Shown: positions 1-64,000 of the stretch, one piece after another
How the letters are laid out: each line of letters begins with the position of its first letter
Numbering within the stretch: the first letter of the stretch is position 1
Origin: Opitutaceae bacterium
GTDB lineage: Bacteria; Verrucomicrobiota; Verrucomicrobiia; Opitutales; Opitutaceae
Assembly: GCA_030693515.1 (NCBI GenBank)
Contig: JAUYAK010000076.1
Location: 62,001 to 126,000 of the forward strand
Length of the DNA stretch: 64,000 bases
Reading direction: 5' to 3'
Position numbers and translations under genes: made by a program
The notes under the pieces: generated by a model
Told to the model about the DNA's origin: nothing
What the model saw: only the letters and a program-made list of their open reading frames with translations
The model's database searches: none

Positions 1-616
1 CGGCAAGATCGATGATCGCCTCTTTCGTGTAGGTATCGAGGGCGTTGAACGTGGCGACGCCATCCTTCGCGGGATTCTCGCCGTTGTTGCCTTGGTTGTA
101 GAACGGCGTGGCGTTGCCCTGGTTGTTGGGCGGCACGACGCCATTGCCGAGCAAGGTGTCCTTCCCGCCTTTGCGGTGGTCCACCTTCGTCACGGTGTAG
201 GTCTGCACCAGGTTCTGCGCATTGTCGGCGACGTGGTTGACCACGCCCAGGTAGGACTGGAGGATCGTGTTTCGATTCCTGAACCCCGTCGTGAATTGAA
301 ACTGGTAGCTCAGCGTCGGCTTGCCGGCCTTCACGTCATCGCCGAGCGCGACGTGGATTTCATACAGCACCTCGTCGTCGAAATTGTATTTGTTCGGTCC
401 CACGCCCGGTTCTTCGTGCGGATAGACGCTCAGCGCGACGGTCAGTCGCTTGGAGGAGCCGGAACCTTTGACGAAGGCATATACGTCTGTGGTGTTAGCC
501 GCCGGATCTAAAATGATGAGCGGGGCGTCTTGGTGGCTGGAGGCCGGCAACAGCGCGGGCAACAGGGCCGCGAGCGCGAGCTTCGCGGTGAGGCGTTGGA
601 ATCTTAGTATCTTCAT
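1..616 (-). CDS. DUF4331 family secreted protein (3' part outside window)
   Basis: Only the N-terminal 205 codons lie in the window; the gene runs off the left edge. The ATG at 614-616 opens a Sec signal peptide of about 25 residues (MKILRFQRL, then an Ala/Leu-rich core ending near LLPASS). The mature part starts with the family signature SSHQDAP...DPAANTTDVYAF, and later has a KYNFDDEVLYEIHV strand and a QFQFTTGF strand. DUF4331 proteins are exported and of unknown biochemical role. A TPR gene lies 76 nt upstream on the same strand; DUF4331 and TPR genes are often paired, so co-transcription is likely. A GAGAAG purine stretch about 10 nt before the ATG could be the ribosome site. Family assignment is firm; function is unknown. 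Confidence 0.85.
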   Translation of the reverse strand, partial: MKILRFQRLTAKLALAALLPALLPASSHQDAPLIILDPAANTTDVYAFVKGSGSSKRLTVALSVYPHEEPGVGPNKYNFDDEVLYEIHVALGDDVKAGKPTLSYQFQFTTGFRNRNTILQSYLGVVNHVADNAQNLVQTYTVTKVDHRKGGKDTLLGNGVVPPNNQGNATPFYNQGNNGENPAKDGVATFNALDTYTKEAIIDLA

Positions 617-692
617 GTGATGTGGCTTCTCGTTGGTTTTGTTTTTTCTGGGGTCGGTCTGGAAAAAATCCGCGGGGTGTTCGTGCTGGAGA

Positions 693-2075
693 TCAACGGG
701 CTTCCGTCCTCGGACCGTCGGGCGGCGCAACCGCCTTGTTCACTCGGCTCGCGCCTTGGGTGAGATGCTCCCGCTCCGAAGGCAGCAACAGGTTGGCCAG
801 CCCTCGGGCGCGCGTGAGCCCGTCCGCGGCGTTTTCGCGGTCGAGACGCGCGGCGATCACGGCCGCATGGAGGAAGAGCCGGGCATCCTGGGTGCCTTCG
901 GCGAGGGCGCGTTCCATCGCGGTCCACGCCTCGGCGTGGTGGCCGGCGGCGGACTGCGCCCAAGCGAGTGCGTCATGCGTGAATATGTCCGCACGATCTT
1001 GCAACTCGCGCTTCGCCAAGCGCAGGGCCAAGTCGATCTGCTCGCCACGGGTGGCGAGAAACAGCGCGAAGGTGCGCGGATCGTTCGCAGCACCCGTGCG
1101 CTTAAGTTCGGTCTCAACGGCCTCGGCTTCGCTGATGCGGTTCGCTGCGCGCAACGCATCGGCGAGCGCCCACTGATATTCCGGCAGCGGATTTTTCTCG
1201 GACGCGCGGCGAAGGAGTTCGGACGCTTCGGAGTATTTACGGGCGGTCAGCAACATTCGGCCGCGCAGCAAGAGCGCCGGCGCATAGTCCGGAACGAATT
1301 TTCCGGCCGTTTCGACCGCGGCTTCCGCGCTCGCGGCCGCGCCCGCTTGGGCCTGGAATGTAGCCAGCCGTGTGAACGCCCACGCCGACGCCTCGGCATT
1401 CTGTGGGCTGGCCGCGCGCACGGCGAGCGTGGCGGCCTCGATTGCGCCCGTGAGATCGCCCTTGAGCCAGCGTGCGTGAGCGACACGGCTGTATGACTGA
1501 AGTTCGGGCCGGAGATCGACCATCCGCTGATATTCGGCGATGGCTTCGTCAAGTTTGCCTTGGTCGGCGAGTGCATCCCCCAGAAGTCCGTGATCGAAGG
1601 CCAATTCCCGCTGTGCGACCAGCTGGCGCGCGATGGCCTCGGCCTCCTTGAAGCGATGGAGCGATTGCGCGACGTGACCTCTCAACAAAAGTCCGCCGGG
1701 GCTTTTCTCGTCGTTCACTTGCAGTGCGAGAGCGCATTGCTCGGCGAGCTTGTAGAAACCATTATCGTGACTCTCGCGGGCCTTGGCCACAAACAACCAG
1801 CCGAGTCGCTCGAGTTGCGGACGCGGGTCCGGTGTGGAGGTGACGCCCTGTTGAGCCTTCACGATCTGCTCGTCGGACTTCTCTGTCCCCACGTGCGGCG
1901 TGAGCGCGATCTGCCACGAAAGGGAGCGGCGCATGGGCCCAAACGGATCGTCGCCCGCGGATTGGCCGGGCCCAGGAGTGGAGTGGGCCGGCGCCCCGAA
2001 TGCGACCGCCGCGAGCGCGTAAGCCACCCCGATGACAGACGTCGCTCGGCGAACGGTGCGGTTAAATGGATTCAC
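693..2075 (-). CDS. Secreted tetratricopeptide repeat protein
   Basis: A 460-residue protein with a signal-like start (MNPFNRTVRRATS, then a hydrophobic stretch ending at FGAPAHS). From about residue 85 to 430 it is built of degenerate 34-residue TPR helices; examples are LAEQCALALQVNDEKSPG, GKLDEAIAEYQRMVDLRP and RKYSEASELLRRASEKNP. No catalytic motif is visible, so a protein-binding scaffold role in the periplasm or at the outer membrane is the likely reading. It is the upstream partner of the DUF4331 gene, and the two probably act together. The region upstream (2076-2232) carries its promoter, but no clear -35/-10 pair could be picked. Confidence 0.8.
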   Translation of the reverse strand: MNPFNRTVRRATSVIGVAYALAAVAFGAPAHSTPGPGQSAGDDPFGPMRRSLSWQIALTPHVGTEKSDEQIVKAQQGVTSTPDPRPQLERLGWLFVAKARESHDNGFYKLAEQCALALQVNDEKSPGGLLLRGHVAQSLHRFKEAEAIARQLVAQRELAFDHGLLGDALADQGKLDEAIAEYQRMVDLRPELQSYSRVAHARWLKGDLTGAIEAATLAVRAASPQNAEASAWAFTRLATFQAQAGAAASAEAAVETAGKFVPDYAPALLLRGRMLLTARKYSEASELLRRASEKNPLPEYQWALADALRAANRISEAEAVETELKRTGAANDPRTFALFLATRGEQIDLALRLAKRELQDRADIFTHDALAWAQSAAGHHAEAWTAMERALAEGTQDARLFLHAAVIAARLDRENAADGLTRARGLANLLLPSEREHLTQGASRVNKAVAPPDGPRTEAR

Positions 2076-2407
2076 GTTCGGAGATTATTGCAGGTGCTAC
2101 GCGGGACGAACGGACGCGGATGCACGCGATGCTTCACATGCCCTTTCAGTTTCGTGTGCGAAGGAGGAAATTTCACTCCCCACGCCACTCCCGATTTCGC
2201 GTGCGCGCTAGGGGGTCTAATACCAACATCCCCTAGCTTTTAGACTTCACAAATGGCAGGTGCCCGCCGAACTTGTGGCATGGCGCGAAAACTTCGGGAA
2301 CTGGGTTCGGCGGTGGTGGCGGAGATCGAGGCGGCGTGGGTTCAGGGTATGAACCGGCGAGATAGGTGACACTTAATCCGGGGTGATGGGTGACACTCCC
2401 GGGCACG
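2076..2407. other. Intergenic: TPR promoter region and left flank of an IS481 remnant
   Basis: No supported gene. The left part must contain the minus-strand promoter of the TPR gene. It also holds an 8-bp inverted repeat (listed separately) and, at about 2364-2398, two near-identical direct repeats of GGTGACACT just before the transposase remnant, which are probably part of the insertion-sequence end. Confidence 0.5.
2207..2237. repeat. 8-bp perfect inverted repeat, hairpin followed by T-run
   Basis: GCTAGGGG (2207-2214) and CCCCTAGC (2230-2237) are perfect arms around a 15-nt loop, followed on the plus strand by TTTT. It could be a weak plus-strand terminator or an operator upstream of the TPR gene; no plus-strand gene ends here, which favours the operator or a mobile-element remnant. 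Confidence 0.4.
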
Positions 2408-2611
2408 ATGCCCTGGAAAACTATCACCCCCATGGAAGAATTTAACCGCTTCGTCATCCTCGCGCAGAGCGATCGCTTCACCGTCACCGAGCTGTGCGAA
2501 CAGTTCGGCATCAGCCGCAAGACCGGCTACAAGCACCTGGAGCGCTACGCGGCCGCCGGGAGAAGCCGAAGTGACATGGGGTGGTCAGCCGGGCGCAGAG
2601 GCGCAGGCTGA
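2408..2611 (+). pseudogene. Truncated IS481-family transposase (N-terminal HTH only)
   Basis: The first roughly 52 codons match the conserved IS481 transposase start: MPWKTITPMEE, then the helix-turn-helix stretch VTELCEQFGISRKTGYKHL and ERYAAAG. Homology stops near 2562 and the frame runs into unrelated residues before a stop at 2609-2611. IS481 transposases are normally around 300-400 residues with a DDE core, and none of that core follows, so this is a dead 5' fragment. The preceding GGTGACACT direct repeats probably belong to the element end. Confidence 0.8.
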
Positions 2612-2913
2612 CCATCGCTATGATTCCCCATCATCCCCCGATCCCCGCAGCGGCCACCGCCGCGATCTCTGCCAGTCCCGCCCCGACCGCTCCCGTCGCG
2701 TGCGCCGCGGGGAAGGCAGGAAGGGGTCGGGAAGGTAGGAAGAGACGGCAGGAAGGGGTCAGGTGTGAAGGGCCTGTTGCCCAGGGTGATTTTTGTGGCG
2801 GGCGTGTGAGGTTGCCGGATTTGCGTTACGCGGCCTTCAATTCTCTTTGAGAAACCCGATCAACCCTTGGCGCGGCGCCGATCGCGGTGTCGGCGTCAGT
2901 TGCGCTCGGGTGA
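2612..2913. other. Intergenic scrap between two gene remnants
   Basis: No supported gene. It contains a purine-rich tandem repeat patch (2711-2770) and otherwise unstructured sequence between the IS481 fragment and the DsbA-like remnant. The junctions are presumably deletion or insertion scars. Confidence 0.45.
2715..2760. repeat. Short direct repeats GGCAGGAAGGGGTC
   Basis: The 14-mer GGCAGGAAGGGGTC occurs at 2715-2728 and again at 2747-2760, with a degenerate copy (GGTAGGAAGAGAC) between them. The following AGGTGTGAAG resembles sequence often seen next to REP-associated IS200-like transposases, but no such transposase is present here. Confidence 0.5.
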
Positions 2914-3393
2914 GCGCCAAAAACCGGTCGTTCGGTCCATGCGTCCCTGTCCGACTATCAGCGGGCCCATCCCGCAGCCGTGCGGCTGGTCTTCCGTCAC
3001 CTGCCGTTGTGGGAAATCCGCGGCCACGAATCTAGCCGGGCCGCCGCTGCCTTGAGCGAGATGGCCGGAGAGCAAGGCAAATTCTGGCCGTTCGTGGAAG
3101 CAGTTCACGCGCGCTCCCACCAACTGGATCGGCCCGGTTATCTCGAGCTGATGAGCAATCTGGGCTTCAACTCCACGAACGTGGAAGCCCGCCTTAGCGA
3201 CCCGCAAGATGCGGCGGTGGGGCGCGTCTTGCGCGACGAGGAACTCGCGGAACGCCTCGGCATCAACCAAACGCCTACGTTCGTCCTGCTCGTGGCCGGA
3301 CAGCAGCCGATTTCGGGGAACCAGCGCACGCTGCCGCGCCTGCTGAACTCACCGGTGGTTCAATCGAAGCTGGCACAGGCGGCCCAACGTTGA
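2914..3393 (+). pseudogene. 5'-truncated DsbA-like thioredoxin-fold protein lacking CXXC
   Basis: The open frame begins right after a stop at 2911-2913 without an ATG; a GTG at 2980 is the first usual start but has no visible ribosome site. The translation reads SDYQ-RAHPAAVRLVFRHLPLWE, then EMAGEQGKFWPF, LGINQTPTFVLLVAGQQP. This follows the DsbA_4-type thioredoxin fold (VRLVFRHxPL, QGKFWPF, cis-Pro TPTF). The catalytic CXXC that should sit between 'SDYQ' and the next helix is missing, as is the leading beta strand and any export signal. I read it as a deletion remnant. A short thioredoxin-like domain protein starting at GTG 2980 is the alternative. Confidence 0.6.
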
Positions 3394-3622
3394 ACGGGTC
3401 TGGGGCAGCCGGACGAGGGCAGGCTTTGGGGTTTGGAGTGGACGACCGGAGTTGAGGCGAATCGGGTGGCGCCACCACGATGGCGCGCAAACTCAGGCTC
3501 GGGGCGGAGGACGGGATTTACCCCGTGCTGAACCGGAGCACATCCCGGTCGGACATTTTCCGAGCGGAGCAGACGAGGGCGGCGTTCCTCCCATGGCTCG
3601 GGGCGGTGCCCGCCGGCCGGGC

Positions 3623-5476
3623 TCACGGCACCTCGTAGAATTCCACGAGGCTCTGGCCGCTGGCGTTGCCGACGCCGGTGGCGTGGACGGTGTAGAGCCC
3701 CGGATCGAGCGTGAGCAGGAGCGCGGCGTCCTTGCTGCCCTCGGGCAGCGCAAAGGCACCGGTGGCGCCGGTGGCGAGCCGGAGATCGGCGAGGTTGGGC
3801 GCGTCGTTCCAGTTGTCGTTCACGGCGATCATGCGGCCGTCGGCGTTGAAGAGCGTGAGCAGCGAATCGGCCAGCGCGCCGCCGTCGCCAAAGGCGGCGA
3901 GGGTCGGGCCGATGGCGCGGATGAGGATGGGCTTGGGCCGCGCGCCGGTGACGACGAAGCCCACGATGTGCGCGCCGGCCGCGCCGCCCGCGAGGGCGCG
4001 GCTGGAGAGGTTGATCACGCGCGAGGGCAGCGTGAGGCGATAGACGAGGATCATGCTGTCGACCTCGAGGCCGCTGGCATCCGCGAAGGCGGTGCCGTTT
4101 TGAAATCCGGTCTGCGTGATGAAATCGTTGTCGTTGCCGACGAAGAGAAACCAGTCGTTGGGCGCGGCGGGATCGAGCGCGGGGGCCAGCGCGAGCGACT
4201 CCCATTTGCTGGAGAGATTCTGGGCGTCGTCGGCCGGGCCGTTGTGCAGGCCGAACTTGGCGAGCTGGGCGGCGTCGTTGAGGTCGATGAAAGGGACGCC
4301 TTGGGCGGCGACGAGGCCCGGGGCCAGCACGCCGTTGGGGGCGAGCGGCGTGGCGGGCGAGTCGTAGGCGGTGCCGGCGACGTTGGTGGCGCCGGTGAGA
4401 TCGTAGATCAGAATCTGGCGCAGCGTGGAGGCGGGCAAATCGCCGCCGCGGCCTGCGCCGGCTTCTTGGGCGAGGACGAGGAACTGGGTGCTGTTGATCG
4501 CGAACAGCTCGCTTTGCGCGGCCACTCGCCGGTCGCCGCCGCGGGTGTAGGTGGGCAACTGGAGGACATACTCGCCGCGGAGGGAGGGCGGCGTGGTCGT
4601 GAGATCGTAGGCCACGAGGCGAGTGAAGAGCCGCCGGGCGCTGCCGCCGCCGGCGCCGCCGTCCTGGCGGGTGGCGGACTGGAGGAGCGCGAAGAGCGTC
4701 CGCCCGTCGGGCGAAAGGCTGAGGCCCTCGAAGCCCTGGTTGTTTTGCCGGCCGGTCTCCGGATCGACCGGGACGGCGTGGGGCTGGCCGCGCGCGGGAT
4801 CGTCGGACGAGAAGGAGTCGGCGCCATTGCGGCGCGGGATGAACGCATCCGGCGGCCGGATCGCGGTGAGGAGCCGGCCGGCCGCGTCGAATTTGTAGAG
4901 GGAGGGGCCGTATTCGTCGCTGACCCAGAAGGAGCCGTCGGGCAGGAGCACGAGGCCCTCGGCATCAAGCGAGATCCGGCCGTTGAACGCCTGCGGCAGC
5001 GGGGGAAACCCGGCGCGCGTGCCGGCCCCGGTGAGCGTGGGGTCGAGCGCGGTGAGCGGCGTGCCGGAGGCCTCGGTGAACTTGATTGCATCGGCGAGGA
5101 CGAGGGCGAGCTGGGTCTGCGTCGCCGCCCCCGCGGGAGCGGGCGTGAAGGTGAACGTGAGCCGGTTGACCCGCGGCGTGTAGTTGGTGGTGCCCGAGAG
5201 GCTGGCCCCGCGATCGGGCTGGGCCCAGAGGGTGCCGGTGTAGGCGCCGCCGGCGGCCCGCTGCCACGCGCGCGCATCGAGGGCCAGGGCGGAGAAGGAA
5301 CCGAAGGTCTCGCCGAACTTATCCCGGGCATTGGCCGGCAGCCGTCCGACTCCCACCAGGCCGTGGTTGACGAAGGCCCGGCCGTTGAGCGTCACGGTGG
5401 TGACGGGCTGCGCCGAAACGAACGGCGGCAGTAGGGCGAGAAAGGCGAGGCAGGCCGGGAAACGAAAAAAAAGCAT
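3623..5476 (-). CDS. Secreted esterase-like (phytase-like fold) protein with C-terminal repeat domain
   Basis: A 617-residue protein. I chose the ATG at 5474-5476 because it opens a clean signal peptide (MLFFRFPACLAFLALLP...VSAQ); an ATG 14 codons earlier would bury it. Residues about 25-485 follow the 'esterase-like activity of phytase' beta-propeller: RISLDAEGLVLLPDGSFWVSDEYGP, then GFEGLSLSPDGRTLFAL. The last roughly 125 residues form a separate domain (INLSSRALAGGAAG... KPILIRAIGPTLAAFG ... VEFYEVP). That domain is repeated twice at the end of the 1030-residue dehydrogenase encoded at 14450-17542, so it is probably a surface-anchoring or assembly module. The substrate is unknown. It stands alone on the minus strand. 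Confidence 0.8.
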   Translation of the reverse strand: MLFFRFPACLAFLALLPPFVSAQPVTTVTLNGRAFVNHGLVGVGRLPANARDKFGETFGSFSALALDARAWQRAAGGAYTGTLWAQPDRGASLSGTTNYTPRVNRLTFTFTPAPAGAATQTQLALVLADAIKFTEASGTPLTALDPTLTGAGTRAGFPPLPQAFNGRISLDAEGLVLLPDGSFWVSDEYGPSLYKFDAAGRLLTAIRPPDAFIPRRNGADSFSSDDPARGQPHAVPVDPETGRQNNQGFEGLSLSPDGRTLFALLQSATRQDGGAGGGSARRLFTRLVAYDLTTTPPSLRGEYVLQLPTYTRGGDRRVAAQSELFAINSTQFLVLAQEAGAGRGGDLPASTLRQILIYDLTGATNVAGTAYDSPATPLAPNGVLAPGLVAAQGVPFIDLNDAAQLAKFGLHNGPADDAQNLSSKWESLALAPALDPAAPNDWFLFVGNDNDFITQTGFQNGTAFADASGLEVDSMILVYRLTLPSRVINLSSRALAGGAAGAHIVGFVVTGARPKPILIRAIGPTLAAFGDGGALADSLLTLFNADGRMIAVNDNWNDAPNLADLRLATGATGAFALPEGSKDAALLLTLDPGLYTVHATGVGNASGQSLVEFYEVP

Positions 5477-5566
5477 GGGGTAAGGCGGGAGCAAGCGGAC
5501 GGTCGCCGCGAGGTCCAACTAGGTGGACCCCTTGTCGCGCGGCGTCTGTTCGCGACGGTGTCCCTC

Positions 5567-6124
5567 TCAGAATACGTCCTCGTAGATTTCCGCCACGGTC
5601 ATCGCCTGCTTGAGGGAGCGAAACTCCACCACGGCCTCGGGCGCGGTGTGGATTTCACCCTCCCAGCCAGTGGCGCGACGGAAGATCGTCACTTCGCGTC
5701 GGTCCTGCGCCACGATGACGTATTCCTCCAACGTGGGAGCTTGCATGTAGTTGAGCTTTTTTTCCCGGAGATCGGTGTTCTCGGTCGAAGGCGAGAGCAC
5801 TTCCACGACCAAGGTGGGCAAATGGAGATACTGGCGAGTGATGCCTGTCGGGTGGCAGGACACGACGACGTCCGGATAGTAGAAAATATCCTCGCGGGCG
5901 ATGGCGAGCCGGAGCTTGAAAGTCTCGATGTAAACCCGGCAGGGGCCGCCGCGGAGCTTGGTGCGCAGGGCGGCGAAGATATTTCCCGTGATCGTGTTAT
6001 GCGGCTCACTCGCGCCGCTCATCGCATGGATGGAGCCGCCGACATACTCGTGGCGCACCTCGCCGGTTTCCTCGAGCGCGAGATATTCCTCGACGGAGAT
6101 CGGGAGGGCGCGGGCGGCTTCCAT
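5567..6124 (-). CDS. Uma2-family (DUF820) putative endonuclease
   Basis: A 185-residue protein starting at MEAARALPISVEEYLALEE; an in-frame ATG 12 codons upstream adds only low-complexity residues. The Uma2/DUF820 layout is clear: HEYVGGSIHAMSGAS, HNTITGNIFAAL, then the PD-(D/E)XK-like core YYPDVVVSCHP ... LPTLVVEVLSPSTENTDLREKKLNY. Members have a restriction-endonuclease-like fold and are common in multicopy in cyanobacteria, Planctomycetes and Verrucomicrobia; their role is unsettled. The gene is solitary, with no partner gene. Confidence 0.9.
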   Translation of the reverse strand: MEAARALPISVEEYLALEETGEVRHEYVGGSIHAMSGASEPHNTITGNIFAALRTKLRGGPCRVYIETFKLRLAIAREDIFYYPDVVVSCHPTGITRQYLHLPTLVVEVLSPSTENTDLREKKLNYMQAPTLEEYVIVAQDRREVTIFRRATGWEGEIHTAPEAVVEFRSLKQAMTVAEIYEDVF

Positions 6125-6170
6125 GATGGCGCAGGGTAGCGGGGCGGGCCCGGGTTTCAAGCCCCGCCCC

Positions 6171-7607
6171 TCACTCCGCCGGCGTCAGCCGGGCGATGCT
6201 GGTGGGCATGCACACGTAGAGCGCGCCGTCCGGGCCGCCGATGACATGGCGGATGCGGCCGAGGTCGCGGAAGAGGATTTCCTGATCGACGACCTTGCCG
6301 CCCTGGATCTCGAGGCGCACGAGCTGCTGGCCGGCGAGTGAGGCGAGGAAGAGCTGGTTTTTCCACTGCGGGAACTTGTCGCCCGTGTAGAAGTTCATCC
6401 CGCAGGGCGCGATGGACGGCACCCAGTAGGTGAGCGGCTGCTCCATGCCGGCCTTGTGCGTGAGGTCGGTGGTCGCCTTGCCGTCGTATTCCATGCCGTG
6501 GGTGATGACGGGCCAGCCGTAGTTTTTGCCCTTCTCGACGAGGTTGAGCTCGTCGCCGCCGCGCGGGCCGTGCTCGGCGTCGAAGAGCTGGCCAGTCACG
6601 GGATGGATCGCGAGGCCCTGGGGATTGCGGTGGCCGTAGCTCCAGAGGGTGGGGACGGCTTTCGGGTCCTTGGCGAAGGGGTTGTCGGCGGGCACGCGGC
6701 CGTCGTCGTGGAGGCGGTGGATCTTGCCGGTGGGGCGGTCAGTGAGCTGCGCTTGGTCGCGCTGGCCGCGCTCGCCGATGGCGAGGTAGAGGTAGCCCCG
6801 GCCGTCGAACGCGATGCGGCCGCCGAAGTGGACGCCGCCGGCCTTGATGTAGTGATCGAGGCTTGCCTGGTAGATGGTCTCCTGATCGACGAGGGCGCCT
6901 TCCTTGCTGAGTTTGCCGCGGATGATGCGCGTGAGGCTCACGGCCTCGCCCTTGTCGTTCTTCCGCGGATCGGCGAATGCGAAGTAGATCCAGCCGTTCT
7001 TCGCGAAGTCCGGGTGCGGGACGACATCGTAGAGGCCGGCTTGGCCGGCGGTGTCGACGACCGGCACGCCGAGGATGGGGCGGGGGGCGAGCTTGCCCTT
7101 GTCGATGAGGTAGGCGTAGCCGCGCTTCTCCGTCACGATGGCGCGGTCGGGGGTCAGGAAGGTTAAGCCCCACGGCTCGATCACGCCCTCGATCCAAGGA
7201 GCCAGGCGGAAGGCATGGTGCTTGGACTTGGCGGTGAGCGCCGGCACGGGCGGCGCCCCGGTGGCGCTGGTCTTGTTGCCGCGATGCAGCGCGCGCTGCT
7301 CCTGGATGTAGATGACCATCGCGCGGATTTCCTTTTCCGGAATCGCGGCGCCCCAGGGGGGCATGCCTTTTTCCGGGAAACCCTGGCGGATGCTCTTCGC
7401 GAGGCTCTCGTCGTCGCCGCCGACGAGCCACACATCGTCGAGCATCGAGGGGGCCTGGGCGCCCTCCATGTTCTTGCCGTGGCAACTGGCGCAAAGCAGG
7501 GCGTAGGTCTCGTTGATCTTGCCGGTGGCGCGGATGGTTTGCGCGGACGCGACGGAAGCGAGCGCGGCGGCGCTGGCGAGGAGGAGGAGGAGAGGAGAGA
7601 GTCGCAT
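6171..7607 (-). CDS. Cytochrome c-PQQ-dependent sugar dehydrogenase
   Basis: A 478-residue secreted protein: signal peptide 1-22 (MRLSPLLLLLASAAALASVASAQ), a class I cytochrome c domain (about 25-105) with CASCH at 39-43 and a likely axial Met in EKGMPPWG (82), and a soluble aldose/glucose dehydrogenase beta-propeller (about 130-475). Propeller motifs include PWGLTFLTPDRAIVTEKRG, GQAGLYDVVPHPDF, YGHRNPQGLAIHP and DAEHGPRGGDELNLVEKGKN. The family oxidises aldoses with PQQ; the fused haem c would take electrons onward to the respiratory chain. No PQQ biosynthesis gene is in the window. Confidence 0.88.
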   Translation of the reverse strand: MRLSPLLLLLASAAALASVASAQTIRATGKINETYALLCASCHGKNMEGAQAPSMLDDVWLVGGDDESLAKSIRQGFPEKGMPPWGAAIPEKEIRAMVIYIQEQRALHRGNKTSATGAPPVPALTAKSKHHAFRLAPWIEGVIEPWGLTFLTPDRAIVTEKRGYAYLIDKGKLAPRPILGVPVVDTAGQAGLYDVVPHPDFAKNGWIYFAFADPRKNDKGEAVSLTRIIRGKLSKEGALVDQETIYQASLDHYIKAGGVHFGGRIAFDGRGYLYLAIGERGQRDQAQLTDRPTGKIHRLHDDGRVPADNPFAKDPKAVPTLWSYGHRNPQGLAIHPVTGQLFDAEHGPRGGDELNLVEKGKNYGWPVITHGMEYDGKATTDLTHKAGMEQPLTYWVPSIAPCGMNFYTGDKFPQWKNQLFLASLAGQQLVRLEIQGGKVVDQEILFRDLGRIRHVIGGPDGALYVCMPTSIARLTPAE

Positions 7608-7617
7608 GGGAGGAAGG

Positions 7618-9270
7618 CTAGGACGAATGGGCGGGGTTGAAGGTGCGGCTGGTGGTGGTGCCGAGCACGAGCCGCAGGGTGTGGAGCAGGCGCGTGAGGC
7701 CGGCGCGCGGCGGATCGCCGAGGAGGGAAATCTGGATCCAGTTGCGGGCGAGCAGATGGCTGCTGCGGAAGCTGAGGGCGAAGCCGCGCTGCTCCAGCTC
7801 CTCGCCGAGCTGCGCGGCGTGCTGGCCGTCGGGCAGCGTAAACGTGATCATCGCCGGGCAGGCGGCGTGATCGGGGGCGAGGAGAGTGAAGCCGCGGGCG
7901 TGGAGTTCGGCGCGGAGCCAGCAGGCGTTTTCGCGGATGCGCTCGATGCGCGCGGGGGTGGCGAGGGTGACGGCGGTCGCGAGCGCCGCGACGAGGTTGG
8001 AGGAGTGGGTGTGCGGCGTGCTGGCATGCGCGGCCCAGTGGCCGAGATCGAGATAACCGGAGATGCGCTCGGGCTCGGGGCGGGGCTTGTAGTCGTGGAA
8101 GACGAGGGCGAGGCCCGGGTAGGCGCCGAGGCCCTTGCCGCTCGCGCCGGTGGCGAGATGCACGCTGCGGAGATCGACGGGCAGGGCGCCGATGGAGCTG
8201 ATGCAATCGGCGCAGAGGTGGAGGCCGTGGTCGGTGGTGATGGCCTTGAGCTGGTCGAGGGGATTGAGGACGCCGGTCGAGGTCTCGTGGTGCACGCACC
8301 ACAGCCAGCCGCCGCGCGGCACGCGCGCGGCAAAGGTCCGCACCTGATCGAGATCGAGGGTATCGCCCCAGCGGAGGCGCAGCCAGTCGAAGCGCAGGCC
8401 GGCGCGCCGCGCCTCGGCGGCGAGGCGTTCGCCAAATTCGCCGTTGGAGAGGATCAGGCCGGTGGTCTCGCGCAGGGCGAGCTGCTGGGCGACGACGGCG
8501 TTGCCCAGTGTGCCGGAGCCGGGGAGCACCTGCACCTCGCGTGCGCCCGTGAGCGCGCAGAGCCCGGCGCGGAGGCCGGCGAGCTGATCGAGGAAGGCCG
8601 GGCCGCGATGCGAGATGGCCGGGGCGGTGAAGGCGGCATCGACCTCGGGTGCGGTGATGACGGGGCCGGGCAGGAGGTTGAGGGCGCGATCGGCGCCGCG
8701 GGACTTGGCCAGCACGTCGCGGAAGGCGGCGCTTTTTTGCGCCGTCCGGCCGAAGTCTTCGCAGGTGAGATACATCGGCTGGTATTGGGCGCCGGCACTG
8801 CCGACGAGCGGGCCGAAGGTGGTGCAGCCGAGGTGGCGGTAGAGTTTCAACTGCCGCGTCGTCCCCGAGAGGACGGCGAGGTCGTAGCCGTCGTCGAGGC
8901 ACTGCTGCACGACGTGATCGAAGAACGTGACGAAGACCGCCGTCTTGCGGAATTCCGGCGCGACGGCGAGGAGGCGCGCCTCGATGGGCTTGCGGCCGGC
9001 GGGCAGGTGGGCGTCGAGGTTGGGCACCTTGCTGTCCAGGGAGAAGGGCCGCTGGGCGCGCAGCGCGACCATGCCGACCAGCGTGCGCCCGTGCAGCGCG
9101 ATGACGTATTTGTTCTCCGCGTGAAAACGATCGACGAGGCGGCCCTCGGGGTTGGGCGCGTGCTGCGGGATCTCCTCGACGAAGGTGCGGTAGTTGAGCT
9201 GGTGGATCTGCTCGAACTCCCACGTTTCTGTGGCGACCTTGATCCGGAGATCGGGGGTGGGTTTTTTCAT
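7618..9270 (-). CDS. GNAT-type acyltransferase fused to class V aminotransferase
   Basis: A 550-residue two-domain protein starting at MKKPTPDLRIKV (ATG 9268-9270); longer frames upstream overlap plsY. Residues 1-180 look like an N-acyltransferase of the autoinducer/N-acyl-amino-acid synthase kind: YRTFVEEIPQH, RLVDRFHAENKYVIALHG, EARLLAVAPEFRKTAVF. Residues about 195-535 are a fold-type I class V aminotransferase: PGSGTLGNAVV (PLP phosphate loop), PLP-ring Asp355 in LCADCISSIG, and Schiff-base Lys379 in TGASGKGLGAYPG, as in 2-aminoethylphosphonate or serine-pyruvate aminotransferases. Only 17 nt separate it from plsY, so a link to lipid or amino-lipid synthesis is possible but inferred. Confidence 0.8.
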   Translation of the reverse strand: MKKPTPDLRIKVATETWEFEQIHQLNYRTFVEEIPQHAPNPEGRLVDRFHAENKYVIALHGRTLVGMVALRAQRPFSLDSKVPNLDAHLPAGRKPIEARLLAVAPEFRKTAVFVTFFDHVVQQCLDDGYDLAVLSGTTRQLKLYRHLGCTTFGPLVGSAGAQYQPMYLTCEDFGRTAQKSAAFRDVLAKSRGADRALNLLPGPVITAPEVDAAFTAPAISHRGPAFLDQLAGLRAGLCALTGAREVQVLPGSGTLGNAVVAQQLALRETTGLILSNGEFGERLAAEARRAGLRFDWLRLRWGDTLDLDQVRTFAARVPRGGWLWCVHHETSTGVLNPLDQLKAITTDHGLHLCADCISSIGALPVDLRSVHLATGASGKGLGAYPGLALVFHDYKPRPEPERISGYLDLGHWAAHASTPHTHSSNLVAALATAVTLATPARIERIRENACWLRAELHARGFTLLAPDHAACPAMITFTLPDGQHAAQLGEELEQRGFALSFRSSHLLARNWIQISLLGDPPRAGLTRLLHTLRLVLGTTTSRTFNPAHSS

Positions 9271-9287
9271 GGCAGGGAAAGGGCCAA

Positions 9288-9872
9288 CTACGCTGTGCGG
9301 CCGGGCGCCCGCGGCGAGGAGAAATGCGCCCGGTGGGCGAAGGCCACGATGGCAAAGGCCGCCGCGGCGCAGGCCGCGGCGGGCAGCGAGCGCGTCTCGA
9401 GCCAGGTCGCGGCCGGCAGGAGCAGCGCGCCACCGAGGGCGGAGGCGACCTTCTTGCGCGTGGCGGCCCAGGCGAGGCCGGCGAGCACCAGGCAGCCGCC
9501 GATCGCGAGGGGGGCGAGCGCGAGCCAGGCGCCGAGCAGCGGCCCGAAGCCGCGGCCACCGCGGAAGCCGAGCTGCACCGGCCAGACGTGGCCGCCGACG
9601 ACCGCGGCCGCGGCGGCAAACTCCCAGCCGCCGCCGAGCCCGGCGAGCTTGGCGCCAAAGGCCGCGATCGCGCCCTTCACCGCATCGAGCAGCAGCACGA
9701 GGGCAAAGCCACCGCCGCCGAGCAGGCGGGCGGCGTTGGTCGCGCCGGTGGCGCCGCTGCCCTGCTGGCGCACATCGGCACCGGTGCGCAGGCGCACGAT
9801 CCAGTAGCCGGGCGAGACGCCGCCGAGCAGCCACGCGGCGGGGAGGACGAGCCAAGGGAGCTGGTCTTGCAT
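9288..9872 (-). CDS. plsY: Glycerol-3-phosphate acyltransferase PlsY
   Basis: A 194-residue membrane protein transferring an acyl group from acyl-phosphate to glycerol-3-phosphate, the first step of phospholipid synthesis. The three family motifs are present: GGVSPGYW near the N-terminus, GSGATGATNAAR followed by LLDAVKGA, and GGHVWPVQLGFRGGRG. About five hydrophobic segments are visible. PlsY normally has GSGNxGATN; here the Asn is replaced (GSGATGATN), a tolerated-looking substitution. It lies between the MFS carrier gene (10 nt upstream) and the acyltransferase-aminotransferase gene (17 nt downstream), suggesting one transcript. PlsX is not in the window. Confidence 0.9.
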   Translation of the reverse strand: MQDQLPWLVLPAAWLLGGVSPGYWIVRLRTGADVRQQGSGATGATNAARLLGGGGFALVLLLDAVKGAIAAFGAKLAGLGGGWEFAAAAAVVGGHVWPVQLGFRGGRGFGPLLGAWLALAPLAIGGCLVLAGLAWAATRKKVASALGGALLLPAATWLETRSLPAAACAAAAFAIVAFAHRAHFSSPRAPGRTA

Positions 9873-9882
9873 GGCGGGGGAA

Positions 9883-11139
9883 TCAGGCGGCGGGGGCTTC
9901 TTCGCGGACTTGGGCGAGCAGCCACAGGCCGCCGCCGAACAGGAGCAGCAGGGAAAGAATCGAGAGGCGCGAACCGACGAGGAGCGCGGAGACGCCCATG
10001 AGGGTGGGGCCGAGGATGGCGGCGAACTTGCCGACCATGTTGTAGAAACCGAAATACTCGCCGCCCTTCTCCGCCGGGATGAGCCGCGCGAAATAGGAGC
10101 GGCTGAGCGACTGCACGCCGCCCTGCACCAGGCCCACGGTGACGGCCATCGCGAAAAACTCCGCCTGCGTGGTCATGCGCGTGGCAAACACGCACAGCCC
10201 CGCATAGACCGCCACGCCCAACATGATGCCCCGGCGCGCGCCGAATTTTTCCCCGATGCGCCCGAAGAGGATGGCGGCCGGAAAGGCGACGAACTGGGTG
10301 ACAAGCAGGGCCTTGATGAGGCCGGCCTGATCGAGCCCGATGGAGAGGCCAAAGTCGGTGGCCATTTTGATCACCGTGTTCACGCCGTCGATGTAGAGGA
10401 CGTAGCCAGCGAGGAAGAACAACAGCCGCCGGTCGCTGCGGATCTCGCGGAACGTGGCGGCAAATTGACGAAAGCCGCGCGTGAGGGCCGAGCTTTCGCC
10501 GCCGCCCACGGCGGGCGTGCCGGGGGTTTCGCGCACCCAGAGCAGGCAGGGGATGGTGAAGAGCATCCACCACGCGGCGGTGAGGATGAAAGAGGTGTTC
10601 GTGGCGGCGACGGTGTCGGCGAGGCCGAAGTTTTCCGGCGAGCTGATCATCGCCGCGCAAAACACGAACAACCCGCCGCTGCCGATGTAGCCGAGGGCGT
10701 AGCCGAGCGCAGAGACGCGATCATAATTCTTGGTGTCGGCGACGTCCGTGAGCAGCGCGTCAGAGAACATGTTGTTGCCGGAGAAACCGAACGCCCCGAT
10801 GGCGTAGAGTGCGGCCGCGAGCACGGTGTCGCCTTTCGCGAGCAGCGGAATCAGCGCGGTCGCGAGGCAGCCGAGCAGGGTGAAGCCGAAAAGGAATTTC
10901 TTCTTGGCGTTTCCCTGATCCGCGATCGAGCCGAGGATCGGCGCGAGCACGGCGATGGCGACGCTCGAGAGCGTGTTGGCGAGGCCCCAGTAGAATGTGC
11001 TCTGTTCCGGCGGCATCCCTGCGCAGAAGTATTGCTTGAAGAAAATCGGAAACAGCGCCGTGAGCATCACGATTGCGAAGGCCGAGTTGGCCCAGTCGAT
11101 GAAGGCCCAGGACCAGATGGCGCGGCGGTTTTCCTGCAT
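9883..11139 (-). CDS. MFS transporter, UMF1-like
   Basis: A 418-residue inner-membrane carrier with about 12 hydrophobic segments. The start MQENRRAIWSWAFIDWANSAFA (ATG 11137-11139) is the hallmark N-terminus of the UMF1/Atg22-like branch (WxxxDWANSAFA). The A-like loop reads APILGSIADQGNAKKKFLFGF, and the second half contains GLVQGGVQSLSRSYFARLIP and EYFGFYNMVGKFAAILGP, both typical of the family. The substrate is not known; relatives are linked to amino acid or peptide efflux. The gene sits immediately upstream of plsY on the same strand. Confidence 0.88.
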   Translation of the reverse strand: MQENRRAIWSWAFIDWANSAFAIVMLTALFPIFFKQYFCAGMPPEQSTFYWGLANTLSSVAIAVLAPILGSIADQGNAKKKFLFGFTLLGCLATALIPLLAKGDTVLAAALYAIGAFGFSGNNMFSDALLTDVADTKNYDRVSALGYALGYIGSGGLFVFCAAMISSPENFGLADTVAATNTSFILTAAWWMLFTIPCLLWVRETPGTPAVGGGESSALTRGFRQFAATFREIRSDRRLLFFLAGYVLYIDGVNTVIKMATDFGLSIGLDQAGLIKALLVTQFVAFPAAILFGRIGEKFGARRGIMLGVAVYAGLCVFATRMTTQAEFFAMAVTVGLVQGGVQSLSRSYFARLIPAEKGGEYFGFYNMVGKFAAILGPTLMGVSALLVGSRLSILSLLLLFGGGLWLLAQVREEAPAA

Positions 11140-11298
11140 GGGAGGGAGGGAGCGAAGCGGGAAGGCGCAGGGAGGCGATGCGAAATCTGCCCCGGCCGGC
11201 CCCGGGGCGCGAGCCTGAGTTTTTTGAGTGCCGCCGGATGGCCCGGCGGGGGCGCTGCGCCTGCCGCGACCCCATCCCGCAGCGGAAGGAATAGAAAA

Positions 11299-11321
11299 CC
11301 CGGGGCCGCGATGGCCCCGGG
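11299..11321 (-). terminator. Rho-independent terminator of the TBDT gene
   Basis: Perfect 9-bp GC stem (CCCGGGGCC / GGCCCCGGG) with a 5-nt loop. Read on the minus strand it is followed by TTTTCT. It lies 27 nt after the stop codon of the receptor gene that ends at 11349. Confidence 0.85.
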
Positions 11322-11348
11322 CTGGTGAGGTTGCGGGAAGCGTCCCGC

Positions 11349-14297
11349 TCAGAAGCTCACAGTGGTGGTGAAGGATATCTTCCGCGGGTCGAGGTAGGTG
11401 AAGCCGTTGTTGACCATGCCGCCGACGAAGGGATTCGTCGCCTGGCCGAGCACGCGATAGGTCGTGTAGCTGTTGAACAGCAGGTCGTCCTTGTCGAAGA
11501 GGTTGTTGATGTTGATCTGGAAGCGCCAGTTGTAGCGGCCGAAGCGCTTGGTGTAGGACGCGTTCACGTCCTGGGTCCAGTAGGACGTGGCGTAGACGTA
11601 GGCAAAGGAGGCTTGCTTGGCTTGACCAGGAGTGGCCGTGGCGCCGACGGGGAGGTTGAACAGGATGTTCGGGCTGACCGAACCCACTTTGCGCTGACCG
11701 CGGCCGCTGATGGCCCAGCCGGCGGAGAAGCCGGCGAGCTTGCTGTCGCGCGCGAACGAGTAGTTGGCGTTGAAGGAGCCGGTCCACTTGTTCGTGTTGT
11801 TGTTGACCGTCCCGGGCGCGACTCCGGCGAAGTTATTCTGAAGGTTCAGGATTTGGTTGCGGATCTGGGTCGCGTTGTCGGTCGTGAGCGTGTCGCCCTT
11901 GTCGTTGCGGAGGTTGTTGGCCCACTCCGTCCATTTCGGGAGGAAGGCGGCAAAGTAGGCCTGGCTCACGGGCCGGATGGAGATGTTCTCCGTCTTGGGC
12001 AGCGCGTAGTTCGTCGTCAGCCGCCAGCCCTTGAGGTTGGCGGTGAGCTGGAACTCGTAGCCGTTGGTGTTGAGGGAGGCGACGTCGCGCCACGAGACGG
12101 TGGTGTAGTCCGGGTTGGAGTTGTAGAAATTGCCTGCGTTCGTCCAGAGGCTGTTGAAATTGCCGGTCGGCGGGCCGTCGATGCGATCGACCTGCTCGTT
12201 GTCGTAGTGCCGGGCTTCGGCGTAGATCGCGCCGTCGAGGAGATTCAGGCGGACGCCGTATTCGGTGCCGCTGCCGGTCGTCGCGCCGAAGCCTTGGCTG
12301 ACGATGGTGCCGTCGGCGTTCCAACCCGTGATCTTGGCGGCGCCGGAGGTCGGCGGCGCGAAGTTTTCCGAGTAGTTGTAAAAGACGCCGAAGCGCTGCT
12401 GTTTGTCGAGGTAGGCCACCGCGCCGACGTTGCCGGTGATGGGTTTGGCCTTGCCGATGTTCCAGGCGCCGGGGCGATTGCCGACACCGGGGACGAAGCC
12501 GCCGTAGCTTTGGAGGCCGTTGGAGTTGGGGAAGCCGGCGATGTTGCCCTGCTGGCGGTTGAGCTGGTCGTCGCGGCGCAGGCCGAGCACGAGGGAGACG
12601 CGGTCATCGAGATAAGAGGTGGCGGCGACGCCCTGGAGGTATTTGATGTCCTTGAACTCGGTGGAGGCGAAGCCGGTCTGCACGAAGCCGTAGGTGAAGC
12701 CGGGCCTCGCATCGGGGAGGAAGCGGCTGCCGTATTGGCCGGGCTCGTCGACGTAGTAGCGGTAGCGGAGGGTGTTTTCCGCCGCGAGCCAGTTTTGGTT
12801 CGGGCCGTCGAGCCGGGCCGGGCTGAAGCCGCGGGCCTCGAAGCGTTCGTTACGCTCGCCGGCGATGAACGAAAACTGACCCTTGCCGCGGAAAGGCAGC
12901 TTGGTGTTCCACTTCAGCAGGCCGCGCCACTCGCGGACCCAGTTGTCCTGATGGCTCTTGCCCGGGGTCGCTTCGGCGTAGGCGATGCCGACCTTGGGGT
13001 TGGGCTGGCCGTTGGGCAGGAAGCGGTTGATATCGAGCTGGAGCGTGCTGGCGGCCGCATTGGAGCGCAGATTGCGATCGTTGCTGTAGTGGTAGTAGGA
13101 GATTTGGGCGAAAAGCGTGTCGGTGATCCGGTGGTCGAGGTAGAAGCTGTAGACTTGGTTTTTGAACCGGGCGCTCGTGTCGTTGGCGCCGAGGTTGAAC
13201 TCACGGCTGGGTAACCGCGCGGCCGTGGCGATGCCGGGGAGGTCGGTGCGGCCTTCCGGCTGAATCGGGGAACCGTGGCCGGTGGAGCGGTAGGTGCGCT
13301 CGTTGGCGGTTGCGCCGCCGGTGTTGATCAGGCCGACTTGCGCCAAGGCCGGGATGAACGTCCAGTTCTGCGCGTTGGTGCTGACGGCGGTGATGCCGGC
13401 GAGGCCTTGATTGGCGGGCAGGTTCGGGCTGAGGCGGTTGAAGAGGAAGCCCGGAGTATAGTAGGCCATCTGGTCGCCGTAGGTGTTGGCCCAGGTCAGG
13501 CGGTTCTCCCGGCCGAACTCGATTTCGGTGCGCAGCTTGGTGCGGGTGTTGAACGCATGGGCCACAGCCACGGTGACGGCCTGGTCCTCGTTGTGCGCGT
13601 TGTCGCGCCAGGCGCTGAAGACGGTGTTCTTTTGGTATTTCGCGTTCAGCCGGACGGCGGTCATGCGGCCGAGCTTCTGGTTCGTGTCGAGCGTCGTGCG
13701 GATGCCGCCCCAGTTGTCGAATCGTGCGCTCCCGCTGTAGGAATTCCGGTCGAGGCGCGGGACCTTGGTGGCGGTGGTGGCGACGCCGCCGATCTGGCCG
13801 TCGCCGAAGAGAATCGAGTTGGGCCCGCGGGACATCTCGAAGCGCTCCGTGTTGTAGGAATCGCTCACGCCATAAAATAGAAAGTAGTTTCGGGTCGGAT
13901 AATTTCCCGAGGAGCCGACGCCGCGGAAGTTGAACTCAAACTCGCCGTAGGGCGTGCCCATCTGGGCGAAGTTGCCCGGGTCGACGTTCATCGCGTAGCG
14001 GAACGATTCGCGCATGTCGGTGACGTTCCAATCCTCGAGAAATTCCTTGGTGAAAGCGGACGTCGCCGACGCGATGCCTTTGAGCGGCAGGTCGACGCGA
14101 CCGCCGGAGCCGGCGTTGGCGGCTTGATAGCCGCGGTCGAGGTCAGTGCGGACCTCGAACGGCGAGAGCAGCAGCACGTCCTTTTGGGGATCGTTGGCGG
14201 CCGTCGAGGGGGCCAGGGTCGGCGCAGTCTGCGCCGTGAGCGAGCTGCCAGACAGGCAGGCAAGCAGGAGCAATGAGGTTTTGCGGGGGCTATTCAT
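11349..14297 (-). CDS. TonB-dependent outer-membrane receptor
   Basis: A 982-residue protein starting at MNSPRKTSLLLLACLSG with a signal peptide ending near TAQ. The plug domain begins with the Opitutus-type DVLLLSPFEVRTDLDRGYQ and includes RGPNSILFGDGQIGGVATTATK. The remainder is a 22-strand-type barrel ending in ISFTTTVSF, whose terminal Phe is the outer-membrane assembly signal. No carboxypeptidase-regulatory or STN signalling domain precedes the plug, unlike the receptors at 39355, 56782 and 62324. Ligand unknown. It is apparently monocistronic with its own terminator. Confidence 0.92.
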   Translation of the reverse strand: MNSPRKTSLLLLACLSGSSLTAQTAPTLAPSTAANDPQKDVLLLSPFEVRTDLDRGYQAANAGSGGRVDLPLKGIASATSAFTKEFLEDWNVTDMRESFRYAMNVDPGNFAQMGTPYGEFEFNFRGVGSSGNYPTRNYFLFYGVSDSYNTERFEMSRGPNSILFGDGQIGGVATTATKVPRLDRNSYSGSARFDNWGGIRTTLDTNQKLGRMTAVRLNAKYQKNTVFSAWRDNAHNEDQAVTVAVAHAFNTRTKLRTEIEFGRENRLTWANTYGDQMAYYTPGFLFNRLSPNLPANQGLAGITAVSTNAQNWTFIPALAQVGLINTGGATANERTYRSTGHGSPIQPEGRTDLPGIATAARLPSREFNLGANDTSARFKNQVYSFYLDHRITDTLFAQISYYHYSNDRNLRSNAAASTLQLDINRFLPNGQPNPKVGIAYAEATPGKSHQDNWVREWRGLLKWNTKLPFRGKGQFSFIAGERNERFEARGFSPARLDGPNQNWLAAENTLRYRYYVDEPGQYGSRFLPDARPGFTYGFVQTGFASTEFKDIKYLQGVAATSYLDDRVSLVLGLRRDDQLNRQQGNIAGFPNSNGLQSYGGFVPGVGNRPGAWNIGKAKPITGNVGAVAYLDKQQRFGVFYNYSENFAPPTSGAAKITGWNADGTIVSQGFGATTGSGTEYGVRLNLLDGAIYAEARHYDNEQVDRIDGPPTGNFNSLWTNAGNFYNSNPDYTTVSWRDVASLNTNGYEFQLTANLKGWRLTTNYALPKTENISIRPVSQAYFAAFLPKWTEWANNLRNDKGDTLTTDNATQIRNQILNLQNNFAGVAPGTVNNNTNKWTGSFNANYSFARDSKLAGFSAGWAISGRGQRKVGSVSPNILFNLPVGATATPGQAKQASFAYVYATSYWTQDVNASYTKRFGRYNWRFQININNLFDKDDLLFNSYTTYRVLGQATNPFVGGMVNNGFTYLDPRKISFTTTVSF

Positions 14298-14449
14298 GGG
14301 GGAGGGGTGCGGCGCACCAAGGGTAGGTGCGAGAGGTGTCAGGCCGCGGCGGTCAATTATCAGCGAGGCGGCGTGCGCCAGCAAGGGGTTAATTTCGCCC
14401 CGACACTACCCGTTCGGGTTAGACCGCGAGGCACAGTCCGGTCGCTTCG

Positions 14450-17400
14450 CTACGGCACCTCGTAGATCTCGACCAGCGCCACGCCGGTCGTGCCGGCGGT
14501 GCCGGCGACCTGGATGGTGTAGGGGCCGGGCGGGAGCGTCGCGAGGATCGCGCTGTCGCGGCCGCCTTCGGGCAACGGAAAGGCCCCCACCGCGCGCGCC
14601 GTCTCCCGGATCGCGGCGGCGTTGATGGCGGAGTTCCACGCGGTGTTGGTCGCGACGGCCTGGCTGCCACTGAAGAGCGTGACGACCGGCTGCGCGAGCA
14701 CCCCCGGCACGTTGAAGGGCGCGGCACCGAGCGCCGGCCCCACGGCGCGGATGAGCACTTGCTTCGCCGCGCCCGGGCCGACGACCAGCCCCGGGATCAG
14801 AATCCCCGCGCCGGTGCCGACCTGCGCGCGCACGGCGGTGTTGATGAGCCGCGCCGCGCCGGGCGAGGCGGGATCGGCGTCGTAAACCTCCACGAGCGCG
14901 ACGCCGGTGCCGCCGCCTGCGCCCGCGACCTGCGCGGTGTAGGCGCCCGGTGCGAGGCGCGCCACGATCGCGGCATCCAGGCTGCCGGGCGGCAGGGCAA
15001 ACGCTCCCACCGCCGCGAACACCGCGGCGTCGGCTGCGGCCCAGTTGTCGTTGGTGGCGGCGACGCGGGTGGAGGAGTTGGGCCCGAGCAGCGTGAGCAC
15101 GGGATCGGCGAGGGTGCCGGGGACGTTGAAGGGCGCGGCGGCGAGCGCGGGGCCGACGGCGCGGACTAGCACGGTCTTGTCCGGCCCCGGCCCGATCACG
15201 AAGCCGGGGAAAAGGGCGTTGGCCCCGGCGCCGACTTGGGCGCGCGCCGCGAGATTGATGAGCCGGGCGGCGGGCTCGGGCGGCGGCGGCGCAGCGAGCG
15301 CGGCGATCCATTGCGCGAGCAGCGACTCGGCGGCGCGGTCGTGCTCATGGGAGGCGAGCGGCGGCATCTGGCCGGGGCCGCGGGTGGCGACGCGTTGTAG
15401 GAGACGCGAACGCGCGGCATCGCCCGGCGCGATTACGCGGTTGGACGGATCGCCAGCGTCGTCGATCAATGGACCGTTGACGAGGTTCGCGAGCGACAGC
15501 GGGACAGAGGAGCGCGCGTCCCAATGGCCGAGCGCGGGGCCGCCGGGCTGGTGGCAGGCGGCGCAGTTGGCTTCCAGATACGAGCGCACGCGCCCTTCGA
15601 GCGACGCGGTCGGATGATCGGCGGGCGTGAGCGCGGGCAGCGTGGCGGCGGCGGGCGGTGTCACGGAAAGGTAGCCGGCCGCGGCGAGGGTCGCGAGAAA
15701 GTCGCCGCGGTTGAGCTGGCGGGTGTTGAAGCTGAGGGCGTAGCCGCCCGCGCTCGTGTGGCAGGTGAGGCATTCGCCGCGGCTCGGAAAGCGCCACGTC
15801 TGCCCGCGCGCGACGCCGTCCTCGGTGACGGTAAAAGTCGCGTCCGCGCCCTCCTCGGCCACGAGCGTGGCATCGGTTTGCGCGTCGTTCCAGCGGTAGG
15901 TGGCGCCGTGGATGCCGGCGGCGGTCTTGACGAGGAAACGCGTCTCGATGCGCCGCGCCGTCGCCGCCAACCCGCGCGTCAGCTCGAGATCGAAATGTTT
16001 TACCCACACGGCGCCGGTCGGCAGCGCCCACGCGCCGTCGGCGGAAAAACCGAAGACGCTCGTCGCGTCCGGCAGCGCGAACCAGCGGCGCTTGCGCGCG
16101 TGGTCGGACCAGAAGGAGACGTTGGGCTCGTAGGCGACGACGCCCGGCGCGGGCGCGAGTGTGGCGAGATTGGCAAAGGCGCCGGTGGCCGAAAGCGTGG
16201 CGGGCCAGGCGGCGGCGGGCGCGGGCGCGGCGGGCACGAGGCGCTTGATCTGGTTTTCGAGCAGATCGGTGATGAGCAGATCGCCGGTGGCGGGGTTGAG
16301 GCCGAAGGAGCTCACGCCCCCGTCGGTCGCGATCTGCGACACGCGATGGGCAGCGACGGGGTTTTCGCCGTCGGGGTCGAGCGCCCAGATGCGGCCGCTC
16401 ACAAAGTCGCCGAACACGTAGTGGCCCACGAGCGCGGGCAGCCGTGCGCCGCGATAGACGAGGCCGCCGGTGACGGACAAGCCCTGAGCGGGATTCGGAT
16501 AATCCCAGATCGGCGGGAGGAAGGTGGCGCTCGCCGCCGCGGGCGGATTGGCGCGCGGGCCGGCGATGAAGCCCTCGCGGTAGCTCCAGCCGTAGTTGCC
16601 GCCGCGGGTGATGACGTTGATTTCCTCGCGCGCGCCCTGGCCGACATCGCCGAGCCAGAGCCGGCCCGTCGCGGAGTCGAAAGCCATGCGCCACGGGTTG
16701 CGCAGGCCCACGGCCCAGAATTCCGTGCGCACGGCGGCGGGGTTGACGGCCGCGCCGTTGAACGTCGTCGCGCCGACCCACGGGTTGTCCGGCGGGATCG
16801 CGTAGGTGCCAGGGTGCACGGCCGGGTGCGCGTTGGGCGCGAGCGAGCCCGGCCGCCGGTCCACATCGATCCGGATCACGCCGGCGAAGAAATCGCGGTC
16901 GAGGCGCTGGCTGTTGGCAAATTGATCGTTGGCGCCGCCTTCGTCGCCGAGCGAGAGGTAGAGATGGCCGTCGGGCCCAAACGCGAGCTGGCCGCCGTTG
17001 TGGTTGTCGGCTTCGTCGCGCTGCGAGATCAGCGGCTGCTCGGAGGCGGGATCGGCGGCGTTGGGATCCGTGGCGGAGACGCGGAAGCGCGCGAGCCGAT
17101 CGTGCAGGCCGGTGCCGGCGGCGCTCGTGGTGGTCGTCGTATACCAGACGTAGAACTGGCCGTTGGTCGCGTAGGCCGGGTGGAAGGCCAGCGCGAGCAG
17201 CCCGCGTTCGTCGCTGGTGCTCGTCGCCGAGACCGTCACGCGCCCCGCGAGATCGAGGAAGAGCGTGCGCGTGGGCGGCGTGGCGGTGACATCCGGGATG
17301 AGCCAGATGCGGCCGGTTTTTTCCACGATGAAAAGCCGCCGCGTCTCGCCCGGCGGCGTCACGACCGCGACGGGCTGCGTGAACGTGAGCGGCGCAAACA

Positions 17401-17542
17401 CCCGCTCCGTCGTAAACGCGGCCGCCGGCGGATTGGCCGGCACGCGCAGCGAAGTCGCCGCGACGCGCGTGAGCGGCTGGGCGGAGAGCGTCGCCGTCGT
17501 GAGCAGGAAAACGCCGAGGAGGAGAAACCGGGCGCAGGGCAT
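14450..17542 (-). CDS. Large PQQ-type sugar dehydrogenase with two haem-binding motifs and two C-terminal repeat domains
   Basis: About 1030 residues from [14 protein letters not shown] (ATG 17540-17542; another ATG lies 8 codons upstream). After the signal peptide, residues 40-440 form a glucose/sorbosone dehydrogenase-like propeller ([66 protein letters not shown]). Residues 450-750 are a PQQ-enzyme-associated segment with two CXXCH motifs, CLTCH at 591-595 and CAACH at 660-664, and a possible Met ligand in GPGQMPPLA. Two roughly 130-residue repeats follow (about 758-890 and 898-1030), homologous to the end of the esterase-like protein encoded at 3623-5476. It is likely an extracytoplasmic oxidase of sugars or alcohols. 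Confidence 0.85.
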   Translation of the reverse strand: [1030 protein letters not shown]

Positions 17543-17690
17543 GGTGCCGGCAAAGTTGGGCGTCATCCCGGTGCGAGACAACTGGCGAGCGGTAAAGTCG
17601 CGGCGAAAACCGGGGGTGGCAACGCGAGCGCCGCGCTGCGGAAAAGGTAGCCACTGTGCGCCCGACCCGCCAAGTTGCGGGCCTTCCCCG

Positions 17691-19139
17691 ATGAAAATCC
17701 CCGTGTTGCCCCGCTCTCTCCTCCTTTTCGTCGCCCTCGCTGCCGCCGTGTGCGCGCAGCCGGCACCGAAGCCCAACATCATCTTCATCCTCGCCGACGA
17801 CCTCGGCTACGGCGAGCTGGGTTCCCACGGCCAGAAGCTCATCCAGACGCCGCACCTCGACCGCATGGCGGCGGAGGGCATGCGTTTCACGCAGTTCTAC
17901 GCCGGCAGCACCGTGTGCGCGCCCTCGCGCAGCGTGCTCATGACCGGCCGGCACATGGGCCACACGCGCGTGCGCGGCAACGCCGGCGGCGGCGCCCGTC
18001 GCGAGGCGCAGTTTCTCCAGCCCGGCGACGTGACGGTCGCGGGCGTTCTGAAGCAGGCCGGTTACGCCACGGGCCTCATCGGCAAATGGGGCCTCGGCGA
18101 GGAAAACACCGCCGGCGATCCGCAGAAGCACGGCTTCGATTATTTCTTCGGCTTCTACAACCAGACCCACGCGCACAACCACTACCCGAGCTACCTCTGG
18201 CGCAACGGCGCGCAGGTGCCGCTGCCCAACGATCTCGTGAAGGTGGGCGAGGCGCCCGGCGCCGGCTACTCGAAGAACCGCCTCGCCTACGCCGACGACC
18301 TCTGCGCGCAGGACTCGCTCGACTTCATCACGCGGCACCAGGCCGGGCCGTTTTTCCTCTTCGTCTCGCTCGTGACGCCGCACGCCAACAACGAGCGCTC
18401 GCGCGAACTCGGCGAAGGCAACGAGGTGCCCGATCAGGGCATCTACGCGACGAAGCCGTGGAAGGAGACCGAAAAAAACCACGCCGCGATGGTCACGCGT
18501 CTCGACCACGACGTGGGCGCGCTGCTCGACCACCTGAAAAAACTCGGTCTCGACGAACGCACGCTCGTGATGTTCTCCAGCGACAACGGCCCGCACCGCG
18601 AGGGCGGCCCGGACTACGACCCCGCGTTCTTCCACGTGAGCGGCCCGCTCACCGGCCTGAAGCGCACCCTCACCGACGGCGGCATCCGCGTGCCCTTCCT
18701 CGCGCGCTGGCCCGGCCGGATCAAGGCCGGTGCCGTCTCGCCGCACGTCGGCTACTTCGGCGATCTCATGGCGACCTGGGCCGAGGTGGGCGGCGGCACG
18801 CGCCCGACCGAGCACGCCGCCGACAGCCTCTCGATCATGCCCACGCTCCTCGGCCGCGGCGCCCAGCCGAAGCACGACTATCTCTACTGGGAATTCTATG
18901 AGCAGGGCGTCAGCCAAGCCGTGCTGATCGAGGGCCGCTGGAAAGCGATCCGACTCCGCACGCTCGCCGCGCCGATTGCGCTCTACGATTTGGTGAATGA
19001 CATCGCGGAGAGAACCGATGTCGCCGCGAAAAATCCCGCGCTTGTCGCGCGCGCCACGGAGTTGTTCAAGACGGCGCGGTTCGACAACGAGCATTGGAAG
19101 CTCGCGGACGCGGCGGCGGCGGCAGGAAAGAAAAAGTGA
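17691..19139 (+). CDS. Secreted arylsulfatase (family S1)
   Basis: A 482-residue enzyme starting at MKIPVLPRSLLLFVALAAAVCAQ, a signal peptide. The sulfatase core is intact: metal-binding NIIFILADDLGYGELG (Asp36/Asp37), and Cys76 in STVCAPSRSVLMTGR. That CXPSR motif is converted to formylglycine by an anaerobic or FGE-type maturase not seen in the window. GLIGKWGLGE and VMFSSDNGPHREGG supply further active-site residues. It hydrolyses sulfate esters, probably on sulfated polysaccharides, which suits the carbohydrate-degrading context. It is divergent from the PQQ dehydrogenase gene, with a 148-bp shared promoter region. Confidence 0.92.
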   Translation: MKIPVLPRSLLLFVALAAAVCAQPAPKPNIIFILADDLGYGELGSHGQKLIQTPHLDRMAAEGMRFTQFYAGSTVCAPSRSVLMTGRHMGHTRVRGNAGGGARREAQFLQPGDVTVAGVLKQAGYATGLIGKWGLGEENTAGDPQKHGFDYFFGFYNQTHAHNHYPSYLWRNGAQVPLPNDLVKVGEAPGAGYSKNRLAYADDLCAQDSLDFITRHQAGPFFLFVSLVTPHANNERSRELGEGNEVPDQGIYATKPWKETEKNHAAMVTRLDHDVGALLDHLKKLGLDERTLVMFSSDNGPHREGGPDYDPAFFHVSGPLTGLKRTLTDGGIRVPFLARWPGRIKAGAVSPHVGYFGDLMATWAEVGGGTRPTEHAADSLSIMPTLLGRGAQPKHDYLYWEFYEQGVSQAVLIEGRWKAIRLRTLAAPIALYDLVNDIAERTDVAAKNPALVARATELFKTARFDNEHWKLADAAAAAGKKK

Positions 19140-19501
19140 AGCAAGAGGGCCGAAGCATTGTCGTTTTTCTGGCGTCCCCGGCATTCGCGTTTGCGCACGG
19201 AGAACAGATCTTGGTTTTGCCGGTGGGTCATGCGGGCGCGCTGGTCGTAACGCTGATAGTCGTGTTTTCTTTAAGGATGAATGTGCGTTGGCGAATCGCC
19301 GTCATCGCGGCTTCGCTCCTCACCATGATGGGCACTTGGTTTATACCGAATCTCTATTTCATCATCATGGATCTGGTCGGAACAAATATGAACATGTGGT
19401 TTTTGGTGGGGCTGTGCCCTCCAGTGCTGATTGCCGGGCTTACCTATGGAATTCTGCGCTTTGTGTTGGGGAGACCCAACAGCGAGAAATCAGGCCCGTG
19501 A
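19136..19501 (+). CDS. Small membrane protein of unknown function
   Basis: A 121-residue protein. I chose the GTG at 19136, which overlaps the sulfatase stop (GTGA) and has AGGAAAG 6 nt upstream; that arrangement implies translational coupling with the sulfatase gene. A signal-like hydrophobic start (residues 7-20, ending FAFAHG) is followed by three membrane segments at about 31-46, 53-79 and 86-111. No family was recognised. Its GC content is lower than that of its neighbours. An upstream ATG at 19094 would lie entirely inside the sulfatase gene and is less likely. Confidence 0.6.
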   Translation: MKQEGRSIVVFLASPAFAFAHGEQILVLPVGHAGALVVTLIVVFSLRMNVRWRIAVIAASLLTMMGTWFIPNLYFIIMDLVGTNMNMWFLVGLCPPVLIAGLTYGILRFVLGRPNSEKSGP

Positions 19502-19530
19502 TTTTCTTCTGCTCAATTCGGTGGCCCCGT

Positions 19531-19950
19531 CTACTGGCCGAGCCTTTCGATTTTCCCTGCCAAGAATTTCTTCTCCGCCGGCAGCAGGGCTAATTTGAGC
19601 GCTTGCTCCAACGCTGCAACCGCCGCCGTGATTCGCCCGGCGGCTTCCAGCAGATGGCCATGCACGGCGTGGAAGAGGTGATAGTGCTCAAGCGTGCGGC
19701 GATCTTTCAGCGCGGCGATGGCGCGCAGGCCGGCGTCGGGGCCTTGGACTTGTGCGAGGGCGATGGCGCGGTTGAGCGCAATGATGGGCGAGGAGTCGAG
19801 AGCGAGCAGCGCGTCGTAGAGTTCGAGGATGTGGGGCCAGTTGGTTTGCTCGGGGCTCGGTGCGAGGGCGTGGGCGGCGGCGAGGCCGGCTTCGAGGTGG
19901 TAGCGCGTGACGCGTTCGCCGGCGGCGGATTTTTCCAGTGCGAGCAGACC
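19531..19950 (-). pseudogene. C-terminal remnant of an ECF sigma factor (DUF6596 type)
   Basis: From about 19947 leftward the translation reads ALEKSAAGERVTRYHLEAGL, NWPHILELYDALLALDSSP, IIALNRAIALAQVQGPDAGL, then a closing helix ending KIERLGQ. This is the TPR-like C-terminal extension (DUF6596) of SigJ/ECF42-like sigma factors. The sigma-2 and sigma-4 DNA-binding domains are absent; the frame upstream becomes unrelated Arg-rich sequence near 19950 and runs into the NTF2-like gene remnant. I therefore read it as the 3' end of a deleted sigma gene. Confidence 0.7.
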
Positions 19951-20009
19951 GCACGGCCGCAAAAAACCGTAGCCGCGGCAAACGAGGCGGTGACCCGGCG
20001 CAGGCCGGG

Positions 20010-20477
20010 CTATTTCTTCGCGCCTTCGGCTGGCGGGAGCTTGTTGGACTGCCAGGCGAGGAAGCGCCACCGGCCGCCCTCTTCGCGCCACACGGCGAGG
20101 TAGTTGAGATCGTTGATGACCTTTGGGCCGCCGGCCTTGGGCTACATAGTGAAGATGGCGCGGCCCTTCATCAGCACGATGCCGGGGCCGGCGGGGAGGA
20201 AGGTGCGCTCCTGGTATTCGATGCGCTCGTAGAGGTTGGCGCTGTTGACGACGCCCTCGGTCTGGGTGGCCTTGTTGTCCACCTGGCCGTTGGAGTGCGC
20301 GTAGTGGAGCTGGTCCGAGTAGATGGCATTAAGGCGGGCGAGGTCGCCGGCCTTGGTGGCGGCGACGCGCTCGTCGTCAGCCGCGCGGAGAGCCGCAATC
20401 AGTTTTTCATCGGCGGCGTGCGTGACCGTGAGCGCCAGCGCGAGGAGGGCGAGGAGGCGGAGCAGGTTTATTTTCAT
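20010..20477 (-). pseudogene. Secreted NTF2-like/DUF4440 protein interrupted by an in-frame amber codon
   Basis: ATG 20475-20477 opens a signal peptide (MKINLLRLLALLALALTVTHA) followed by an NTF2-like fold: ALRAADDERVAATKAGDLA, LNAIYSDQLHYAHSNGQVDN, PGIVLMKGRAIFTM. Codon 112 (20142-20144) is TAG. The same frame then continues without a shift through PKAGGPKVINDLNYLAVW and GGRWRFLAWQSNKLPPAEG to a TAG at 20010-20012, which is exactly the expected C-terminal strand of the family (155 codons in total). So a single nonsense change splits an otherwise complete gene. It lies 17 nt downstream of the beta-propeller gene, probably in the same transcript. Confidence 0.8.
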
Positions 20478-20494
20478 GGGGTGGGGAAAGGGCT

Positions 20495-21415
20495 TTAGCG
20501 GCGATTGTAGCGGAGCAGGGTGCGAATGCCCTCGGCGGCGACAAACAGCTGCCGGCCGTCGGCGGAAAAGCATGCGGCCTCGGCCTGCACGAGCGCGGGC
20601 TCGCGCAGGCGCACGGGCGGGCGGGCCAGGGCCTCGGCCCAGGCCTCGCCGGCGCGGCGCGGAAAAAGGAGCAGGTCTCCGTAGGTGAGGACGAGCGCCG
20701 CCGAGCCGTCGGGCGCGAAGTCGAGTGCTGTCACCTCGCCGCGGCGCCGGCCCAGGTAGCCTTTGGCCACACGCTGGGCCGCGCTGAGCAGGGGCAGATG
20801 CGGGACGGCGCCAACGCGGCGTGCGACGGCCAGCTCGCCGTCGGGCGCGTCGAGCGGCACGCGATAGAGCCGCGGCGGTTCGTCACGCTTGGTCAGGAGG
20901 TAGATGGCGCGCTCGGTCACATCCACGGCCATGGCCTCGCAATCGCGCGGGCCGTCTTCATACCGCACGGTCAGCGTGCGCAGGGGGCGGGCGCGCAGCT
21001 CGGTGTCGGGCTTGAGTTCGGCGAGCGCGGGCTCGGCGACGAAGTGGAGCGCGATGGTCGGTCGCTTGGCGTCGTTGTCGCCCGTGTCGCCGACGACGAT
21101 CACGGCCTGGCCGTCGAGTTCGCAGGCGGCGAGGTCCTCCCAGTCCTCGTTCTTCACGCCGCGGAGGTGCAGCGCGCCGAGGCGCCGGCCTTCGGCCGTG
21201 ACGGCATAAAGCGTGGCGGCGCCCCCGCTGTCATCGTGGGTCCAGAGCAGGCCGGGATTGCGGCGCGAGGCGGCAAGGCCGCTGGTTTCGAGCTTGGGCG
21301 GTGCCTCCAGCTGCCCGGCGACCACCGGTCCCGCGAAGGAAGGAGGCTCGGCCGCGGGCAGTAGCGACACGGAGCCTAGGCAGAGACCGGTCGCGACAAC
21401 GCGCGCTAAAAGCAT
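20495..21415 (-). CDS. Secreted beta-propeller-like protein of unknown function
   Basis: About 306 residues from MLLARVVATGLCLGSVSLLPA (signal peptide); an ATG 6 codons earlier is possible. The body shows propeller-like repeats: LETSGLAASRRNPGLLWTHD, GVKNEDWEDLAACELDG, VIVVGDTGDND, DCEAMAVDVTERAIYLLTKR, VTALDFAPDGSAALVLTYGD. These resemble proteins annotated only as integral or secreted hypothetical propellers, with Asp/Glu clusters (EDWEDLA, GDTGDND) suggesting metal binding. It is the upstream gene of a pair with the broken NTF2-like gene and divergent from deoC, sharing a 110-bp promoter gap. Confidence 0.7.
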   Translation of the reverse strand: MLLARVVATGLCLGSVSLLPAAEPPSFAGPVVAGQLEAPPKLETSGLAASRRNPGLLWTHDDSGGAATLYAVTAEGRRLGALHLRGVKNEDWEDLAACELDGQAVIVVGDTGDNDAKRPTIALHFVAEPALAELKPDTELRARPLRTLTVRYEDGPRDCEAMAVDVTERAIYLLTKRDEPPRLYRVPLDAPDGELAVARRVGAVPHLPLLSAAQRVAKGYLGRRRGEVTALDFAPDGSAALVLTYGDLLLFPRRAGEAWAEALARPPVRLREPALVQAEAACFSADGRQLFVAAEGIRTLLRYNRR

Positions 21416-21525
21416 GGGGGCGGCTCGAAACACTCGGGCCTACGATGCTTCCACCGGCACGCGACGCAATCCCGCGGCGGGACTTTTCGTTTGTTTTCGC
21501 TGCGGCCCGCGCGATAGTCCGCGCC

Positions 21526-22470
21526 ATGATCGCGAAGTCTCCCACCGCCGGGTTTCGGCGGCTGTTTGATGAGGTCGGCACTGTCGATGCCGTCGGCATC
21601 GAGGAACGCGTCGCCAAGTTCACCACGCGCTCGATCAAGAAGGCCTCGAAGGTGCAGGGCCTGAAGCTCGCCGTCTCGATGGTCGATCTCACGACGCTCG
21701 AGGGGAAGGACACGCCCGGCAAGGTCGCCTCGCTTTGCCAGAAGGCGCTCGCACCGCACGACGCCGACCTCGGCGCGCCGCAGGTCGCGGCGGTGTGCGT
21801 CTATCCCGCGATGGTCCGGCACGCGCGCAAGGCGCTCGGCAGCGACACCGGGGTGCGCATCGCCTCGGTCGCGACGGCGTTTCCGAGCGGACAGGCGCCG
21901 CTGCGCACCCGCCTCGCCGAGGTGAAGGCCGCCGTCGCCGACGGCGCGGACGAAATCGACATGGTGATCAACCGCGGGGCGTTTCTCGCGGGCGAGTTTG
22001 GCGCGATGCAGGACGAGATTGCCGCCGTGGTCGAAGCCTGCGGTGACACCGCGCTCAAGGTGATCCTGGAGGTGAGCGAGCTCGAGACCTATGACAACAT
22101 CCGCGCCGCCTCCTTCCTCGCCATGCGCGTGATCCGCGAGGGTGATTTCATCAAGACGAGCACCGGCAAGACCTCGCTCAACGCCACGCTCGGCAACAAC
22201 CAGGTGATGCTCGAAGCCATCCGCGATTTCTACCTCGATACGGGCGTCGCCATCGGGATGAAGCCCGCCGGCGGCATCCGCACCGCGAAGCAATCGCTGC
22301 AATTTCTTATCGCTGTGAAGGAGACGCTCGGCGACGCGTGGCTCACCAACGAGCGCTACCGCTTCGGCGCGAGCTCCCTGCTCAACGATCTCCTCCGCCA
22401 GCTTGAAAAGGAAAAGACCGGCGCCTACCAGGCCCCGTATTATTTCAGCGAAGCCGCCGAATCCTACTGA
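21526..22470 (+). CDS. deoC: Deoxyribose-phosphate aldolase
   Basis: A 314-residue class I aldolase cleaving 2-deoxyribose-5-phosphate to glyceraldehyde-3-phosphate and acetaldehyde. The ATG at 21526 gives the expected N-terminus. Active-site residues are visible: Asp145 in EIDMVINRGAF, Schiff-base Lys210 in GDFIKTSTGK, and relay Lys246 in GMKPAGGIRT. It is the first gene of a plus-strand operon with two aldehyde dehydrogenase-family genes, which would dispose of the acetaldehyde. An inverted repeat of about 90 bp sits between it and the next gene and may modulate the transcript. Confidence 0.94.
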   Translation: MIAKSPTAGFRRLFDEVGTVDAVGIEERVAKFTTRSIKKASKVQGLKLAVSMVDLTTLEGKDTPGKVASLCQKALAPHDADLGAPQVAAVCVYPAMVRHARKALGSDTGVRIASVATAFPSGQAPLRTRLAEVKAAVADGADEIDMVINRGAFLAGEFGAMQDEIAAVVEACGDTALKVILEVSELETYDNIRAASFLAMRVIREGDFIKTSTGKTSLNATLGNNQVMLEAIRDFYLDTGVAIGMKPAGGIRTAKQSLQFLIAVKETLGDAWLTNERYRFGASSLLNDLLRQLEKEKTGAYQAPYYFSEAAESY

Positions 22471-22479
22471 TCCAAACCA

Positions 22480-22570
22480 TGCCACAGAGCGCCGACATAG
22501 AGAGCACAGAGACGAGCCGACGTGTATTCCTCTGTGAACTCTGGCTCGGCGCTCCGTGAACTCTGTGGCA
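22480..22570. repeat. Interspersed inverted repeat with TGCCACAGAG ends
   Basis: TGCCACAGAG (22480-22489) and CTCTGTGGCA (22561-22570) are perfect outer arms. A second pair, AGCGCCGA (22488-22495) and TCGGCGCT (22546-22553), lies inside. The interior is rich in CACAGAG/CTCTGTG words, the pattern of a widespread verrucomicrobial intergenic repeat. It fills the deoC to aldehyde dehydrogenase gap and can fold into a long hairpin in the mRNA. Confidence 0.7.
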
Positions 22571-22581
22571 AAAAAATTCCC

Positions 22582-24093
22582 ATGCCCACTTTAGCTGAGA
22601 AAAAATCCACTCGCGGCCCCGCACGCACCGGCCGCCCTGCGCCCGAGCTGATCTTCGGCGATCTCTGGGTGTTCGATCCCGCGCCCGAGAGCGCGGACCC
22701 CAAGCTCAAGCCGCGCTACGATCTCTTCATTGGCGGACAGTTTGTCGCGCCCAAGTCCGGAAAATATTTCGCGTCCATCAATCCCGCCAACGAGCAGAAG
22801 CTCGCCGAGATCGCGCTCGCGGGTCGCGAGGATGTCGATGCCGCCTACGCCGCGGCGGAGCGCGCCTTCAGCACCACGTGGGGCCGGCTGCCCGGCCGCG
22901 AGCGCGCGAAGTATCTCTTCCGCATCGCGCGCCTGCTGCAGGACCGCGCGCGGGAGTTTGCCGTCGCGGAGACGCTCGACGGCGGCAAGCCGATCAAGGA
23001 ATCGCGCGACTTCGACGTGCCGATGGCCGCGGCGCACTTTTTCTACCACGCGGGCTGGGCCGACAAACTCGACTACGTGGCGCCCGGTCGCCGCGTCGCG
23101 CCGCTCGGCGTCGTGGGGCAGGTCATCCCGTGGAATTTCCCGCTGCTGATGCTCGCGTGGAAGATCGCGCCCGCGCTGGCGATGGGCAACACCGTCGTCC
23201 TCAAGCCCGCCGAGACCACGAGCATCACGTGCCTCAAGCTCGCGGAAATTTTGCAGGATGCCGGCCTGCCGCCGGGCACCGTGAATTTCGTGACGGGAGC
23301 CGGCGAGACGGGCGCCGCGGTGATGGGCCACCCGACCGCGGCGAAGGTCGCGTTCACCGGCTCGACCGAGGTCGGCAAGATCATCATGCGGTCGCTCGCG
23401 GGCACCGAGAAGAAGATGACGATGGAGCTCGGCGGCAAGGCGGCGAACATCGTGTTTGACGACGCCCCGATCGATCAGGCGGTCGAGGGCATCGTGAACG
23501 GGATTTTCTTCAACCAGGGCCACGTGTGCTGCGCGGGCTCGCGCCTGCTCGTGCACGAGCCGGTGGCCGACCGTGTGCTCGCCAAGCTGAAGAACCGCCT
23601 CCGCGTGCTCCGCGTGGGCGATCCGATGGACAAGAACACCGACATCGGCGCCATCAACTCGAAGGAGCAGCTCGGCAAGATCGCCGCCCTCGTCGAGAGC
23701 GGCGTGCAGGAGGGCGCGGAAATATTTCAGCCGCCGTGCCGGTTGCCGACAAAGGGTTATTATTTCCGCCCGACGATCTTCAGCGGCGTGAGCATGAGCC
23801 ACCGCATCGCGCGCGAGGAGATCTTCGGTCCCGTGCTGAGCATCCTCACGTTTCGCACGGTCGAGGAGGCGATCGAGAAGGCCAACAACACCGCCTACGG
23901 CCTCAGCGCCGGCGTGTGGACCGACAAGGGCTCGCGCATCCTGAAGATGAGCGTGGAGCTGAAGGCCGGTGTGGTGTGGGCCAACACCTACAACAAATTC
24001 GATCCCGCCTCGCCCTTCGGCGGCTACAAGGAAAGCGGCTTCGGCCGCGAAGGCGGCCGCCAGGGCCTGCTCGATTACTGCAAGCTGGTGTGA
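22582..24093 (+). CDS. Aldehyde dehydrogenase
   Basis: A 503-residue NAD(P)-dependent dehydrogenase from MPTLAEKKS. An ATG 20 codons upstream lies inside the inverted repeat and is unlikely to be used. All key residues are present: oxyanion Asn in VIPWNFP (about 185), cofactor Lys in VVLKPAE (208), the GSTEVGK turn, general-base Glu282 in MELGGK, and catalytic Cys316/317 in NQGHVCCAGSR. It most likely oxidises the acetaldehyde produced by DeoC to acetate, acting in the cytoplasm. The stop codon TGA is also the first triplet of a 22-bp repeat that bounds the inserted GxxExxY cassette. Confidence 0.92.
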   Translation: MPTLAEKKSTRGPARTGRPAPELIFGDLWVFDPAPESADPKLKPRYDLFIGGQFVAPKSGKYFASINPANEQKLAEIALAGREDVDAAYAAAERAFSTTWGRLPGRERAKYLFRIARLLQDRAREFAVAETLDGGKPIKESRDFDVPMAAAHFFYHAGWADKLDYVAPGRRVAPLGVVGQVIPWNFPLLMLAWKIAPALAMGNTVVLKPAETTSITCLKLAEILQDAGLPPGTVNFVTGAGETGAAVMGHPTAAKVAFTGSTEVGKIIMRSLAGTEKKMTMELGGKAANIVFDDAPIDQAVEGIVNGIFFNQGHVCCAGSRLLVHEPVADRVLAKLKNRLRVLRVGDPMDKNTDIGAINSKEQLGKIAALVESGVQEGAEIFQPPCRLPTKGYYFRPTIFSGVSMSHRIAREEIFGPVLSILTFRTVEEAIEKANNTAYGLSAGVWTDKGSRILKMSVELKAGVVWANTYNKFDPASPFGGYKESGFGREGGRQGLLDYCKLV

Positions 24094-24112
24094 ACCACGA
24101 ATGGACACGAAT
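24091..24112. repeat. Left 22-bp inverted repeat of the GxxExxY cassette
   Basis: Identical to the reverse complement of 24508-24529. It begins at the TGA stop of the dehydrogenase gene and includes the ATG (24101) of the GxxExxY gene. A further ACACGAA word continues the similarity beyond the perfect part. Confidence 0.9.
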
Positions 24113-24493
24113 GAACACGAAGGCGGAAAGCTGCTTCACGGGGAATTGGCGTATGCGATCGTGGGTTGTGCTTTTGAAGTGCTGCGGGAGCTGGGGCATG
24201 GGTTGCATGAGAAGCCCTACGAGAATGCACTTGCGGTGGAGTTTGGTCTCCGTGGCATCGCGATTGAGCAACAGCGCCGTTTTGACGTGCTCTACAAGGG
24301 TGTCAGGGTTTCTGAATTTATCCCCGATCTCATTGCCGGGTCGGCGGTGGTCGTGGACACCAAGGTCCTCGACCGCATCACGGATTTCGAGCGCGGCCAG
24401 ATGCTGAACTATCTCCGAATCACCAAACTTCGGGTCGGCCTCATCATTAACTTTCAAAAGCCAAAACTGGAATGGGAGCGCATCGTCCTCTGA
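24101..24493 (+). CDS. GxxExxY family protein
   Basis: A 130-residue protein with the defining signature GLHEKPY (G34, E37, Y40), preceded by AYAIVGCAFEVLRELGHG. Further on, FIPDLIAGSAVVVDTKVL has the PD-x(n)-(D/E)xK spacing of restriction-like nuclease folds, and the C-terminal MLNYLRITKLRVGLIINF is typical. The biochemical role of the family is not established. The first seven codons (MDTNEHE) are encoded by the flanking inverted repeat itself, a common trait of this family's gene copies. There is no ribosome site of its own, so expression probably relies on read-through from the dehydrogenase gene ending 7 nt earlier. Confidence 0.88.
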   Translation: MDTNEHEGGKLLHGELAYAIVGCAFEVLRELGHGLHEKPYENALAVEFGLRGIAIEQQRRFDVLYKGVRVSEFIPDLIAGSAVVVDTKVLDRITDFERGQMLNYLRITKLRVGLIINFQKPKLEWERIVL

Positions 24494-24507
24494 ATTCGTT
24501 CGTGTAG

Positions 24508-24529
24508 ATTCGTGTCCATTCGTGGTTCA
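24508..24529. repeat. Right 22-bp inverted repeat of the GxxExxY cassette
   Basis: Perfect inverted copy of 24091-24112, located 7 nt before the ATG of the short aldehyde dehydrogenase homologue. Confidence 0.9.
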
Positions 24530-24536
24530 AAAAATC

Positions 24537-25400
24537 ATGCCCCGTCTCCTCATCACCAAGACCCCCAAGCCCTATGTCGGCGGCGCGTTCATCCGCTCGG
24601 AGAGCGGGCGCACGTTTCCCGTCAGCGACGCGGCGGGAAATTTCTTCGCCAACATCCCGCAGTGCACGCGCAAGGATCTGCGCAACGCCGTCGAGGCGGC
24701 CGCCAAGGCCGGCCCCGGCTGGGCGAAGCGCACCGCTTACAACCGCGGCCAGATCCTCTATCGCCTCGGGGAGATGCTGGAGGGCCGCCGCGCGGAGCTG
24801 ATCGACACGCTGGTGCGTTTCGGCGGCACGAAGGCCGCCGCGGCGAAGGAGGTCGAGGTCGCGACCGACCGCCTGATCTACTACGCCGGCTGGGCCGACA
24901 AGTATGAGCAGGTGCTCGGTAATGTTAATCCCGTGGCTTCGCCGCACTTCAACTTCACGGTCACGGAGCCCATGGGTGTCATCGGGGTGATCGCGCCCGC
25001 GGCGCCGGCGTTGCTCGGGCTCGTGTCGCTCGTTGCGCCGTTGATTGTGAGCGGCAACACCGTGGTCGCGCTGGCTTCGGAAAAGACGCCTTATCCCTCC
25101 ATTCTGCTCGGCGAGATGCTCGCGACGAGCGACCTGCCCGGCGGCGTGGTCAACCTGCTCACCGGCTTCCGCCCGGAGCTCGTGCCGACGTTTGCGACGC
25201 ACACGCACCTGCGCGCGATCAGCGCGGCGGGGTTGTCCGCGGACGAGAGCAAGGCCATCCGCCTCGGCGCCGCCGAGAGCGTTAAGCGCGTGCACTGTCT
25301 CGCGGACGAGACCCGGTGGCTCTCCGACGCGGCGCAGGATCTCTACGCGATCCGCGAGGGTCTCGAGTTCAAGACCACGTGGCACCCCATCGGGGCGTGA
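24537..25400 (+). CDS. Short aldehyde dehydrogenase homologue lacking catalytic residues
   Basis: A 287-residue protein corresponding to only the N-terminal (cofactor-binding) half of the aldehyde dehydrogenase fold. Aligned by eye with the neighbour: PMGVIGVIAPAAPALL replaces the region of VIPWNFP, so the oxyanion Asn is lost. SGNTVVALASE replaces GNTVVLKPAE, so the cofactor Lys is lost. The Glu of ELGGK and the catalytic Cys region are absent because the protein ends there. The frame is intact and the start at MPRLLITKTPKPYVGGAF looks natural, so this is probably a maintained pseudo-enzyme or structural partner of the full-length dehydrogenase rather than a recent truncation. Confidence 0.8.
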   Translation: MPRLLITKTPKPYVGGAFIRSESGRTFPVSDAAGNFFANIPQCTRKDLRNAVEAAAKAGPGWAKRTAYNRGQILYRLGEMLEGRRAELIDTLVRFGGTKAAAAKEVEVATDRLIYYAGWADKYEQVLGNVNPVASPHFNFTVTEPMGVIGVIAPAAPALLGLVSLVAPLIVSGNTVVALASEKTPYPSILLGEMLATSDLPGGVVNLLTGFRPELVPTFATHTHLRAISAAGLSADESKAIRLGAAESVKRVHCLADETRWLSDAAQDLYAIREGLEFKTTWHPIGA

Positions 25401-25401
25401 A

Positions 25402-27390
25402 GTGAGTGTGGCGCGGGTCCAGGCAACCTCTCGCGGCGGACCGCCCGCGTGGATCGCGGCGACGTTGATTGTCGCGGCGGTCGGCGTCGTCTTGCAGGCG
25501 GTGGTGCACGGGCAGTTCCTCATCTGGGACGACGACATCAACCTCACGGCCAACCCTCACCTGCGCGATCTCAGCGCTGAGAACCTGCGGTGGATGTTCA
25601 CCGATGCGACCTACATGCGCCGCTATGTGCCCTTCGCTTGGCTGGGCTGGGCGGTGGAGCAGCGGGTGTTTGGGCTGTCGCCCGTCGTGGCGCATGCAGG
25701 CAACCTGATCCTGCACGCGGTCAATGCCGTGCTTGTGTTTTTCGTCGTGCGGCGGCTGACGCGCGCCGCGCTACCCGCAGGCGGAGCGAGCGAGGATCGC
25801 ATGGCTTGGGCGGCGCTGGCGGCGGCGCTGGTATGGGCGCTGCACCCGCTGCGCGTCGAGGTCGTGGCGTGGGCCTCGGGGCGCATGTATGCGCAGGGGA
25901 TGGCCGGCGCGCTGCTGGGCGTGATCGCCTACCTGCGCGCCGCAGAGATTGCGCCGGGCGATCGCGGGCGGCGGCGCTGGCTGGCGGCGGCGCTGGCGGC
26001 GTTCGCGTTTTCGTTTCTCAGCTACCCGGTCTTTGTGCCGGTGGTCGCGGTGCTGGCGGTGCTGGATTATTTTCCGCTGCGGCAATTCGAGCCGGGCGTG
26101 GCCCTGTGGCACGGAGCGCGCAACCGGGCGGTGTGGGGGGAGAAACTCCCCTTCCTCGCATTGGCCGGCAGCATTGCGGTCGTCACGATCATCGCGCGCG
26201 CAAAGGCGCAAGGCATCTGGGCGCCGCCGCCCACGCTGGCGGAGTTCGGGCTGTTCGAGCGCGTCGCGCAGGCGGGCTATGTGTGGGCCTACTACGTTTG
26301 GAAACCGCTCGTGCCGACAGGGCTCGCACCGGTTTACACGACCCTCGTGGACTTCGATCCGTGCGGGTCGCTTTTCCTCGCGAGCCTCGCGGGGGTGGCC
26401 GGGATGACGGTGCTGTTAGGCTGGCGGCGGAAGTGCTGGCCGGCGGCGTGGGCGCTGTGGCTGGCCCATCTGATCCTGATTGCACCCATGCTCGGCGTCG
26501 CGGAGAGCCCGCACTACGCCAATGATCGCTATGCTTATTTTCAAGGGCTGCTGTGGTCGCTGGCAGTGGCGTGGCTGATTGTGCGGACGGGCCGCACCGC
26601 GTTGATTGCGACAGGGGTGGCCGTGGTCGCGCTCGGTGTGCTCAGCGCGCGGCAGGTGCTGCTGTGGCGCGACAGCGAGACGCTGTTCCGGCGGCTCTAC
26701 GAGCACGTCGGGCCGACAGAGTATCGCGCGGACATCGCGATGCGGCTGGGCGACGTGCTGCGGATGCAGGGGCGCTTCGGCGAGGCGAAGCCTTTCTTTG
26801 CGGACTCACTGAGGATTCAGCCGAATGTTCCCCGCGCCGCCGTGTCGCACACGGGCTTGGCCCGTATCGTGACGGCCGAGGGGAAAGCCCACGAGGCCTT
26901 GGAGCACTACAAGGAGGCGCTGCGGCTGGATCCGGCTTTCTCACCCGCTTGGGCCGGACTCGGCGAACTCCTCGTCGGCGCGGCCAATTGGTCCGAGGCG
27001 GTGCCCGTGCTGGAGCGGGCGGTGGCGCTGCATGGAAGCGATGCGGCCGTGCGAGAGTTGTTGGGCGTGGGCTTGATGCAGGTGGGACGTCCGGCGGAAG
27101 CCGTGGGACAGTTCGAAGCCGCGCTGCGGCTGCGGCCCAAGATGCTCGGCACCGTCTGCAACCTGGTGGTCGCGCTATCCGATGCCGGGCGCCGCGAGGA
27201 GGCGGTGGCGCTGGCGCGCGACGTCGCGCAGCGGGCGCCCGGCGCGGCGCAGGCGCACTATGCCCTCGGGCACGCCTTGCGCGCCGCCGGCAGAACCGAC
27301 GAGGCGATCGCCGCGCTTTCGCGGGCGCTGGAACTCCAGCCGGACCACCACGTGGCGCGCGAGGCGCTGGCGCGGCTGCGCGCGCCGTAG
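25402..27390 (+). CDS. TMTC-like membrane protein with GT-C-type half and C-terminal TPRs
   Basis: About 662 residues from GTG 25402, one base after the previous stop (TGAAGTG); GTG 25408 is the alternative. The first half (to about 440) has roughly 10-11 membrane segments and the acidic loop motif FLIWDDDIN (Asp43-45) after the first helix, followed by ALVWALHPLRVEVVAWASGR. This is the layout of TMTC/GT-C lipid-linked sugar transferases. The second half carries at least six TPRs (EALEHYKEALRLDPAFSPAW, EAVGQFEAALRLRPKML). It is a paralogue of the gene at 60003. Role: probably protein or surface-glycan glycosylation, inferred from fold only. Confidence 0.78.
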   Translation: MSVARVQATSRGGPPAWIAATLIVAAVGVVLQAVVHGQFLIWDDDINLTANPHLRDLSAENLRWMFTDATYMRRYVPFAWLGWAVEQRVFGLSPVVAHAGNLILHAVNAVLVFFVVRRLTRAALPAGGASEDRMAWAALAAALVWALHPLRVEVVAWASGRMYAQGMAGALLGVIAYLRAAEIAPGDRGRRRWLAAALAAFAFSFLSYPVFVPVVAVLAVLDYFPLRQFEPGVALWHGARNRAVWGEKLPFLALAGSIAVVTIIARAKAQGIWAPPPTLAEFGLFERVAQAGYVWAYYVWKPLVPTGLAPVYTTLVDFDPCGSLFLASLAGVAGMTVLLGWRRKCWPAAWALWLAHLILIAPMLGVAESPHYANDRYAYFQGLLWSLAVAWLIVRTGRTALIATGVAVVALGVLSARQVLLWRDSETLFRRLYEHVGPTEYRADIAMRLGDVLRMQGRFGEAKPFFADSLRIQPNVPRAAVSHTGLARIVTAEGKAHEALEHYKEALRLDPAFSPAWAGLGELLVGAANWSEAVPVLERAVALHGSDAAVRELLGVGLMQVGRPAEAVGQFEAALRLRPKMLGTVCNLVVALSDAGRREEAVALARDVAQRAPGAAQAHYALGHALRAAGRTDEAIAALSRALELQPDHHVAREALARLRAP

Positions 27391-27394
27391 CAGT

Positions 27395-28219
27395 TCACTG
27401 TGGCCACGGCGCGCCGGGCTGGCCGAAGCGTGTGCCGGGCGAGAAGTGCAGGCCGAAAAATTCCGCGAGGATCGCGAGCAGCTCGTCGGCCGTGGCGATC
27501 GTGCGGCGCTCGACGCGGCCGTCGACATGGCGGAGGTTGAAGTCGGAATTGACGAGCGTGTAGCGCCGATCGGAGAGCGTGCGCGAGGCGCGGAGGTTTT
27601 TCAAAAACGCCGAGTCGGGATGCGCGCACGTGAACCAGTTGGACACCTCAAGATCGATGCCGAGCGCGGGGTTGGGCGCGAACAGATAGACATCGCTCCA
27701 TGTGTCGCCGAGCTGCGCCTGGTGCGCGACGAGATCGCCGCGGCGCGCGAGCCGGCGCGGCTCGAGGCCGCAGGGCTGGGCAGTCTCGAACTCCCAGCGC
27801 AGCGGCCGGTAGAGCGTCATGCTGCCGAAACCCACGTCGGCGACATGCGGTCCGGCGTCGGGGGTCTCCACGCGGAGAAACGCATGCACGAGCGGAGTCT
27901 GCACCTCGGCCGGAATCTGCCAGCGCACGCGGCCGAGGAGCATCGTCACTTCGAAGCCGAGCGCGCGGAGCACGGCGGCGAGGAGGGTGTTCTGCTCGAA
28001 GCAATAGCCGCCGCGCCGATCGTGGACGAGTTTGCGCTCGACCGATGGCAGATCGACGGCGATGCGGCGGCCGAGCTGGATGTCGAGGTTCTCAAAGGGA
28101 ATCGTCTCCGCGTGGCGGCGGTGGATGCCGTCGAGTGTCGCGAGCGAAACGTCGCGCGGCCCCGTGTAGCCGATGCGCGCGAAATAGGCTGCGAGGTCGG
28201 GTGAGGGTGCGGCGGACAT
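27395..28219 (-). CDS. nat: Arylamine N-acetyltransferase
   Basis: A 274-residue acetyl-CoA-dependent transferase acting on arylamines or hydrazines. The cysteine-protease-like triad is intact: Cys73 in RRGGYCFEQN, His112 in LVHAFLRV, Asp128 in VADVGFGS. The N-terminal PFENLDIQLGRRI is also typical. The start at MSAAPSPDLAAYFARIGY (ATG 28217-28219) sits 4 nt after the end of the frameshifted rhombosortase frame, implying one minus-strand transcript with rhombotarget and rhombosortase. It converges on the TMTC-like gene with a 4-nt gap. Confidence 0.93.
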   Translation of the reverse strand: MSAAPSPDLAAYFARIGYTGPRDVSLATLDGIHRRHAETIPFENLDIQLGRRIAVDLPSVERKLVHDRRGGYCFEQNTLLAAVLRALGFEVTMLLGRVRWQIPAEVQTPLVHAFLRVETPDAGPHVADVGFGSMTLYRPLRWEFETAQPCGLEPRRLARRGDLVAHQAQLGDTWSDVYLFAPNPALGIDLEVSNWFTCAHPDSAFLKNLRASRTLSDRRYTLVNSDFNLRHVDGRVERRTIATADELLAILAEFFGLHFSPGTRFGQPGAPWPQ

Positions 28220-28223
28220 GAAT

Positions 28224-28830
28224 TCATGTTGGCGGCGAGCCGGACGCCGACAAGGCCGGGTTGCGATGCCGCGCGCGCCGGTGGCCAAGGAAAAAATGTC
28301 CGCCCGCGATCAGCGCGCCGCTGGCGTGGGCCCATACCGAGGGCTGGATTGCGCGACGCGAAATCGGCGAAGAGCGCGGTGGCTTGGCCAAGATCGAGGA
28401 GTGATTTGGCGGCGACCAAGGCGAGGACAAGCAGCCAAAACCCCCGATCGGAGCGGGCCGTGCGGAGGTGCTCAAGCGCGAGCAGGACGAGCACGCCGGT
28501 CGCGAGGCCGGAGAGGCCGCCGTAGCCGTGCATCGCCGGCTCGAGCCCGAGCAACGCGAGTCCGAGCAGCGGCGCAGCGAGGACCGTGTGGCGAAGCAGG
28601 AGGCCGGGCCGCAGCGATTCGAGCCACGCACCGCCGGCGAGGAGCGCGGCGACGTTCCACAGCAGATGCGAGGTGGAGAAATGAACCCAGTGGCCCGTCC
28701 ACAGCCGCCACACGTGGCCCTGCGTCAACGCGCGCAGATCGAGCAGCAGACCGGCGTGCGTCGCCGGGAGCGCGGCACAAAGCAGCGCGGGAAGCGCGAA
28801 GAGCAGGAGCGGGACGCGGAGCGCGCTCAT
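28224..28830 (-). pseudogene. Rhombosortase (rhomboid-family protease) with a frameshift
   Basis: The first frame (ATG 28828-28830) encodes MSALRVPLLLFALPALL, then HVWRLWTGHWVHFSTSHLLWN and the nucleophile loop YGGLSGLATGV, up to FASRNPALG. Here, near 28335-28345, the family sequence continues in the +1 frame: VWAHASGALIAGGHFFLG, with the second catalytic His, ending at the stop 28224-28226. One extra base restores neither frame by itself, so as sequenced the protease is split between its Ser and His. Rhombosortases cleave GlyGly-CTERM-type tails; the matching target gene lies immediately upstream (ATGA overlap). Confidence 0.78.
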
Positions 28831-29723
28831 CGCCGGGCCCGCAGGAATTTCGCGGCGAACAGCAGCGCGAGCAGCACGGCGAACGTGCCCCCGAGCGAGC
28901 CGCCCTTGTAGCCGGGCTTGTGCTCGATGCGCACGCTCTGCGGTTCCTCTTTGGCGCGGACTTTGAAGCGCTCGAGTTCCTGCGCGAGCTGCGCGGTCAG
29001 CTGGGTTGAGGCCTCGTCGATGCCCCGCGCGGAATCTTGCTTCAGATCATAGTCGGTGCGGAAGAGCGTCGCTTGGTTCCGGATCGCGCTCGTGCCGGGG
29101 GCGCGGAAGAGGAGGCTGCGGCTCGGGATGTCGTAGACCACGGCCTCCATCAACGTGTGCGTGGTGTTGCGCTGCGTCGGCACGATGTAGGCGCCGACGA
29201 TGGTCCAGATGGCGAGGCTCGCCTCGGTGTCGCTGGAGTTCTGAGCCTGGTCGTAGGCGAGGAGCGCGACGACATCAAGGCCCAGCATCGCGCGGAGCTG
29301 ATCGAGATTCTCGAACCCGCCGCCGGGCCGCAGATACATCGTCGGGATCGTCTCGATCGACTGGACGAAGGGCAGGGTTTTGAACTGCGCCGCGACCTTG
29401 CGCAGCAACTCCACCTTCTGCTGCTCGCTGAAGTTGGCCTGCACGCTTTAGTGGCCCGTGCGCCCGCCCGCCGTGCCGCTGGGCACGAAGGCGAGGCCGA
29501 CGCGCAACGGCAGCCGCAGCGTGGGAATCCTCGGCTGGACGAAGGGTTGATTTTTGTCGGGGTAGAGGAACTGGACGACGCTGCTCGCCTCATGGTGCCG
29601 CTGCCGCTGGCCCATGAAACCGACGCAGCCGGCCAGGCCGAGGGTGAGGAGCGCGGCGAGCGCGAGCGGGAGGAGACGAAACCGGAAAAGCAGCGGCAAA
29701 CAGGAGGAGCGAGTGGATTTCAT
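28827..29723 (-). pseudogene. Rhombotarget lipoprotein with an in-frame stop codon
   Basis: ATG 29721-29723 starts a lipoprotein signal with lipobox LAGC (Cys33), then EASSVVQFLYPDKNQPFVQ and LRVGLAFVPSG. Codon 92 (29448-29450) is TAA. The same frame continues SVQANFSEQQKVELLRKVAA, YLRPGGGFENLDQLRAMLGL, VVALLAYDQAQNS to a GlyGly-CTERM-like tail: GYKGGSLGG, a hydrophobic helix and FLRARR. The total of 298 codons is the expected size for the rhombotarget family. Only one stop interrupts it, so the lesion is recent or a sequencing error. A truncated 205-residue product from the Met at 29444 would lack the lipid anchor. Confidence 0.8.
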
Positions 29724-29813
29724 GCGCCGCAGTTTACCCGCGTCCGCCTCGATCCGGTTAATCGATAAACCTGATGCGCGGCATCAAGTGAAACTATGCC
29801 GACTGAAAACAGA

Positions 29814-29840
29814 AAGGCCGCGGCAATTTGCCGCGGCCTT
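29814..29840 (-). terminator. Rho-independent terminator after the pyrophosphatase gene
   Basis: Perfect 11-bp stem (AAGGCCGCGGC / GCCGCGGCCTT) with a 5-nt loop. Read on the minus strand it is followed by a T-rich tail (TTTCTGTTTTC). It lies 23 nt after the hppA stop codon and upstream of the rhombotarget gene. Confidence 0.88.
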
Positions 29841-29862
29841 GAAGGCTAACACCCGTAGCTGC

Positions 29863-32319
29863 TCAACCCTTCTGCATCTGGTGCGGCGCGACGTCGGCAT
29901 CGCCGGGGTTGATCGGGATGCGCATGCCGTAGAACGAGCGGTAGACGAACACGAGCGCGACGGTGAAGATCACCACGCCGAGGCCGTGCTTGAGGCCCGG
30001 GGGCATCTTGATCGCGATCTCGACGGCGAGGAGGCCGAAGAGCGTCGTAAACTTGATCACCGGATTCAGCGAGACCGACGAGGTGTCCTTGAACGGATCG
30101 CCCACGGTGTCGCCGACGACGGTGGCGGCGTGGAGCGGGGTGTTTTTCTGCTTCAGCTCGACCTCGACGATTTTCTTCGCGTTGTCCCACGCGCCGCCGG
30201 CGTTGGCCATGAAGATGGCCTGATAGAGCCCAAAGAACGCCATGCCGATGAGGTAGCCGATGAAGAAGAACGGATCGAACAGCGCGAGCGAGAGGCTGAA
30301 GCAGAAGATGGCGACGAAGATGTTGATCATGCCCTTCTGCGCATACTGGGTGCAGATCTTCACGACCTCCTTGGACGCCTCCGTGGAGGCCGAGGTGGCG
30401 TCGAGCTTCATGTTGTCCTTGATGTAAACCACCGCGCGGTAGGCGCCGGTGACGACGGCCTGCGTGCTCGCGCCGGTGAACCAGTAGATGACCGCGCCGC
30501 CCATGAGCAGACCGAGGATGGCCTCGGGATGGACGAGGGAGAGCTTCTCGATAGTGTCGGGGTAGATGGCTTTCAGCATCATGATAATGCCGAAGACCAT
30601 CGTCGTCGCGCCGACGACCGCGGTGCCGATGAGCACGGGCTTGGCGGTGGCTTTGAAGGTGTTGCCGGCGCCGTCGCCTTTCTCGAGCTGGTGCTTGGCG
30701 TGCGTGAAGTCGGGCGTGAAGCCAAAGTCGCGCTCGATCTCGGCGGTGATGTCTTTGCGGCTTTCGATTTGGGAGAGTTCGTAAACCGACTGAGCGTTGT
30801 CGGTGACCGGGCCGAAGGAATCGACCGCGATGGTGACCGGGCCCATGCCGAGGAAGCCGAAGGCCACGAGGCCGAAGGCGAAGATCGGGGCGGCGAAGCG
30901 GAACTCGGCCGGCATCATCGCCTGCGCCGCCGCGTGCCCGGAGAAATAATACGCGCCGAACATGAGCGCGAGGATGCACAGGCCGGTCCAGAAGGCGGAG
31001 AAGTTGCCCGCCACGAGGCCGGAGAGGATGTTGAGCGACGCGCCGCCCTGTCGCGAGGAGACGACGACCTCCTTGACGTGGCGGCTTTCGGTCGAGGTGA
31101 AGACCTTCGTGAATTCCGGGATGAGCGCACCGGCGAGAGTGCCGAGCGAGATGATGGTCGAGAGGACCCACCAGAGGCCGGGGCCGACGGACGGATGGCT
31201 CGCGAGCAACAGGTAGCTGGCGAGGTAGGTCACGGCGATCGAGACGAGCGAGGTGATCCAGACGAGGTTGGTGAGCGGGTGCTCGAGGTTGAAGTCGCGC
31301 GCGCGGCTCCAGACGGATTTGCTGATGGCGTCGTTCAGCCAGTAGCTCACGAGCGACGTAATCACCATCAGGATGCGCATCGCGAAGAGCCAGATGATGA
31401 GCACGCCGCAGAGCGCGGGGCTGGCCGCGAGCGCGATGGCCAGGAAGGCGATAAGCGCCACGCCCGTGACGCCGTAGGTCTCGAAGCCGTCGGCGGTCGG
31501 CCCGACGGAGTCGCCGGCGTTGTCGCCCGTGCAGTCGGCGATCACGCCAGGGTTGCGAGGATCGTCCTCGGGGAGGTTGAAGACGATCTTCATGAGGTCC
31601 GCGCCGATGTCGGCAATCTTGGTGAAGATGCCGCCGCAGATGCGCAGCGCCGAGGCGCCGAGGGATTCGCCGATGGCGAAACCGATGAAGCAGGGTCCGG
31701 CGAGGTCGGAGGGCAGGAACGCCAGAATGCAGATCATGAAGAACAGCTCCACGGCGACGAGGACGAGGCCGACGCTCATGCCGGACTTGAGCGGGATGAG
31801 GAGCGTCGCGAGCGGATTGCCCTGGAGGGCGGAGAACGCGGCGCGGGAATTGGCGACGGTGTTGATGCGGATGCCAAACCAAGCCACGCCGTAGCTGCCG
31901 AGGATGCCGAGGACCGAGGCGGCGAGAATGATCACGACGTGACCGGCGGACATGTGCGAGAGCACGCCAAAGTAATAGCCCATGCAGATGGCGATGAGCA
32001 CCCAGAGCGCGGCGAGGAACTTACCCTGTTGGAAGAGGTAGGTCTTGCACGTTTCCCAGATGATCTGGGAGACCGCGGCCATCGATCCGTGCACGGGCAG
32101 GCGGCGCGTCTGCAGGTATTGCAGCCAACCGTAAGCGGTGCCGAGGGCGCAGACGACCAGCCCGATCATCAAAATGGCGGTGCCGGAGACGGCGCCGCCA
32201 AAGAAGGTGATCGCGCTGAGATCAGGGATCTTGATATCGGCTTCGCTCGCGTGGGCGGCGACGGGGAGGAACACAGCCAATGCGGCTGCGATCCGTTTGA
32301 TCGAGGTGATGGGATTCAT
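29863..32319 (-). CDS. hppA: Membrane-bound proton-translocating pyrophosphatase
   Basis: An 818-residue integral membrane enzyme coupling PPi hydrolysis to ion export, with about 16 membrane helices. Substrate motifs are present: IADIGADLMK, DNAGDSVGPTADGFETYG, and the C-terminal VVGDTVGDPFKDT. In GNTFKATAK a Lys occupies the site that separates K+-independent (Lys) from K+-dependent (Ala) enzymes, so a K+-independent H+ pump is predicted. The N-terminus (MNPITSIKRIAAALAVFLP...HASEAD) looks like a cleavable signal, as in some bacterial members. It is monocistronic, with a strong terminator. Confidence 0.95.
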   Translation of the reverse strand: MNPITSIKRIAAALAVFLPVAAHASEADIKIPDLSAITFFGGAVSGTAILMIGLVVCALGTAYGWLQYLQTRRLPVHGSMAAVSQIIWETCKTYLFQQGKFLAALWVLIAICMGYYFGVLSHMSAGHVVIILAASVLGILGSYGVAWFGIRINTVANSRAAFSALQGNPLATLLIPLKSGMSVGLVLVAVELFFMICILAFLPSDLAGPCFIGFAIGESLGASALRICGGIFTKIADIGADLMKIVFNLPEDDPRNPGVIADCTGDNAGDSVGPTADGFETYGVTGVALIAFLAIALAASPALCGVLIIWLFAMRILMVITSLVSYWLNDAISKSVWSRARDFNLEHPLTNLVWITSLVSIAVTYLASYLLLASHPSVGPGLWWVLSTIISLGTLAGALIPEFTKVFTSTESRHVKEVVVSSRQGGASLNILSGLVAGNFSAFWTGLCILALMFGAYYFSGHAAAQAMMPAEFRFAAPIFAFGLVAFGFLGMGPVTIAVDSFGPVTDNAQSVYELSQIESRKDITAEIERDFGFTPDFTHAKHQLEKGDGAGNTFKATAKPVLIGTAVVGATTMVFGIIMMLKAIYPDTIEKLSLVHPEAILGLLMGGAVIYWFTGASTQAVVTGAYRAVVYIKDNMKLDATSASTEASKEVVKICTQYAQKGMINIFVAIFCFSLSLALFDPFFFIGYLIGMAFFGLYQAIFMANAGGAWDNAKKIVEVELKQKNTPLHAATVVGDTVGDPFKDTSSVSLNPVIKFTTLFGLLAVEIAIKMPPGLKHGLGVVIFTVALVFVYRSFYGMRIPINPGDADVAPHQMQKG

Positions 32320-32682
32320 GGGGAATGAAACTCGCGCCGCGCGTCGCGCCGGGGTGTGGCGCTGGGGGAGGGGTTTGGCGGGCGAGGGTTCTTTGGCGGG
32401 GGGGGCGCGCTGTCGCCAGTCTATTGTGGCAACCCGTGAGCGTGTGTCTGGAAAAGAAAGTCAGTCTAATCAGGTCTTCGTCTCGTCCCGCGGGTCGGCT
32501 AATTCACGCTGGGAGCGGCTTGGTGCCCGGGGCGGGGCTCGAACCCGCACGGCCTTACGGCCAAGGGATTTTAAGTGCGGGTTTAAGGTAGGGGCGATCT
32601 CGTAAGATGTCCGCTTTCTTCACCGAAATGTCCGCTTTGGCTCCTTGGTGGAGAGCTTCTTACGAGGGAAACTCATCGCACC
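32320..32682. other. Intergenic: pyrophosphatase promoter and island boundary
   Basis: No supported gene. The left half must carry the minus-strand hppA promoter. The right half contains the tRNA-Leu fragment (listed separately) and about 100 bp of lower-GC sequence leading to the integrase gene. Confidence 0.5.
32521..32577 (-). other. 3' half of tRNA-Leu(UAA): attachment-site remnant
   Basis: Read on the minus strand: anticodon loop CTTAAAA (anticodon UAA), the class II variable arm GGCC-GTAA-GGCC, T arm GCGGG-TTCGAGC-CCCGC, acceptor strand CCCGGGC, discriminator A, and encoded CCA at 32521-32523. The 5' half is missing: the sequence before the anticodon loop does not pair with the stem and no D arm follows. 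A tRNA 3' half of this kind is the scar left at the distal end of an element integrated at an anticodon-loop crossover site. The orientation places chromosome on the left (hppA side) and the element on the right. Confidence 0.8.
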
Positions 32683-34113
32683 ATGAAAAATCCCCTCGAA
32701 AACGAAAATGCCCAGCAAGGTCAAAAAAGTGGCCAAGAAGTGGCCAAGAATTCCGCCGCTGCCGCGAGCACGCATGGCAGCACGGCGAAGCTGAAAAAAC
32801 GCATTCAACAAAACACCCGGACCTATTACGGGAAAGGCACGGCTCCACAATACTTGATCCGCATTCAGTGCCGTCGTCATCGCGAATGGTTCGAACTTGG
32901 CGCCGACCTTGACGCCGCGGTGAAGCTGGCGCGAGAGACTGACCAGCACATCCGCCTGCATGGTTGGGACGCGAGCCGCAAAAAATACAAACCAGCGTTC
33001 GCGGTTGAACGATCGGACCTGACCGTTGGGAGATTCATCGAATTGGTGGGACAACACAGTCAGCTCGATCCGAGCACGGCCTACACTTACGCCTCCCGGT
33101 TTCGTCGAATCGTGAGCGGAATCCGCCGCCTTAAATTTGGTGGTGCGGACAAATTTGCAGGTGGGCCTATCCCATCGAAATGGCGGATGGCCGTGGACAG
33201 CACCTTACTGAATACGATCACGCCGGAACAGATTTCGACTTGGCGAGACGCCTATGTGGGCCGACATCCTTCCGGGTCCGAGGAGCGCACCCATGCTGAA
33301 CACACCGTCAACGGCATCCTTCGCAATGCCCGCGCGCTTTTTGCCAAGCGCGTATTGAAGCGCGTCCTTTCGAAGTGCTCCAACCTGGCCCTTCCCGCTC
33401 CGCTGCCGTTCGAGGGGGTCGAATTTATCCCGGAACGGGAATCCGACTATTTCTACACCTCGGAGGTGGACGCGAAACAGTTGATCGAAGACGCCTTCAA
33501 AGAACTGTCGGGAAATCATCTCCTGATCTTTGTTTTGGCAATCGGTGCGGGTTTGCGTCGAAACGAGATCGACAAGCTGCCATGGGCTCATGTGGACCTG
33601 CCTACTGGCACGGTCACCATCGCCCCGACCAAATATGGTCGCTTGAAAAGCGATTCGTCAGTCGGGAAAATCCAGCTTGAGCCGCGTTTTGCGGAGGTTC
33701 TGCGCAAGCATGCGGTGGAGGGACGCGGCGAATTCGTCCTAACCTCTCACGTCGCGCCGCGCATCGGCTCGCTGCAGCGGCACTACCGCTGCAAGAAAGA
33801 TTTCACCGCGCTTTGCGCGTGGCTGAAATCCAAGGGGATCACGCGTTCCACCTCCCGAGTCCACACCCTGCGCAAAGAGTTCGGGTCGCATATCGCGCAA
33901 CGGCGAGGCATCTTCGCCGCTAGTTCGGGCCTCCGGCATTCAACGATTGGGGTCACGCGTAAGTTCTATGTTTCGAGCAAGATTGAACCCACCTCGTTCT
34001 TCACCACGGAACCGCTGATGCCGCCGGCGCAAGATGCAGCGCAATTGATGGAGTTACTGAGGAAGGCGCTCGAACAGGGTGCGATAAAACCAAAGGCGAA
34101 ATCGGCCGCGTAA
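32683..34113 (+). CDS. Tyrosine-type site-specific integrase
   Basis: A 476-residue recombinase with an N-terminal arm/core-binding region (about 85-240) and a C-terminal catalytic domain. Catalytic residues: Arg292 in IGAGLRRNEID, HTLRKE (His394, Arg397), LRH (Arg418, His419) and the nucleophile Tyr429 in VTRKFYVSS. Its base composition is less GC-rich than its neighbours, consistent with foreign origin. It lies 105 bp from the tRNA-Leu 3' half, the usual position of an integrase next to its attachment site. No excisionase or other phage gene is recognisable nearby. Confidence 0.92.
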   Translation: MKNPLENENAQQGQKSGQEVAKNSAAAASTHGSTAKLKKRIQQNTRTYYGKGTAPQYLIRIQCRRHREWFELGADLDAAVKLARETDQHIRLHGWDASRKKYKPAFAVERSDLTVGRFIELVGQHSQLDPSTAYTYASRFRRIVSGIRRLKFGGADKFAGGPIPSKWRMAVDSTLLNTITPEQISTWRDAYVGRHPSGSEERTHAEHTVNGILRNARALFAKRVLKRVLSKCSNLALPAPLPFEGVEFIPERESDYFYTSEVDAKQLIEDAFKELSGNHLLIFVLAIGAGLRRNEIDKLPWAHVDLPTGTVTIAPTKYGRLKSDSSVGKIQLEPRFAEVLRKHAVEGRGEFVLTSHVAPRIGSLQRHYRCKKDFTALCAWLKSKGITRSTSRVHTLRKEFGSHIAQRRGIFAASSGLRHSTIGVTRKFYVSSKIEPTSFFTTEPLMPPAQDAAQLMELLRKALEQGAIKPKAKSAA

Positions 34114-34163
34114 AACCCTCTCGGCCCGTTGGTTTTTTAGCGCACAAACGTTTTGGAAAGAAC

Positions 34164-34191
34164 CAAGGTTCGAATCCCCGTAGGGACGCCA
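34164..34191 (+). other. tRNA 3'-end-like scrap downstream of the integrase
   Basis: CAAGGTTCGAATCCCCG followed by TAGGGACGCCA looks like a T loop (GGTTCGAATCC), a 3' acceptor strand and CCA, on the plus strand. The T stem is imperfect and no upstream tRNA body exists. It may be a second attachment-site remnant (inverted relative to the tRNA-Leu fragment) or the attP core carried by the element. Confidence 0.5.
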
Positions 34192-34286
34192 AATTCTAAA
34201 GGCACGTAATTATAGCGATTTAAGGGTCTATTTGAGGTTGCCCTGATTTGACGGACACGCGTTGAGCCCAAACAAAGGACTCAACC

Positions 34287-34628
34287 ATGACCAAGAAGAA
34301 AGAAGTCGGGGCAACGCCCCGGCAGTGTGACGCGGCGTTCAAGGCGGAAGCCGTGCGTCTGTGGCAAAGTAGCCGGGACTCGGCGGAGAAGACCGCTCAG
34401 GAACTGGGGATCAGTGTATTCAACCTCTACAAGTGGAAGCGGGAGGGCGCGGCGCCCCGGGCCGCCGGGGCGTTGCGCCCTCCCGCTTCGACGGAGGAAT
34501 TGCAGGTCGAGGTCGAACGCATGCAGCGCGAGCTGGCGCGCATGACTGAACAACGTGATATCCTTAAAAAAGCCGCGGGCATCCTCTCCGAACCGTCGCC
34601 GAGCGGCATGCCCGGATTCAAGCGATGA
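34287..34628 (+). CDS. IS3-family transposase OrfA
   Basis: A 113-residue helix-turn-helix protein that binds the element ends. It shows FKAEAVRLWQ, TAQELGISVFNLYKWKRE, and a C-terminal leucine-zipper-like coiled coil (EELQVEVERMQRELARM, EQRDILKKAAGIL). The stop overlaps the orfB start (ATGA, 34625-34628), so the two may be translationally coupled; a frameshift fusion, as in many IS3 elements, was not examined further. Confidence 0.93.
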   Translation: MTKKKEVGATPRQCDAAFKAEAVRLWQSSRDSAEKTAQELGISVFNLYKWKREGAAPRAAGALRPPASTEELQVEVERMQRELARMTEQRDILKKAAGILSEPSPSGMPGFKR

Positions 34629-35461
34629 GCGACGAGTATCCGATCAACCGACTCTGCGCGGTCTTCGCCGTTTCGCGCAGCGGTTACTACGCGTGGTCGC
34701 AGGCCCCGGTTTCAGCCCGCCGGCAGCGCGAGCAGCTGCTGCGGACGAAGATCGCGCTCGTGCACCAGCAATCCCGGGAGACCTACGGCAGTCCGCGCGT
34801 GACCATCGAACTGCAGCGCCAGGGCGAACAGGTCGGTCGGCACCGCGTCGCCCGACTCATGCACGAGGATGGCCTGCGCGGCCGACAAAAACGGCGTTAC
34901 CGGGTCCGCACGACCGACAGCGCTCACTCGCATCCGATCGCCCCGAACCGGCTGGCCACGCTGCCGGCCCCGACCAAGCCGAACCAGGTGTGGGTGAGCG
35001 ATCTGAACTACGTGCCGACCGATGAAGGCTGGCTCTATGTCGCGGGGGTCCTCGACCGTTGCACTCGCTGCCTGGTCGGCTGGGCCATGGGCTCCACGCT
35101 CGATACGGCGGTGCCTCTGGCCGCCTTAATGATGGCGTTGCGACAAAGAAAACCTGCCCGCGGCTTGATCCACCACTCCGACCGTGGCGTGCAGTATGCG
35201 AGCGCCGATTATCGCGCGACGCTCGCTGACCACGGCCTCATCGCCTCGATGAGTCGCAAGGGGAACTGCTACGACAATGCCGCGATGGAAGCGTTCTGGA
35301 GCAGCCTCAAAAACGAACTGGTCCATCGCCGCCGCTTCACCACTCGGGCCGAGGCCCGCACCGCCATCTTCGACTATATCGAGGTGTTCTACAACCGCAC
35401 CCGTCGCCACTCCTCCCTCGGCTACCAAAGCCCGCTCGACTACGAATCCACCCTCAACTAA
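34625..35461 (+). CDS. IS3-family transposase OrfB (DDE integrase core)
   Basis: A 278-residue catalytic subunit with HTH_21 (RQREQLLRTKIALVHQQSRE, YGSPRVT) and the rve DDE core. Catalytic Asp are in NQVWVSDLNYVP and LIHHSDRGVQYAS; Glu is in CYDNAAMEAFWSSLKNE. The C-terminal YNRTRRHSSLGYQSPLDYE is typical. The frame is intact, so the element may be active. Confidence 0.95.
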   Translation: MSDEYPINRLCAVFAVSRSGYYAWSQAPVSARRQREQLLRTKIALVHQQSRETYGSPRVTIELQRQGEQVGRHRVARLMHEDGLRGRQKRRYRVRTTDSAHSHPIAPNRLATLPAPTKPNQVWVSDLNYVPTDEGWLYVAGVLDRCTRCLVGWAMGSTLDTAVPLAALMMALRQRKPARGLIHHSDRGVQYASADYRATLADHGLIASMSRKGNCYDNAAMEAFWSSLKNELVHRRRFTTRAEARTAIFDYIEVFYNRTRRHSSLGYQSPLDYESTLN

Positions 35462-35747
35462 CCATCAACATCACGCTCTACGCGTGTCCGAAATTTCCGG
35501 GGAAGCACAATTCGTTGTTGGCGACCTTAAAATAAGAATGGGGGTAAGAATAGCTTCGTCAAGAGACGCCGACGTTTAGCGATGACGTGGAGTGAGGTGC
35601 CGGACCCCGTGGCTGAGTAAGTGTTTGGGCGCAGTGCAAATGAGCGCTTTTGCAGCTTTCGATCAGATTTGCGCGCGATAGTTGTGGGGATACGGGCCGG
35701 TGTTCACTGTCAAGAGCGACCCATCAAAACCAAGTCCCTCGTCCACG

Positions 35748-37943
35748 ATGCTCTTTGCCCCCTCGCTTCGTCCGTCGCGTCTCCTCGTCCCAATTGTAGC
35801 CGGATTGCTCGCCGTAGCCTCACTGGCGGCCGACATTCCTCGCGTGTTTGAAGCGGGGAAACTGCCGGCCGATTCGCGCCTTGGTCCGCTCAAGGAGCTG
35901 GGCGGACAGTTTCCGTGGACGCCGTCGGCATCGAAAGCTGAATGGGAGAAGCGCGCCGAACGCGTGCGCCGGCAGGTCCTCGTTTCGCAGGGGCTCTGGC
36001 CGATGCTCACAAAGGCGCCGCTCAATGCGGTGATTCACGGCAGAATAGACCGAGGTGACTACACCGTGGAAAAAGTCTATTTCGAGAGCCTGCCCGGATT
36101 TTTCGTCACCGGGAGTCTCTACCGGCCGAAGGGAAAAACCGGAAAATTGCCCGGCGTTCTTTCACCCCATGGCCACTGGCCCGACGGCCGGTTCGTCGAC
36201 AACGAAAAAGGCATCAAGGGCGAACTCGTTTCCGGTGCGGAGCGATTTGTGGAGGGTGGGCGCAGTCACCTGCAAGCGCGCCAGGTGCAAACGGCGCGGA
36301 TGGGCTGTGTGGCATTTCATTACGACATGGTTGGCTACGCCGACAGCCAGCAGATCCCATTTGCGGTGGCTCACCATGAAGACGCGGGCCTCCGCCGCCG
36401 CCCCGAGATGAACACGCCGGAGCAATGGGGGTTTTACAGCGCCCAAGCCGAGGCCCATTTGGAGAACGTGATGGGCCTTCAGACGTGGAACTCCATTCGG
36501 GCGCTGGATTTCCTCCTCAGTCTACCGGACGTGGATGGCTCTCGAATCGCCGTGAGTGGCGAAAGTGGCGGGGGCACGCAGACCTTCATACTCGGTGCAG
36601 TCGATTCTCGGCCGGCCCTCTCGTTTCCCGCCGTGATGGTTTCGACGGCGATGCAGGGCGGGTGTAGTTGCGAGAATGCGTCGCTCTTGCGCGTCGGCAC
36701 GGGCAACGTGGAAATCGCGGCGCTCTTTGCCCCGAAGCCGATGGGCATGACTTCGGCCGACGACTGGACGAAGGAGATGACGAAGAAGGGATTTCCCGAG
36801 CTGCAACAGCACTATCGCATGCTCGGGGCACCAAGTAACGTGATGCTTAAAGCGGCCGTCCATTTTCGCCACAACTACAACTATGTCAGCCGAGCGGCCT
36901 ACTACAGTTGGCTGAACAAACACTTTCACCTTGGTCTCCCGGAGCCCGTGGTTGAGGAGGACTACATTCGCCTCACGAAAACGGAGATGTCGGTCTGGGA
37001 TGCTCAACATCCGCAACCAACCGGTGGCCCGGATGTCGAGCGAAAGCTTCTGCGCACATGGTTGGAGGATTCCCAAAAACAGCTCGCGGTCGCCACGGAT
37101 TCGCTCGCGCAGATGCGGCAGGTGATCGGGGGCGCCGTCGATGTGATAATCGGACGGAATCTCGATCAGACAGGAGACGCCATCCTCGAGCCCAAAGTGA
37201 AAACCGATCGCGGAACCTACGTGCAGTCAGTCGCGCTCCTGCAGAACAAAACGCACCGCGAAGAACTGCCCGCGGTGATGCTCGCCCCCAAAAATCCGAA
37301 CGGCCACACCGTCATCTGGGCCGAGACCGCAGGCAAGGCCGGTCTCTTGAACGTCGATGGAACGCCAAGATCGGAAGTGGCAAAGCTTATCGCGAAGGGG
37401 TTCACTGTAATTGGCGTCGATTTGCTCTTCCAAGGGGAGTTTCTTGCGGACGGCAAAACGCCGAACTCGACGCGTCGGATTAAAGATCCGGCCGAGGTTC
37501 CGGCACTCACTTTCGGCTACAACCACGCCCTCTTCGCCCAGCGGGTGCACGACATTCTGACCGTGGTGCAATACGCGCGGAAACAAGAGTCAGGCGTGAA
37601 GGGCATTCATCTGGTCGGAGGCAAAGGTGCGGGTCCGTGGGTGGCGGCGGCACGCGCCCAATCGGGCGCGGCCATTGCTTCGGCAGCCCTCGACACGGAA
37701 GGCTTCCGGTTTGGTAAGATTCTGGATGTCCATGATGTGAATTTCCTGCCGGGCGGCGCGAAATACTTCGATCTGCCGGGGATGATCGCGCTGCACGCGC
37801 CGGGCAAACTATGGTTGGCTGGTGAATCCAATCCCGGCTTGGTGACCAAGATCTACGCCGCGAGCGGGGCACAGGAAAACCTTACTCTGGCGGACGATCG
37901 CAGCGCGGAGGCAATGGTTTCGTGGCTCATCGCATCCCTCTGA
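35748..37943 (+). CDS. Secreted alpha/beta-hydrolase, acetyl-xylan-esterase-like
   Basis: About 731 residues from MLFAPSLRPSRLLVPIVAG (signal peptide to SLAA); a start 22 codons earlier is less convincing. The first hydrolase domain has YFESLPGFFVTGSLYRPKG, PGVLSPHGHWPDGRF, a MGCVAFHYDMVGYADS strand, and the nucleophile elbow SGESGGGTQTF (Ser273). A second, degenerate hydrolase-like half (about 500-725) has GFTVIGVDLLFQGEF and GVKGIHLVGGKGAGPW but no Ser elbow. The family is found next to polysaccharide-degradation genes and probably removes ester groups. The next gene begins 47 nt downstream. Confidence 0.78.
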   Translation: MLFAPSLRPSRLLVPIVAGLLAVASLAADIPRVFEAGKLPADSRLGPLKELGGQFPWTPSASKAEWEKRAERVRRQVLVSQGLWPMLTKAPLNAVIHGRIDRGDYTVEKVYFESLPGFFVTGSLYRPKGKTGKLPGVLSPHGHWPDGRFVDNEKGIKGELVSGAERFVEGGRSHLQARQVQTARMGCVAFHYDMVGYADSQQIPFAVAHHEDAGLRRRPEMNTPEQWGFYSAQAEAHLENVMGLQTWNSIRALDFLLSLPDVDGSRIAVSGESGGGTQTFILGAVDSRPALSFPAVMVSTAMQGGCSCENASLLRVGTGNVEIAALFAPKPMGMTSADDWTKEMTKKGFPELQQHYRMLGAPSNVMLKAAVHFRHNYNYVSRAAYYSWLNKHFHLGLPEPVVEEDYIRLTKTEMSVWDAQHPQPTGGPDVERKLLRTWLEDSQKQLAVATDSLAQMRQVIGGAVDVIIGRNLDQTGDAILEPKVKTDRGTYVQSVALLQNKTHREELPAVMLAPKNPNGHTVIWAETAGKAGLLNVDGTPRSEVAKLIAKGFTVIGVDLLFQGEFLADGKTPNSTRRIKDPAEVPALTFGYNHALFAQRVHDILTVVQYARKQESGVKGIHLVGGKGAGPWVAAARAQSGAAIASAALDTEGFRFGKILDVHDVNFLPGGAKYFDLPGMIALHAPGKLWLAGESNPGLVTKIYAASGAQENLTLADDRSAEAMVSWLIASL

Positions 37944-37990
37944 AATTTGTGGAAATCGGCCCCAATAGCACACGGTCGCCCGCTGCGTCG

Positions 37991-39049
37991 ATGGCCCGAC
38001 TGCACTCGCTGGATGCATTTCGCGGTTTCACGATGTTCTGGCTGATGGGCGGCAAGGCACTCGTCGTCGCGCTGTCCGCGCTGGCGGGTCTGGAGTTCGT
38101 GCGATATCAACTGAGCCACAGCGCGTGGGAGGGCGTGCGCTACTACGATCTCGTCTGGCCCTCTTTCATGTTGATGGTCGGCGTATCGATCCCGTTTTCG
38201 TTTGCCATGCGTTCGCGCACGCAAACGCGCGGGCAGTTGATGCGCGATGCATGGAAGCGTGCCGCCGTCCTTTTTCTTCTCGGGTCCCTCCGCGAATCGC
38301 TATCCGACGGCGTGCCACGATTGGTCGAGTTGAGCAGTGCACTGCAGCCGATCGCGCTCGCCTATCTCGTCGCTTCGTATCTCGCGACGCGGCCCTTGAA
38401 ATTACAGATCGGCGTGGCAGCAGGGATCCTCCTGGGCTACGCGCTGCTGCTCGCCTTTGTCCGCACCCCGACGATCCATGCCGGCACCTATGAGATTAAC
38501 AAAAACCTCGTCACGGCGTTCGACGAGCAAGTGCTTGGCCGATCGCATCGGGATGGGTGGGGCACGCTGCTCAGCGCCATTCCTTCCGTCGCGACTACTG
38601 TGGTCGGCCTGCTGTTTGGGCAGGTGTTGATGTCGGGCACGGCGCCCAAGGCCAAGTTGAAGGTCTTCGTATTGACCGGGCTGGGTTGCCTGGTCGCCGG
38701 CTTCGCGATTAGTCCGGTCGTTCCGGTGATCATGAAGCTATGGACCACTTCGTATGCGCTCGTCGCGACCGGATGGGCGTGCGTTTTCTTCAGCCTGTTT
38801 TACTGGGTGATCGATCTGCGCGGTTGGCGTTCCTGGGCATTCCCTTTCGTCGTGATCGGTGTCAACGCGCTCGCGGCCTACCTCCTCAATACGATCATCC
38901 CCATCAGCCGGATCGTTGGAACCTTCACCAAGCCGCTGGTGCCGGCCTTGGGAATCTTCGGTCCGGTCCTGTCCAGTGGGGCAGTCTTTTTCGCCGGCTG
39001 GTTGATCCTCCTCTGGCTTTATCGACGGAAAATATACCTGCGACCCTGA
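37991..39049 (+). CDS. DUF5009 / HGSNAT-like membrane acyltransferase
   Basis: A 352-residue protein starting MARLHSLDAFRGFTMFWLMGG, the hallmark N-terminus of the heparan-alpha-glucosaminide N-acetyltransferase-like family (SLDAFRGF). About ten membrane segments; YYDLVWPSFMLMVGVSIPFS and VIGVNALAAYLLNTIIP are conserved stretches. These proteins probably carry acetyl groups across the inner membrane to sugars, which fits the neighbouring esterase gene. The start was chosen over one 23 codons upstream that overlaps the esterase gene. The stop overlaps the next start (TGATG). Confidence 0.85.
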   Translation: MARLHSLDAFRGFTMFWLMGGKALVVALSALAGLEFVRYQLSHSAWEGVRYYDLVWPSFMLMVGVSIPFSFAMRSRTQTRGQLMRDAWKRAAVLFLLGSLRESLSDGVPRLVELSSALQPIALAYLVASYLATRPLKLQIGVAAGILLGYALLLAFVRTPTIHAGTYEINKNLVTAFDEQVLGRSHRDGWGTLLSAIPSVATTVVGLLFGQVLMSGTAPKAKLKVFVLTGLGCLVAGFAISPVVPVIMKLWTTSYALVATGWACVFFSLFYWVIDLRGWRSWAFPFVVIGVNALAAYLLNTIIPISRIVGTFTKPLVPALGIFGPVLSSGAVFFAGWLILLWLYRRKIYLRP

Positions 39050-39327
39050 TGCGCTCTCTACTCTGCTGGCTGGCCGTTTTGTTGCTCCCGCTCGGCGCAC
39101 TGCACGCCGCGCCACGAGCGGTGCGCTACCGTTTTCTCATCGTGGTGGGCGATCAATGGAAGGACGGGACGAGCTTTTTTATTGATCGGCTCGCGGATTT
39201 TCAGGGCGTCGCTGCATTATTGAAGAACTGGGGGCTGCCATTCGACATCCTGCGGATAGTCTTGCTGGTGGTCGAGGCCCAACAAAGGGGTGTTACCTCC
39301 GGGCGAACGTTCGGGCCAATCTCTTAA
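39049..39327 (+). pseudogene. N-terminal remnant of a secreted protein
   Basis: TGATG coupling to the previous gene, then a signal peptide (MRSLLCWLAVLLLPLGALHAA) and a short domain start, RFLIVVGDQWKDGTSFF and FQGVAALLKNWGLPFDILR. After ILR the expected continuation is lost, and the frame drifts through unrelated residues to a stop at 39325-39327, 27 bp before the next receptor gene. I read it as a large secreted protein truncated by deletion at about 39255. A genuine 92-residue protein is possible but less likely. Confidence 0.55.
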
Positions 39328-39354
39328 ATCACAGAACCCATCCCCTCAAAAACG

Positions 39355-42300
39355 ATGAAAAGAAATAATCTCTTCGCCAAACTTGCCGCGATCGTCGCCT
39401 TGGTCGCCGCCTCTCTCGCGAGTGCGCAATCCACCGCCGCGAACACACGCACCGGCACGATCGAAGGCCGCGTCCTCGATGTCCGTTCCGGCAATTACAC
39501 TGAGCGCGCCCGCGTTACCGTGACGGGAACTTCGCTGGAAACCTTCACCGACTCGGCGGGACGTTTCCGCATCGCAAACGTCCCCGCTGGCCCGGCAACC
39601 GTGAACGTGTTCTTCACGGGCCTCGACCGCCACAGCGAGAGCGTGATCGTATCTCCGGGCGCGTCGGTGCAGCGGGATTTCAGTCTTGGCAGCGAGGTCG
39701 TGAAGCTTGCGGACTTCGTCGTCTCGTCGTCGAAGGAAATGGCCGGCGCCGCGATCGCCATCAACGAGCAGCGCTTCGCGTCGAACATGGTGAACGTCGT
39801 CTCAGCCGACGAATTCGGCAGCGTGCTCGAGAGCAACCCTGGCGATTTCCTGAAATATCTGCCCGGGATCACCATCGATTTCATCGGCGGTGCGGCGCGC
39901 TCCGTCTCGATCGGAGGCGTCCCGTCCGAATATGTGCCGATTACTGTCGGCGGCTTCGACGTCTCGAGCGTTTCCGGCGGCGGCACGGCGCGCAGCGTGG
40001 ATTTTCACACCATCTCCATGAACAACATCGCGCGGCTGGAGGTGGTTCATTCGCCAACCCCTGAGTCGCCCGGCTCCGCGCTCGCTGGCTCCGTGAACAT
40101 GATTCCACGCAGCGCCTTCGATCGGTCGCGCCCGGTCTTTAATTATAGCGTGTTCATGATGATGCGCGACAACGACCGGCATCTCTTCAGCAAGACGCCC
40201 GGCCCGCGCTGGAACAACAAGCGGAAAGTCCACCCCGGTTTCGACTTCTCCTACATCAAACCGGTCAACGACCGCTTCGGCTTTACGATCAGCGGAGGCA
40301 ACACCAAGCAATATACGGAGGAGGCCCGGACTCAAAACACCTGGCGCGGGGCGGGCGCCGCCACGACCGCGCTTTCGGCCACGGCTGCCACGCAGTATCC
40401 CGACACCACGCCCGACCGCCCTTACCTCACCGACTATGTCGTCGAGGATGGTGGCAAGACCACGATGCGGACCTCGGCCGCCGCGACGGTCGACTACAAG
40501 TTTTCGGCCAACGATCGCGTCTCACTCTCGTTCGAGGCGACGTTCTTCGATTCGCCGCTCAACCAGCGCACCCTGTCGTTCTTCGTGAACCGGGTGGCAC
40601 CCGGAAACTTCACGTCCACCTCGACGCAGGGGGAGATCGGACGGGGCGAGATCCGGCAGACCAGCCAGGCGCGTCACCACTCACGTGTGAAGATTATGCC
40701 GACGCTCGTCTGGCGTCATGACGGGCCCGTTTGGAAAGCCGAGAGCGGCCTCGGCTACTCGAAGGAGCGGCTGCATTTCCGAAGCGCGGACAAGGGCTAT
40801 TTCAACCAGGTTGTGTCGACGCGCCGGAATGTGACCGTGGCCTTCGACGACATCTTCTATCTGCAGCCGCGAAAAATCACGGTGACGGACGGCACGACGG
40901 GTGCCGCGGTCGATCCGTATAATCTCGATAACTACGTTCTTTCCACCGCGAACGCGACCTTTCGCCGCACCCAGGATGTGAAGCGCAGCGCCTACTCCAA
41001 CCTCCGTCGCGACCTCGAAGTTGGCGGGGTGCCGTTCACGTTGAAGGGCGGAGTGGATGTCCGCGAATCGCGCCGGGATGATTTCCAGAGTGTGCCGCCG
41101 TTTGCCATCGTCGGCGCCGACGGCCGGGCCAGCACTTCGCCCACGGAGGCGGGCAGCGACGATCGCGCCGGCGTCGCTCTGGATCCGGTCTTTTCACAGC
41201 GAGTCGCACCCTACGGATTCCCCAAGATCCAGCACACTAGCACGCAAAATGTCTTTAACCTCTATAACGCGAACCCTGGCCGCTTCACACTCGATCAGAA
41301 CAGCCTTTACCGTTCGGAGATCTCCAGTTCCAAGCTCGCGAAGGAACTCGTTTCCTCCGCCTACCTCCGCGGCGATGTCGCCTTGTTCGATCGCCGGCTG
41401 AAACTCGTCGGTGGTCTCCGCGGCGAGCAGACGAACGTCGAGGCGGAAGGTCCGCGCACGGATCCCACCCTGAATTACCAGCGCGATGCCAGTGGCCGCG
41501 TGATCCGCAATGCCGCGGGGCAGCCTCAACTGATCATTCCGACGAGCAATGCGCTTGGCGTTTCCCAACTTACCTTCCTGCCGCGCGGCACACAGGTGGA
41601 GAAGGAGTATCTGCGGCTCTTCCCGAGCATCAATGCGAGTTTCAACCTCCGCGAGAACCTCATCGCGCGGGCCGCGTGGTATACGTCCGTCGGCCGGCCC
41701 AACTTTAATCAATATGCCGGCGGGGTCACGCTCCCCGACCCAGGACTGCCGCCGGCGACCAATAACCGGATCACGGTGAACAACGCCGCCATCAAGGCGT
41801 GGAGCGCGCAGTCGACGAAGGTCCGGCTCGAATATTATTTCGAAGGCGTCGGGCAAGTATCGGTCGGCGCCTTCCACCGGGAGTTCGAGAACTTTTTCGG
41901 CGCAACGATCTTCCCCGCCACGCCAGAATTCCTCGCCCTCTATGGGCTCGATCCAGCGTCTTACGGCGACTATGACGTCTCGACTCAACACAACGTCGAG
42001 GGCGTCGTGAAGACAAGCGGGGTCGAGTTCGACTACAAGCAGGCGCTCACATTTCTCCCCCACTGGGCCCGCGGGCTGCAGGTGTTTGCGAACGCCAGTG
42101 CGTTGCGGGCCACGGGCGACCAGACCGCGGACTTCGCGGGCTATGTGCCGCGCGTCTATAACTGGGGCATCAGCCTGACCCGCACTAAATACAATCTTCG
42201 CGCCAATTGGAACTATCGCGGACGCAGTCGACAGGCCCCGCTTACCGGCCGGGGCGTCGAACCCGGCACGTTCACCTGGATGTCGAAGCAACTCTTTCTC

Positions 42301-42480
42301 GACCTCCAGGCGGAGTATCAATTTTCACGGCGCCTCATCTTTTTCGCGAATCTGCGCAATGTCGGTGACGCCACGAACGACACGGAGATTTTCGGTCCCG
42401 GCACGCCGGAGCACGCGCAATTCCGTCAGCGCACCACCTACGGTTCGTTGTGGTCATTCGGCGTGAAGGGATCGTTTTGA
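39355..42480 (+). CDS. TonB-dependent receptor with N-terminal carboxypeptidase-regulatory domain
   Basis: A 1041-residue outer-membrane protein. Signal peptide to about residue 24 (LASAQ), then a beta-sandwich domain (TGTIEGRVLDVRSGNYTE, FTDSAGRFRIANVPAG, about 32-115), plug (NPGDFLKYLPGITIDF, ITVGGFDVSSVSG, ALAGSVNMIP) and barrel ending GSLWSFGVKGSF with the assembly Phe. It shares the regulatory domain and TPxSxGSxLxGSVN loop with the receptors at 56782 and 62324. It likely imports an oligosaccharide processed by the esterase and acyltransferase products upstream. Confidence 0.92.
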   Translation: MKRNNLFAKLAAIVALVAASLASAQSTAANTRTGTIEGRVLDVRSGNYTERARVTVTGTSLETFTDSAGRFRIANVPAGPATVNVFFTGLDRHSESVIVSPGASVQRDFSLGSEVVKLADFVVSSSKEMAGAAIAINEQRFASNMVNVVSADEFGSVLESNPGDFLKYLPGITIDFIGGAARSVSIGGVPSEYVPITVGGFDVSSVSGGGTARSVDFHTISMNNIARLEVVHSPTPESPGSALAGSVNMIPRSAFDRSRPVFNYSVFMMMRDNDRHLFSKTPGPRWNNKRKVHPGFDFSYIKPVNDRFGFTISGGNTKQYTEEARTQNTWRGAGAATTALSATAATQYPDTTPDRPYLTDYVVEDGGKTTMRTSAAATVDYKFSANDRVSLSFEATFFDSPLNQRTLSFFVNRVAPGNFTSTSTQGEIGRGEIRQTSQARHHSRVKIMPTLVWRHDGPVWKAESGLGYSKERLHFRSADKGYFNQVVSTRRNVTVAFDDIFYLQPRKITVTDGTTGAAVDPYNLDNYVLSTANATFRRTQDVKRSAYSNLRRDLEVGGVPFTLKGGVDVRESRRDDFQSVPPFAIVGADGRASTSPTEAGSDDRAGVALDPVFSQRVAPYGFPKIQHTSTQNVFNLYNANPGRFTLDQNSLYRSEISSSKLAKELVSSAYLRGDVALFDRRLKLVGGLRGEQTNVEAEGPRTDPTLNYQRDASGRVIRNAAGQPQLIIPTSNALGVSQLTFLPRGTQVEKEYLRLFPSINASFNLRENLIARAAWYTSVGRPNFNQYAGGVTLPDPGLPPATNNRITVNNAAIKAWSAQSTKVRLEYYFEGVGQVSVGAFHREFENFFGATIFPATPEFLALYGLDPASYGDYDVSTQHNVEGVVKTSGVEFDYKQALTFLPHWARGLQVFANASALRATGDQTADFAGYVPRVYNWGISLTRTKYNLRANWNYRGRSRQAPLTGRGVEPGTFTWMSKQLFLDLQAEYQFSRRLIFFANLRNVGDATNDTEIFGPGTPEHAQFRQRTTYGSLWSFGVKGSF

Positions 42481-42925
42481 ATGCGTTCACCAAGGTAAAT
42501 TCCGCGCGGAGCGAGAGACCTCAACGACGGTTTGTCCAATCAACGTCACGACGTGGACAGCGCGGATGGGATGTGTGCAACGGTGTTGGCGTTAATGGAT
42601 GAGATCTGGGTCGACGGGCGGCACCGCTCAACGGTGGACAGAGGCGGCCAACGCTGCGGGTTCCGTTTGGTCGGCGCAGAAGTCGGAGCGGTCCCTAGTA
42701 GCGACAAGCGACTAATCACCGCGGAGCGAAGGGTCCGCACTTGGTCAACGCGAATTGCGCAGCGAAGGACTCTGGTGATGAGTCCTTCGGAATTACCTAC
42801 ACCAACCAAAGTCCAGTTGCTGCAACGGACGCGCGGTCCGCGCGGCGGCAATGAGAAGGGGCGCGTATCTGACGCTACGCCCGCAGAAGCGCCAGCAGGC
42901 TTTCGGTCGTCTTGCGAATACTCGT
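42481..42925. other. Gene-poor gap between convergent genes
   Basis: No supported gene. The longest open frame (42532 onward) has no family resemblance and odd composition. A perfect 9-bp hairpin, GAAGGACTC (42764-42772) and GAGTCCTTC (42780-42788) with a 7-nt loop, is present without a T-run; it could still separate the two converging transcripts. Confidence 0.5.
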
Positions 42926-44110
42926 CTACTTGGCCCCGGAGCCCAAAGCCGGCAGCCCCACCGTCCCGACTTCGCCGTGGGTTAGCGTTTCCCAGACCAT
43001 GTGATTCATGTCCGCGCCGGTCGGTCGGTTCGTCGGGATGACTGCGGCCATCTTCGGTAGAGTGGCGCCGAGGCGCGTGTGAAAATGGTTGTAGGCGATT
43101 TCCCACGTGGGCTGGAGGGAGAAAACGATTTTCGGGGGTGCGGGCGTGGTGTTCGGCTTGAGGAACTGCGCTTGGTATTCCATCGCGGCGACGATGCGCG
43201 AGCCTTGTTCGGCGTAGAGGTCGAGGCCTTGCTGGCGCGCAGTCTCGGCCGCGTTGACGAGTGACGAGAAGGTCATGTTCGCGTGGTGCGGATCGCGCGC
43301 GGTCTCTTGTAGCACCCCGTCGACGAAGGGGGGAAAGACGCCTTTGTTGCTCCACGGTGCCGAGGCTGGCAGGCCGTTGGGCGGCGGGATCGGCGACGGG
43401 CCGTCGGACTTCAGGTAGATGACGGCGGGAGCGCGCCCGCGCCACATTCGCACACCGTGGGCGAACGTGATGCGGTCGTCGTTGAACACACCGATATTGA
43501 TCAATGCCTCGGCCATCGCGAGTTCCTTGTTCCCGTTTTCGTCGCAGCCGTTGATGAGCGACGGGACGTATTGGGTGACGAGCATTTTCTGGAACCGCGC
43601 GATGTCCTCTTTCGCCCAAAAGTCGGAGGTGTAGCGGATGATTTCGGCGGCGCGTGGCCAGACCGAGGCGGTCCACGCGGCTTGGACGGGACCATTTTCA
43701 TTGATGTGGCCGCCGGTGAGAATGCCGGCCCAGGCATTCATGATGCGGATCGCGTTGCGGGCGTATTTCTCGTTGCCCGTGATGTGCCAGGCGAGCGCCT
43801 GGGTATACGCGGCGGTGGCATCGCGGCGCTCGTCCTTGCAGCCCAGATCGGGGCGGGAGTTCGGCCCGCACTCAATGGTAGCGCGCGGGCTCGGCGTGTA
43901 ATTCAAGTCGGCGAGCGGACTTGTGAGCAGTGTGGCGAAGGCTGTCTTCTGCGGTTCGGTGCCGGCAGCAACCCGTTGCTGGATGAGGTCGAGCTGGGCG
44001 CGGTTGAGCAAAATACCGGGGTGGTTAAACGGCACGCGCGAATAGTCGGTCTTGGCTGCGAGAGGCGCGAGGCAAGCGAACGTAACGAGGAGGAGGGCAA
44101 GAAGGCGCAT
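42926..44110 (-). CDS. Alginate lyase-family polysaccharide lyase (PL38-like)
   Basis: A 394-residue secreted protein (signal MRLLALLLVTFACLAPLAA). It has an (alpha/alpha) toroid of the alginate lyase superfamily: AYTQALAWHITGNEKYARNA, NAWAGILTGG, and the signature GCDENGNKELAMAEALINIG, VFNDDRITFAHGVRMWRGR, WEIAYNHFHTRLG. It would cleave uronic-acid polymers in the periplasm by beta-elimination; glucuronan or alginate are candidates. It is transcribed divergently from the isomerase gene across a large palindromic region. Confidence 0.82.
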   Translation of the reverse strand: MRLLALLLVTFACLAPLAAKTDYSRVPFNHPGILLNRAQLDLIQQRVAAGTEPQKTAFATLLTSPLADLNYTPSPRATIECGPNSRPDLGCKDERRDATAAYTQALAWHITGNEKYARNAIRIMNAWAGILTGGHINENGPVQAAWTASVWPRAAEIIRYTSDFWAKEDIARFQKMLVTQYVPSLINGCDENGNKELAMAEALINIGVFNDDRITFAHGVRMWRGRAPAVIYLKSDGPSPIPPPNGLPASAPWSNKGVFPPFVDGVLQETARDPHHANMTFSSLVNAAETARQQGLDLYAEQGSRIVAAMEYQAQFLKPNTTPAPPKIVFSLQPTWEIAYNHFHTRLGATLPKMAAVIPTNRPTGADMNHMVWETLTHGEVGTVGLPALGSGAK

Positions 44111-44127
44111 GGGGTGGTGAAAGGGTA

Positions 44128-44201
44128 AATAGCGCTACGGAGGCAAATCGGGACAGAGATTCGTGAGGTAGGATGTCCCAAATCAGCGGCCTGGCGCTAT
44201 T
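44128..44201. promoter_or_regulatory. 74-bp imperfect palindrome between divergent genes
   Basis: Outer arms AATAGCGC (44128-44135) and GCGCTATT (44194-44201), and inner arms GGGACA (44150-44155) and TGTCCC (44174-44179), share exactly the same centre (44164.5). Scattered matches lie between. It sits in the gap between the lyase and isomerase genes and is a candidate operator for both. Confidence 0.45.
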
Positions 44202-44235
44202 GACCTCTTTACCCCGCGGATTCCCTGCCTCTTCC

Positions 44236-45240
44236 ATGAAAGAACACCTGTCCCGTCGCACCTTCCTCAAGTCCGCTCCCCTTCTCCCGCTGGTTGCAAC
44301 CGCGGGTGGCGCTGTCCTCGGTGGCACTTCAGTCCAAGCTGCCGTTGCGCCGATCCAGCGGATTGGTGGCGCCCAGCTCAAGGTGTCGTGCAACGCCTAC
44401 TCTTTCGCGAAGCAGCTCGGGACCGGCGGCAAGGGGCCAATGAGCCTGGTGGCGTTCGCCGAATTTTGCGCCAAGGCAAACTTCGACGCGATCGACCCGA
44501 CCGGCTACTATTTTCCCGGCTACGAGAAAAACGGCCTCGGCGTGCCGACGGACAAGTTTATCTACGAGCTGAAGCGGCGCTGCTTCGACCTTGGCCTCGG
44601 GATCAGTGGCACGGGCCTCGGCAATAATTTCACCATAGCGGACCGGGCCGCGCGCGCCCACGATGTGGAGCGGATCAAAAAATGGGTCGAGGTCGCCGCA
44701 AAGCTCGGCGCACCGGTAATCCGGGTCTTCGCCGACACCCAGATGCGCGCGGAGAACTGGCAGTCGGTTTCGAAGGGTGCGCCACGTGACGACGTGGAGA
44801 AATGGGTCGCGGACGACATCCGGGCGTGCGCCGACTACGGCGGGAAATTCGGCGTCGTCATCGGCGTGCAGAATCACGGCGACTTAATCAAGACCGCCGA
44901 CGATCAGATCGCCCTCATCCGGCGCATCGACTCACCGTGGTGCGGGGCAATCGTCGACACCGGCTACTACCGCGGGACCGACAACTACGCCGAAATCGCC
45001 AAAGCCGCGCCCTACGCGGTGAATTGGCAGGTGAAGCAGGGCACGGAGGGCGTCGAAAACGAGGCCTCCGCGCCGACTGATTTGATTCGCTTGGTGAAGA
45101 TCGTGCGGGCCTCGGGCTATCGCGGTTACCTGCCAATCGAACTGCTTTCGTCCCGCGGCGGCACGGAGCCCAAAGATCCTTACAAGGCTGTGCCGGAGTT
45201 TCTGGCGGAGGTGCGACGGGCCATCGCCGCGACGGCCTGA
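44236..45240 (+). CDS. Tat-exported sugar phosphate isomerase/epimerase (TIM barrel)
   Basis: A 334-residue protein. The ATG at 44236 begins MKEHLSRRTFLKSAPLLP, a twin-arginine signal; an upstream ATG would fall inside the palindrome. The xylose-isomerase-like TIM barrel shows KVSCNAYSFAKQL, the probable metal ligands His in GVQNHGD and Asp in AIVDTGYY, and Glu in YLPIELLSS. Exported members sit with DUF1080 and ThuA proteins in clusters handling 3-keto sugars. First gene of a plus-strand run; the next start is 11 nt away. Confidence 0.85.
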   Translation: MKEHLSRRTFLKSAPLLPLVATAGGAVLGGTSVQAAVAPIQRIGGAQLKVSCNAYSFAKQLGTGGKGPMSLVAFAEFCAKANFDAIDPTGYYFPGYEKNGLGVPTDKFIYELKRRCFDLGLGISGTGLGNNFTIADRAARAHDVERIKKWVEVAAKLGAPVIRVFADTQMRAENWQSVSKGAPRDDVEKWVADDIRACADYGGKFGVVIGVQNHGDLIKTADDQIALIRRIDSPWCGAIVDTGYYRGTDNYAEIAKAAPYAVNWQVKQGTEGVENEASAPTDLIRLVKIVRASGYRGYLPIELLSSRGGTEPKDPYKAVPEFLAEVRRAIAATA

Positions 45241-45251
45241 AAATTTTCCCC

Positions 45252-45995
45252 ATGAAACGAATCATCCTTCTTCTGGCATTGATTGCCACGGGCACCTTCG
45301 TCTTCGCCGCCGAGGAGGCAATCGATAGCCGTTTCGTAGCCGCGAAGCCCGGCGCGCAGCTCGCTACCCCTGAATCGCCGACCCTCGGCGCGAAGGCTCC
45401 CGCCGGTGCGGTCGTTCTCTTCGACGGGAAAAATCTCGACGCGTGGGCGAAGAAGGCGGGCAAGGACTGGCTCAAGCAAGACGGACCGGCGAAATGGAAA
45501 CTCGTCACAGGCGGCGCCGTCGAGGTCGTGCCCGCCAGCGACTCCCTCATCTCGCGCCAGAAATTTGGCGATGTTCGACTGCACGCGGAGTTTCGCACCC
45601 TCGGTGCGCCGACCAACAGCGGCATCTATTTCCAAGCGCGCTACGAGGTCGATATCAACGAGACCTACGGCCGCATCGACGGCAACGCGTGCGGCAACCT
45701 CGGCAACTGCACGCCGAAAGGCACGACGCCGAAAGCCCGCGCCTCGCGTGCACCGCTGGAGTGGCAGACGCTCGACGTCGAGTTCACGGCGCCGCGCTTC
45801 GACGCCGCCGGCAAGAAAGTCGCCAAGGCTCGCGCCACCGTGCGGCTCAACGGGGTGGAGATTTATCGCGACCAAGAACTCGATCCACCAACGGGCGCGG
45901 CGGGCCGGCTCGGCGAGGCTGCGACCGGGCCTCTGATGTTACAGGAGCACGGCATGCCCCTGCAGTTCCGCAATATTTGGGTCGTCGCCAAGTAA
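45252..45995 (+). CDS. DUF1080 protein, 3-keto-glycoside hydrolase-like
   Basis: A 247-residue secreted protein (MKRIILLLALIATGTFVFA). LamG-like jelly roll: VVLFDGKNLDAWAKK, FGDVRLHAEFRTLG, NSGIYFQARYEVDI, the Cys pair in ACGNLGNCTPKG, WQTLDVEFTAPRF, and GPLMLQEHGMPLQFRNIWV. DUF1080 (PF06439) members cleave 3-ketoglucosides or bind sugars. It is coupled to the isomerase gene by an 11-nt gap. Confidence 0.88.
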   Translation: MKRIILLLALIATGTFVFAAEEAIDSRFVAAKPGAQLATPESPTLGAKAPAGAVVLFDGKNLDAWAKKAGKDWLKQDGPAKWKLVTGGAVEVVPASDSLISRQKFGDVRLHAEFRTLGAPTNSGIYFQARYEVDINETYGRIDGNACGNLGNCTPKGTTPKARASRAPLEWQTLDVEFTAPRFDAAGKKVAKARATVRLNGVEIYRDQELDPPTGAAGRLGEAATGPLMLQEHGMPLQFRNIWVVAK

Positions 45996-46031
45996 AGCCT
46001 CCGTCCCCCATCCGTTCGACTCCGTCTTCCT

Positions 46032-46361
46032 ATGAAAAAATCCCTCCTCCCCATCGCAGCCATCGGCGTGCTTTGCTTCCTTGCCTCCGTGCGCCCTTCG
46101 TTGGCGGCCGCAGGCCTCGGCCCGAAGGCCAAAATCTTCGCCGAATTCGACACCAACAAGAACTCCGTCATCGACGGCGACGAAGTTGCCGCGGTGCGCA
46201 AAGCCTTCGCGGCCGACCCGAAGGGCCAATTTGCCGCTTACGACAAGAACAAGGATGGCAAACTCGACGATGCCGAGATCGCCGACATCAAGCCGCCTGG
46301 CGCGAACAAAGGCGGCGGTAAAAAAGGCACCGACACGCCGAAGAAAAACGAAACGAAGTAG
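46032..46361 (+). CDS. Small secreted EF-hand protein
   Basis: A 109-residue protein: signal peptide MKKSLLPIAAIGVLCFLA...SLAAAG, then two EF-hand loops, DTNKNSVIDGDE and DKNKDGKLDDAE, both with Asp/Asn at positions 1, 3, 5 and acid at 12, so calcium binding is likely. The C-terminal tail is Lys/Gly-rich and disordered. Its place between the DUF1080 and receptor genes suggests a calcium-dependent accessory at the cell surface. Confidence 0.85.
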   Translation: MKKSLLPIAAIGVLCFLASVRPSLAAAGLGPKAKIFAEFDTNKNSVIDGDEVAAVRKAFAADPKGQFAAYDKNKDGKLDDAEIADIKPPGANKGGGKKGTDTPKKNETK

Positions 46362-46392
46362 CTTCGGCGCCCTGACCCTGAACCCCAGCCCC

Positions 46393-48639
46393 ATGCACCC
46401 CGCTCGTTCCCTCCGGTCTGCCGCGCTCTCGCTCGCGAGCCTCGCCCTTGGCTCGCTGGCGTCAGCGCAAGCCACCAAATCCGAGCAGGCGATCATGCTC
46501 TCCGAATTCACCGTGGCCGAAGGCGCCGACGGCAGTTACGTCGCCTCCGAGTCCATCACTGGCACTCGCGTGCGCACGCCGATCAAGGACCTGACGTTTA
46601 CCGTCAACGTCATTACGAGTGAGTTCCTCCAGGACTTCGCCTATTTCGAAATCAACGACCTCGGCTACACGAGTTCGGTGAACAATTTCGACAACGGCGG
46701 TGGCAACGTGAACATCCGCGGCTACGGCGCGACCTCGTATCTGCGCAACGGCTTCCTCCGCCTCGGCCTCGTGGATCGCGTCAACGTGGATCGCATCGAG
46801 GTCATCAAGGGGCCCGCCGCCGCCATCTACGGGATGACGACGCCCGCCGGGATGTTGAACATCATCACGAAGCGTCCGAAGGATCGCCCGGCGCAAAGTT
46901 TTTCGATTGCCGCTGGCAGTTATGGGACGACCCGTGCCGACTTCAACGCGGCCGGGCCCGTCGGATTTCTCGGCAACACCAACTACGCGTTCAGCGCCGG
47001 TTTCCACGAGCGTAACTACGATACGCCTTGGGCCATGACCCGCTCGAAGACCGGCTCGCTCGCCGTGCAACACAAGTTCTCGCCGCGCTCCAGCGTCCTC
47101 GTTGAACTCGAATGGATCGCGCGCCGCACGAATCCCATTGGCGCGATTCCATTCCGCTCGGTCTCGAATGCCCCGGCCACCGCGCGTATTCAAGGACTCG
47201 CTACAGAGCTGAAGAACTTCAGCCAGAACGGGCCGAATTCCGAACAGAACCGCGACGTTGCTTCGGTCAATATCATCTACGAAAGCCGACTGAGCGACGT
47301 GTGGTCGCTGCGCGTCGGTGGCGCGGCCTTTCACCGGCATTCGCTCGCGTTCAACAACGGCAACAGCACAACTTTCGATGTTCTCACACGTCGCATCACC
47401 GGCCGCACTGCGAGCAAAGCGTGGATCGGCGAGGACGGCGCCGCGGGCCAGATCGACGTGCTTGCGCATTACAAACTCTTCGGCGGGCGGCTCGATAACA
47501 AGACGATCTTCACGGCCGACCACTCGCAATACTGGAAATACAATCCCACGAAACAGGTCCCCGCCACGGTAAACAACAACGTCAACTTCTTCTCCGCTAA
47601 CCTCAGCGTGGATAACCCGGACTACCGTGTGCCGGCCTTCGCTGCGGACGTTTACACCAACCTCAACCGCAAGCTCGTCTCACGCGTCGATGTGAACGGT
47701 GGTTTCCTCCGGCAGCAAATCACCACCCTGAACAACCGCCTCATCGCCGTCGCTGGCACGCGCGTGGACAACGTCACGTTTAACTTCTGGGACAAAGCCG
47801 CCGCCGCCGCGAACCCCGCCTCGCTCACAACGATCAATCATTTTCACGACTTCCAGTTTTCTCCGATGGTCGGCGTGAACTACAAACTCACGCGGGAGAT
47901 TGCGTTCTATGCGAACCGCTCGAATTCGTTTTCGCCGAACGCCCAGCGTGCGACGGCCGGCCTCAACGCCAGCGAGTCTGCGCGGGGTTGGGACTACGGT
48001 TTTAAAACCGGGTTCTTCGACGACAAACTCCAGTTCACCCTCGGCGGCTACTACATCGACCGCACCGGTGTCACCGCGACCGAGGTCCTCCCCAACGGCA
48101 CGACGGTCACGACCTCTGCCGGCAACCAAAACGCGCGGGGCATCGAACTCGACTTCACGTGGCGCGCTACGAGCGACCTGACCTTGCTGGGCGGCTACGG
48201 CTATGTGGATGCCCGCGTCGTCTCCAACGGCCGCGACCTCGACTCCGTCGGCCGCCGCCCCTCCCGGCTCCCTGCCGTCACCTACGGCCTCGCGCTCAAA
48301 TATAATCTCGCCGCCGTCGCGAAGGGCCTCGCCTTCAACGCGGGCGTCCAGTTCACCGGCCAGACCTTCCCCGACTCGACTGCCGGCGGCATCAACGAAC
48401 CGGCCAGTAGTCCCAATCGCGGTTTCACGCTTTCCCACGACGGCCGCCGCACGCTCTCGCTGCCAAGCTACACCGTCGTGGATCTTGGCTTGAGCTATCG
48501 CTTGCGTCCGGCGGATTCGAAATTCTCCCACTCGGTCCGGCTCAACGTGAAGAATCTCGCTGACGCCGATTATATCGACACCGGAAAAAAAGCCGGCGAC
48601 CGCCGCGCCTTTTACGTGAGCTACACGGTGAATCACTAA
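46393..48639 (+). CDS. TonB-dependent siderophore/sugar-type receptor (short form)
   Basis: 748 residues from MHPARSLRSAALSLASLALG. The plug opens IMLSEFTVAEGADGSYVASE and contains TGTRVRTPIKDLTF, INDLGYTSSVNNF, VIKGPAAAIYGMTTPAGMLN and ITKRPKDRPAQ. The barrel ends FYVSYTVNH. It is closely related to the receptor at 52055: same plug start, same SES(I/V)TGTRV and KGP(A/N)AAIYG motifs, same YTxNH end. The two probably serve one pathway with different ligands. No regulatory or signalling extension. Confidence 0.9.
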   Translation: MHPARSLRSAALSLASLALGSLASAQATKSEQAIMLSEFTVAEGADGSYVASESITGTRVRTPIKDLTFTVNVITSEFLQDFAYFEINDLGYTSSVNNFDNGGGNVNIRGYGATSYLRNGFLRLGLVDRVNVDRIEVIKGPAAAIYGMTTPAGMLNIITKRPKDRPAQSFSIAAGSYGTTRADFNAAGPVGFLGNTNYAFSAGFHERNYDTPWAMTRSKTGSLAVQHKFSPRSSVLVELEWIARRTNPIGAIPFRSVSNAPATARIQGLATELKNFSQNGPNSEQNRDVASVNIIYESRLSDVWSLRVGGAAFHRHSLAFNNGNSTTFDVLTRRITGRTASKAWIGEDGAAGQIDVLAHYKLFGGRLDNKTIFTADHSQYWKYNPTKQVPATVNNNVNFFSANLSVDNPDYRVPAFAADVYTNLNRKLVSRVDVNGGFLRQQITTLNNRLIAVAGTRVDNVTFNFWDKAAAAANPASLTTINHFHDFQFSPMVGVNYKLTREIAFYANRSNSFSPNAQRATAGLNASESARGWDYGFKTGFFDDKLQFTLGGYYIDRTGVTATEVLPNGTTVTTSAGNQNARGIELDFTWRATSDLTLLGGYGYVDARVVSNGRDLDSVGRRPSRLPAVTYGLALKYNLAAVAKGLAFNAGVQFTGQTFPDSTAGGINEPASSPNRGFTLSHDGRRTLSLPSYTVVDLGLSYRLRPADSKFSHSVRLNVKNLADADYIDTGKKAGDRRAFYVSYTVNH

Positions 48640-48720
48640 TCCACGCGCGTTTGATCCGGCCCTGCCGCCATCGGTCGCGCGAATCTCTCTTAAACCATCT
48701 CCCTCAAACCTCTTCCTCCC

Positions 48721-49983
48721 GTGAAAACCCCGCTCTTGCTTGTTTTTGCCACGCTGCTGTCTGGCGTGATCGCCGTCGCTGCCGATCAGCCCGCCGCTAA
48801 GAAGAAAGGCGGCTCCACCAAAGCCCCTGGCACGGCGGTGAAAGGTGAAGTCACCGGCGGCCTGCCGCCCGATGCCAGGACCCTCCAACTCGGTGACCGC
48901 GCGCCGGACTTCAAGCTCCTCGGCATCGACGGCAAGATGCACACCCTCGCGGATTATCAGGCGGCGAAGCTGCTCATGGTGGTCTTCCTCTCGAATCACT
49001 GTCCCTACTCGCATGCGTCCGAGACGCGCCTCATCCCGATGGCGAAGGAGTTTAAGGCGCAGGGCCTTGACGTCGTCGCCATCAATCCAAACAGCCCAGA
49101 CAGCGTCCGCGTGGATGAGCTTGGCTACAGCAAATACAACGACGGCTACGAGGAGATGAAACTCTACGCCCGCGACTCGGGCTTTCCGTTTCCCTATCTC
49201 TACGACGGCGACACGCAGGCGACGGCCAAGGCCTACGGGTGCCTCGCGACACCCCACGTCTTCCTCTTCGATCAAGAGCGCAAGCTTCGCTACGTTGGCC
49301 GCGTGGACGATTCGCGCTTTGAGGATCCGAAGACCGTGACCTCGCACGACACCCGCAATGCCATCACCGAACTGCTCGCCGGCCGGCCGGTCACCAAGTC
49401 GAAGACCATCGTCATGGGCTGCTCCACGAAGTGGAACACAAAGCGCGACGACATCGCTCAGGCCGAGCAGAAATGGAAATCCGAGCCCGTCGATCTCGAG
49501 CTCATCGATGCAGCTGGCGTGGCCAAGCTCGCGAAGAACGACTCCAATCGTCTCCGCCTCGTCAACGTCTGGGCCACGTGGTGCGCACCCTGCGTCGCGG
49601 AATTTCCCGAACTCGTCTCGCTCGCCCGCCGCGTAGGTAACCGCGATTTCGAGATGGTTACGATCTCGATGGACGACGCGAAGATGCGGCCGCAGGTGAA
49701 GGCGTTTCTCGAAAAGCAGCACGTGGCCACGCCCGGCCGGCTCAAGCGTCTCCTCGCCGCGGAAGGCCGCACCGCGCTTAACTTCCTCTATACCGGCGCC
49801 AGCACCGATGACCTCGTGAAAGCCCTGGACCCCGAGTGGCCGGGCCCGCTCCCGCACACCGTCCTGATCGCGCCCGGCGGGAAAATCGTCTGGCGGCACA
49901 ATGGCGCCGTCGATCCCGCGGTTCTCCGGCACAAGGTCATCGAACTCCTCGGGCCGTTCTACACTCCGGAGGAGAAGCGTTAG
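48721..49983 (+). CDS. Secreted double thioredoxin-fold protein (peroxiredoxin-like + TlpA-like)
   Basis: 420 residues from GTG 48721 (signal MKTPLLLVFATLLSGVIAVAA). Domain 1 (about 55-215) is AhpC/TSA-like: LGDRAPDFKLLGIDGKMHTL, VVFLSNHCPYSHASETRL, in which the usual CPYC second Cys is Ser. Domain 2 (about 275-410) is TlpA-like, with LVNVWATWCAPCVAEFPEL carrying an intact CAPC. Such proteins reduce or repair periplasmic thiols. The single-Cys first domain may form mixed disulfides or act on peroxide. Confidence 0.85.
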   Translation: MKTPLLLVFATLLSGVIAVAADQPAAKKKGGSTKAPGTAVKGEVTGGLPPDARTLQLGDRAPDFKLLGIDGKMHTLADYQAAKLLMVVFLSNHCPYSHASETRLIPMAKEFKAQGLDVVAINPNSPDSVRVDELGYSKYNDGYEEMKLYARDSGFPFPYLYDGDTQATAKAYGCLATPHVFLFDQERKLRYVGRVDDSRFEDPKTVTSHDTRNAITELLAGRPVTKSKTIVMGCSTKWNTKRDDIAQAEQKWKSEPVDLELIDAAGVAKLAKNDSNRLRLVNVWATWCAPCVAEFPELVSLARRVGNRDFEMVTISMDDAKMRPQVKAFLEKQHVATPGRLKRLLAAEGRTALNFLYTGASTDDLVKALDPEWPGPLPHTVLIAPGGKIVWRHNGAVDPAVLRHKVIELLGPFYTPEEKR

Positions 49984-50050
49984 ACTGCGAATCCGCGATC
50001 AACCGAGCGGTGGGCGCACCCGCCCACCCACCAAGAGGCCTCCGTTCCCC

Positions 50051-51037
50051 ATGAAATCCCTGCTGTTCATCTCTTTTTTTGCGGCCGTCTCGGCGGTCGT
50101 GGCCGCACCGGCGAAAAAAATCCTGTTCTTCAGCAAGTGTTCAAATTTCGAACACAGCGTCGTGCGCGAACGCGGCGGTCAGCCAAGTTGGGTGCAGCAG
50201 GTCTTGTCGGAGCTCGGGCCCAAGCACGGGCTCGCATTCACGTTCTCCAAGGACGGAAGCAAGTTTTCCCCGGAGTATCTCGCGCAGTTCGACGCCTTCT
50301 TTTTCTACACGAGCGGCGACCTGCTCTCGCCGGGCAAAGACGGCAATCCGCCGATGGCTGCCGCGGGCAAGCAAGCGCTCCTCGATGCGATAGCCGGCGG
50401 CAAGGGCTTCATCGGTGCGCACTCGGCGGCGGACACGTTTCACACCGACGAGACCGCGGAGACCAACACCAACCAGCCGCGCACGTGGCGGTATCAGAAC
50501 CGCGGTGACAAAACCGATCCCTATCTCCGGATGCTTGGCGGTGAGTTGATCATCCACGGCACGCAACAGGTCGGCCGCGTGCTTGTCACGGACTCGAAAT
50601 TCCCTGGTTTCGCCGCGCGCGGTGCGAGCTTCGAGCTGCTGGAGGAGTGGTATTCGATGGTGAATTTTGCCCCCGATCTGCACGTGCTGCTCGTGCAGGA
50701 CACCGCGGCTATGAAGGATCCGTTTGCCGGCACTAAAGACTGGCCGCCGGCCGGTTGGGACACGCCCTACCAGCGCCCGCCCTATCCCTCGACGTGGGCG
50801 CGGATGCATGGCAAGGGCCGGGTGTTCTACACCTCGATGGGCCATCGCGAGGACAACTGGCTCAACCCCGTCTTCCAGGAAATCCTTGTCGGTGGTATGG
50901 CTTGGGCGGTGCGAAATATCGACGCCGACGTAACGCCGAACCTCGCCCAAGTCGCGCCGCGCGCGAGCGAACTTCCTCCCGTCTCCGGCCCGGTCGGCGG
51001 TTTGCCCAAGGGCGTCACGGTCCCCGGCGCGAAGTGA
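50051..51037 (+). CDS. ThuA domain protein
   Basis: 328 residues from MKSLLFISFFAAVSAVVAA (signal). A class I glutamine-amidotransferase-like fold of the ThuA type: KKILFFSKCSNFEHSVVRE, FDAFFFYTSGDLLS, GGKGFIGAHSAADTFH, MLGGELIIHGTQQ, FELLEEWYSM, GRVFYTSMGHREDNW. ThuA proteins take part in oxidation of trehalose-like disaccharides to 3-keto forms. It has the same export tendency as its neighbours and lies 67 nt after the thioredoxin gene. Confidence 0.9.
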   Translation: MKSLLFISFFAAVSAVVAAPAKKILFFSKCSNFEHSVVRERGGQPSWVQQVLSELGPKHGLAFTFSKDGSKFSPEYLAQFDAFFFYTSGDLLSPGKDGNPPMAAAGKQALLDAIAGGKGFIGAHSAADTFHTDETAETNTNQPRTWRYQNRGDKTDPYLRMLGGELIIHGTQQVGRVLVTDSKFPGFAARGASFELLEEWYSMVNFAPDLHVLLVQDTAAMKDPFAGTKDWPPAGWDTPYQRPPYPSTWARMHGKGRVFYTSMGHREDNWLNPVFQEILVGGMAWAVRNIDADVTPNLAQVAPRASELPPVSGPVGGLPKGVTVPGAK

Positions 51038-51065
51038 AACCATTCCCTGTTTGAATAATTTCCCC

Positions 51066-52028
51066 ATGAAACTTCGTCTCTCTCTTTTGCTCGCCGTGCT
51101 CCTCGCCCCGGTGGCCGCGCAGGATGCGCTCAAGCGCCCGCGTATCACGGGCATCTCTCACGCGGCCTTCTATGTCTCCGACATGGCCAAGGCGCGCGCC
51201 TTCTACGAGGGCTTCCTCGGCTACGAGTCTCCGTTTTCGATCCCGCGCAAGGACCCGAAGGAGCAACTCGTGTGGATCAAAATCAATGACCGCCAGACCG
51301 TGGAGCTGTTTCCCGGCTCCGAAGTCTCGCCCGACACGGATCGTCTCTACCACATCGCCGTCGAGACCGACGACGCCGAGGCGATGCGGCTTTATCTCCA
51401 GTCGAAGGGCGTGGCGGTTCCACCGAAGACGGCGATCGGGAAAATCGGCAATAAAAACTATTTCGTGAAGGATCCGAACGGCAACACGGTCGAGATCGTC
51501 GAGTATTTGCCCGAGAGCTGGACCGTGCGGGAGAAGGGGAAATACATGTCGGATCGGCGCATTTCCACCCGCATGAGCCACGTGGGCGTGATGGTCGGCC
51601 AGCTCGACCTCTCGATGAAATTCTACGGCGAGATTCTCGGTTTTACCGAGATCTGGCGCGGCGGCGGCGGGTCCACGCTCAGCTGGGTCAACATGCGCGT
51701 GCCGGACGGGGAGGACTACGTGGAGTTCATGCTTTACGCCAGGGCCCCCACGCGGGACGTCATGCTCACCAAGCATCACATCTGTCTCGAAGTGGACGAT
51801 GTCGAGAAAGCCGGCGCGATCCTGGCGAGCCGTCCACTGCCTCCCGGTCTCAAGGCGCCCGACGCGATGAAAACCGGCGTGAACGGCAAACGCCAAATCA
51901 ACTACTACGATCCCGACGGCACGCGCGTCGAAATCATGGAGCCGCGGACCTTCAACGGAAACCCCGTCCCACCCTCGCGCGCCATGCCCCCGGCGCCCCT
52001 GCCGCCCTACCAACCCGCCAGCAAGTGA
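51066..52028 (+). CDS. Secreted two-domain VOC (glyoxalase/dioxygenase-like) protein
   Basis: 320 residues with a signal peptide (MKLRLSLLLAVLLAPVAAQ). Two vicinal-oxygen-chelate halves, each with a complete His-His-Glu set. First half: GISHAAFYVSD, LYHIAVETDD, NTVEIVEYLP. Second half: MSHVGVMVGQ, HHICLEVDD, TRVEIMEP. Both could bind metal. The reaction is unknown; extracytoplasmic VOC enzymes are unusual, and the context suggests lyase or epimerase chemistry on an oxidised sugar. The C-terminus is Pro-rich. Confidence 0.82.
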   Translation: MKLRLSLLLAVLLAPVAAQDALKRPRITGISHAAFYVSDMAKARAFYEGFLGYESPFSIPRKDPKEQLVWIKINDRQTVELFPGSEVSPDTDRLYHIAVETDDAEAMRLYLQSKGVAVPPKTAIGKIGNKNYFVKDPNGNTVEIVEYLPESWTVREKGKYMSDRRISTRMSHVGVMVGQLDLSMKFYGEILGFTEIWRGGGGSTLSWVNMRVPDGEDYVEFMLYARAPTRDVMLTKHHICLEVDDVEKAGAILASRPLPPGLKAPDAMKTGVNGKRQINYYDPDGTRVEIMEPRTFNGNPVPPSRAMPPAPLPPYQPASK

Positions 52029-52054
52029 GCCGATTTATTCACCCATCACCCGCC

Positions 52055-54250
52055 ATGCGTTATTTGAAAACCCACCGCCGCGCGGCCTGCGCGATAACTC
52101 TCATGGCGCTTGTCGCCTCCGGCCTGGCCGCCGAAAACCCCGACCAGACGGTGCTCCTCTCTGAGTTCACCGTCTCCGAGAAATCGCTCAACGGCTACAT
52201 CGCCTCCGAGAGCGTCACCGGCACGCGAGTCGCGACACAGATCAAGGATCTGCCATTTGCAATCAGCGTCATCACGAGCGAGTTCATGAACGATTTCGAC
52301 ATGTTCGATCTCGGTGCGGACCTCGTCTACACCGCCTCGCTCAACGCCGTGGATACGCAGGGAAACTCGAATCTTCGCGGCTACGGCGGCACCTTCACGC
52401 TGCGCAACGGGTTCTATCGCCTCGGGCTGAACGACCGCATCAACACCGACCGCATCGAAATCATCAAGGGACCCAACGCCGCGATCTACGGCGCGACCTC
52501 GCCGGCGGGTTTGATCAATTACGTCTCGAAACGCCCGAAGGCGACGCCGTCGCAGATGTTCCGGGTCACGGCCGGCAGCGATGACCTGATCCGCGGCGAG
52601 ACGAACGTGAACAGTCCTCTCGGCTCACTGGGCGGCGTGAAATTCTATCAACTCTTCAGCGCGCAGGCGGAGAACAGTGGCTCCAATACCCGCTTCGCGA
52701 ACACCAAGAAACGTTTCATCGGTGAGTCGGTCCTCGCCAAGTTTCCGGGTGGAGCGACCGTGTTGACGGAGTTCGAATGGTCGAAGCGCGATTCGGTGAC
52801 GGCGACCTCGACCGTGCCCTTCGAATACAACCTGACCACGCGCACCTACTCGTCGGTGTTGCGCCCCGATCTCGCCAACTTCAGCCAAGGCGGGCCGGAT
52901 TCGGAACAGGACCGTGAGTCAACGTCGGTGTATATGACGTTCGAGAAACGCTGGACGCCGGTGTGGTCGAGCCGCGCCGGCGGTTATTATTACCGGCGGC
53001 AGGCCTTCAACTTCAATTCCGGCTCCAGCGACCAGTTCGACCCGGTGCGGCGGCAGTTTGGCCGGGGGAATGTGCTGTGGGATCCGTTGAACGAAGACGG
53101 CGGCGCCTTCCAGATCGACACGATCGCGGATTACGCCCTGTTCAACGGCAAGGTGCAGAACAAGACTCTGCTGACCCTCGATTACTCGCAAAATTGGCGC
53201 TACCGCCAGCAGCGGCAGGCGAACAGCCGCGTTTACACGATCAGCGGCGTGCTCCTCGACAATCCCGACTACTCGTTGCCGCCGCACAGCGCGTTCAGCA
53301 TCGTGACTCGTAACGACAAGACACGCTGGGATACCAAGGGGCTCTTCCTCCGCCAACAGACAACCGTGCTGGACGGCCGGCTCATTGGGTTCGCCGGTAT
53401 CCGGCGCGACATGGTCACCTACAACTTCACTTTCGGCGATCAGTTCAACGCAGCGGGCGGCGCCCTGCGGACACGCGGCCAGGTCTCCCGCTACACGAGC
53501 TCGGCGTGGTCGCCGAACGTGGGCGCGAACTACAAGCTCACGCGCAACGTGTCGGTTTACTCCAGCCACAGCCGGTCGTTCACGCCGGCGGGTCAGAGCG
53601 CGCGCCTCGGCGAGCCCTATCTCGAAAACGAAACATCGCGTGGCTGGGATTATGGCATCAAGGCCTCGTTTTTGGGCGATCGATTGCTCTTCACGTTGGG
53701 CGGATTCTACATCGACCGTTTTGGGGTAAAAACCACCCAGCGCGATCCGATCACGGGGATCAACGAAGTCATCGCCGCCGGCACGCAGAATTCGAAGGGC
53801 GTGGAATTTGAAGGCTCGTGGCGCGTGACTGATGCACTGACGCTGCAGGCCAGCGGCAGCGCGGTGAACGCGAAAATTCGCTACAACGGCAACGCCACGA
53901 CCGATGTCGGCCGTCACCCTGCCGGCGTGCCGGCGGATCAAGCGAGCGCAGTGATACGCTACGATTTTCGTCACGGCTCGTTGGCGGGCTTTGCGTGGAA
54001 TGCAGGTCTCGTCTACAGCGGAAGCGCCTACCCGAACTCGACGGCGACTGATGCCCGCCGCAATGTGCAGACCGATTCCTTCACGGTCGTGAATTCGGGC
54101 GTCAGCTACTCGTGGCGGCGCAGCGCGGATCGCATTCGCCACGCGGTGCGGTTGAGCGCGAAGAATCTCTTCGATAAAAATTATCTCACGCCCCGCGCCG
54201 AGCTGGGCGCGAACCGGGGTATCTATCTCGCCTATACGCTGAACCACTGA
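52055..54250 (+). CDS. TonB-dependent receptor (short form, paralogue of 46393)
   Basis: 731 residues from MRYLKTHRRAACAITLMAL; a GTG overlapping the previous stop (52025) would add 10 residues before the signal and is less likely. The plug starts TVLLSEFTVSEKSLNGYIAS and contains TGTRVATQIKDLPFAIS, IIKGPNAAIYGATSPAGLIN, and the barrel ends YLAYTLNH. Last gene of the keto-sugar run and 19 nt upstream of the sigma factor gene, so it may be co-expressed with it. Confidence 0.9.
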   Translation: MRYLKTHRRAACAITLMALVASGLAAENPDQTVLLSEFTVSEKSLNGYIASESVTGTRVATQIKDLPFAISVITSEFMNDFDMFDLGADLVYTASLNAVDTQGNSNLRGYGGTFTLRNGFYRLGLNDRINTDRIEIIKGPNAAIYGATSPAGLINYVSKRPKATPSQMFRVTAGSDDLIRGETNVNSPLGSLGGVKFYQLFSAQAENSGSNTRFANTKKRFIGESVLAKFPGGATVLTEFEWSKRDSVTATSTVPFEYNLTTRTYSSVLRPDLANFSQGGPDSEQDRESTSVYMTFEKRWTPVWSSRAGGYYYRRQAFNFNSGSSDQFDPVRRQFGRGNVLWDPLNEDGGAFQIDTIADYALFNGKVQNKTLLTLDYSQNWRYRQQRQANSRVYTISGVLLDNPDYSLPPHSAFSIVTRNDKTRWDTKGLFLRQQTTVLDGRLIGFAGIRRDMVTYNFTFGDQFNAAGGALRTRGQVSRYTSSAWSPNVGANYKLTRNVSVYSSHSRSFTPAGQSARLGEPYLENETSRGWDYGIKASFLGDRLLFTLGGFYIDRFGVKTTQRDPITGINEVIAAGTQNSKGVEFEGSWRVTDALTLQASGSAVNAKIRYNGNATTDVGRHPAGVPADQASAVIRYDFRHGSLAGFAWNAGLVYSGSAYPNSTATDARRNVQTDSFTVVNSGVSYSWRRSADRIRHAVRLSAKNLFDKNYLTPRAELGANRGIYLAYTLNH

Positions 54251-54269
54251 ATCTGCGCCGCTCTCTCCC

Positions 54270-54824
54270 ATGTCTGAAGCACCTCAAGATGAAGCCGAGA
54301 ATCGAAAGCGGCTGATGGCGTTGATGACGCGGCACCAGCGGCAGATTTTCGCCTATATCTATACTCTCGTGCCGGACCGCCATGACGCGGAAGACTTGTT
54401 GCAGGAAACCAGCTTGGTGATTTGCGAAAAGTTCGACCAGTTCAAATCCGGCACGGACTTCGTAGCCTGGGCGTGCCAGATTGCCTGGTGGCGGGTGCGC
54501 TATTCCCGGCAGAAGTTTGCGCGCTCGAAAGTCGTGTTCGACGACGAGGTGCTGGCGTCGGTGGCCAACACGGTGAGCACGATGCGCGAGGAACTCGACG
54601 CCCGCCACGAAGCGTTGGCGGCCTGTCTGCAAAAACTCCCGGCTCGCGACCGTGAACTGGTGTTGACGCGCTACGAGCCGGGTTGCGGCGTCGCGGAAGC
54701 TGCCCAGCGCTCGGGCCGCTCGATGGACGCGGCTTACAAGGCGTTGAACCGGTTGCGGAAATTATTGCATGACTGTGTGACCCACGAACTGGCGCACACG
54801 CAGCCGCATGGGGGTGCCGCATGA
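54270..54824 (+). CDS. ECF-type RNA polymerase sigma factor
   Basis: 184 residues. Sigma region 2: LMTRHQRQIFAYIYTLVPD, HDAEDLLQETSLVICEKFDQ, DFVAWACQIAWWRVRYSRQK. Region 4: LQKLPARDRELVLTRYEPGC, VAEAAQRSGRSMDAAYKALN. It resembles the planctomycete/verrucomicrobial sigma branch whose gene is usually followed by a FecR-LamG gene, as here (ATGA overlap at 54821). It probably controls the neighbouring receptor genes. Confidence 0.92.
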   Translation: MSEAPQDEAENRKRLMALMTRHQRQIFAYIYTLVPDRHDAEDLLQETSLVICEKFDQFKSGTDFVAWACQIAWWRVRYSRQKFARSKVVFDDEVLASVANTVSTMREELDARHEALAACLQKLPARDRELVLTRYEPGCGVAEAAQRSGRSMDAAYKALNRLRKLLHDCVTHELAHTQPHGGAA

Positions 54825-56425
54825 ACCTGAGCGATGGCGATATTCTGGAGTTGAACGAACTTTTCGGGGCGCTGGTGGACGGCACCGCGACGGAGAAGCA
54901 GCGGGAACGACTGGCGCGACTGCTGCGCGATTCGGAGGCGGCCCGGCGCTGTTACGTCCGGGCCATGGGGCAATCGGCGAGCCTTCACTTGTATGCCGCC
55001 GAGATGCAGTCCGACGCACCTGACGCGCGACCGAGCAGGGGCAATCTGCTCTCTTTCGCGCGGTGGGTGGGCGGCGCGCTGGCGGTGGCGGCGGCGCTCG
55101 CCGTCGGTTTTATTCTCTTCAGCCGCTGGGCGAGCGGGGAGCGAAACGTGCGGCCTGCCACCCGCGCGGAGTTCGTCGCGCGGATTACAGGTGAGAAAGG
55201 CTCGGAGTGGAGCAGCGGCGGCGAGGGGTTGCAGCCGGGCACCTACCTGCGAAAAGGCCAGCGGCTCGAGCTACGCGCGGGCTACGTTGAAATCACTTTC
55301 GATTCCGGCGCGCGCGTGATGCTGGAAGGCGCGGCGTCGCTCGACGTCAATTCGGCTTGGGATGCAACGCTGCGGCGCGGCACCTTGAAGGCCAGCGTGC
55401 CGCCCGAAGCGATCGGCTTCCGCGTGAGCAATCCGTTCGTGGACGTCCTCGATCTAGGGACCGAGTTCACCATGATTGCCGATGCGAACGGTGGCGCGGA
55501 AGTGCTCGTGAACAAAGGCGAGGTGGAGGCGGCGCCGCGCGGGCGTGGCGAGGTGGAGGCGATCCTGTTGCGGGAAAAGGAAGCACGGCGGTTCGCGGAA
55601 TCCGGTATGTCCGACGTGACGGATCGCGAGCGGAAATTCGCGCTTTTTACGCAGCCGCTCGAACTGCAACGCCTGAAGACGACGCTTGGTTATGCGCACT
55701 GGTCGTTCGACGGAACCCAAGACGCGTTTTCGGCGGATGGACCTTTGTCGCGCACCGGCGCATCGGCGTTCGCTCTCGTCGCGAACGGCGGGGGCACGGT
55801 CTCGCTCACCGAAAGTCCGCACGGGCAGGCGCTGCGCTTCGACGGGCAGATGTTTGCGAAAGCGAGTTTCCCCGGAATCTCCAGTGCGCGGCCGCGCACG
55901 ATCGCATTCTGGGTCAGAGTGCCGGAGGACGCGCAGCCGGTGGATACATGGATGATCGCATGGGGCACGACGTTTCCCAAGCTCGGCTATCGTCCGGTGC
56001 ATATCGGCTGGAACCGGCGGCCCGGCGAGGGTGCGCTCGGGGCGCTGCGCACGGATTTTGGCGGCGGTCACGCGATCGGCACGACGTCGTTGCGCGATGG
56101 CAAGTGGCACCATGTTGCCGTGTATTTCGCGCCCGGGGAAGGCATCGACGCGCCCGTGCAGGTAAAACAATACATCGATGGGCGCCTCGACAGCAGCACG
56201 ATCGTGCCGGGTGTGGTCCGCGCGCCCGTGGGCATGGTGGATGCGACAGTCGAACACCAGGTGTGGCTCGGCTACCGCCTGACGGGACACAAACAGGAGG
56301 GCCGGCGATTTCGCGGCGAGTTAGACGAGCTTTTTATCGCAGATCGCGGCCTCCAGCCGCACGAGATCGTCTCGCTTATGAAAGATAACCGGCTGCCCGA
56401 GTCACCCCTAACCGTTCATCCCTGA
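54821..56425 (+). CDS. FecR-domain anti-sigma-like membrane protein with LamG sensor domain
   Basis: 534 residues. An N-terminal cytoplasmic zinc-free anti-sigma-like helix bundle (about 1-70: ELNELFGALVDGTATEKQ, LLRDSEAARRCYVRAMG), a single membrane helix (about 82-101), a FecR domain (about 150-235: LRAGYVEITFDSGARVMLEG, LDLGTEFTMIAD, VLVNKGEVEAAP), then a concanavalin-like LamG domain (about 285-520: RTIAFWVRVPEDAQ, DGKWHHVAVYF, ELDELFIADRGLQPHEI). The LamG domain may bind glycans outside the inner membrane and relay to the sigma factor. Translationally coupled to the sigma gene. Confidence 0.88.
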   Translation: MNLSDGDILELNELFGALVDGTATEKQRERLARLLRDSEAARRCYVRAMGQSASLHLYAAEMQSDAPDARPSRGNLLSFARWVGGALAVAAALAVGFILFSRWASGERNVRPATRAEFVARITGEKGSEWSSGGEGLQPGTYLRKGQRLELRAGYVEITFDSGARVMLEGAASLDVNSAWDATLRRGTLKASVPPEAIGFRVSNPFVDVLDLGTEFTMIADANGGAEVLVNKGEVEAAPRGRGEVEAILLREKEARRFAESGMSDVTDRERKFALFTQPLELQRLKTTLGYAHWSFDGTQDAFSADGPLSRTGASAFALVANGGGTVSLTESPHGQALRFDGQMFAKASFPGISSARPRTIAFWVRVPEDAQPVDTWMIAWGTTFPKLGYRPVHIGWNRRPGEGALGALRTDFGGGHAIGTTSLRDGKWHHVAVYFAPGEGIDAPVQVKQYIDGRLDSSTIVPGVVRAPVGMVDATVEHQVWLGYRLTGHKQEGRRFRGELDELFIADRGLQPHEIVSLMKDNRLPESPLTVHP

Positions 56426-56781
56426 AAAACCGTTATGTCGCACCGTGTTCATCCATTCCGCGTATTCCTCATCGGTGCGTTGGTCGCGGTAGGAGCACAT
56501 TTTTTCATCACCGCACGCCGTCGACGGCGCTCGCGGTGCAAGGTGGCCGAAGCGATACGCAGGGTTAAAGGGTGGCACGGGATGCACACAGGCTGTGGAC
56601 CACTCTCCTTTGCTTCTCTCACAGGAAGAGTGAGCGCGCTCATGCGCGTTGTGAGCGTTTGAGACCATAGCAATTGAAGCGCCGCTCCACTTGGACACCA
56701 TTCCTGAGATCACTCGGATCATGCTCCTCCCGCCTCGGCGGCTGCTCCGGACTACACCCTTCGCTTCGACCTACTTAATCT
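56426..56781. other. Regulatory gap before the third receptor gene
   Basis: No supported gene. A hairpin spans 56509-56538 (CACCGC / GCGGTG around the 12-bp palindrome GCCGTCGACGGC, 56517-56528). Further right lies the TGAGCG palindrome cluster, listed separately. The promoter of the receptor gene at 56782 must be here. Confidence 0.5.
56631..56663. promoter_or_regulatory. TGAGCG palindrome cluster upstream of receptor gene
   Basis: A perfect 12-bp palindrome TGAGCGCGCTCA (56631-56642), then TGAGCG (56652-56657) and TTTGAG (56658-56663). The same words in the same order occur at 62184-62231 before the related receptor gene at 62324. Candidate operator. Confidence 0.5.
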
Positions 56782-59700
56782 ATGACCTGCATCGCACGAA
56801 TTAGCGCAATCCTGCGCAAGTGGACGGTGTTCGCGGGCGTCTTCGCCGTCGCCTGTTCCGCATTCGCACAATCTGCCGGCACCGGCACAATCGAGGGACG
56901 TGTCGTAAACGCCACCAATGGCCAGTATCTGAGCAACGCCCGCGTGTCTGTCGAGGGCACCGACGTGGAGACGCTCACCGACTCCTTCGGCCAATACCGG
57001 CTCATCGGCGTCCAGACGGGAAGCGCCCGAGTCAAAGTCGCCTACAGCGGGTTGCCGAGCGTCGAAGCGACCGTGACTGTGGGCACCGGCGTCGCCGCCA
57101 CGCGGGACTTTACCTTGGGCGGCGCCGATAGCGCCGGCCAGGCCACCGACGTGACCAAGCTCGATCCGTTCCTTGTTAATTCCAACCGCGACCTGAACAA
57201 CACCGCCATCGCCATCAACGACCAACGCACGGCCGGCAACATCAAGACCGTGATCGCCGCCGAACTCGTCGGGGATCTCGCCACGGACAATGTGGCCGAG
57301 ATCATGAAATATCTCCCCGGAGTCACGCTCGACGGTGTGTCGGAAGCCTCCGGAATTCAGGTGCGCGGCTTTGCGGCGACCTTCACGACCATTACCAACA
57401 ACGGCGCCCTGATCTCCAGTGCTTCGCCGGATCCGAGCCGCTACACCTCCGCGGGCGATTTGTCGGCCAACAGCATTTCTCGCATCGAAGTGACCAAGGT
57501 GCCGACGCCGGAGATGCCCGCCAGCTCGCTGGGCGGCACGGTGAATTTCGTGGGCAAGAGCGCCTTCGAGTCCGCCCGGCCGGTCTTCAAATACCGCCTC
57601 AACGTCAGCGCCCACAGCGACGAGCCGAACATCTTCAAGAAGACCCCCGGCCCCCGCGACGAATCTTCCTACAAGGGACTGCCGAGTCTGGAGATGAGCT
57701 ACATTCTGCCGATCACGAAAAACTTCGGCATCGCGCTCAATGCCGTGACATCGAACCAATACTCCGGATTGAAACACGAGATGAGCCCGACATGGCGGTT
57801 CACCGGTCCAGCACCCACGAGCGCCGCCCCTAATGTCGCCACCCCGGCCAAGCCCTATTTTCAGGCGATGTCCTATGGCCCGCAGTCACGCAGCATCTGG
57901 CGCAAGGCCATCGGCATTCAGGCCGACTGGCGGCCGGCGAAGGACCACGTGCTCTCCGCCTCCGTGCAGCTCAACCTCGCCGAAAATCTTCAGGACGCGC
58001 TCCTGCAAGTGCCGACCGTCGGCAGCAGCGAGGTGCCAACTCCCGCCACGGGCGTCCCGCTTACCTTTGGCCCGACATTCACCTACGGTGCCACCGGCCG
58101 CGGTGCGAACAATCAGCAGAAATACACCTACGACCAGGCGAACTCGCAGCAGATGGTGAACCTCACGCACCGCTACAACGGCCGCGTCTGGGAAATCGAT
58201 TCCGGCCTGAGTGGCTCGCTCTCGAAGAGCTGGTGGCGCGACCTTAGCCGCGGCCATTTTTTCAACGTCCGCACCACCCTCACCGGTGTAAATCGCGTTA
58301 ACTTCGACGACATTTCGCCGACCGGTTCGCTCGCGCGCAAAATCACGACGTTCGGCGCGACCGGCAATGTGATCGACTGGTCCAAACTCGCCAACTATCG
58401 CGTCGGCAGTGTCGAGACCGCTCCGCGTGACGGGCGCAACACCCTCCTCCAGGCCCGCCTCAACGTGAAACGCGTGCTGGATTTTCTGCCCTTCGACGCC
58501 TCGCTGAAGGCCGGCGGCTCCGTCTCGCAAGACAACCGCGACATGCTCCGCCAGCTAAACGCCTACACGTTTGTAGGGGCCGACGGGATCGCCAACACCG
58601 CCGACGACACGGCCGGCCCGTTTGTCGACGCCAAGTCCTACGTTGAAAAATGGCGCTTCGTCGAGGCACAGGAGTTTGCCAGCTCCTACAAGCTGGCCGC
58701 GCTGTTCAAATCCAATCCGAACTACTTCACGCAGACCGCGGCCCAGCAGGTGACCAACGAGGTCAACCGCATCACCCGCTCCTACGAACTTTCGGAGCGC
58801 ATCTCCGCCGCCTATGTGCAGACCGACGCGCGCGTGCTGCACAACCGGCTCCGCGTCGTCACGGGCGTCCGTTTCGAGCGCACCGACGACGAGGGCCGCG
58901 GCCCGCTCTTCGATCCGAACGGGGTCTTTCAACGCGACTCCGCCGGCCGGTTGCTCCGCGTGAACAACGCCTTCGTGCGCAAGCCCGAGGCTGGCGCGGC
59001 GGGTTCCTTGCAGGAACTGCCCTTCATCCGCAAAGAGCGCGGCGGCAAGTCTGACAAATCCTACCAGGGCTACTATCCCAGTCTCCACCTCACCTATACG
59101 GCAGCGGAAAACTTCCTCGTCCGCCTCGCCTATGCCGAGACCTTCGGCCGCCCCGATCTGACGAGCATCTTGCCCAACACGACCGTCGGCACCGAGACAC
59201 TCCAGCCCGCCCCCGGCTCCCCTCCCGGCACAATCTCCGTCACCAACGCCGGCCTGAAGCCCTACGGTGCGAAGTCCTACGATCTCTCCGCGGAGTATTA
59301 TTTCCCCAATGGCGGCGTCGCCTCCGCCGGCGCGTTTCGGAAAGACCTCCGTGATTTCTTCGGCACGCTCAACACCGTGGCGACGCCCGAGCTGCTCGAT
59401 CAGTTCGGCGTGGAGCAGACCTATGTCGGCTGGGAGCTGCGCTCGACCATCAACGTCGGCAGCGCGCGGGTCACGGGCGTGGAGCTGAACTACTCGCAGC
59501 CCCTCGGCTTCCTCCCGTATGGCGGCAAGTATTTCAACGCCTTCGCCAACTACACGAAAATCAAACTGGAAGGCTCCAACGAGACGGACTTCACCGGCTT
59601 CATCCCCGAGTCCGCCAGCCTCGGCCTCAACTACAGCCGCAAGCCCGTCGTCGCCACGGTGCGTTGGAATTATCGCGGTGCCGATCGTCGCGGGCTGACC

Positions 59701-59931
59701 GGCAGCGCGCTTCCCGGCGGCTTCAACTACATCAAGCCTTTCCCGAGCGTGGACGTGAGCTTTGAGTATCAGATTAGCCGGCGCGTGAGCCTCTTTGGCA
59801 GCTCCCGCAATGTGTTCGGCGCCCCGCGGCTCTACGAGCGCTACACGAGCGAGACCCCGACCTACGCGCGGATTTACCGCAACAGCCCCGTCGGCGTGCA
59901 GACCGCCATCGGCATCAAAGGCACGTTCTGA
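56782..59931 (+). CDS. TonB-dependent receptor with carboxypeptidase-regulatory domain
   Basis: 1049 residues. Signal ending near SAFAQ, regulatory beta-sandwich (GTIEGRVVNATNGQYLSN, TLTDSFGQYRLIGV, about 33-112), plug (VAEIMKYLPGVTLDG, GIQVRGFAATFTT, VPTPEMPASSLGGTVNFVG) and barrel ending VGVQTAIGIKGTF. It is a close paralogue of the gene at 62324: both have KTPGPxD, ADWRPAxDHVLS and GAPLTFGPTFTYG-like stretches. It is probably for a large oligosaccharide. A strong terminator follows 20 nt after the stop. Confidence 0.93.
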   Translation: MTCIARISAILRKWTVFAGVFAVACSAFAQSAGTGTIEGRVVNATNGQYLSNARVSVEGTDVETLTDSFGQYRLIGVQTGSARVKVAYSGLPSVEATVTVGTGVAATRDFTLGGADSAGQATDVTKLDPFLVNSNRDLNNTAIAINDQRTAGNIKTVIAAELVGDLATDNVAEIMKYLPGVTLDGVSEASGIQVRGFAATFTTITNNGALISSASPDPSRYTSAGDLSANSISRIEVTKVPTPEMPASSLGGTVNFVGKSAFESARPVFKYRLNVSAHSDEPNIFKKTPGPRDESSYKGLPSLEMSYILPITKNFGIALNAVTSNQYSGLKHEMSPTWRFTGPAPTSAAPNVATPAKPYFQAMSYGPQSRSIWRKAIGIQADWRPAKDHVLSASVQLNLAENLQDALLQVPTVGSSEVPTPATGVPLTFGPTFTYGATGRGANNQQKYTYDQANSQQMVNLTHRYNGRVWEIDSGLSGSLSKSWWRDLSRGHFFNVRTTLTGVNRVNFDDISPTGSLARKITTFGATGNVIDWSKLANYRVGSVETAPRDGRNTLLQARLNVKRVLDFLPFDASLKAGGSVSQDNRDMLRQLNAYTFVGADGIANTADDTAGPFVDAKSYVEKWRFVEAQEFASSYKLAALFKSNPNYFTQTAAQQVTNEVNRITRSYELSERISAAYVQTDARVLHNRLRVVTGVRFERTDDEGRGPLFDPNGVFQRDSAGRLLRVNNAFVRKPEAGAAGSLQELPFIRKERGGKSDKSYQGYYPSLHLTYTAAENFLVRLAYAETFGRPDLTSILPNTTVGTETLQPAPGSPPGTISVTNAGLKPYGAKSYDLSAEYYFPNGGVASAGAFRKDLRDFFGTLNTVATPELLDQFGVEQTYVGWELRSTINVGSARVTGVELNYSQPLGFLPYGGKYFNAFANYTKIKLEGSNETDFTGFIPESASLGLNYSRKPVVATVRWNYRGADRRGLTGSALPGGFNYIKPFPSVDVSFEYQISRRVSLFGSSRNVFGAPRLYERYTSETPTYARIYRNSPVGVQTAIGIKGTF

Positions 59932-59951
59932 CCGGCCCAACGTGCCGGGTC

Positions 59952-59999
59952 GCGCCGTGATCGCCGCTTGAATCTGCGGCGGCACGGCGCGAATTTTTT
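59952..59999 (+). terminator. Rho-independent terminator of the receptor gene
   Basis: Left arm GCGCCGTG + CGCCGC (59952-59967) pairs with GCGGCG + CACGGCGC (59976-59990), 14 bp with a small internal bulge and an 8-nt loop, followed by six T residues (59994-59999). It ends 3 nt before the GTG of the next gene. Confidence 0.88.
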
Positions 60000-60002
60000 C
60001 CC

Positions 60003-61967
60003 GTGCCCTTGTCTGATCCGATTCCGGTGCGTCGCGCCGCGTGGCGCGACGCCGCTGCGGCCGCCGCACTGTTCGCCTCGGTCATCCTCGCTTATGCGGC
60101 CGTGTTCCGCGCGGGTTTCATCTGGGACGACGACATCAATGTCACGGAGAACGCCGTCATCGTCGGCCCGCTGGGCTTGAAAGAAATCTGGACGACTTCG
60201 GCAGCGAATTATTTTCCGCTCGTCCTCACAAATTTCTGGCTGCAGCACGCGCTGTGGGGACTCAACCCGACGGGTTTCCATGCGGTAACCCTCGCGTGCC
60301 ACGCGCTGTCCGCGCTGTTTCTTTGGCTCGTGCTACTGCGGCTGGACGTGCCCGGCGCGTGGCTCGGCGCAGCGCTGTGGGCGTTGCATCCCGTGCAGGT
60401 GGAGTCGGTCGCGTGGATCACCGAACTGAAGAACACGCAGTCAGCCGTATTCTTTTTGCTCTCGATTTGGTTTTGGCTGCGCTGGCTTGAGGTAGGGCGC
60501 CGTCGCTTCTACTTCCTATCGCTCGTCTGTGCGCTCCTCGCGCTGCTCAGCAAGCCCTCGACGGTGATGCTGCCCGTCGCGCTCGGCCTGTGTGTCTGGT
60601 GGCGGCGCGGCGGCCCGCGTTGGCACGACGCTCGCGCGCTCGCGCCGTTTTTCGCGCTCTCCGCCATCGTCAGCGCCTGGACGATCTGGGAGCAGAAATT
60701 CCATTCCGGCGCGCTCGGGGCGGAATGGGCGCAGTCGTTCCCGGAACGCCTCGCGATCGCCGGCCGCGCCGTCTGGTTCTACCTTGGCAAGCTGGCGTGG
60801 CCGGACCCGCTGCTGTTCATCTATCCCCGCTGGGAGATCAGCGTGCGCGAAGCCGCAACGTGGCTGCCACTGTCCGCCGCGCTCACGGCCGGACTGATCC
60901 TCGCGGGGTGGCTCCGTCGAGGGGGAGGACGGCCGGTATTTTTTGCGACGGCCTATTTCGTCGCGCTGCTTTTTCCGGTGCTCGGATTCTTCGACGTCTA
61001 TTTTTTCCGCTATGCGTTCGTCGGCGATCATTTTCAGTATCTCGCCAGTATGGGTCCATTGGCGCTTGCCGGGGCCGCCGCGACGCAACTGCGCCGGCGG
61101 GCGGCCGTCGCGATTTCGAGCGCGGTGCTGGTGGCGTGCGCCGCGCTGGCCGCGGGGCACGCGCGCGATTTCGCGGACAGCGAGACGCTCTGGCGCGCGA
61201 CGCTGACCCGCCACCCGGCCGCCGCGATGGCCTGGTTGAATCTCGGGGCGACGCTCGCGAAGCAGGGCCGCGACGAGGAGGCCATCGCGTGCTTCCAGCG
61301 CTCCGCCGCGATCCGCCCCGGCGACGTGCAGGCGCGCAACGACGCCGGCTGGGGACTCGTGAACTCCGGTTATCCGGCGGCCGCGGTGCCGCTCCTCGCG
61401 GAGGTCCTGCGGCTCAAACCCGATCACGCGGAGGCGCACAACAATCTGGGCAACGCACTGCGCCGGCTCGGCCGCCTCGACGAAGCCGCCGCGCACTACT
61501 CCCGCTCGCTCGCGCTGAAGCCGGGTTCCGCCGAGGCCCACAACAATCTCGGCGGCATCTTAGCGGAGACCGGCCGGCACGCGGAGGCGATGGCGCAATT
61601 CGAGGAAGCCATCCGGCTCGCGCCGAAGTTTGCGCCGGCGCACGCCAATCTCGGCGCGGCGCTCTGCCTTTCCTCGCGGTGGGCGGAGGCGATCGTCCCG
61701 TTCGAGACGGCGCTGCGTCTGCGACGCGACTACCCCGACGCGCACCGGCAGCTGGGCATCGCGCTGGCCAATGCCGGAAGAATGAGCGAGGCCGCCGTTT
61801 CACTCGCTGTGGCGGTTCGCCAGACGCCCGACTCGGCGGAGCTTCATCAGAACTTGGGTCAGGTTCTCGTCGCTCTCGGGCGCGCCGGAGAGGCCGCGCC
61901 ACACTTTGAACGGGCGAAGCAAATACAGGCCGGGGCGCAGCCTCCGCCACTTCCGCCGCGTCGTTGA
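60003..61967 (+). CDS. TMTC-like membrane protein with GT-C-type half and C-terminal TPRs
   Basis: About 654 residues from GTG 60003; GTG 60027 is a possible alternative start, because the first lies only 3 nt after a terminator T-run and has no ribosome site. The layout matches its paralogue at 25402: first helix, then FIWDDDINVTEN (Asp42-44), ALWALHPVQVESVAWITELK, about 11 membrane segments, then seven or more TPRs (EAHNNLGNALRRLGRLDEAA, EAMAQFEEAIRLAPKFAPA). A TMTC-type mannosyl or related transferase role is inferred from fold. Its place between two sister receptors suggests glycan-related work. Confidence 0.8.
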   Translation: MPLSDPIPVRRAAWRDAAAAAALFASVILAYAAVFRAGFIWDDDINVTENAVIVGPLGLKEIWTTSAANYFPLVLTNFWLQHALWGLNPTGFHAVTLACHALSALFLWLVLLRLDVPGAWLGAALWALHPVQVESVAWITELKNTQSAVFFLLSIWFWLRWLEVGRRRFYFLSLVCALLALLSKPSTVMLPVALGLCVWWRRGGPRWHDARALAPFFALSAIVSAWTIWEQKFHSGALGAEWAQSFPERLAIAGRAVWFYLGKLAWPDPLLFIYPRWEISVREAATWLPLSAALTAGLILAGWLRRGGGRPVFFATAYFVALLFPVLGFFDVYFFRYAFVGDHFQYLASMGPLALAGAAATQLRRRAAVAISSAVLVACAALAAGHARDFADSETLWRATLTRHPAAAMAWLNLGATLAKQGRDEEAIACFQRSAAIRPGDVQARNDAGWGLVNSGYPAAAVPLLAEVLRLKPDHAEAHNNLGNALRRLGRLDEAAAHYSRSLALKPGSAEAHNNLGGILAETGRHAEAMAQFEEAIRLAPKFAPAHANLGAALCLSSRWAEAIVPFETALRLRRDYPDAHRQLGIALANAGRMSEAAVSLAVAVRQTPDSAELHQNLGQVLVALGRAGEAAPHFERAKQIQAGAQPPPLPPRR

Positions 61968-62323
61968 GGCGGCGCTGTCCTGACGCCGATCAATGCAACC
62001 GCTGAGCCACTGATGAGCGATTGGTGATCGCATCCAAACGGACTGAGAGTGCATCTGGGCGGGCGAACCGACTTTTCCGCGATGCGATTTTCCGCACGTC
62101 GTGTCGGCACCGGACTGTAACGGGATCGTGACCGGCATGTGGCGGAGTGCCGGGGCGAGGGCCCCGTCGCAGTTCTCCCGTCGTGAGCGATGACGTGCTC
62201 ATTATGAGCGAATACGCGCGCCGCGTTTGAGCCGGCGGCGGGCTCATGCCACGTTCCCCTCGTAACTGCCGTTTGTCCGTCTGCCGACGGACAAATCTCC
62301 GAGACAACCAACACCGTCCCGCC
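61968..62323. other. Regulatory gap before the fourth large receptor gene
   Basis: No supported gene. It holds the TGAGCG-type cluster (listed separately) and must carry the promoter of the receptor gene at 62324. No terminator was seen after the TMTC-like gene. Confidence 0.5.
62184..62231. promoter_or_regulatory. TGAGCG/GCTCAT cluster upstream of receptor gene
   Basis: TGAGCG (62184-62189), GCTCAT-T-ATGAGC (62197-62209, a perfect 6-bp palindrome), TGAGCG (62205-62210) and TTTGAG (62226-62231). Same order of words as the cluster at 56631, with different spacing. Confidence 0.45.
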
Positions 62324-64000
62324 ATGAATCGTTCCCACCGTCCTTCGTTCTTGGTTCGCATATTGTTCCTCTGCGCCGGTGCCCTAATCGGGTTCCCGGT
62401 TGCGGTCGCTCAGACTGCCAGCACCGGCTCCGTCGAAGGTCGCGTGCTCAACCTGACCAACGGCCAATACCTGCACAGCGTCCGGGTAAGCGTCGAGGGC
62501 ACGCGCCTGGAGACGTTCACCGATTCATTCGGCCAGTATCGCTTCACGGACGTGCCGGCGGGAGCGACCCGACTGCGGGTGGTTTACATCGGTCTCCCCG
62601 CGGCGGATGCGACCGTCACGGTCGTGGCCGGCAAGTCTGTGACGCAGAACTTCTCCCTCGGTTCGACGGGCGCCACGAGCGCCGATCCAACCAAACTCGA
62701 TCCGTTCGTCGTCGCGACGGCGCGCGAGACCAACAGCAATAACATGGCGACAAACGAGCAGCGGGCGGCGGCCAACATCAAGACCGTGGTCTCCTCTGAT
62801 GTCGTCGGCGACATCGTGGACGACAACGTCGGCGAACTCATGAAATACCTGCCCGGCATCACTGTCGATTACGCCGGGGCGGCGGAACCGTCCGCGATTT
62901 CGGTGCGTGGTTTCGGCAGCAATTTTACCGGCGTCACTTCCGATGGCGGCACGCTCGCCAGCGCGTCGAACGGCAACCCGAGCCGCACGTTCAACCTGAG
63001 CCAAGTCTCGGTGAACAGCATCTCGCGCGTGGAGATCACCAAGGTGCCGACCCCGGAGACCGCGGCGAGCCAGTTGGGCGGATCGGTGAACCTGGTCAGC
63101 CGGAGTTCGTTTGAGTCGGCGCGCGCGCGGTTCAACTACCGCACCTACCTCAGCTTTCACAATCACGACCACGAACTGTTCAAGAAGACTCCCGGTCCCG
63201 GCGACAAGGACACCTACAAGGTGCTGCCCGGTTTTGACTTCAACTACCTCGCGCCGATCACGAAGGATTTTGGCATCTCGGTGAGCGGACTCAGCTCCGC
63301 GCAGTTCAACGGCTGGCAGTATGAGTCCAACGCCACCTGGCGCTTCACCGGCGCCTTTGCCACGGTCGCGGCGCCCTACCTGCGGACCTACAACTACTCC
63401 CCCGGCCCGAAGCGTTCGGACCGCAACAATATCTCCGTCAAGGCCGACTGGCGACCCGCGCAAGATCACGTGCTCTCCCTTGGAGTGCAGGCGAACTACT
63501 TTCACAACTACTACGACTTCATCCTGCAGACCTTCGACATCGGCGGCACCGAAACACCCACGCCGGCCACCGGCGCTCCGCTCACGTTCGGGCCCACGTT
63601 CACCTACGGGCCGACCGGGCGCGGGGTTGTTTCCCAGGGCAAGTATGCCTACGACCAGCTGGGACTCACGCGCGGCGTGAGCCTGAATCACCGCTACCGC
63701 GGGCGCACCTGGGAGATCGACTCCGGCGCGAGCGCCTCGGTTTCCAAGTCTTGGTATCGAGATGGGAGCGAGGGACATTTCTTCGACGTCCAGACCTCGA
63801 TGGTCGGCGTGTCGCGCGTCCTATTCGACAACATCAACTGGGAGTCCATTCCCGGGAAAATCACCGCGCTGGATGCCAACGGCGCCGTGATCGACTACAC
63901 CCGCGCGAGCAATTACCGGATCACGAATGTGTTCACTGCGCCGCGAGACGCCGTGGACAAAATCAAGGAAGGCCGGGTCAACGTGAAGCGTGACCTGCCG
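62324..64000 (+). CDS. TonB-dependent receptor with carboxypeptidase-regulatory domain (3' end outside window)
   Basis: 559 codons are visible; the gene runs off the right edge. From ATG 62324: signal peptide (MNRSHRPSFLVRILFLCAG to AVAQ), regulatory domain (GSVEGRVLNLTNGQYLHS, TFTDSFGQYRFTDVPAG), linker TKLDPFVVATARE, plug (VGELMKYLPGITVDYAG, SAISVRGFGSNFTG, VPTPETAASQLGGSVNLVS) and the first barrel strands. It is a tandem paralogue of the gene at 56782, separated from it by the TMTC-like gene. Confidence 0.93.
   Translation, partial: MNRSHRPSFLVRILFLCAGALIGFPVAVAQTASTGSVEGRVLNLTNGQYLHSVRVSVEGTRLETFTDSFGQYRFTDVPAGATRLRVVYIGLPAADATVTVVAGKSVTQNFSLGSTGATSADPTKLDPFVVATARETNSNNMATNEQRAAANIKTVVSSDVVGDIVDDNVGELMKYLPGITVDYAGAAEPSAISVRGFGSNFTGVTSDGGTLASASNGNPSRTFNLSQVSVNSISRVEITKVPTPETAASQLGGSVNLVSRSSFESARARFNYRTYLSFHNHDHELFKKTPGPGDKDTYKVLPGFDFNYLAPITKDFGISVSGLSSAQFNGWQYESNATWRFTGAFATVAAPYLRTYNYSPGPKRSDRNNISVKADWRPAQDHVLSLGVQANYFHNYYDFILQTFDIGGTETPTPATGAPLTFGPTFTYGPTGRGVVSQGKYAYDQLGLTRGVSLNHRYRGRTWEIDSGASASVSKSWYRDGSEGHFFDVQTSMVGVSRVLFDNINWESIPGKITALDANGAVIDYTRASNYRITNVFTAPRDAVDKIKEGRVNVKRDLP

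Follow-up and report, generated by a model that had tools for sequence, protein, structure and literature searches.

The window, meaning the whole 64-kb stretch of DNA analysed, carries an array of genes that all lie on the plus strand. A deoC ORF (21301-22470, mechanically assigned start) stands upstream of an aldehyde dehydrogenase ORF, ALDH1 (22522-24093, mechanical GTG start), followed by a GxxExxY gene (24101-24493) and a short aldehyde dehydrogenase-like gene, ALDH2 (24537-25400), which aligns to roughly the first half of the Aldedh model. The GxxExxY gene lies between inverted arms (24091-24121 and 24499-24529), the whole forming a cassette of 439 nt with a loop of 377 nt. A first-pass annotation had described this unit as exactly bounded by perfect 22-bp repeats. 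The outer 22 nt are indeed perfectly complementary, but they belong to a longer, imperfect arm pair of 31 nt (29/31, 94%) made up of three heptamers. The left arm reads, on the plus strand, CACGAAT (24096-24102), CACGAAT (24106-24112) and CACGAAG (24116-24122), the last reaching 1 base beyond the paired arm; the right arm spells the same code on the minus strand as CACGAAT, CACGAAT and then CACGAA. Each arm holds three direct copies of CAC-GAA(T) type at a step of 10 nt. The first letters of the arm are TGAACCAC, and the GTAG-tagged palindromes of REPs are absent.

A scripted search of the window for inverted repeats of at least 18 nt and at least 85% identity spanning less than 700 nt returned five, of which the cassette arm pair was the longest; three crude shuffles of the window in dinucleotide blocks returned 1, 3 and 0. 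Allowing up to 3 mismatches, the window contains two copies of the core TTCGTGTCCATTCGTGGTT, where 0.02 would be expected. As the first-pass annotation had noted, the left arm contains both the ALDH1 stop TGA (24091-24093) and the GxxExxY ATG (24101-24103). At many other GxxExxY loci the ATG lies downstream of the arm, and its position within the arm is a property of the present code, which contains AATG, rather than of the whole family. No HUH tyrosine or DDE transposase was found between the arms, where the enclosed gene matches only TIGR04256 and PF13366. There was no Rfam match in the 64-kb window, and the cassette lies between two ALDH genes, not in a 23S rRNA gene. The deoC-ALDH1 gap holds a gene-less inverted-repeat stretch of CACAGAG type (22480-22570), imperfect, recognised by eye and below the criteria of the scripted search, which is likely a second element beside the cassette. 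Elsewhere in the window, positions 34436-34489 form a GC-rich, near-perfect 25-bp hairpin with a 4-nt loop.

The GxxExxY gene encodes a 130-residue PD-(D/E)XK protein that matched TIGR04256 (GxxExxY) with 126 bits (cut-off 35) and PF13366 (PDDEXK_3) with 116 bits (cut-off 22). Residues E37, D76 and K88 fall in invariant columns of an alignment of 22 members, and position 86 is nearly always Glu and is Asp here, which bears out the nuclease-like PD...DxK arrangement first proposed for this gene. The E, PD, (D/E)xK and QxxxY motifs read off the same alignment are the set of Cas4, lambda exonuclease and RecB-type nucleases. Searching PDB sequences with the window protein gave two weak matches alone (E 0.3 and 0.8) and no convincing solved relative. 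An AlphaFold2 model had a mean pLDDT of 91, and its best Foldseek matches in the PDB were lambda exonuclease (E 1.8e-3), LHK-Exo and Cas4 SSO0001, none at E <=0.001. VIA-align superposed the predicted model (residues 32-130) on Cas4 SSO0001 with Z 10.2 over 98 residues at 3.1 A rmsd, the rows after it having Z 7.8 and lower. The predicted GxxExxY fold resembles Cas4. Because this match spans residues 32-130, helix 1 (13-31), the bearer of the covarying residue described below, lies outside it. We know of no activity for any GxxExxY protein, and found no report of one in the open literature.

Inverted arms and the heptamer code

We collected GxxExxY loci from the same family (94), from the phylum (63) and from named GTDB contigs of many phyla (80); the sample is non-random, each listing's best-scoring matches being taken first. 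With a local-alignment score of at least 16 as the criterion, inverted arms were present at 162 of 234 scored loci and 72 fell below it, the scorable loci of the three sets contributing 72/94, 44/62 and 46/78. Mismatched pairings, in which the upstream side of one locus was set against the downstream side of another, reached 16 in 3.8%, 1.8% and 5.9% of cases for family, phylum and GTDB. Control ORFs of 101-200 codons at the GTDB loci did so in 5/893 cases when counted once per stop and in 7/1,800 with nested starts, and one of the five positives is a second GxxExxY gene (in L280). Two pairs of entries are duplicates (L161 and L182, the same gene; L274 and the G044 locus L021), and none of the four scores 16, which leaves 162 positives among 232 distinct loci. 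A later set added 40 loci, of which 23 scored at least 16. These comparisons, together with shuffles, rule out chance or artefact, and MAGs and isolates (e.g. L265, L279) agree. The possibility, raised at first reading, that the repeat is never tied to GxxExxY genes does not hold, and what was observed in the window is one instance of a general rule. Among the positive GTDB loci are Bacteroides neonati (L265), Stieleria tagensis (L279), a Parachlamydiales MAG (L243) and a Methanosarcinales contig (L254, score 16.5). GxxExxY genes occur in many phyla and, at 1-11 copies, in 52 of 61 sampled family genomes. We saw no sign that this is a usual phage gene in a limited, pattern-based scan of viral contigs (six-sequence alignment, 2 loci), or a usual plasmid gene in a limited tblastn search with the window protein (8 of 72,556 plasmid records).

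Arms also frame an unrelated family. Four-helix-bundle genes (TIGR02436, the S23 family of rRNA intervening sequences) scored at least 16 at 22 of 30 loci in relatives (mismatched pairings, 8.4%), with four of the 30, whose gene position was wrongly set and whose translation was truncated or odd, counted as negative. The inverted arms at these loci (L360-L389) consist of words repeated in tandem, GTAGCGAGTAGCG and AGGAGTCAGGAGTC among them, and are spelled unlike GxxExxY arms. The lifestyle is therefore wider than GxxExxY, and architecture alone is no proof that the nuclease is the mover. This keeps alive the explanation that the gene is a passenger, the arms being those of a MITE-like element that a different transposase mobilises, and the match between gene and arms reflecting co-inheritance as one unit. 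Separately, at one GxxExxY locus (L215, 685-1217) the region upstream of the GxxExxY gene has facing CACAGAG-type arms that enclose a different ORF; at a guess, this ORF may encode another nuclease-like protein.

A GxxExxY arm consists of about three direct heptamers of the form C(A/G)C-N-x-A-y, some loci having other first triplets, and the commonest periods are 9, 8 and 10 nt. Automatic coding was at first ambiguous for many loci, and an anchored rule was used instead, applied to each side separately over 130 nt. By this rule 142/237 left and 151/237 right sides were codable, compared with 26 and 28 in the opposite orientation and 25 of 1,348 background segments. Bases x and y vary across loci and are identical between the two arms of a locus in all 116 of 116 independently coded cases, against a mean of 39.7 and a maximum of 57 under shuffling. 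Position 4 departs most often from the locus consensus: over 1,140 repeat copies with 5 or more of the 7 letters correct, its mismatch rate was 0.18, compared with 0.07-0.08 for positions 1 and 2 and 0.03-0.05 for positions 3, 5, 6 and 7. Judged by eye, the GxxExxY genes within a genome are mostly of differing codes, and identical codes recur across genomes. One genome (G050, contig C21:46545-46611) carries CACTGAT heptamers in tandem at 10-nt steps in a run exceeding the usual three.

The code follows the protein tree. Over 156 coded loci it changes 26 times, compared with a shuffled mean of 69.7 and none of 200 shuffles as low, and one branch (support 83) divides 109 rows, without exception xAG, from 47 others that are xAT or xAA in 43 cases. 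This clade signal could be explained by co-inheritance alone, as the passenger explanation would have it.

Helix 1 and heptamer position 5

We screened residues against arm bases in 169 proteins (170 coded loci less one identical protein; uncodable loci were left out), four of which have an in-frame stop. Alignment column 1 lies close to where helix 1 begins and corresponds to residue 17 of the window protein (Ala17). Proteins with Thr in this column had G at heptamer position 5 in 91 cases and A in 1; the remainder, with other residues there, had G in 27 and A in 49. As independent contrasts, taken as bottom-up pairs on the best tree, the association of Thr with G stood at 17.8 to 0 (p=7.6e-6, 154 tests), and at 14 to 0 among xAG loci alone. 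Restricted to strongly supported branches, 7 pairs gave about 3.6 to 0 with a median p of 0.125, which is non-significant. Glu at column 2 followed the same trend (8.5 to 0) and was lost after correction for multiple testing, and no further residue-base pair among the 154 tests survived it, heptamer positions 2 and 4 included. Overrun of the arm into the coding sequence is ruled out as the cause of the Thr-G association, since codes from the downstream arm alone gave 83 G/1 A with Thr and 27 G/44 A without, and Thr was encoded by all four of its codons, with at most 15 of 92 explicable as an extra heptamer. At the ALDH site itself, where four orthologous cassettes can be compared, the one in G071 combines GGAT arms with Thr, and in the remaining three A at position 5 accompanies Ala, Val and Val.

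A prediction declared beforehand was applied to 40 held-out loci. Under the original rule 19 could be coded, with 4 G/0 A for Thr and 7 G/8 A for non-Thr (p=0.10), which agrees with the association but is too small a set for significance. A wider rule, permitting more first triplets and adopted after the arms had been seen, coded 23 and gave 8 G/0 A and 7 G/8 A (p=0.019). The same wider rule coded 24 of 120 older loci outside the discovery set, with 10 G/2 A and 6 G/6 A (p=0.19).

Passive linkage does not predict that one particular residue should track one particular base, as is seen over numerous independent switches and again at an orthologous site. Nor was a transposase seen inside the cassettes inspected, an inspection that was unsystematic. 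On the other side, we know of no transposition activity, and the four-helix-bundle cassettes show that an unrelated protein can occupy the same architecture (22/30). Weighing these points, we regard a passenger role as rather unlikely. The GxxExxY protein probably recognises its own arms, a reading that rests on sequence covariation. The first-pass annotation had called the cassette a non-autonomous mobile gene; the covariation suggests instead that the encoded protein is what reads the repeats. Because the protein residue covaries with the repeat base, the gene-bearing form is the likelier source, and the short gene-less forms would be the non-autonomous ones.

Junctions in relatives and gene-less elements

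The ALDH1 protein was searched in 38 genomes including its own, yielding 21 close ALDH1-ALDH2 loci (own included) that were classed by eye. Four contain a GxxExxY gene, eight a short spacer only, one a solo arm (L058), six gene-less inverted repeats of other words and two other sequence. The three other GxxExxY proteins at this junction are 72-76% identical to the window protein. Seventeen of the 21 junctions lack the gene (17 of 20 relatives); empty sites anticipated in the first-pass annotation thus exist, and its alternative, that the gene is always present at this place, does not apply. At a second site, that of a gene-less CACGAAT element on contig C126 of the window's own genome, the junction was readable across in 16 of 18 relatives and the element was present in none; by eye, these 16 comprise 6 tight gaps, 8 inverted repeats of other words and 2 unclear cases. 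From the comparisons at these two sites, elements come and go and both gaps have been used repeatedly. Comparing relatives by eye revealed neither a clean target-site duplication nor an exact junction at either site. The two junctions compared both lie between co-directional genes; the earlier suggestion that the repeats are adapted to land in operons is a tentative one, and the ATG within the arm is tied to the code and not to the family.

Such positions would also suit a role in RNA, in which the arms form a long-range stem with the gene in its loop, either processed by an enzyme such as RNase III or serving as a hairpin in the operon, in the manner of 23S intervening sequences, with spread incidental. 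The arms are long and well paired, and an S23 gene of Coxiella is described, in the part of the source available, within a 428-nt selfish element in helix 45 of 23S rRNA (PMC4990558). Pairing, however, needs neither direct heptamers with a locus-wide code nor a link to a protein residue, and solo arms exist (L058). We consider this role improbable.

The repeat also occurs away from any GxxExxY gene in its own genome (6.65 Mb, 130 contigs), and the search for further copies proposed in the first-pass annotation thus turned out in its favour. The core repeat has 14 matches there at up to 2 mismatches (reversed control, 0), which resolve into six facing pairs, namely the window cassette and five gene-less elements of 81-147 bp, and two arms partnerless at up to 2 mismatches. 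A lax pattern scan of this genome for arm counts was too noisy to use (296 matches; reversed control 144). In G000, gene-less elements of one code have loops that by eye look unrelated and are therefore no mere duplicates of one another; in G020 the loops of such elements are alike. Five GxxExxY genes are present in the window's genome, with arms that by eye are of types CACAGAG, CACTAAT (one arm, the opposite side meeting an apparent IS end), GCGGAA, CACGGAT and CACGAAT, and automatic inverted-repeat scores of 18, 8, 17, 9.5 and 26, so that two fail the threshold of 16. At L002 (1-170, G000 contig C58) a CACTAAT-type right arm is present and the left side meets the end of an apparent transposase gene, perhaps of IS3 type.

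Across 28 genomes, we set whole-genome counts of an arm word against whether the genome has a GxxExxY gene with the same word at its flanks. They comprised the window's own, few-contig genomes (G009, which also qualified, was omitted by mistake) and four picked after high counts (G010, G043, G050 and G053); two small gene fragments were left out. Genomes with a matching gene had 205, 89, 80, 29 and 14 gene-less TAAT matches, compared with a median of 0 and a maximum of 17 in those without (p=0.0002). For GAAA the counts were 183, 55, 31 and 23, compared with a median of 5.5 and a maximum of 117 (p=0.004). Without the four picked genomes the associations stood at p=0.007 for TAAT and p=0.02 for GAAA, on 2 and 3 positive genomes. 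The association for TGAT was non-significant in the 28 genomes (p=0.14), because genomes with TAAT genes also contain TGAT arms; the TAAT and TGAT protein groups are neighbours on the tree. G050 and G005 have many TGAT arms (204 and 61) and no TGAT-flanked gene that we found, and the TGAT gene of G043 was missed by the strict flanking criterion. With the three words summed over 61 genomes, the median was 3 in the 9 without GxxExxY and 19 in the 52 with it (p=0.0004). Gene-less arms of a gene's own code reached up to 209 pattern matches within the same genome. At two loci (L336, 10741-11032; L337, 670-890) the inverted repeat of one word appears, by eye, nested within an element of another.

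A defence or homing nuclease, cutting sites with or without heptamers and protecting or copying itself by repair with no transposition, would suit both a predicted PD-(D/E)XK fold near Cas4 and Holliday-junction resolvases and the recognition of short direct repeats, but is highly improbable given the many same-code gene-less arms per genome, which a self-cutter could not tolerate unless it needed a special substrate.

Proposed mechanism and known systems

The explanation we favour, to which we assign a probability of roughly 0.57, is that the cassettes are elements of a REPIN/RAYT-like kind, driven by a Cas4-like nuclease able to recognise the repeats around its own gene, with catalysis and transposition as putative activities. 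The window cassette would belong to a large family of small elements bounded by repeats, in each of which a Cas4/RecB-type nuclease gene lies between inverted arms of about three C-R-C-N-x-A-y heptamers, mostly 8-10 nt apart. The heptamers would be bound by the GxxExxY protein, three sites per end, with base x read by at least the first turn of helix 1. The protein would then most likely nick or trim the ends, or an arm-arm hairpin formed in single-stranded DNA. Such nicking or trimming could allow spread, often into tight intergenic gaps, both of the element and of gene-less copies sharing its arms. Because gene and arms evolve together, new codes would arise and several systems of differing code could share a genome.

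That the spelling of the repeat changes in step with the nuclease suggests a mobile-element family, so far undescribed, whose enzyme reads its own repeats. We advance more tentatively, and somewhat short of judging it probable, the broader proposal of an undescribed class of mobile elements across bacterial phyla and at least one archaeal contig, run by mini Cas4-like nucleases whose helix 1 reads a variable heptamer in their own arms, with S23 four-helix-bundle cassettes, rRNA intervening sequences included, as a parallel branch. Such a class would have many distinct codes, and specificity would therefore be readable from sequence. If the function is tied to the dispersed repeats, common unexplained bacterial repeats (CACAGAG, CACGAAT, CACTAAT and similar) would be explained, a Cas4-like enzyme would join the engines of mobile DNA, and nature would offer a protein-DNA code testable residue by base. 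We found no prior description of such elements in the open literature, most subscription journals lying outside this scope; GxxExxY genes are there named in passing only, and the identifiers TIGR04256 and TIGR02436 were not found. In the available text of two reports GxxExxY is only a passing label (PMC8934634, PMC12085832).

The closest parallel is with REPIN/REP sequences and RAYTs (REPtrons, TIRtrons), in which, according to the available portions of the sources, a dedicated enzyme gene has repeats on either side, which also occur scattered on their own, mostly in intergenic positions (PMC3733652, PMC3116915, PMC2817692). The GxxExxY gene is likewise flanked by repeats that occur elsewhere gene-less, and the repeat families are likewise tied to an enzyme copy. 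Unlike RAYTs, which are HUH/tyrosine enzymes of IS200 type, the cassette encodes a Cas4-like PD-(D/E)XK protein, and unlike REPs with their GTAG tag, its arms consist of three direct heptamers of variable code. The intervening sequences of 23S rRNA are framed by complementary arms. They resemble the cassette in carrying a small gene and in size, the Coxiella example being given as 428 nt in the available part of its report (PMC4990558) and the cassette measuring 439 nt. They differ in protein family and in repeat words, and the cassette lies between protein genes. In Thiomargarita, the authors of one study tentatively linked a MITE family with a PD-(D/E)XK_2 (YhgA) endonuclease gene; that gene belongs to PF12784, the elements have 10-bp direct and 19-bp inverted repeats, and, unlike for the cassette, no heptamer code is described in the available part of that report (PMC4853749). 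In its predicted core fold the GxxExxY protein is like the Cas4, lambda exonuclease and RecB-type nucleases. It differs from Cas4 in having 130 residues, compared with 202 in the SSO0001 chain, in an N-terminal helix outside the match, and in standing alone within repeat cassettes.
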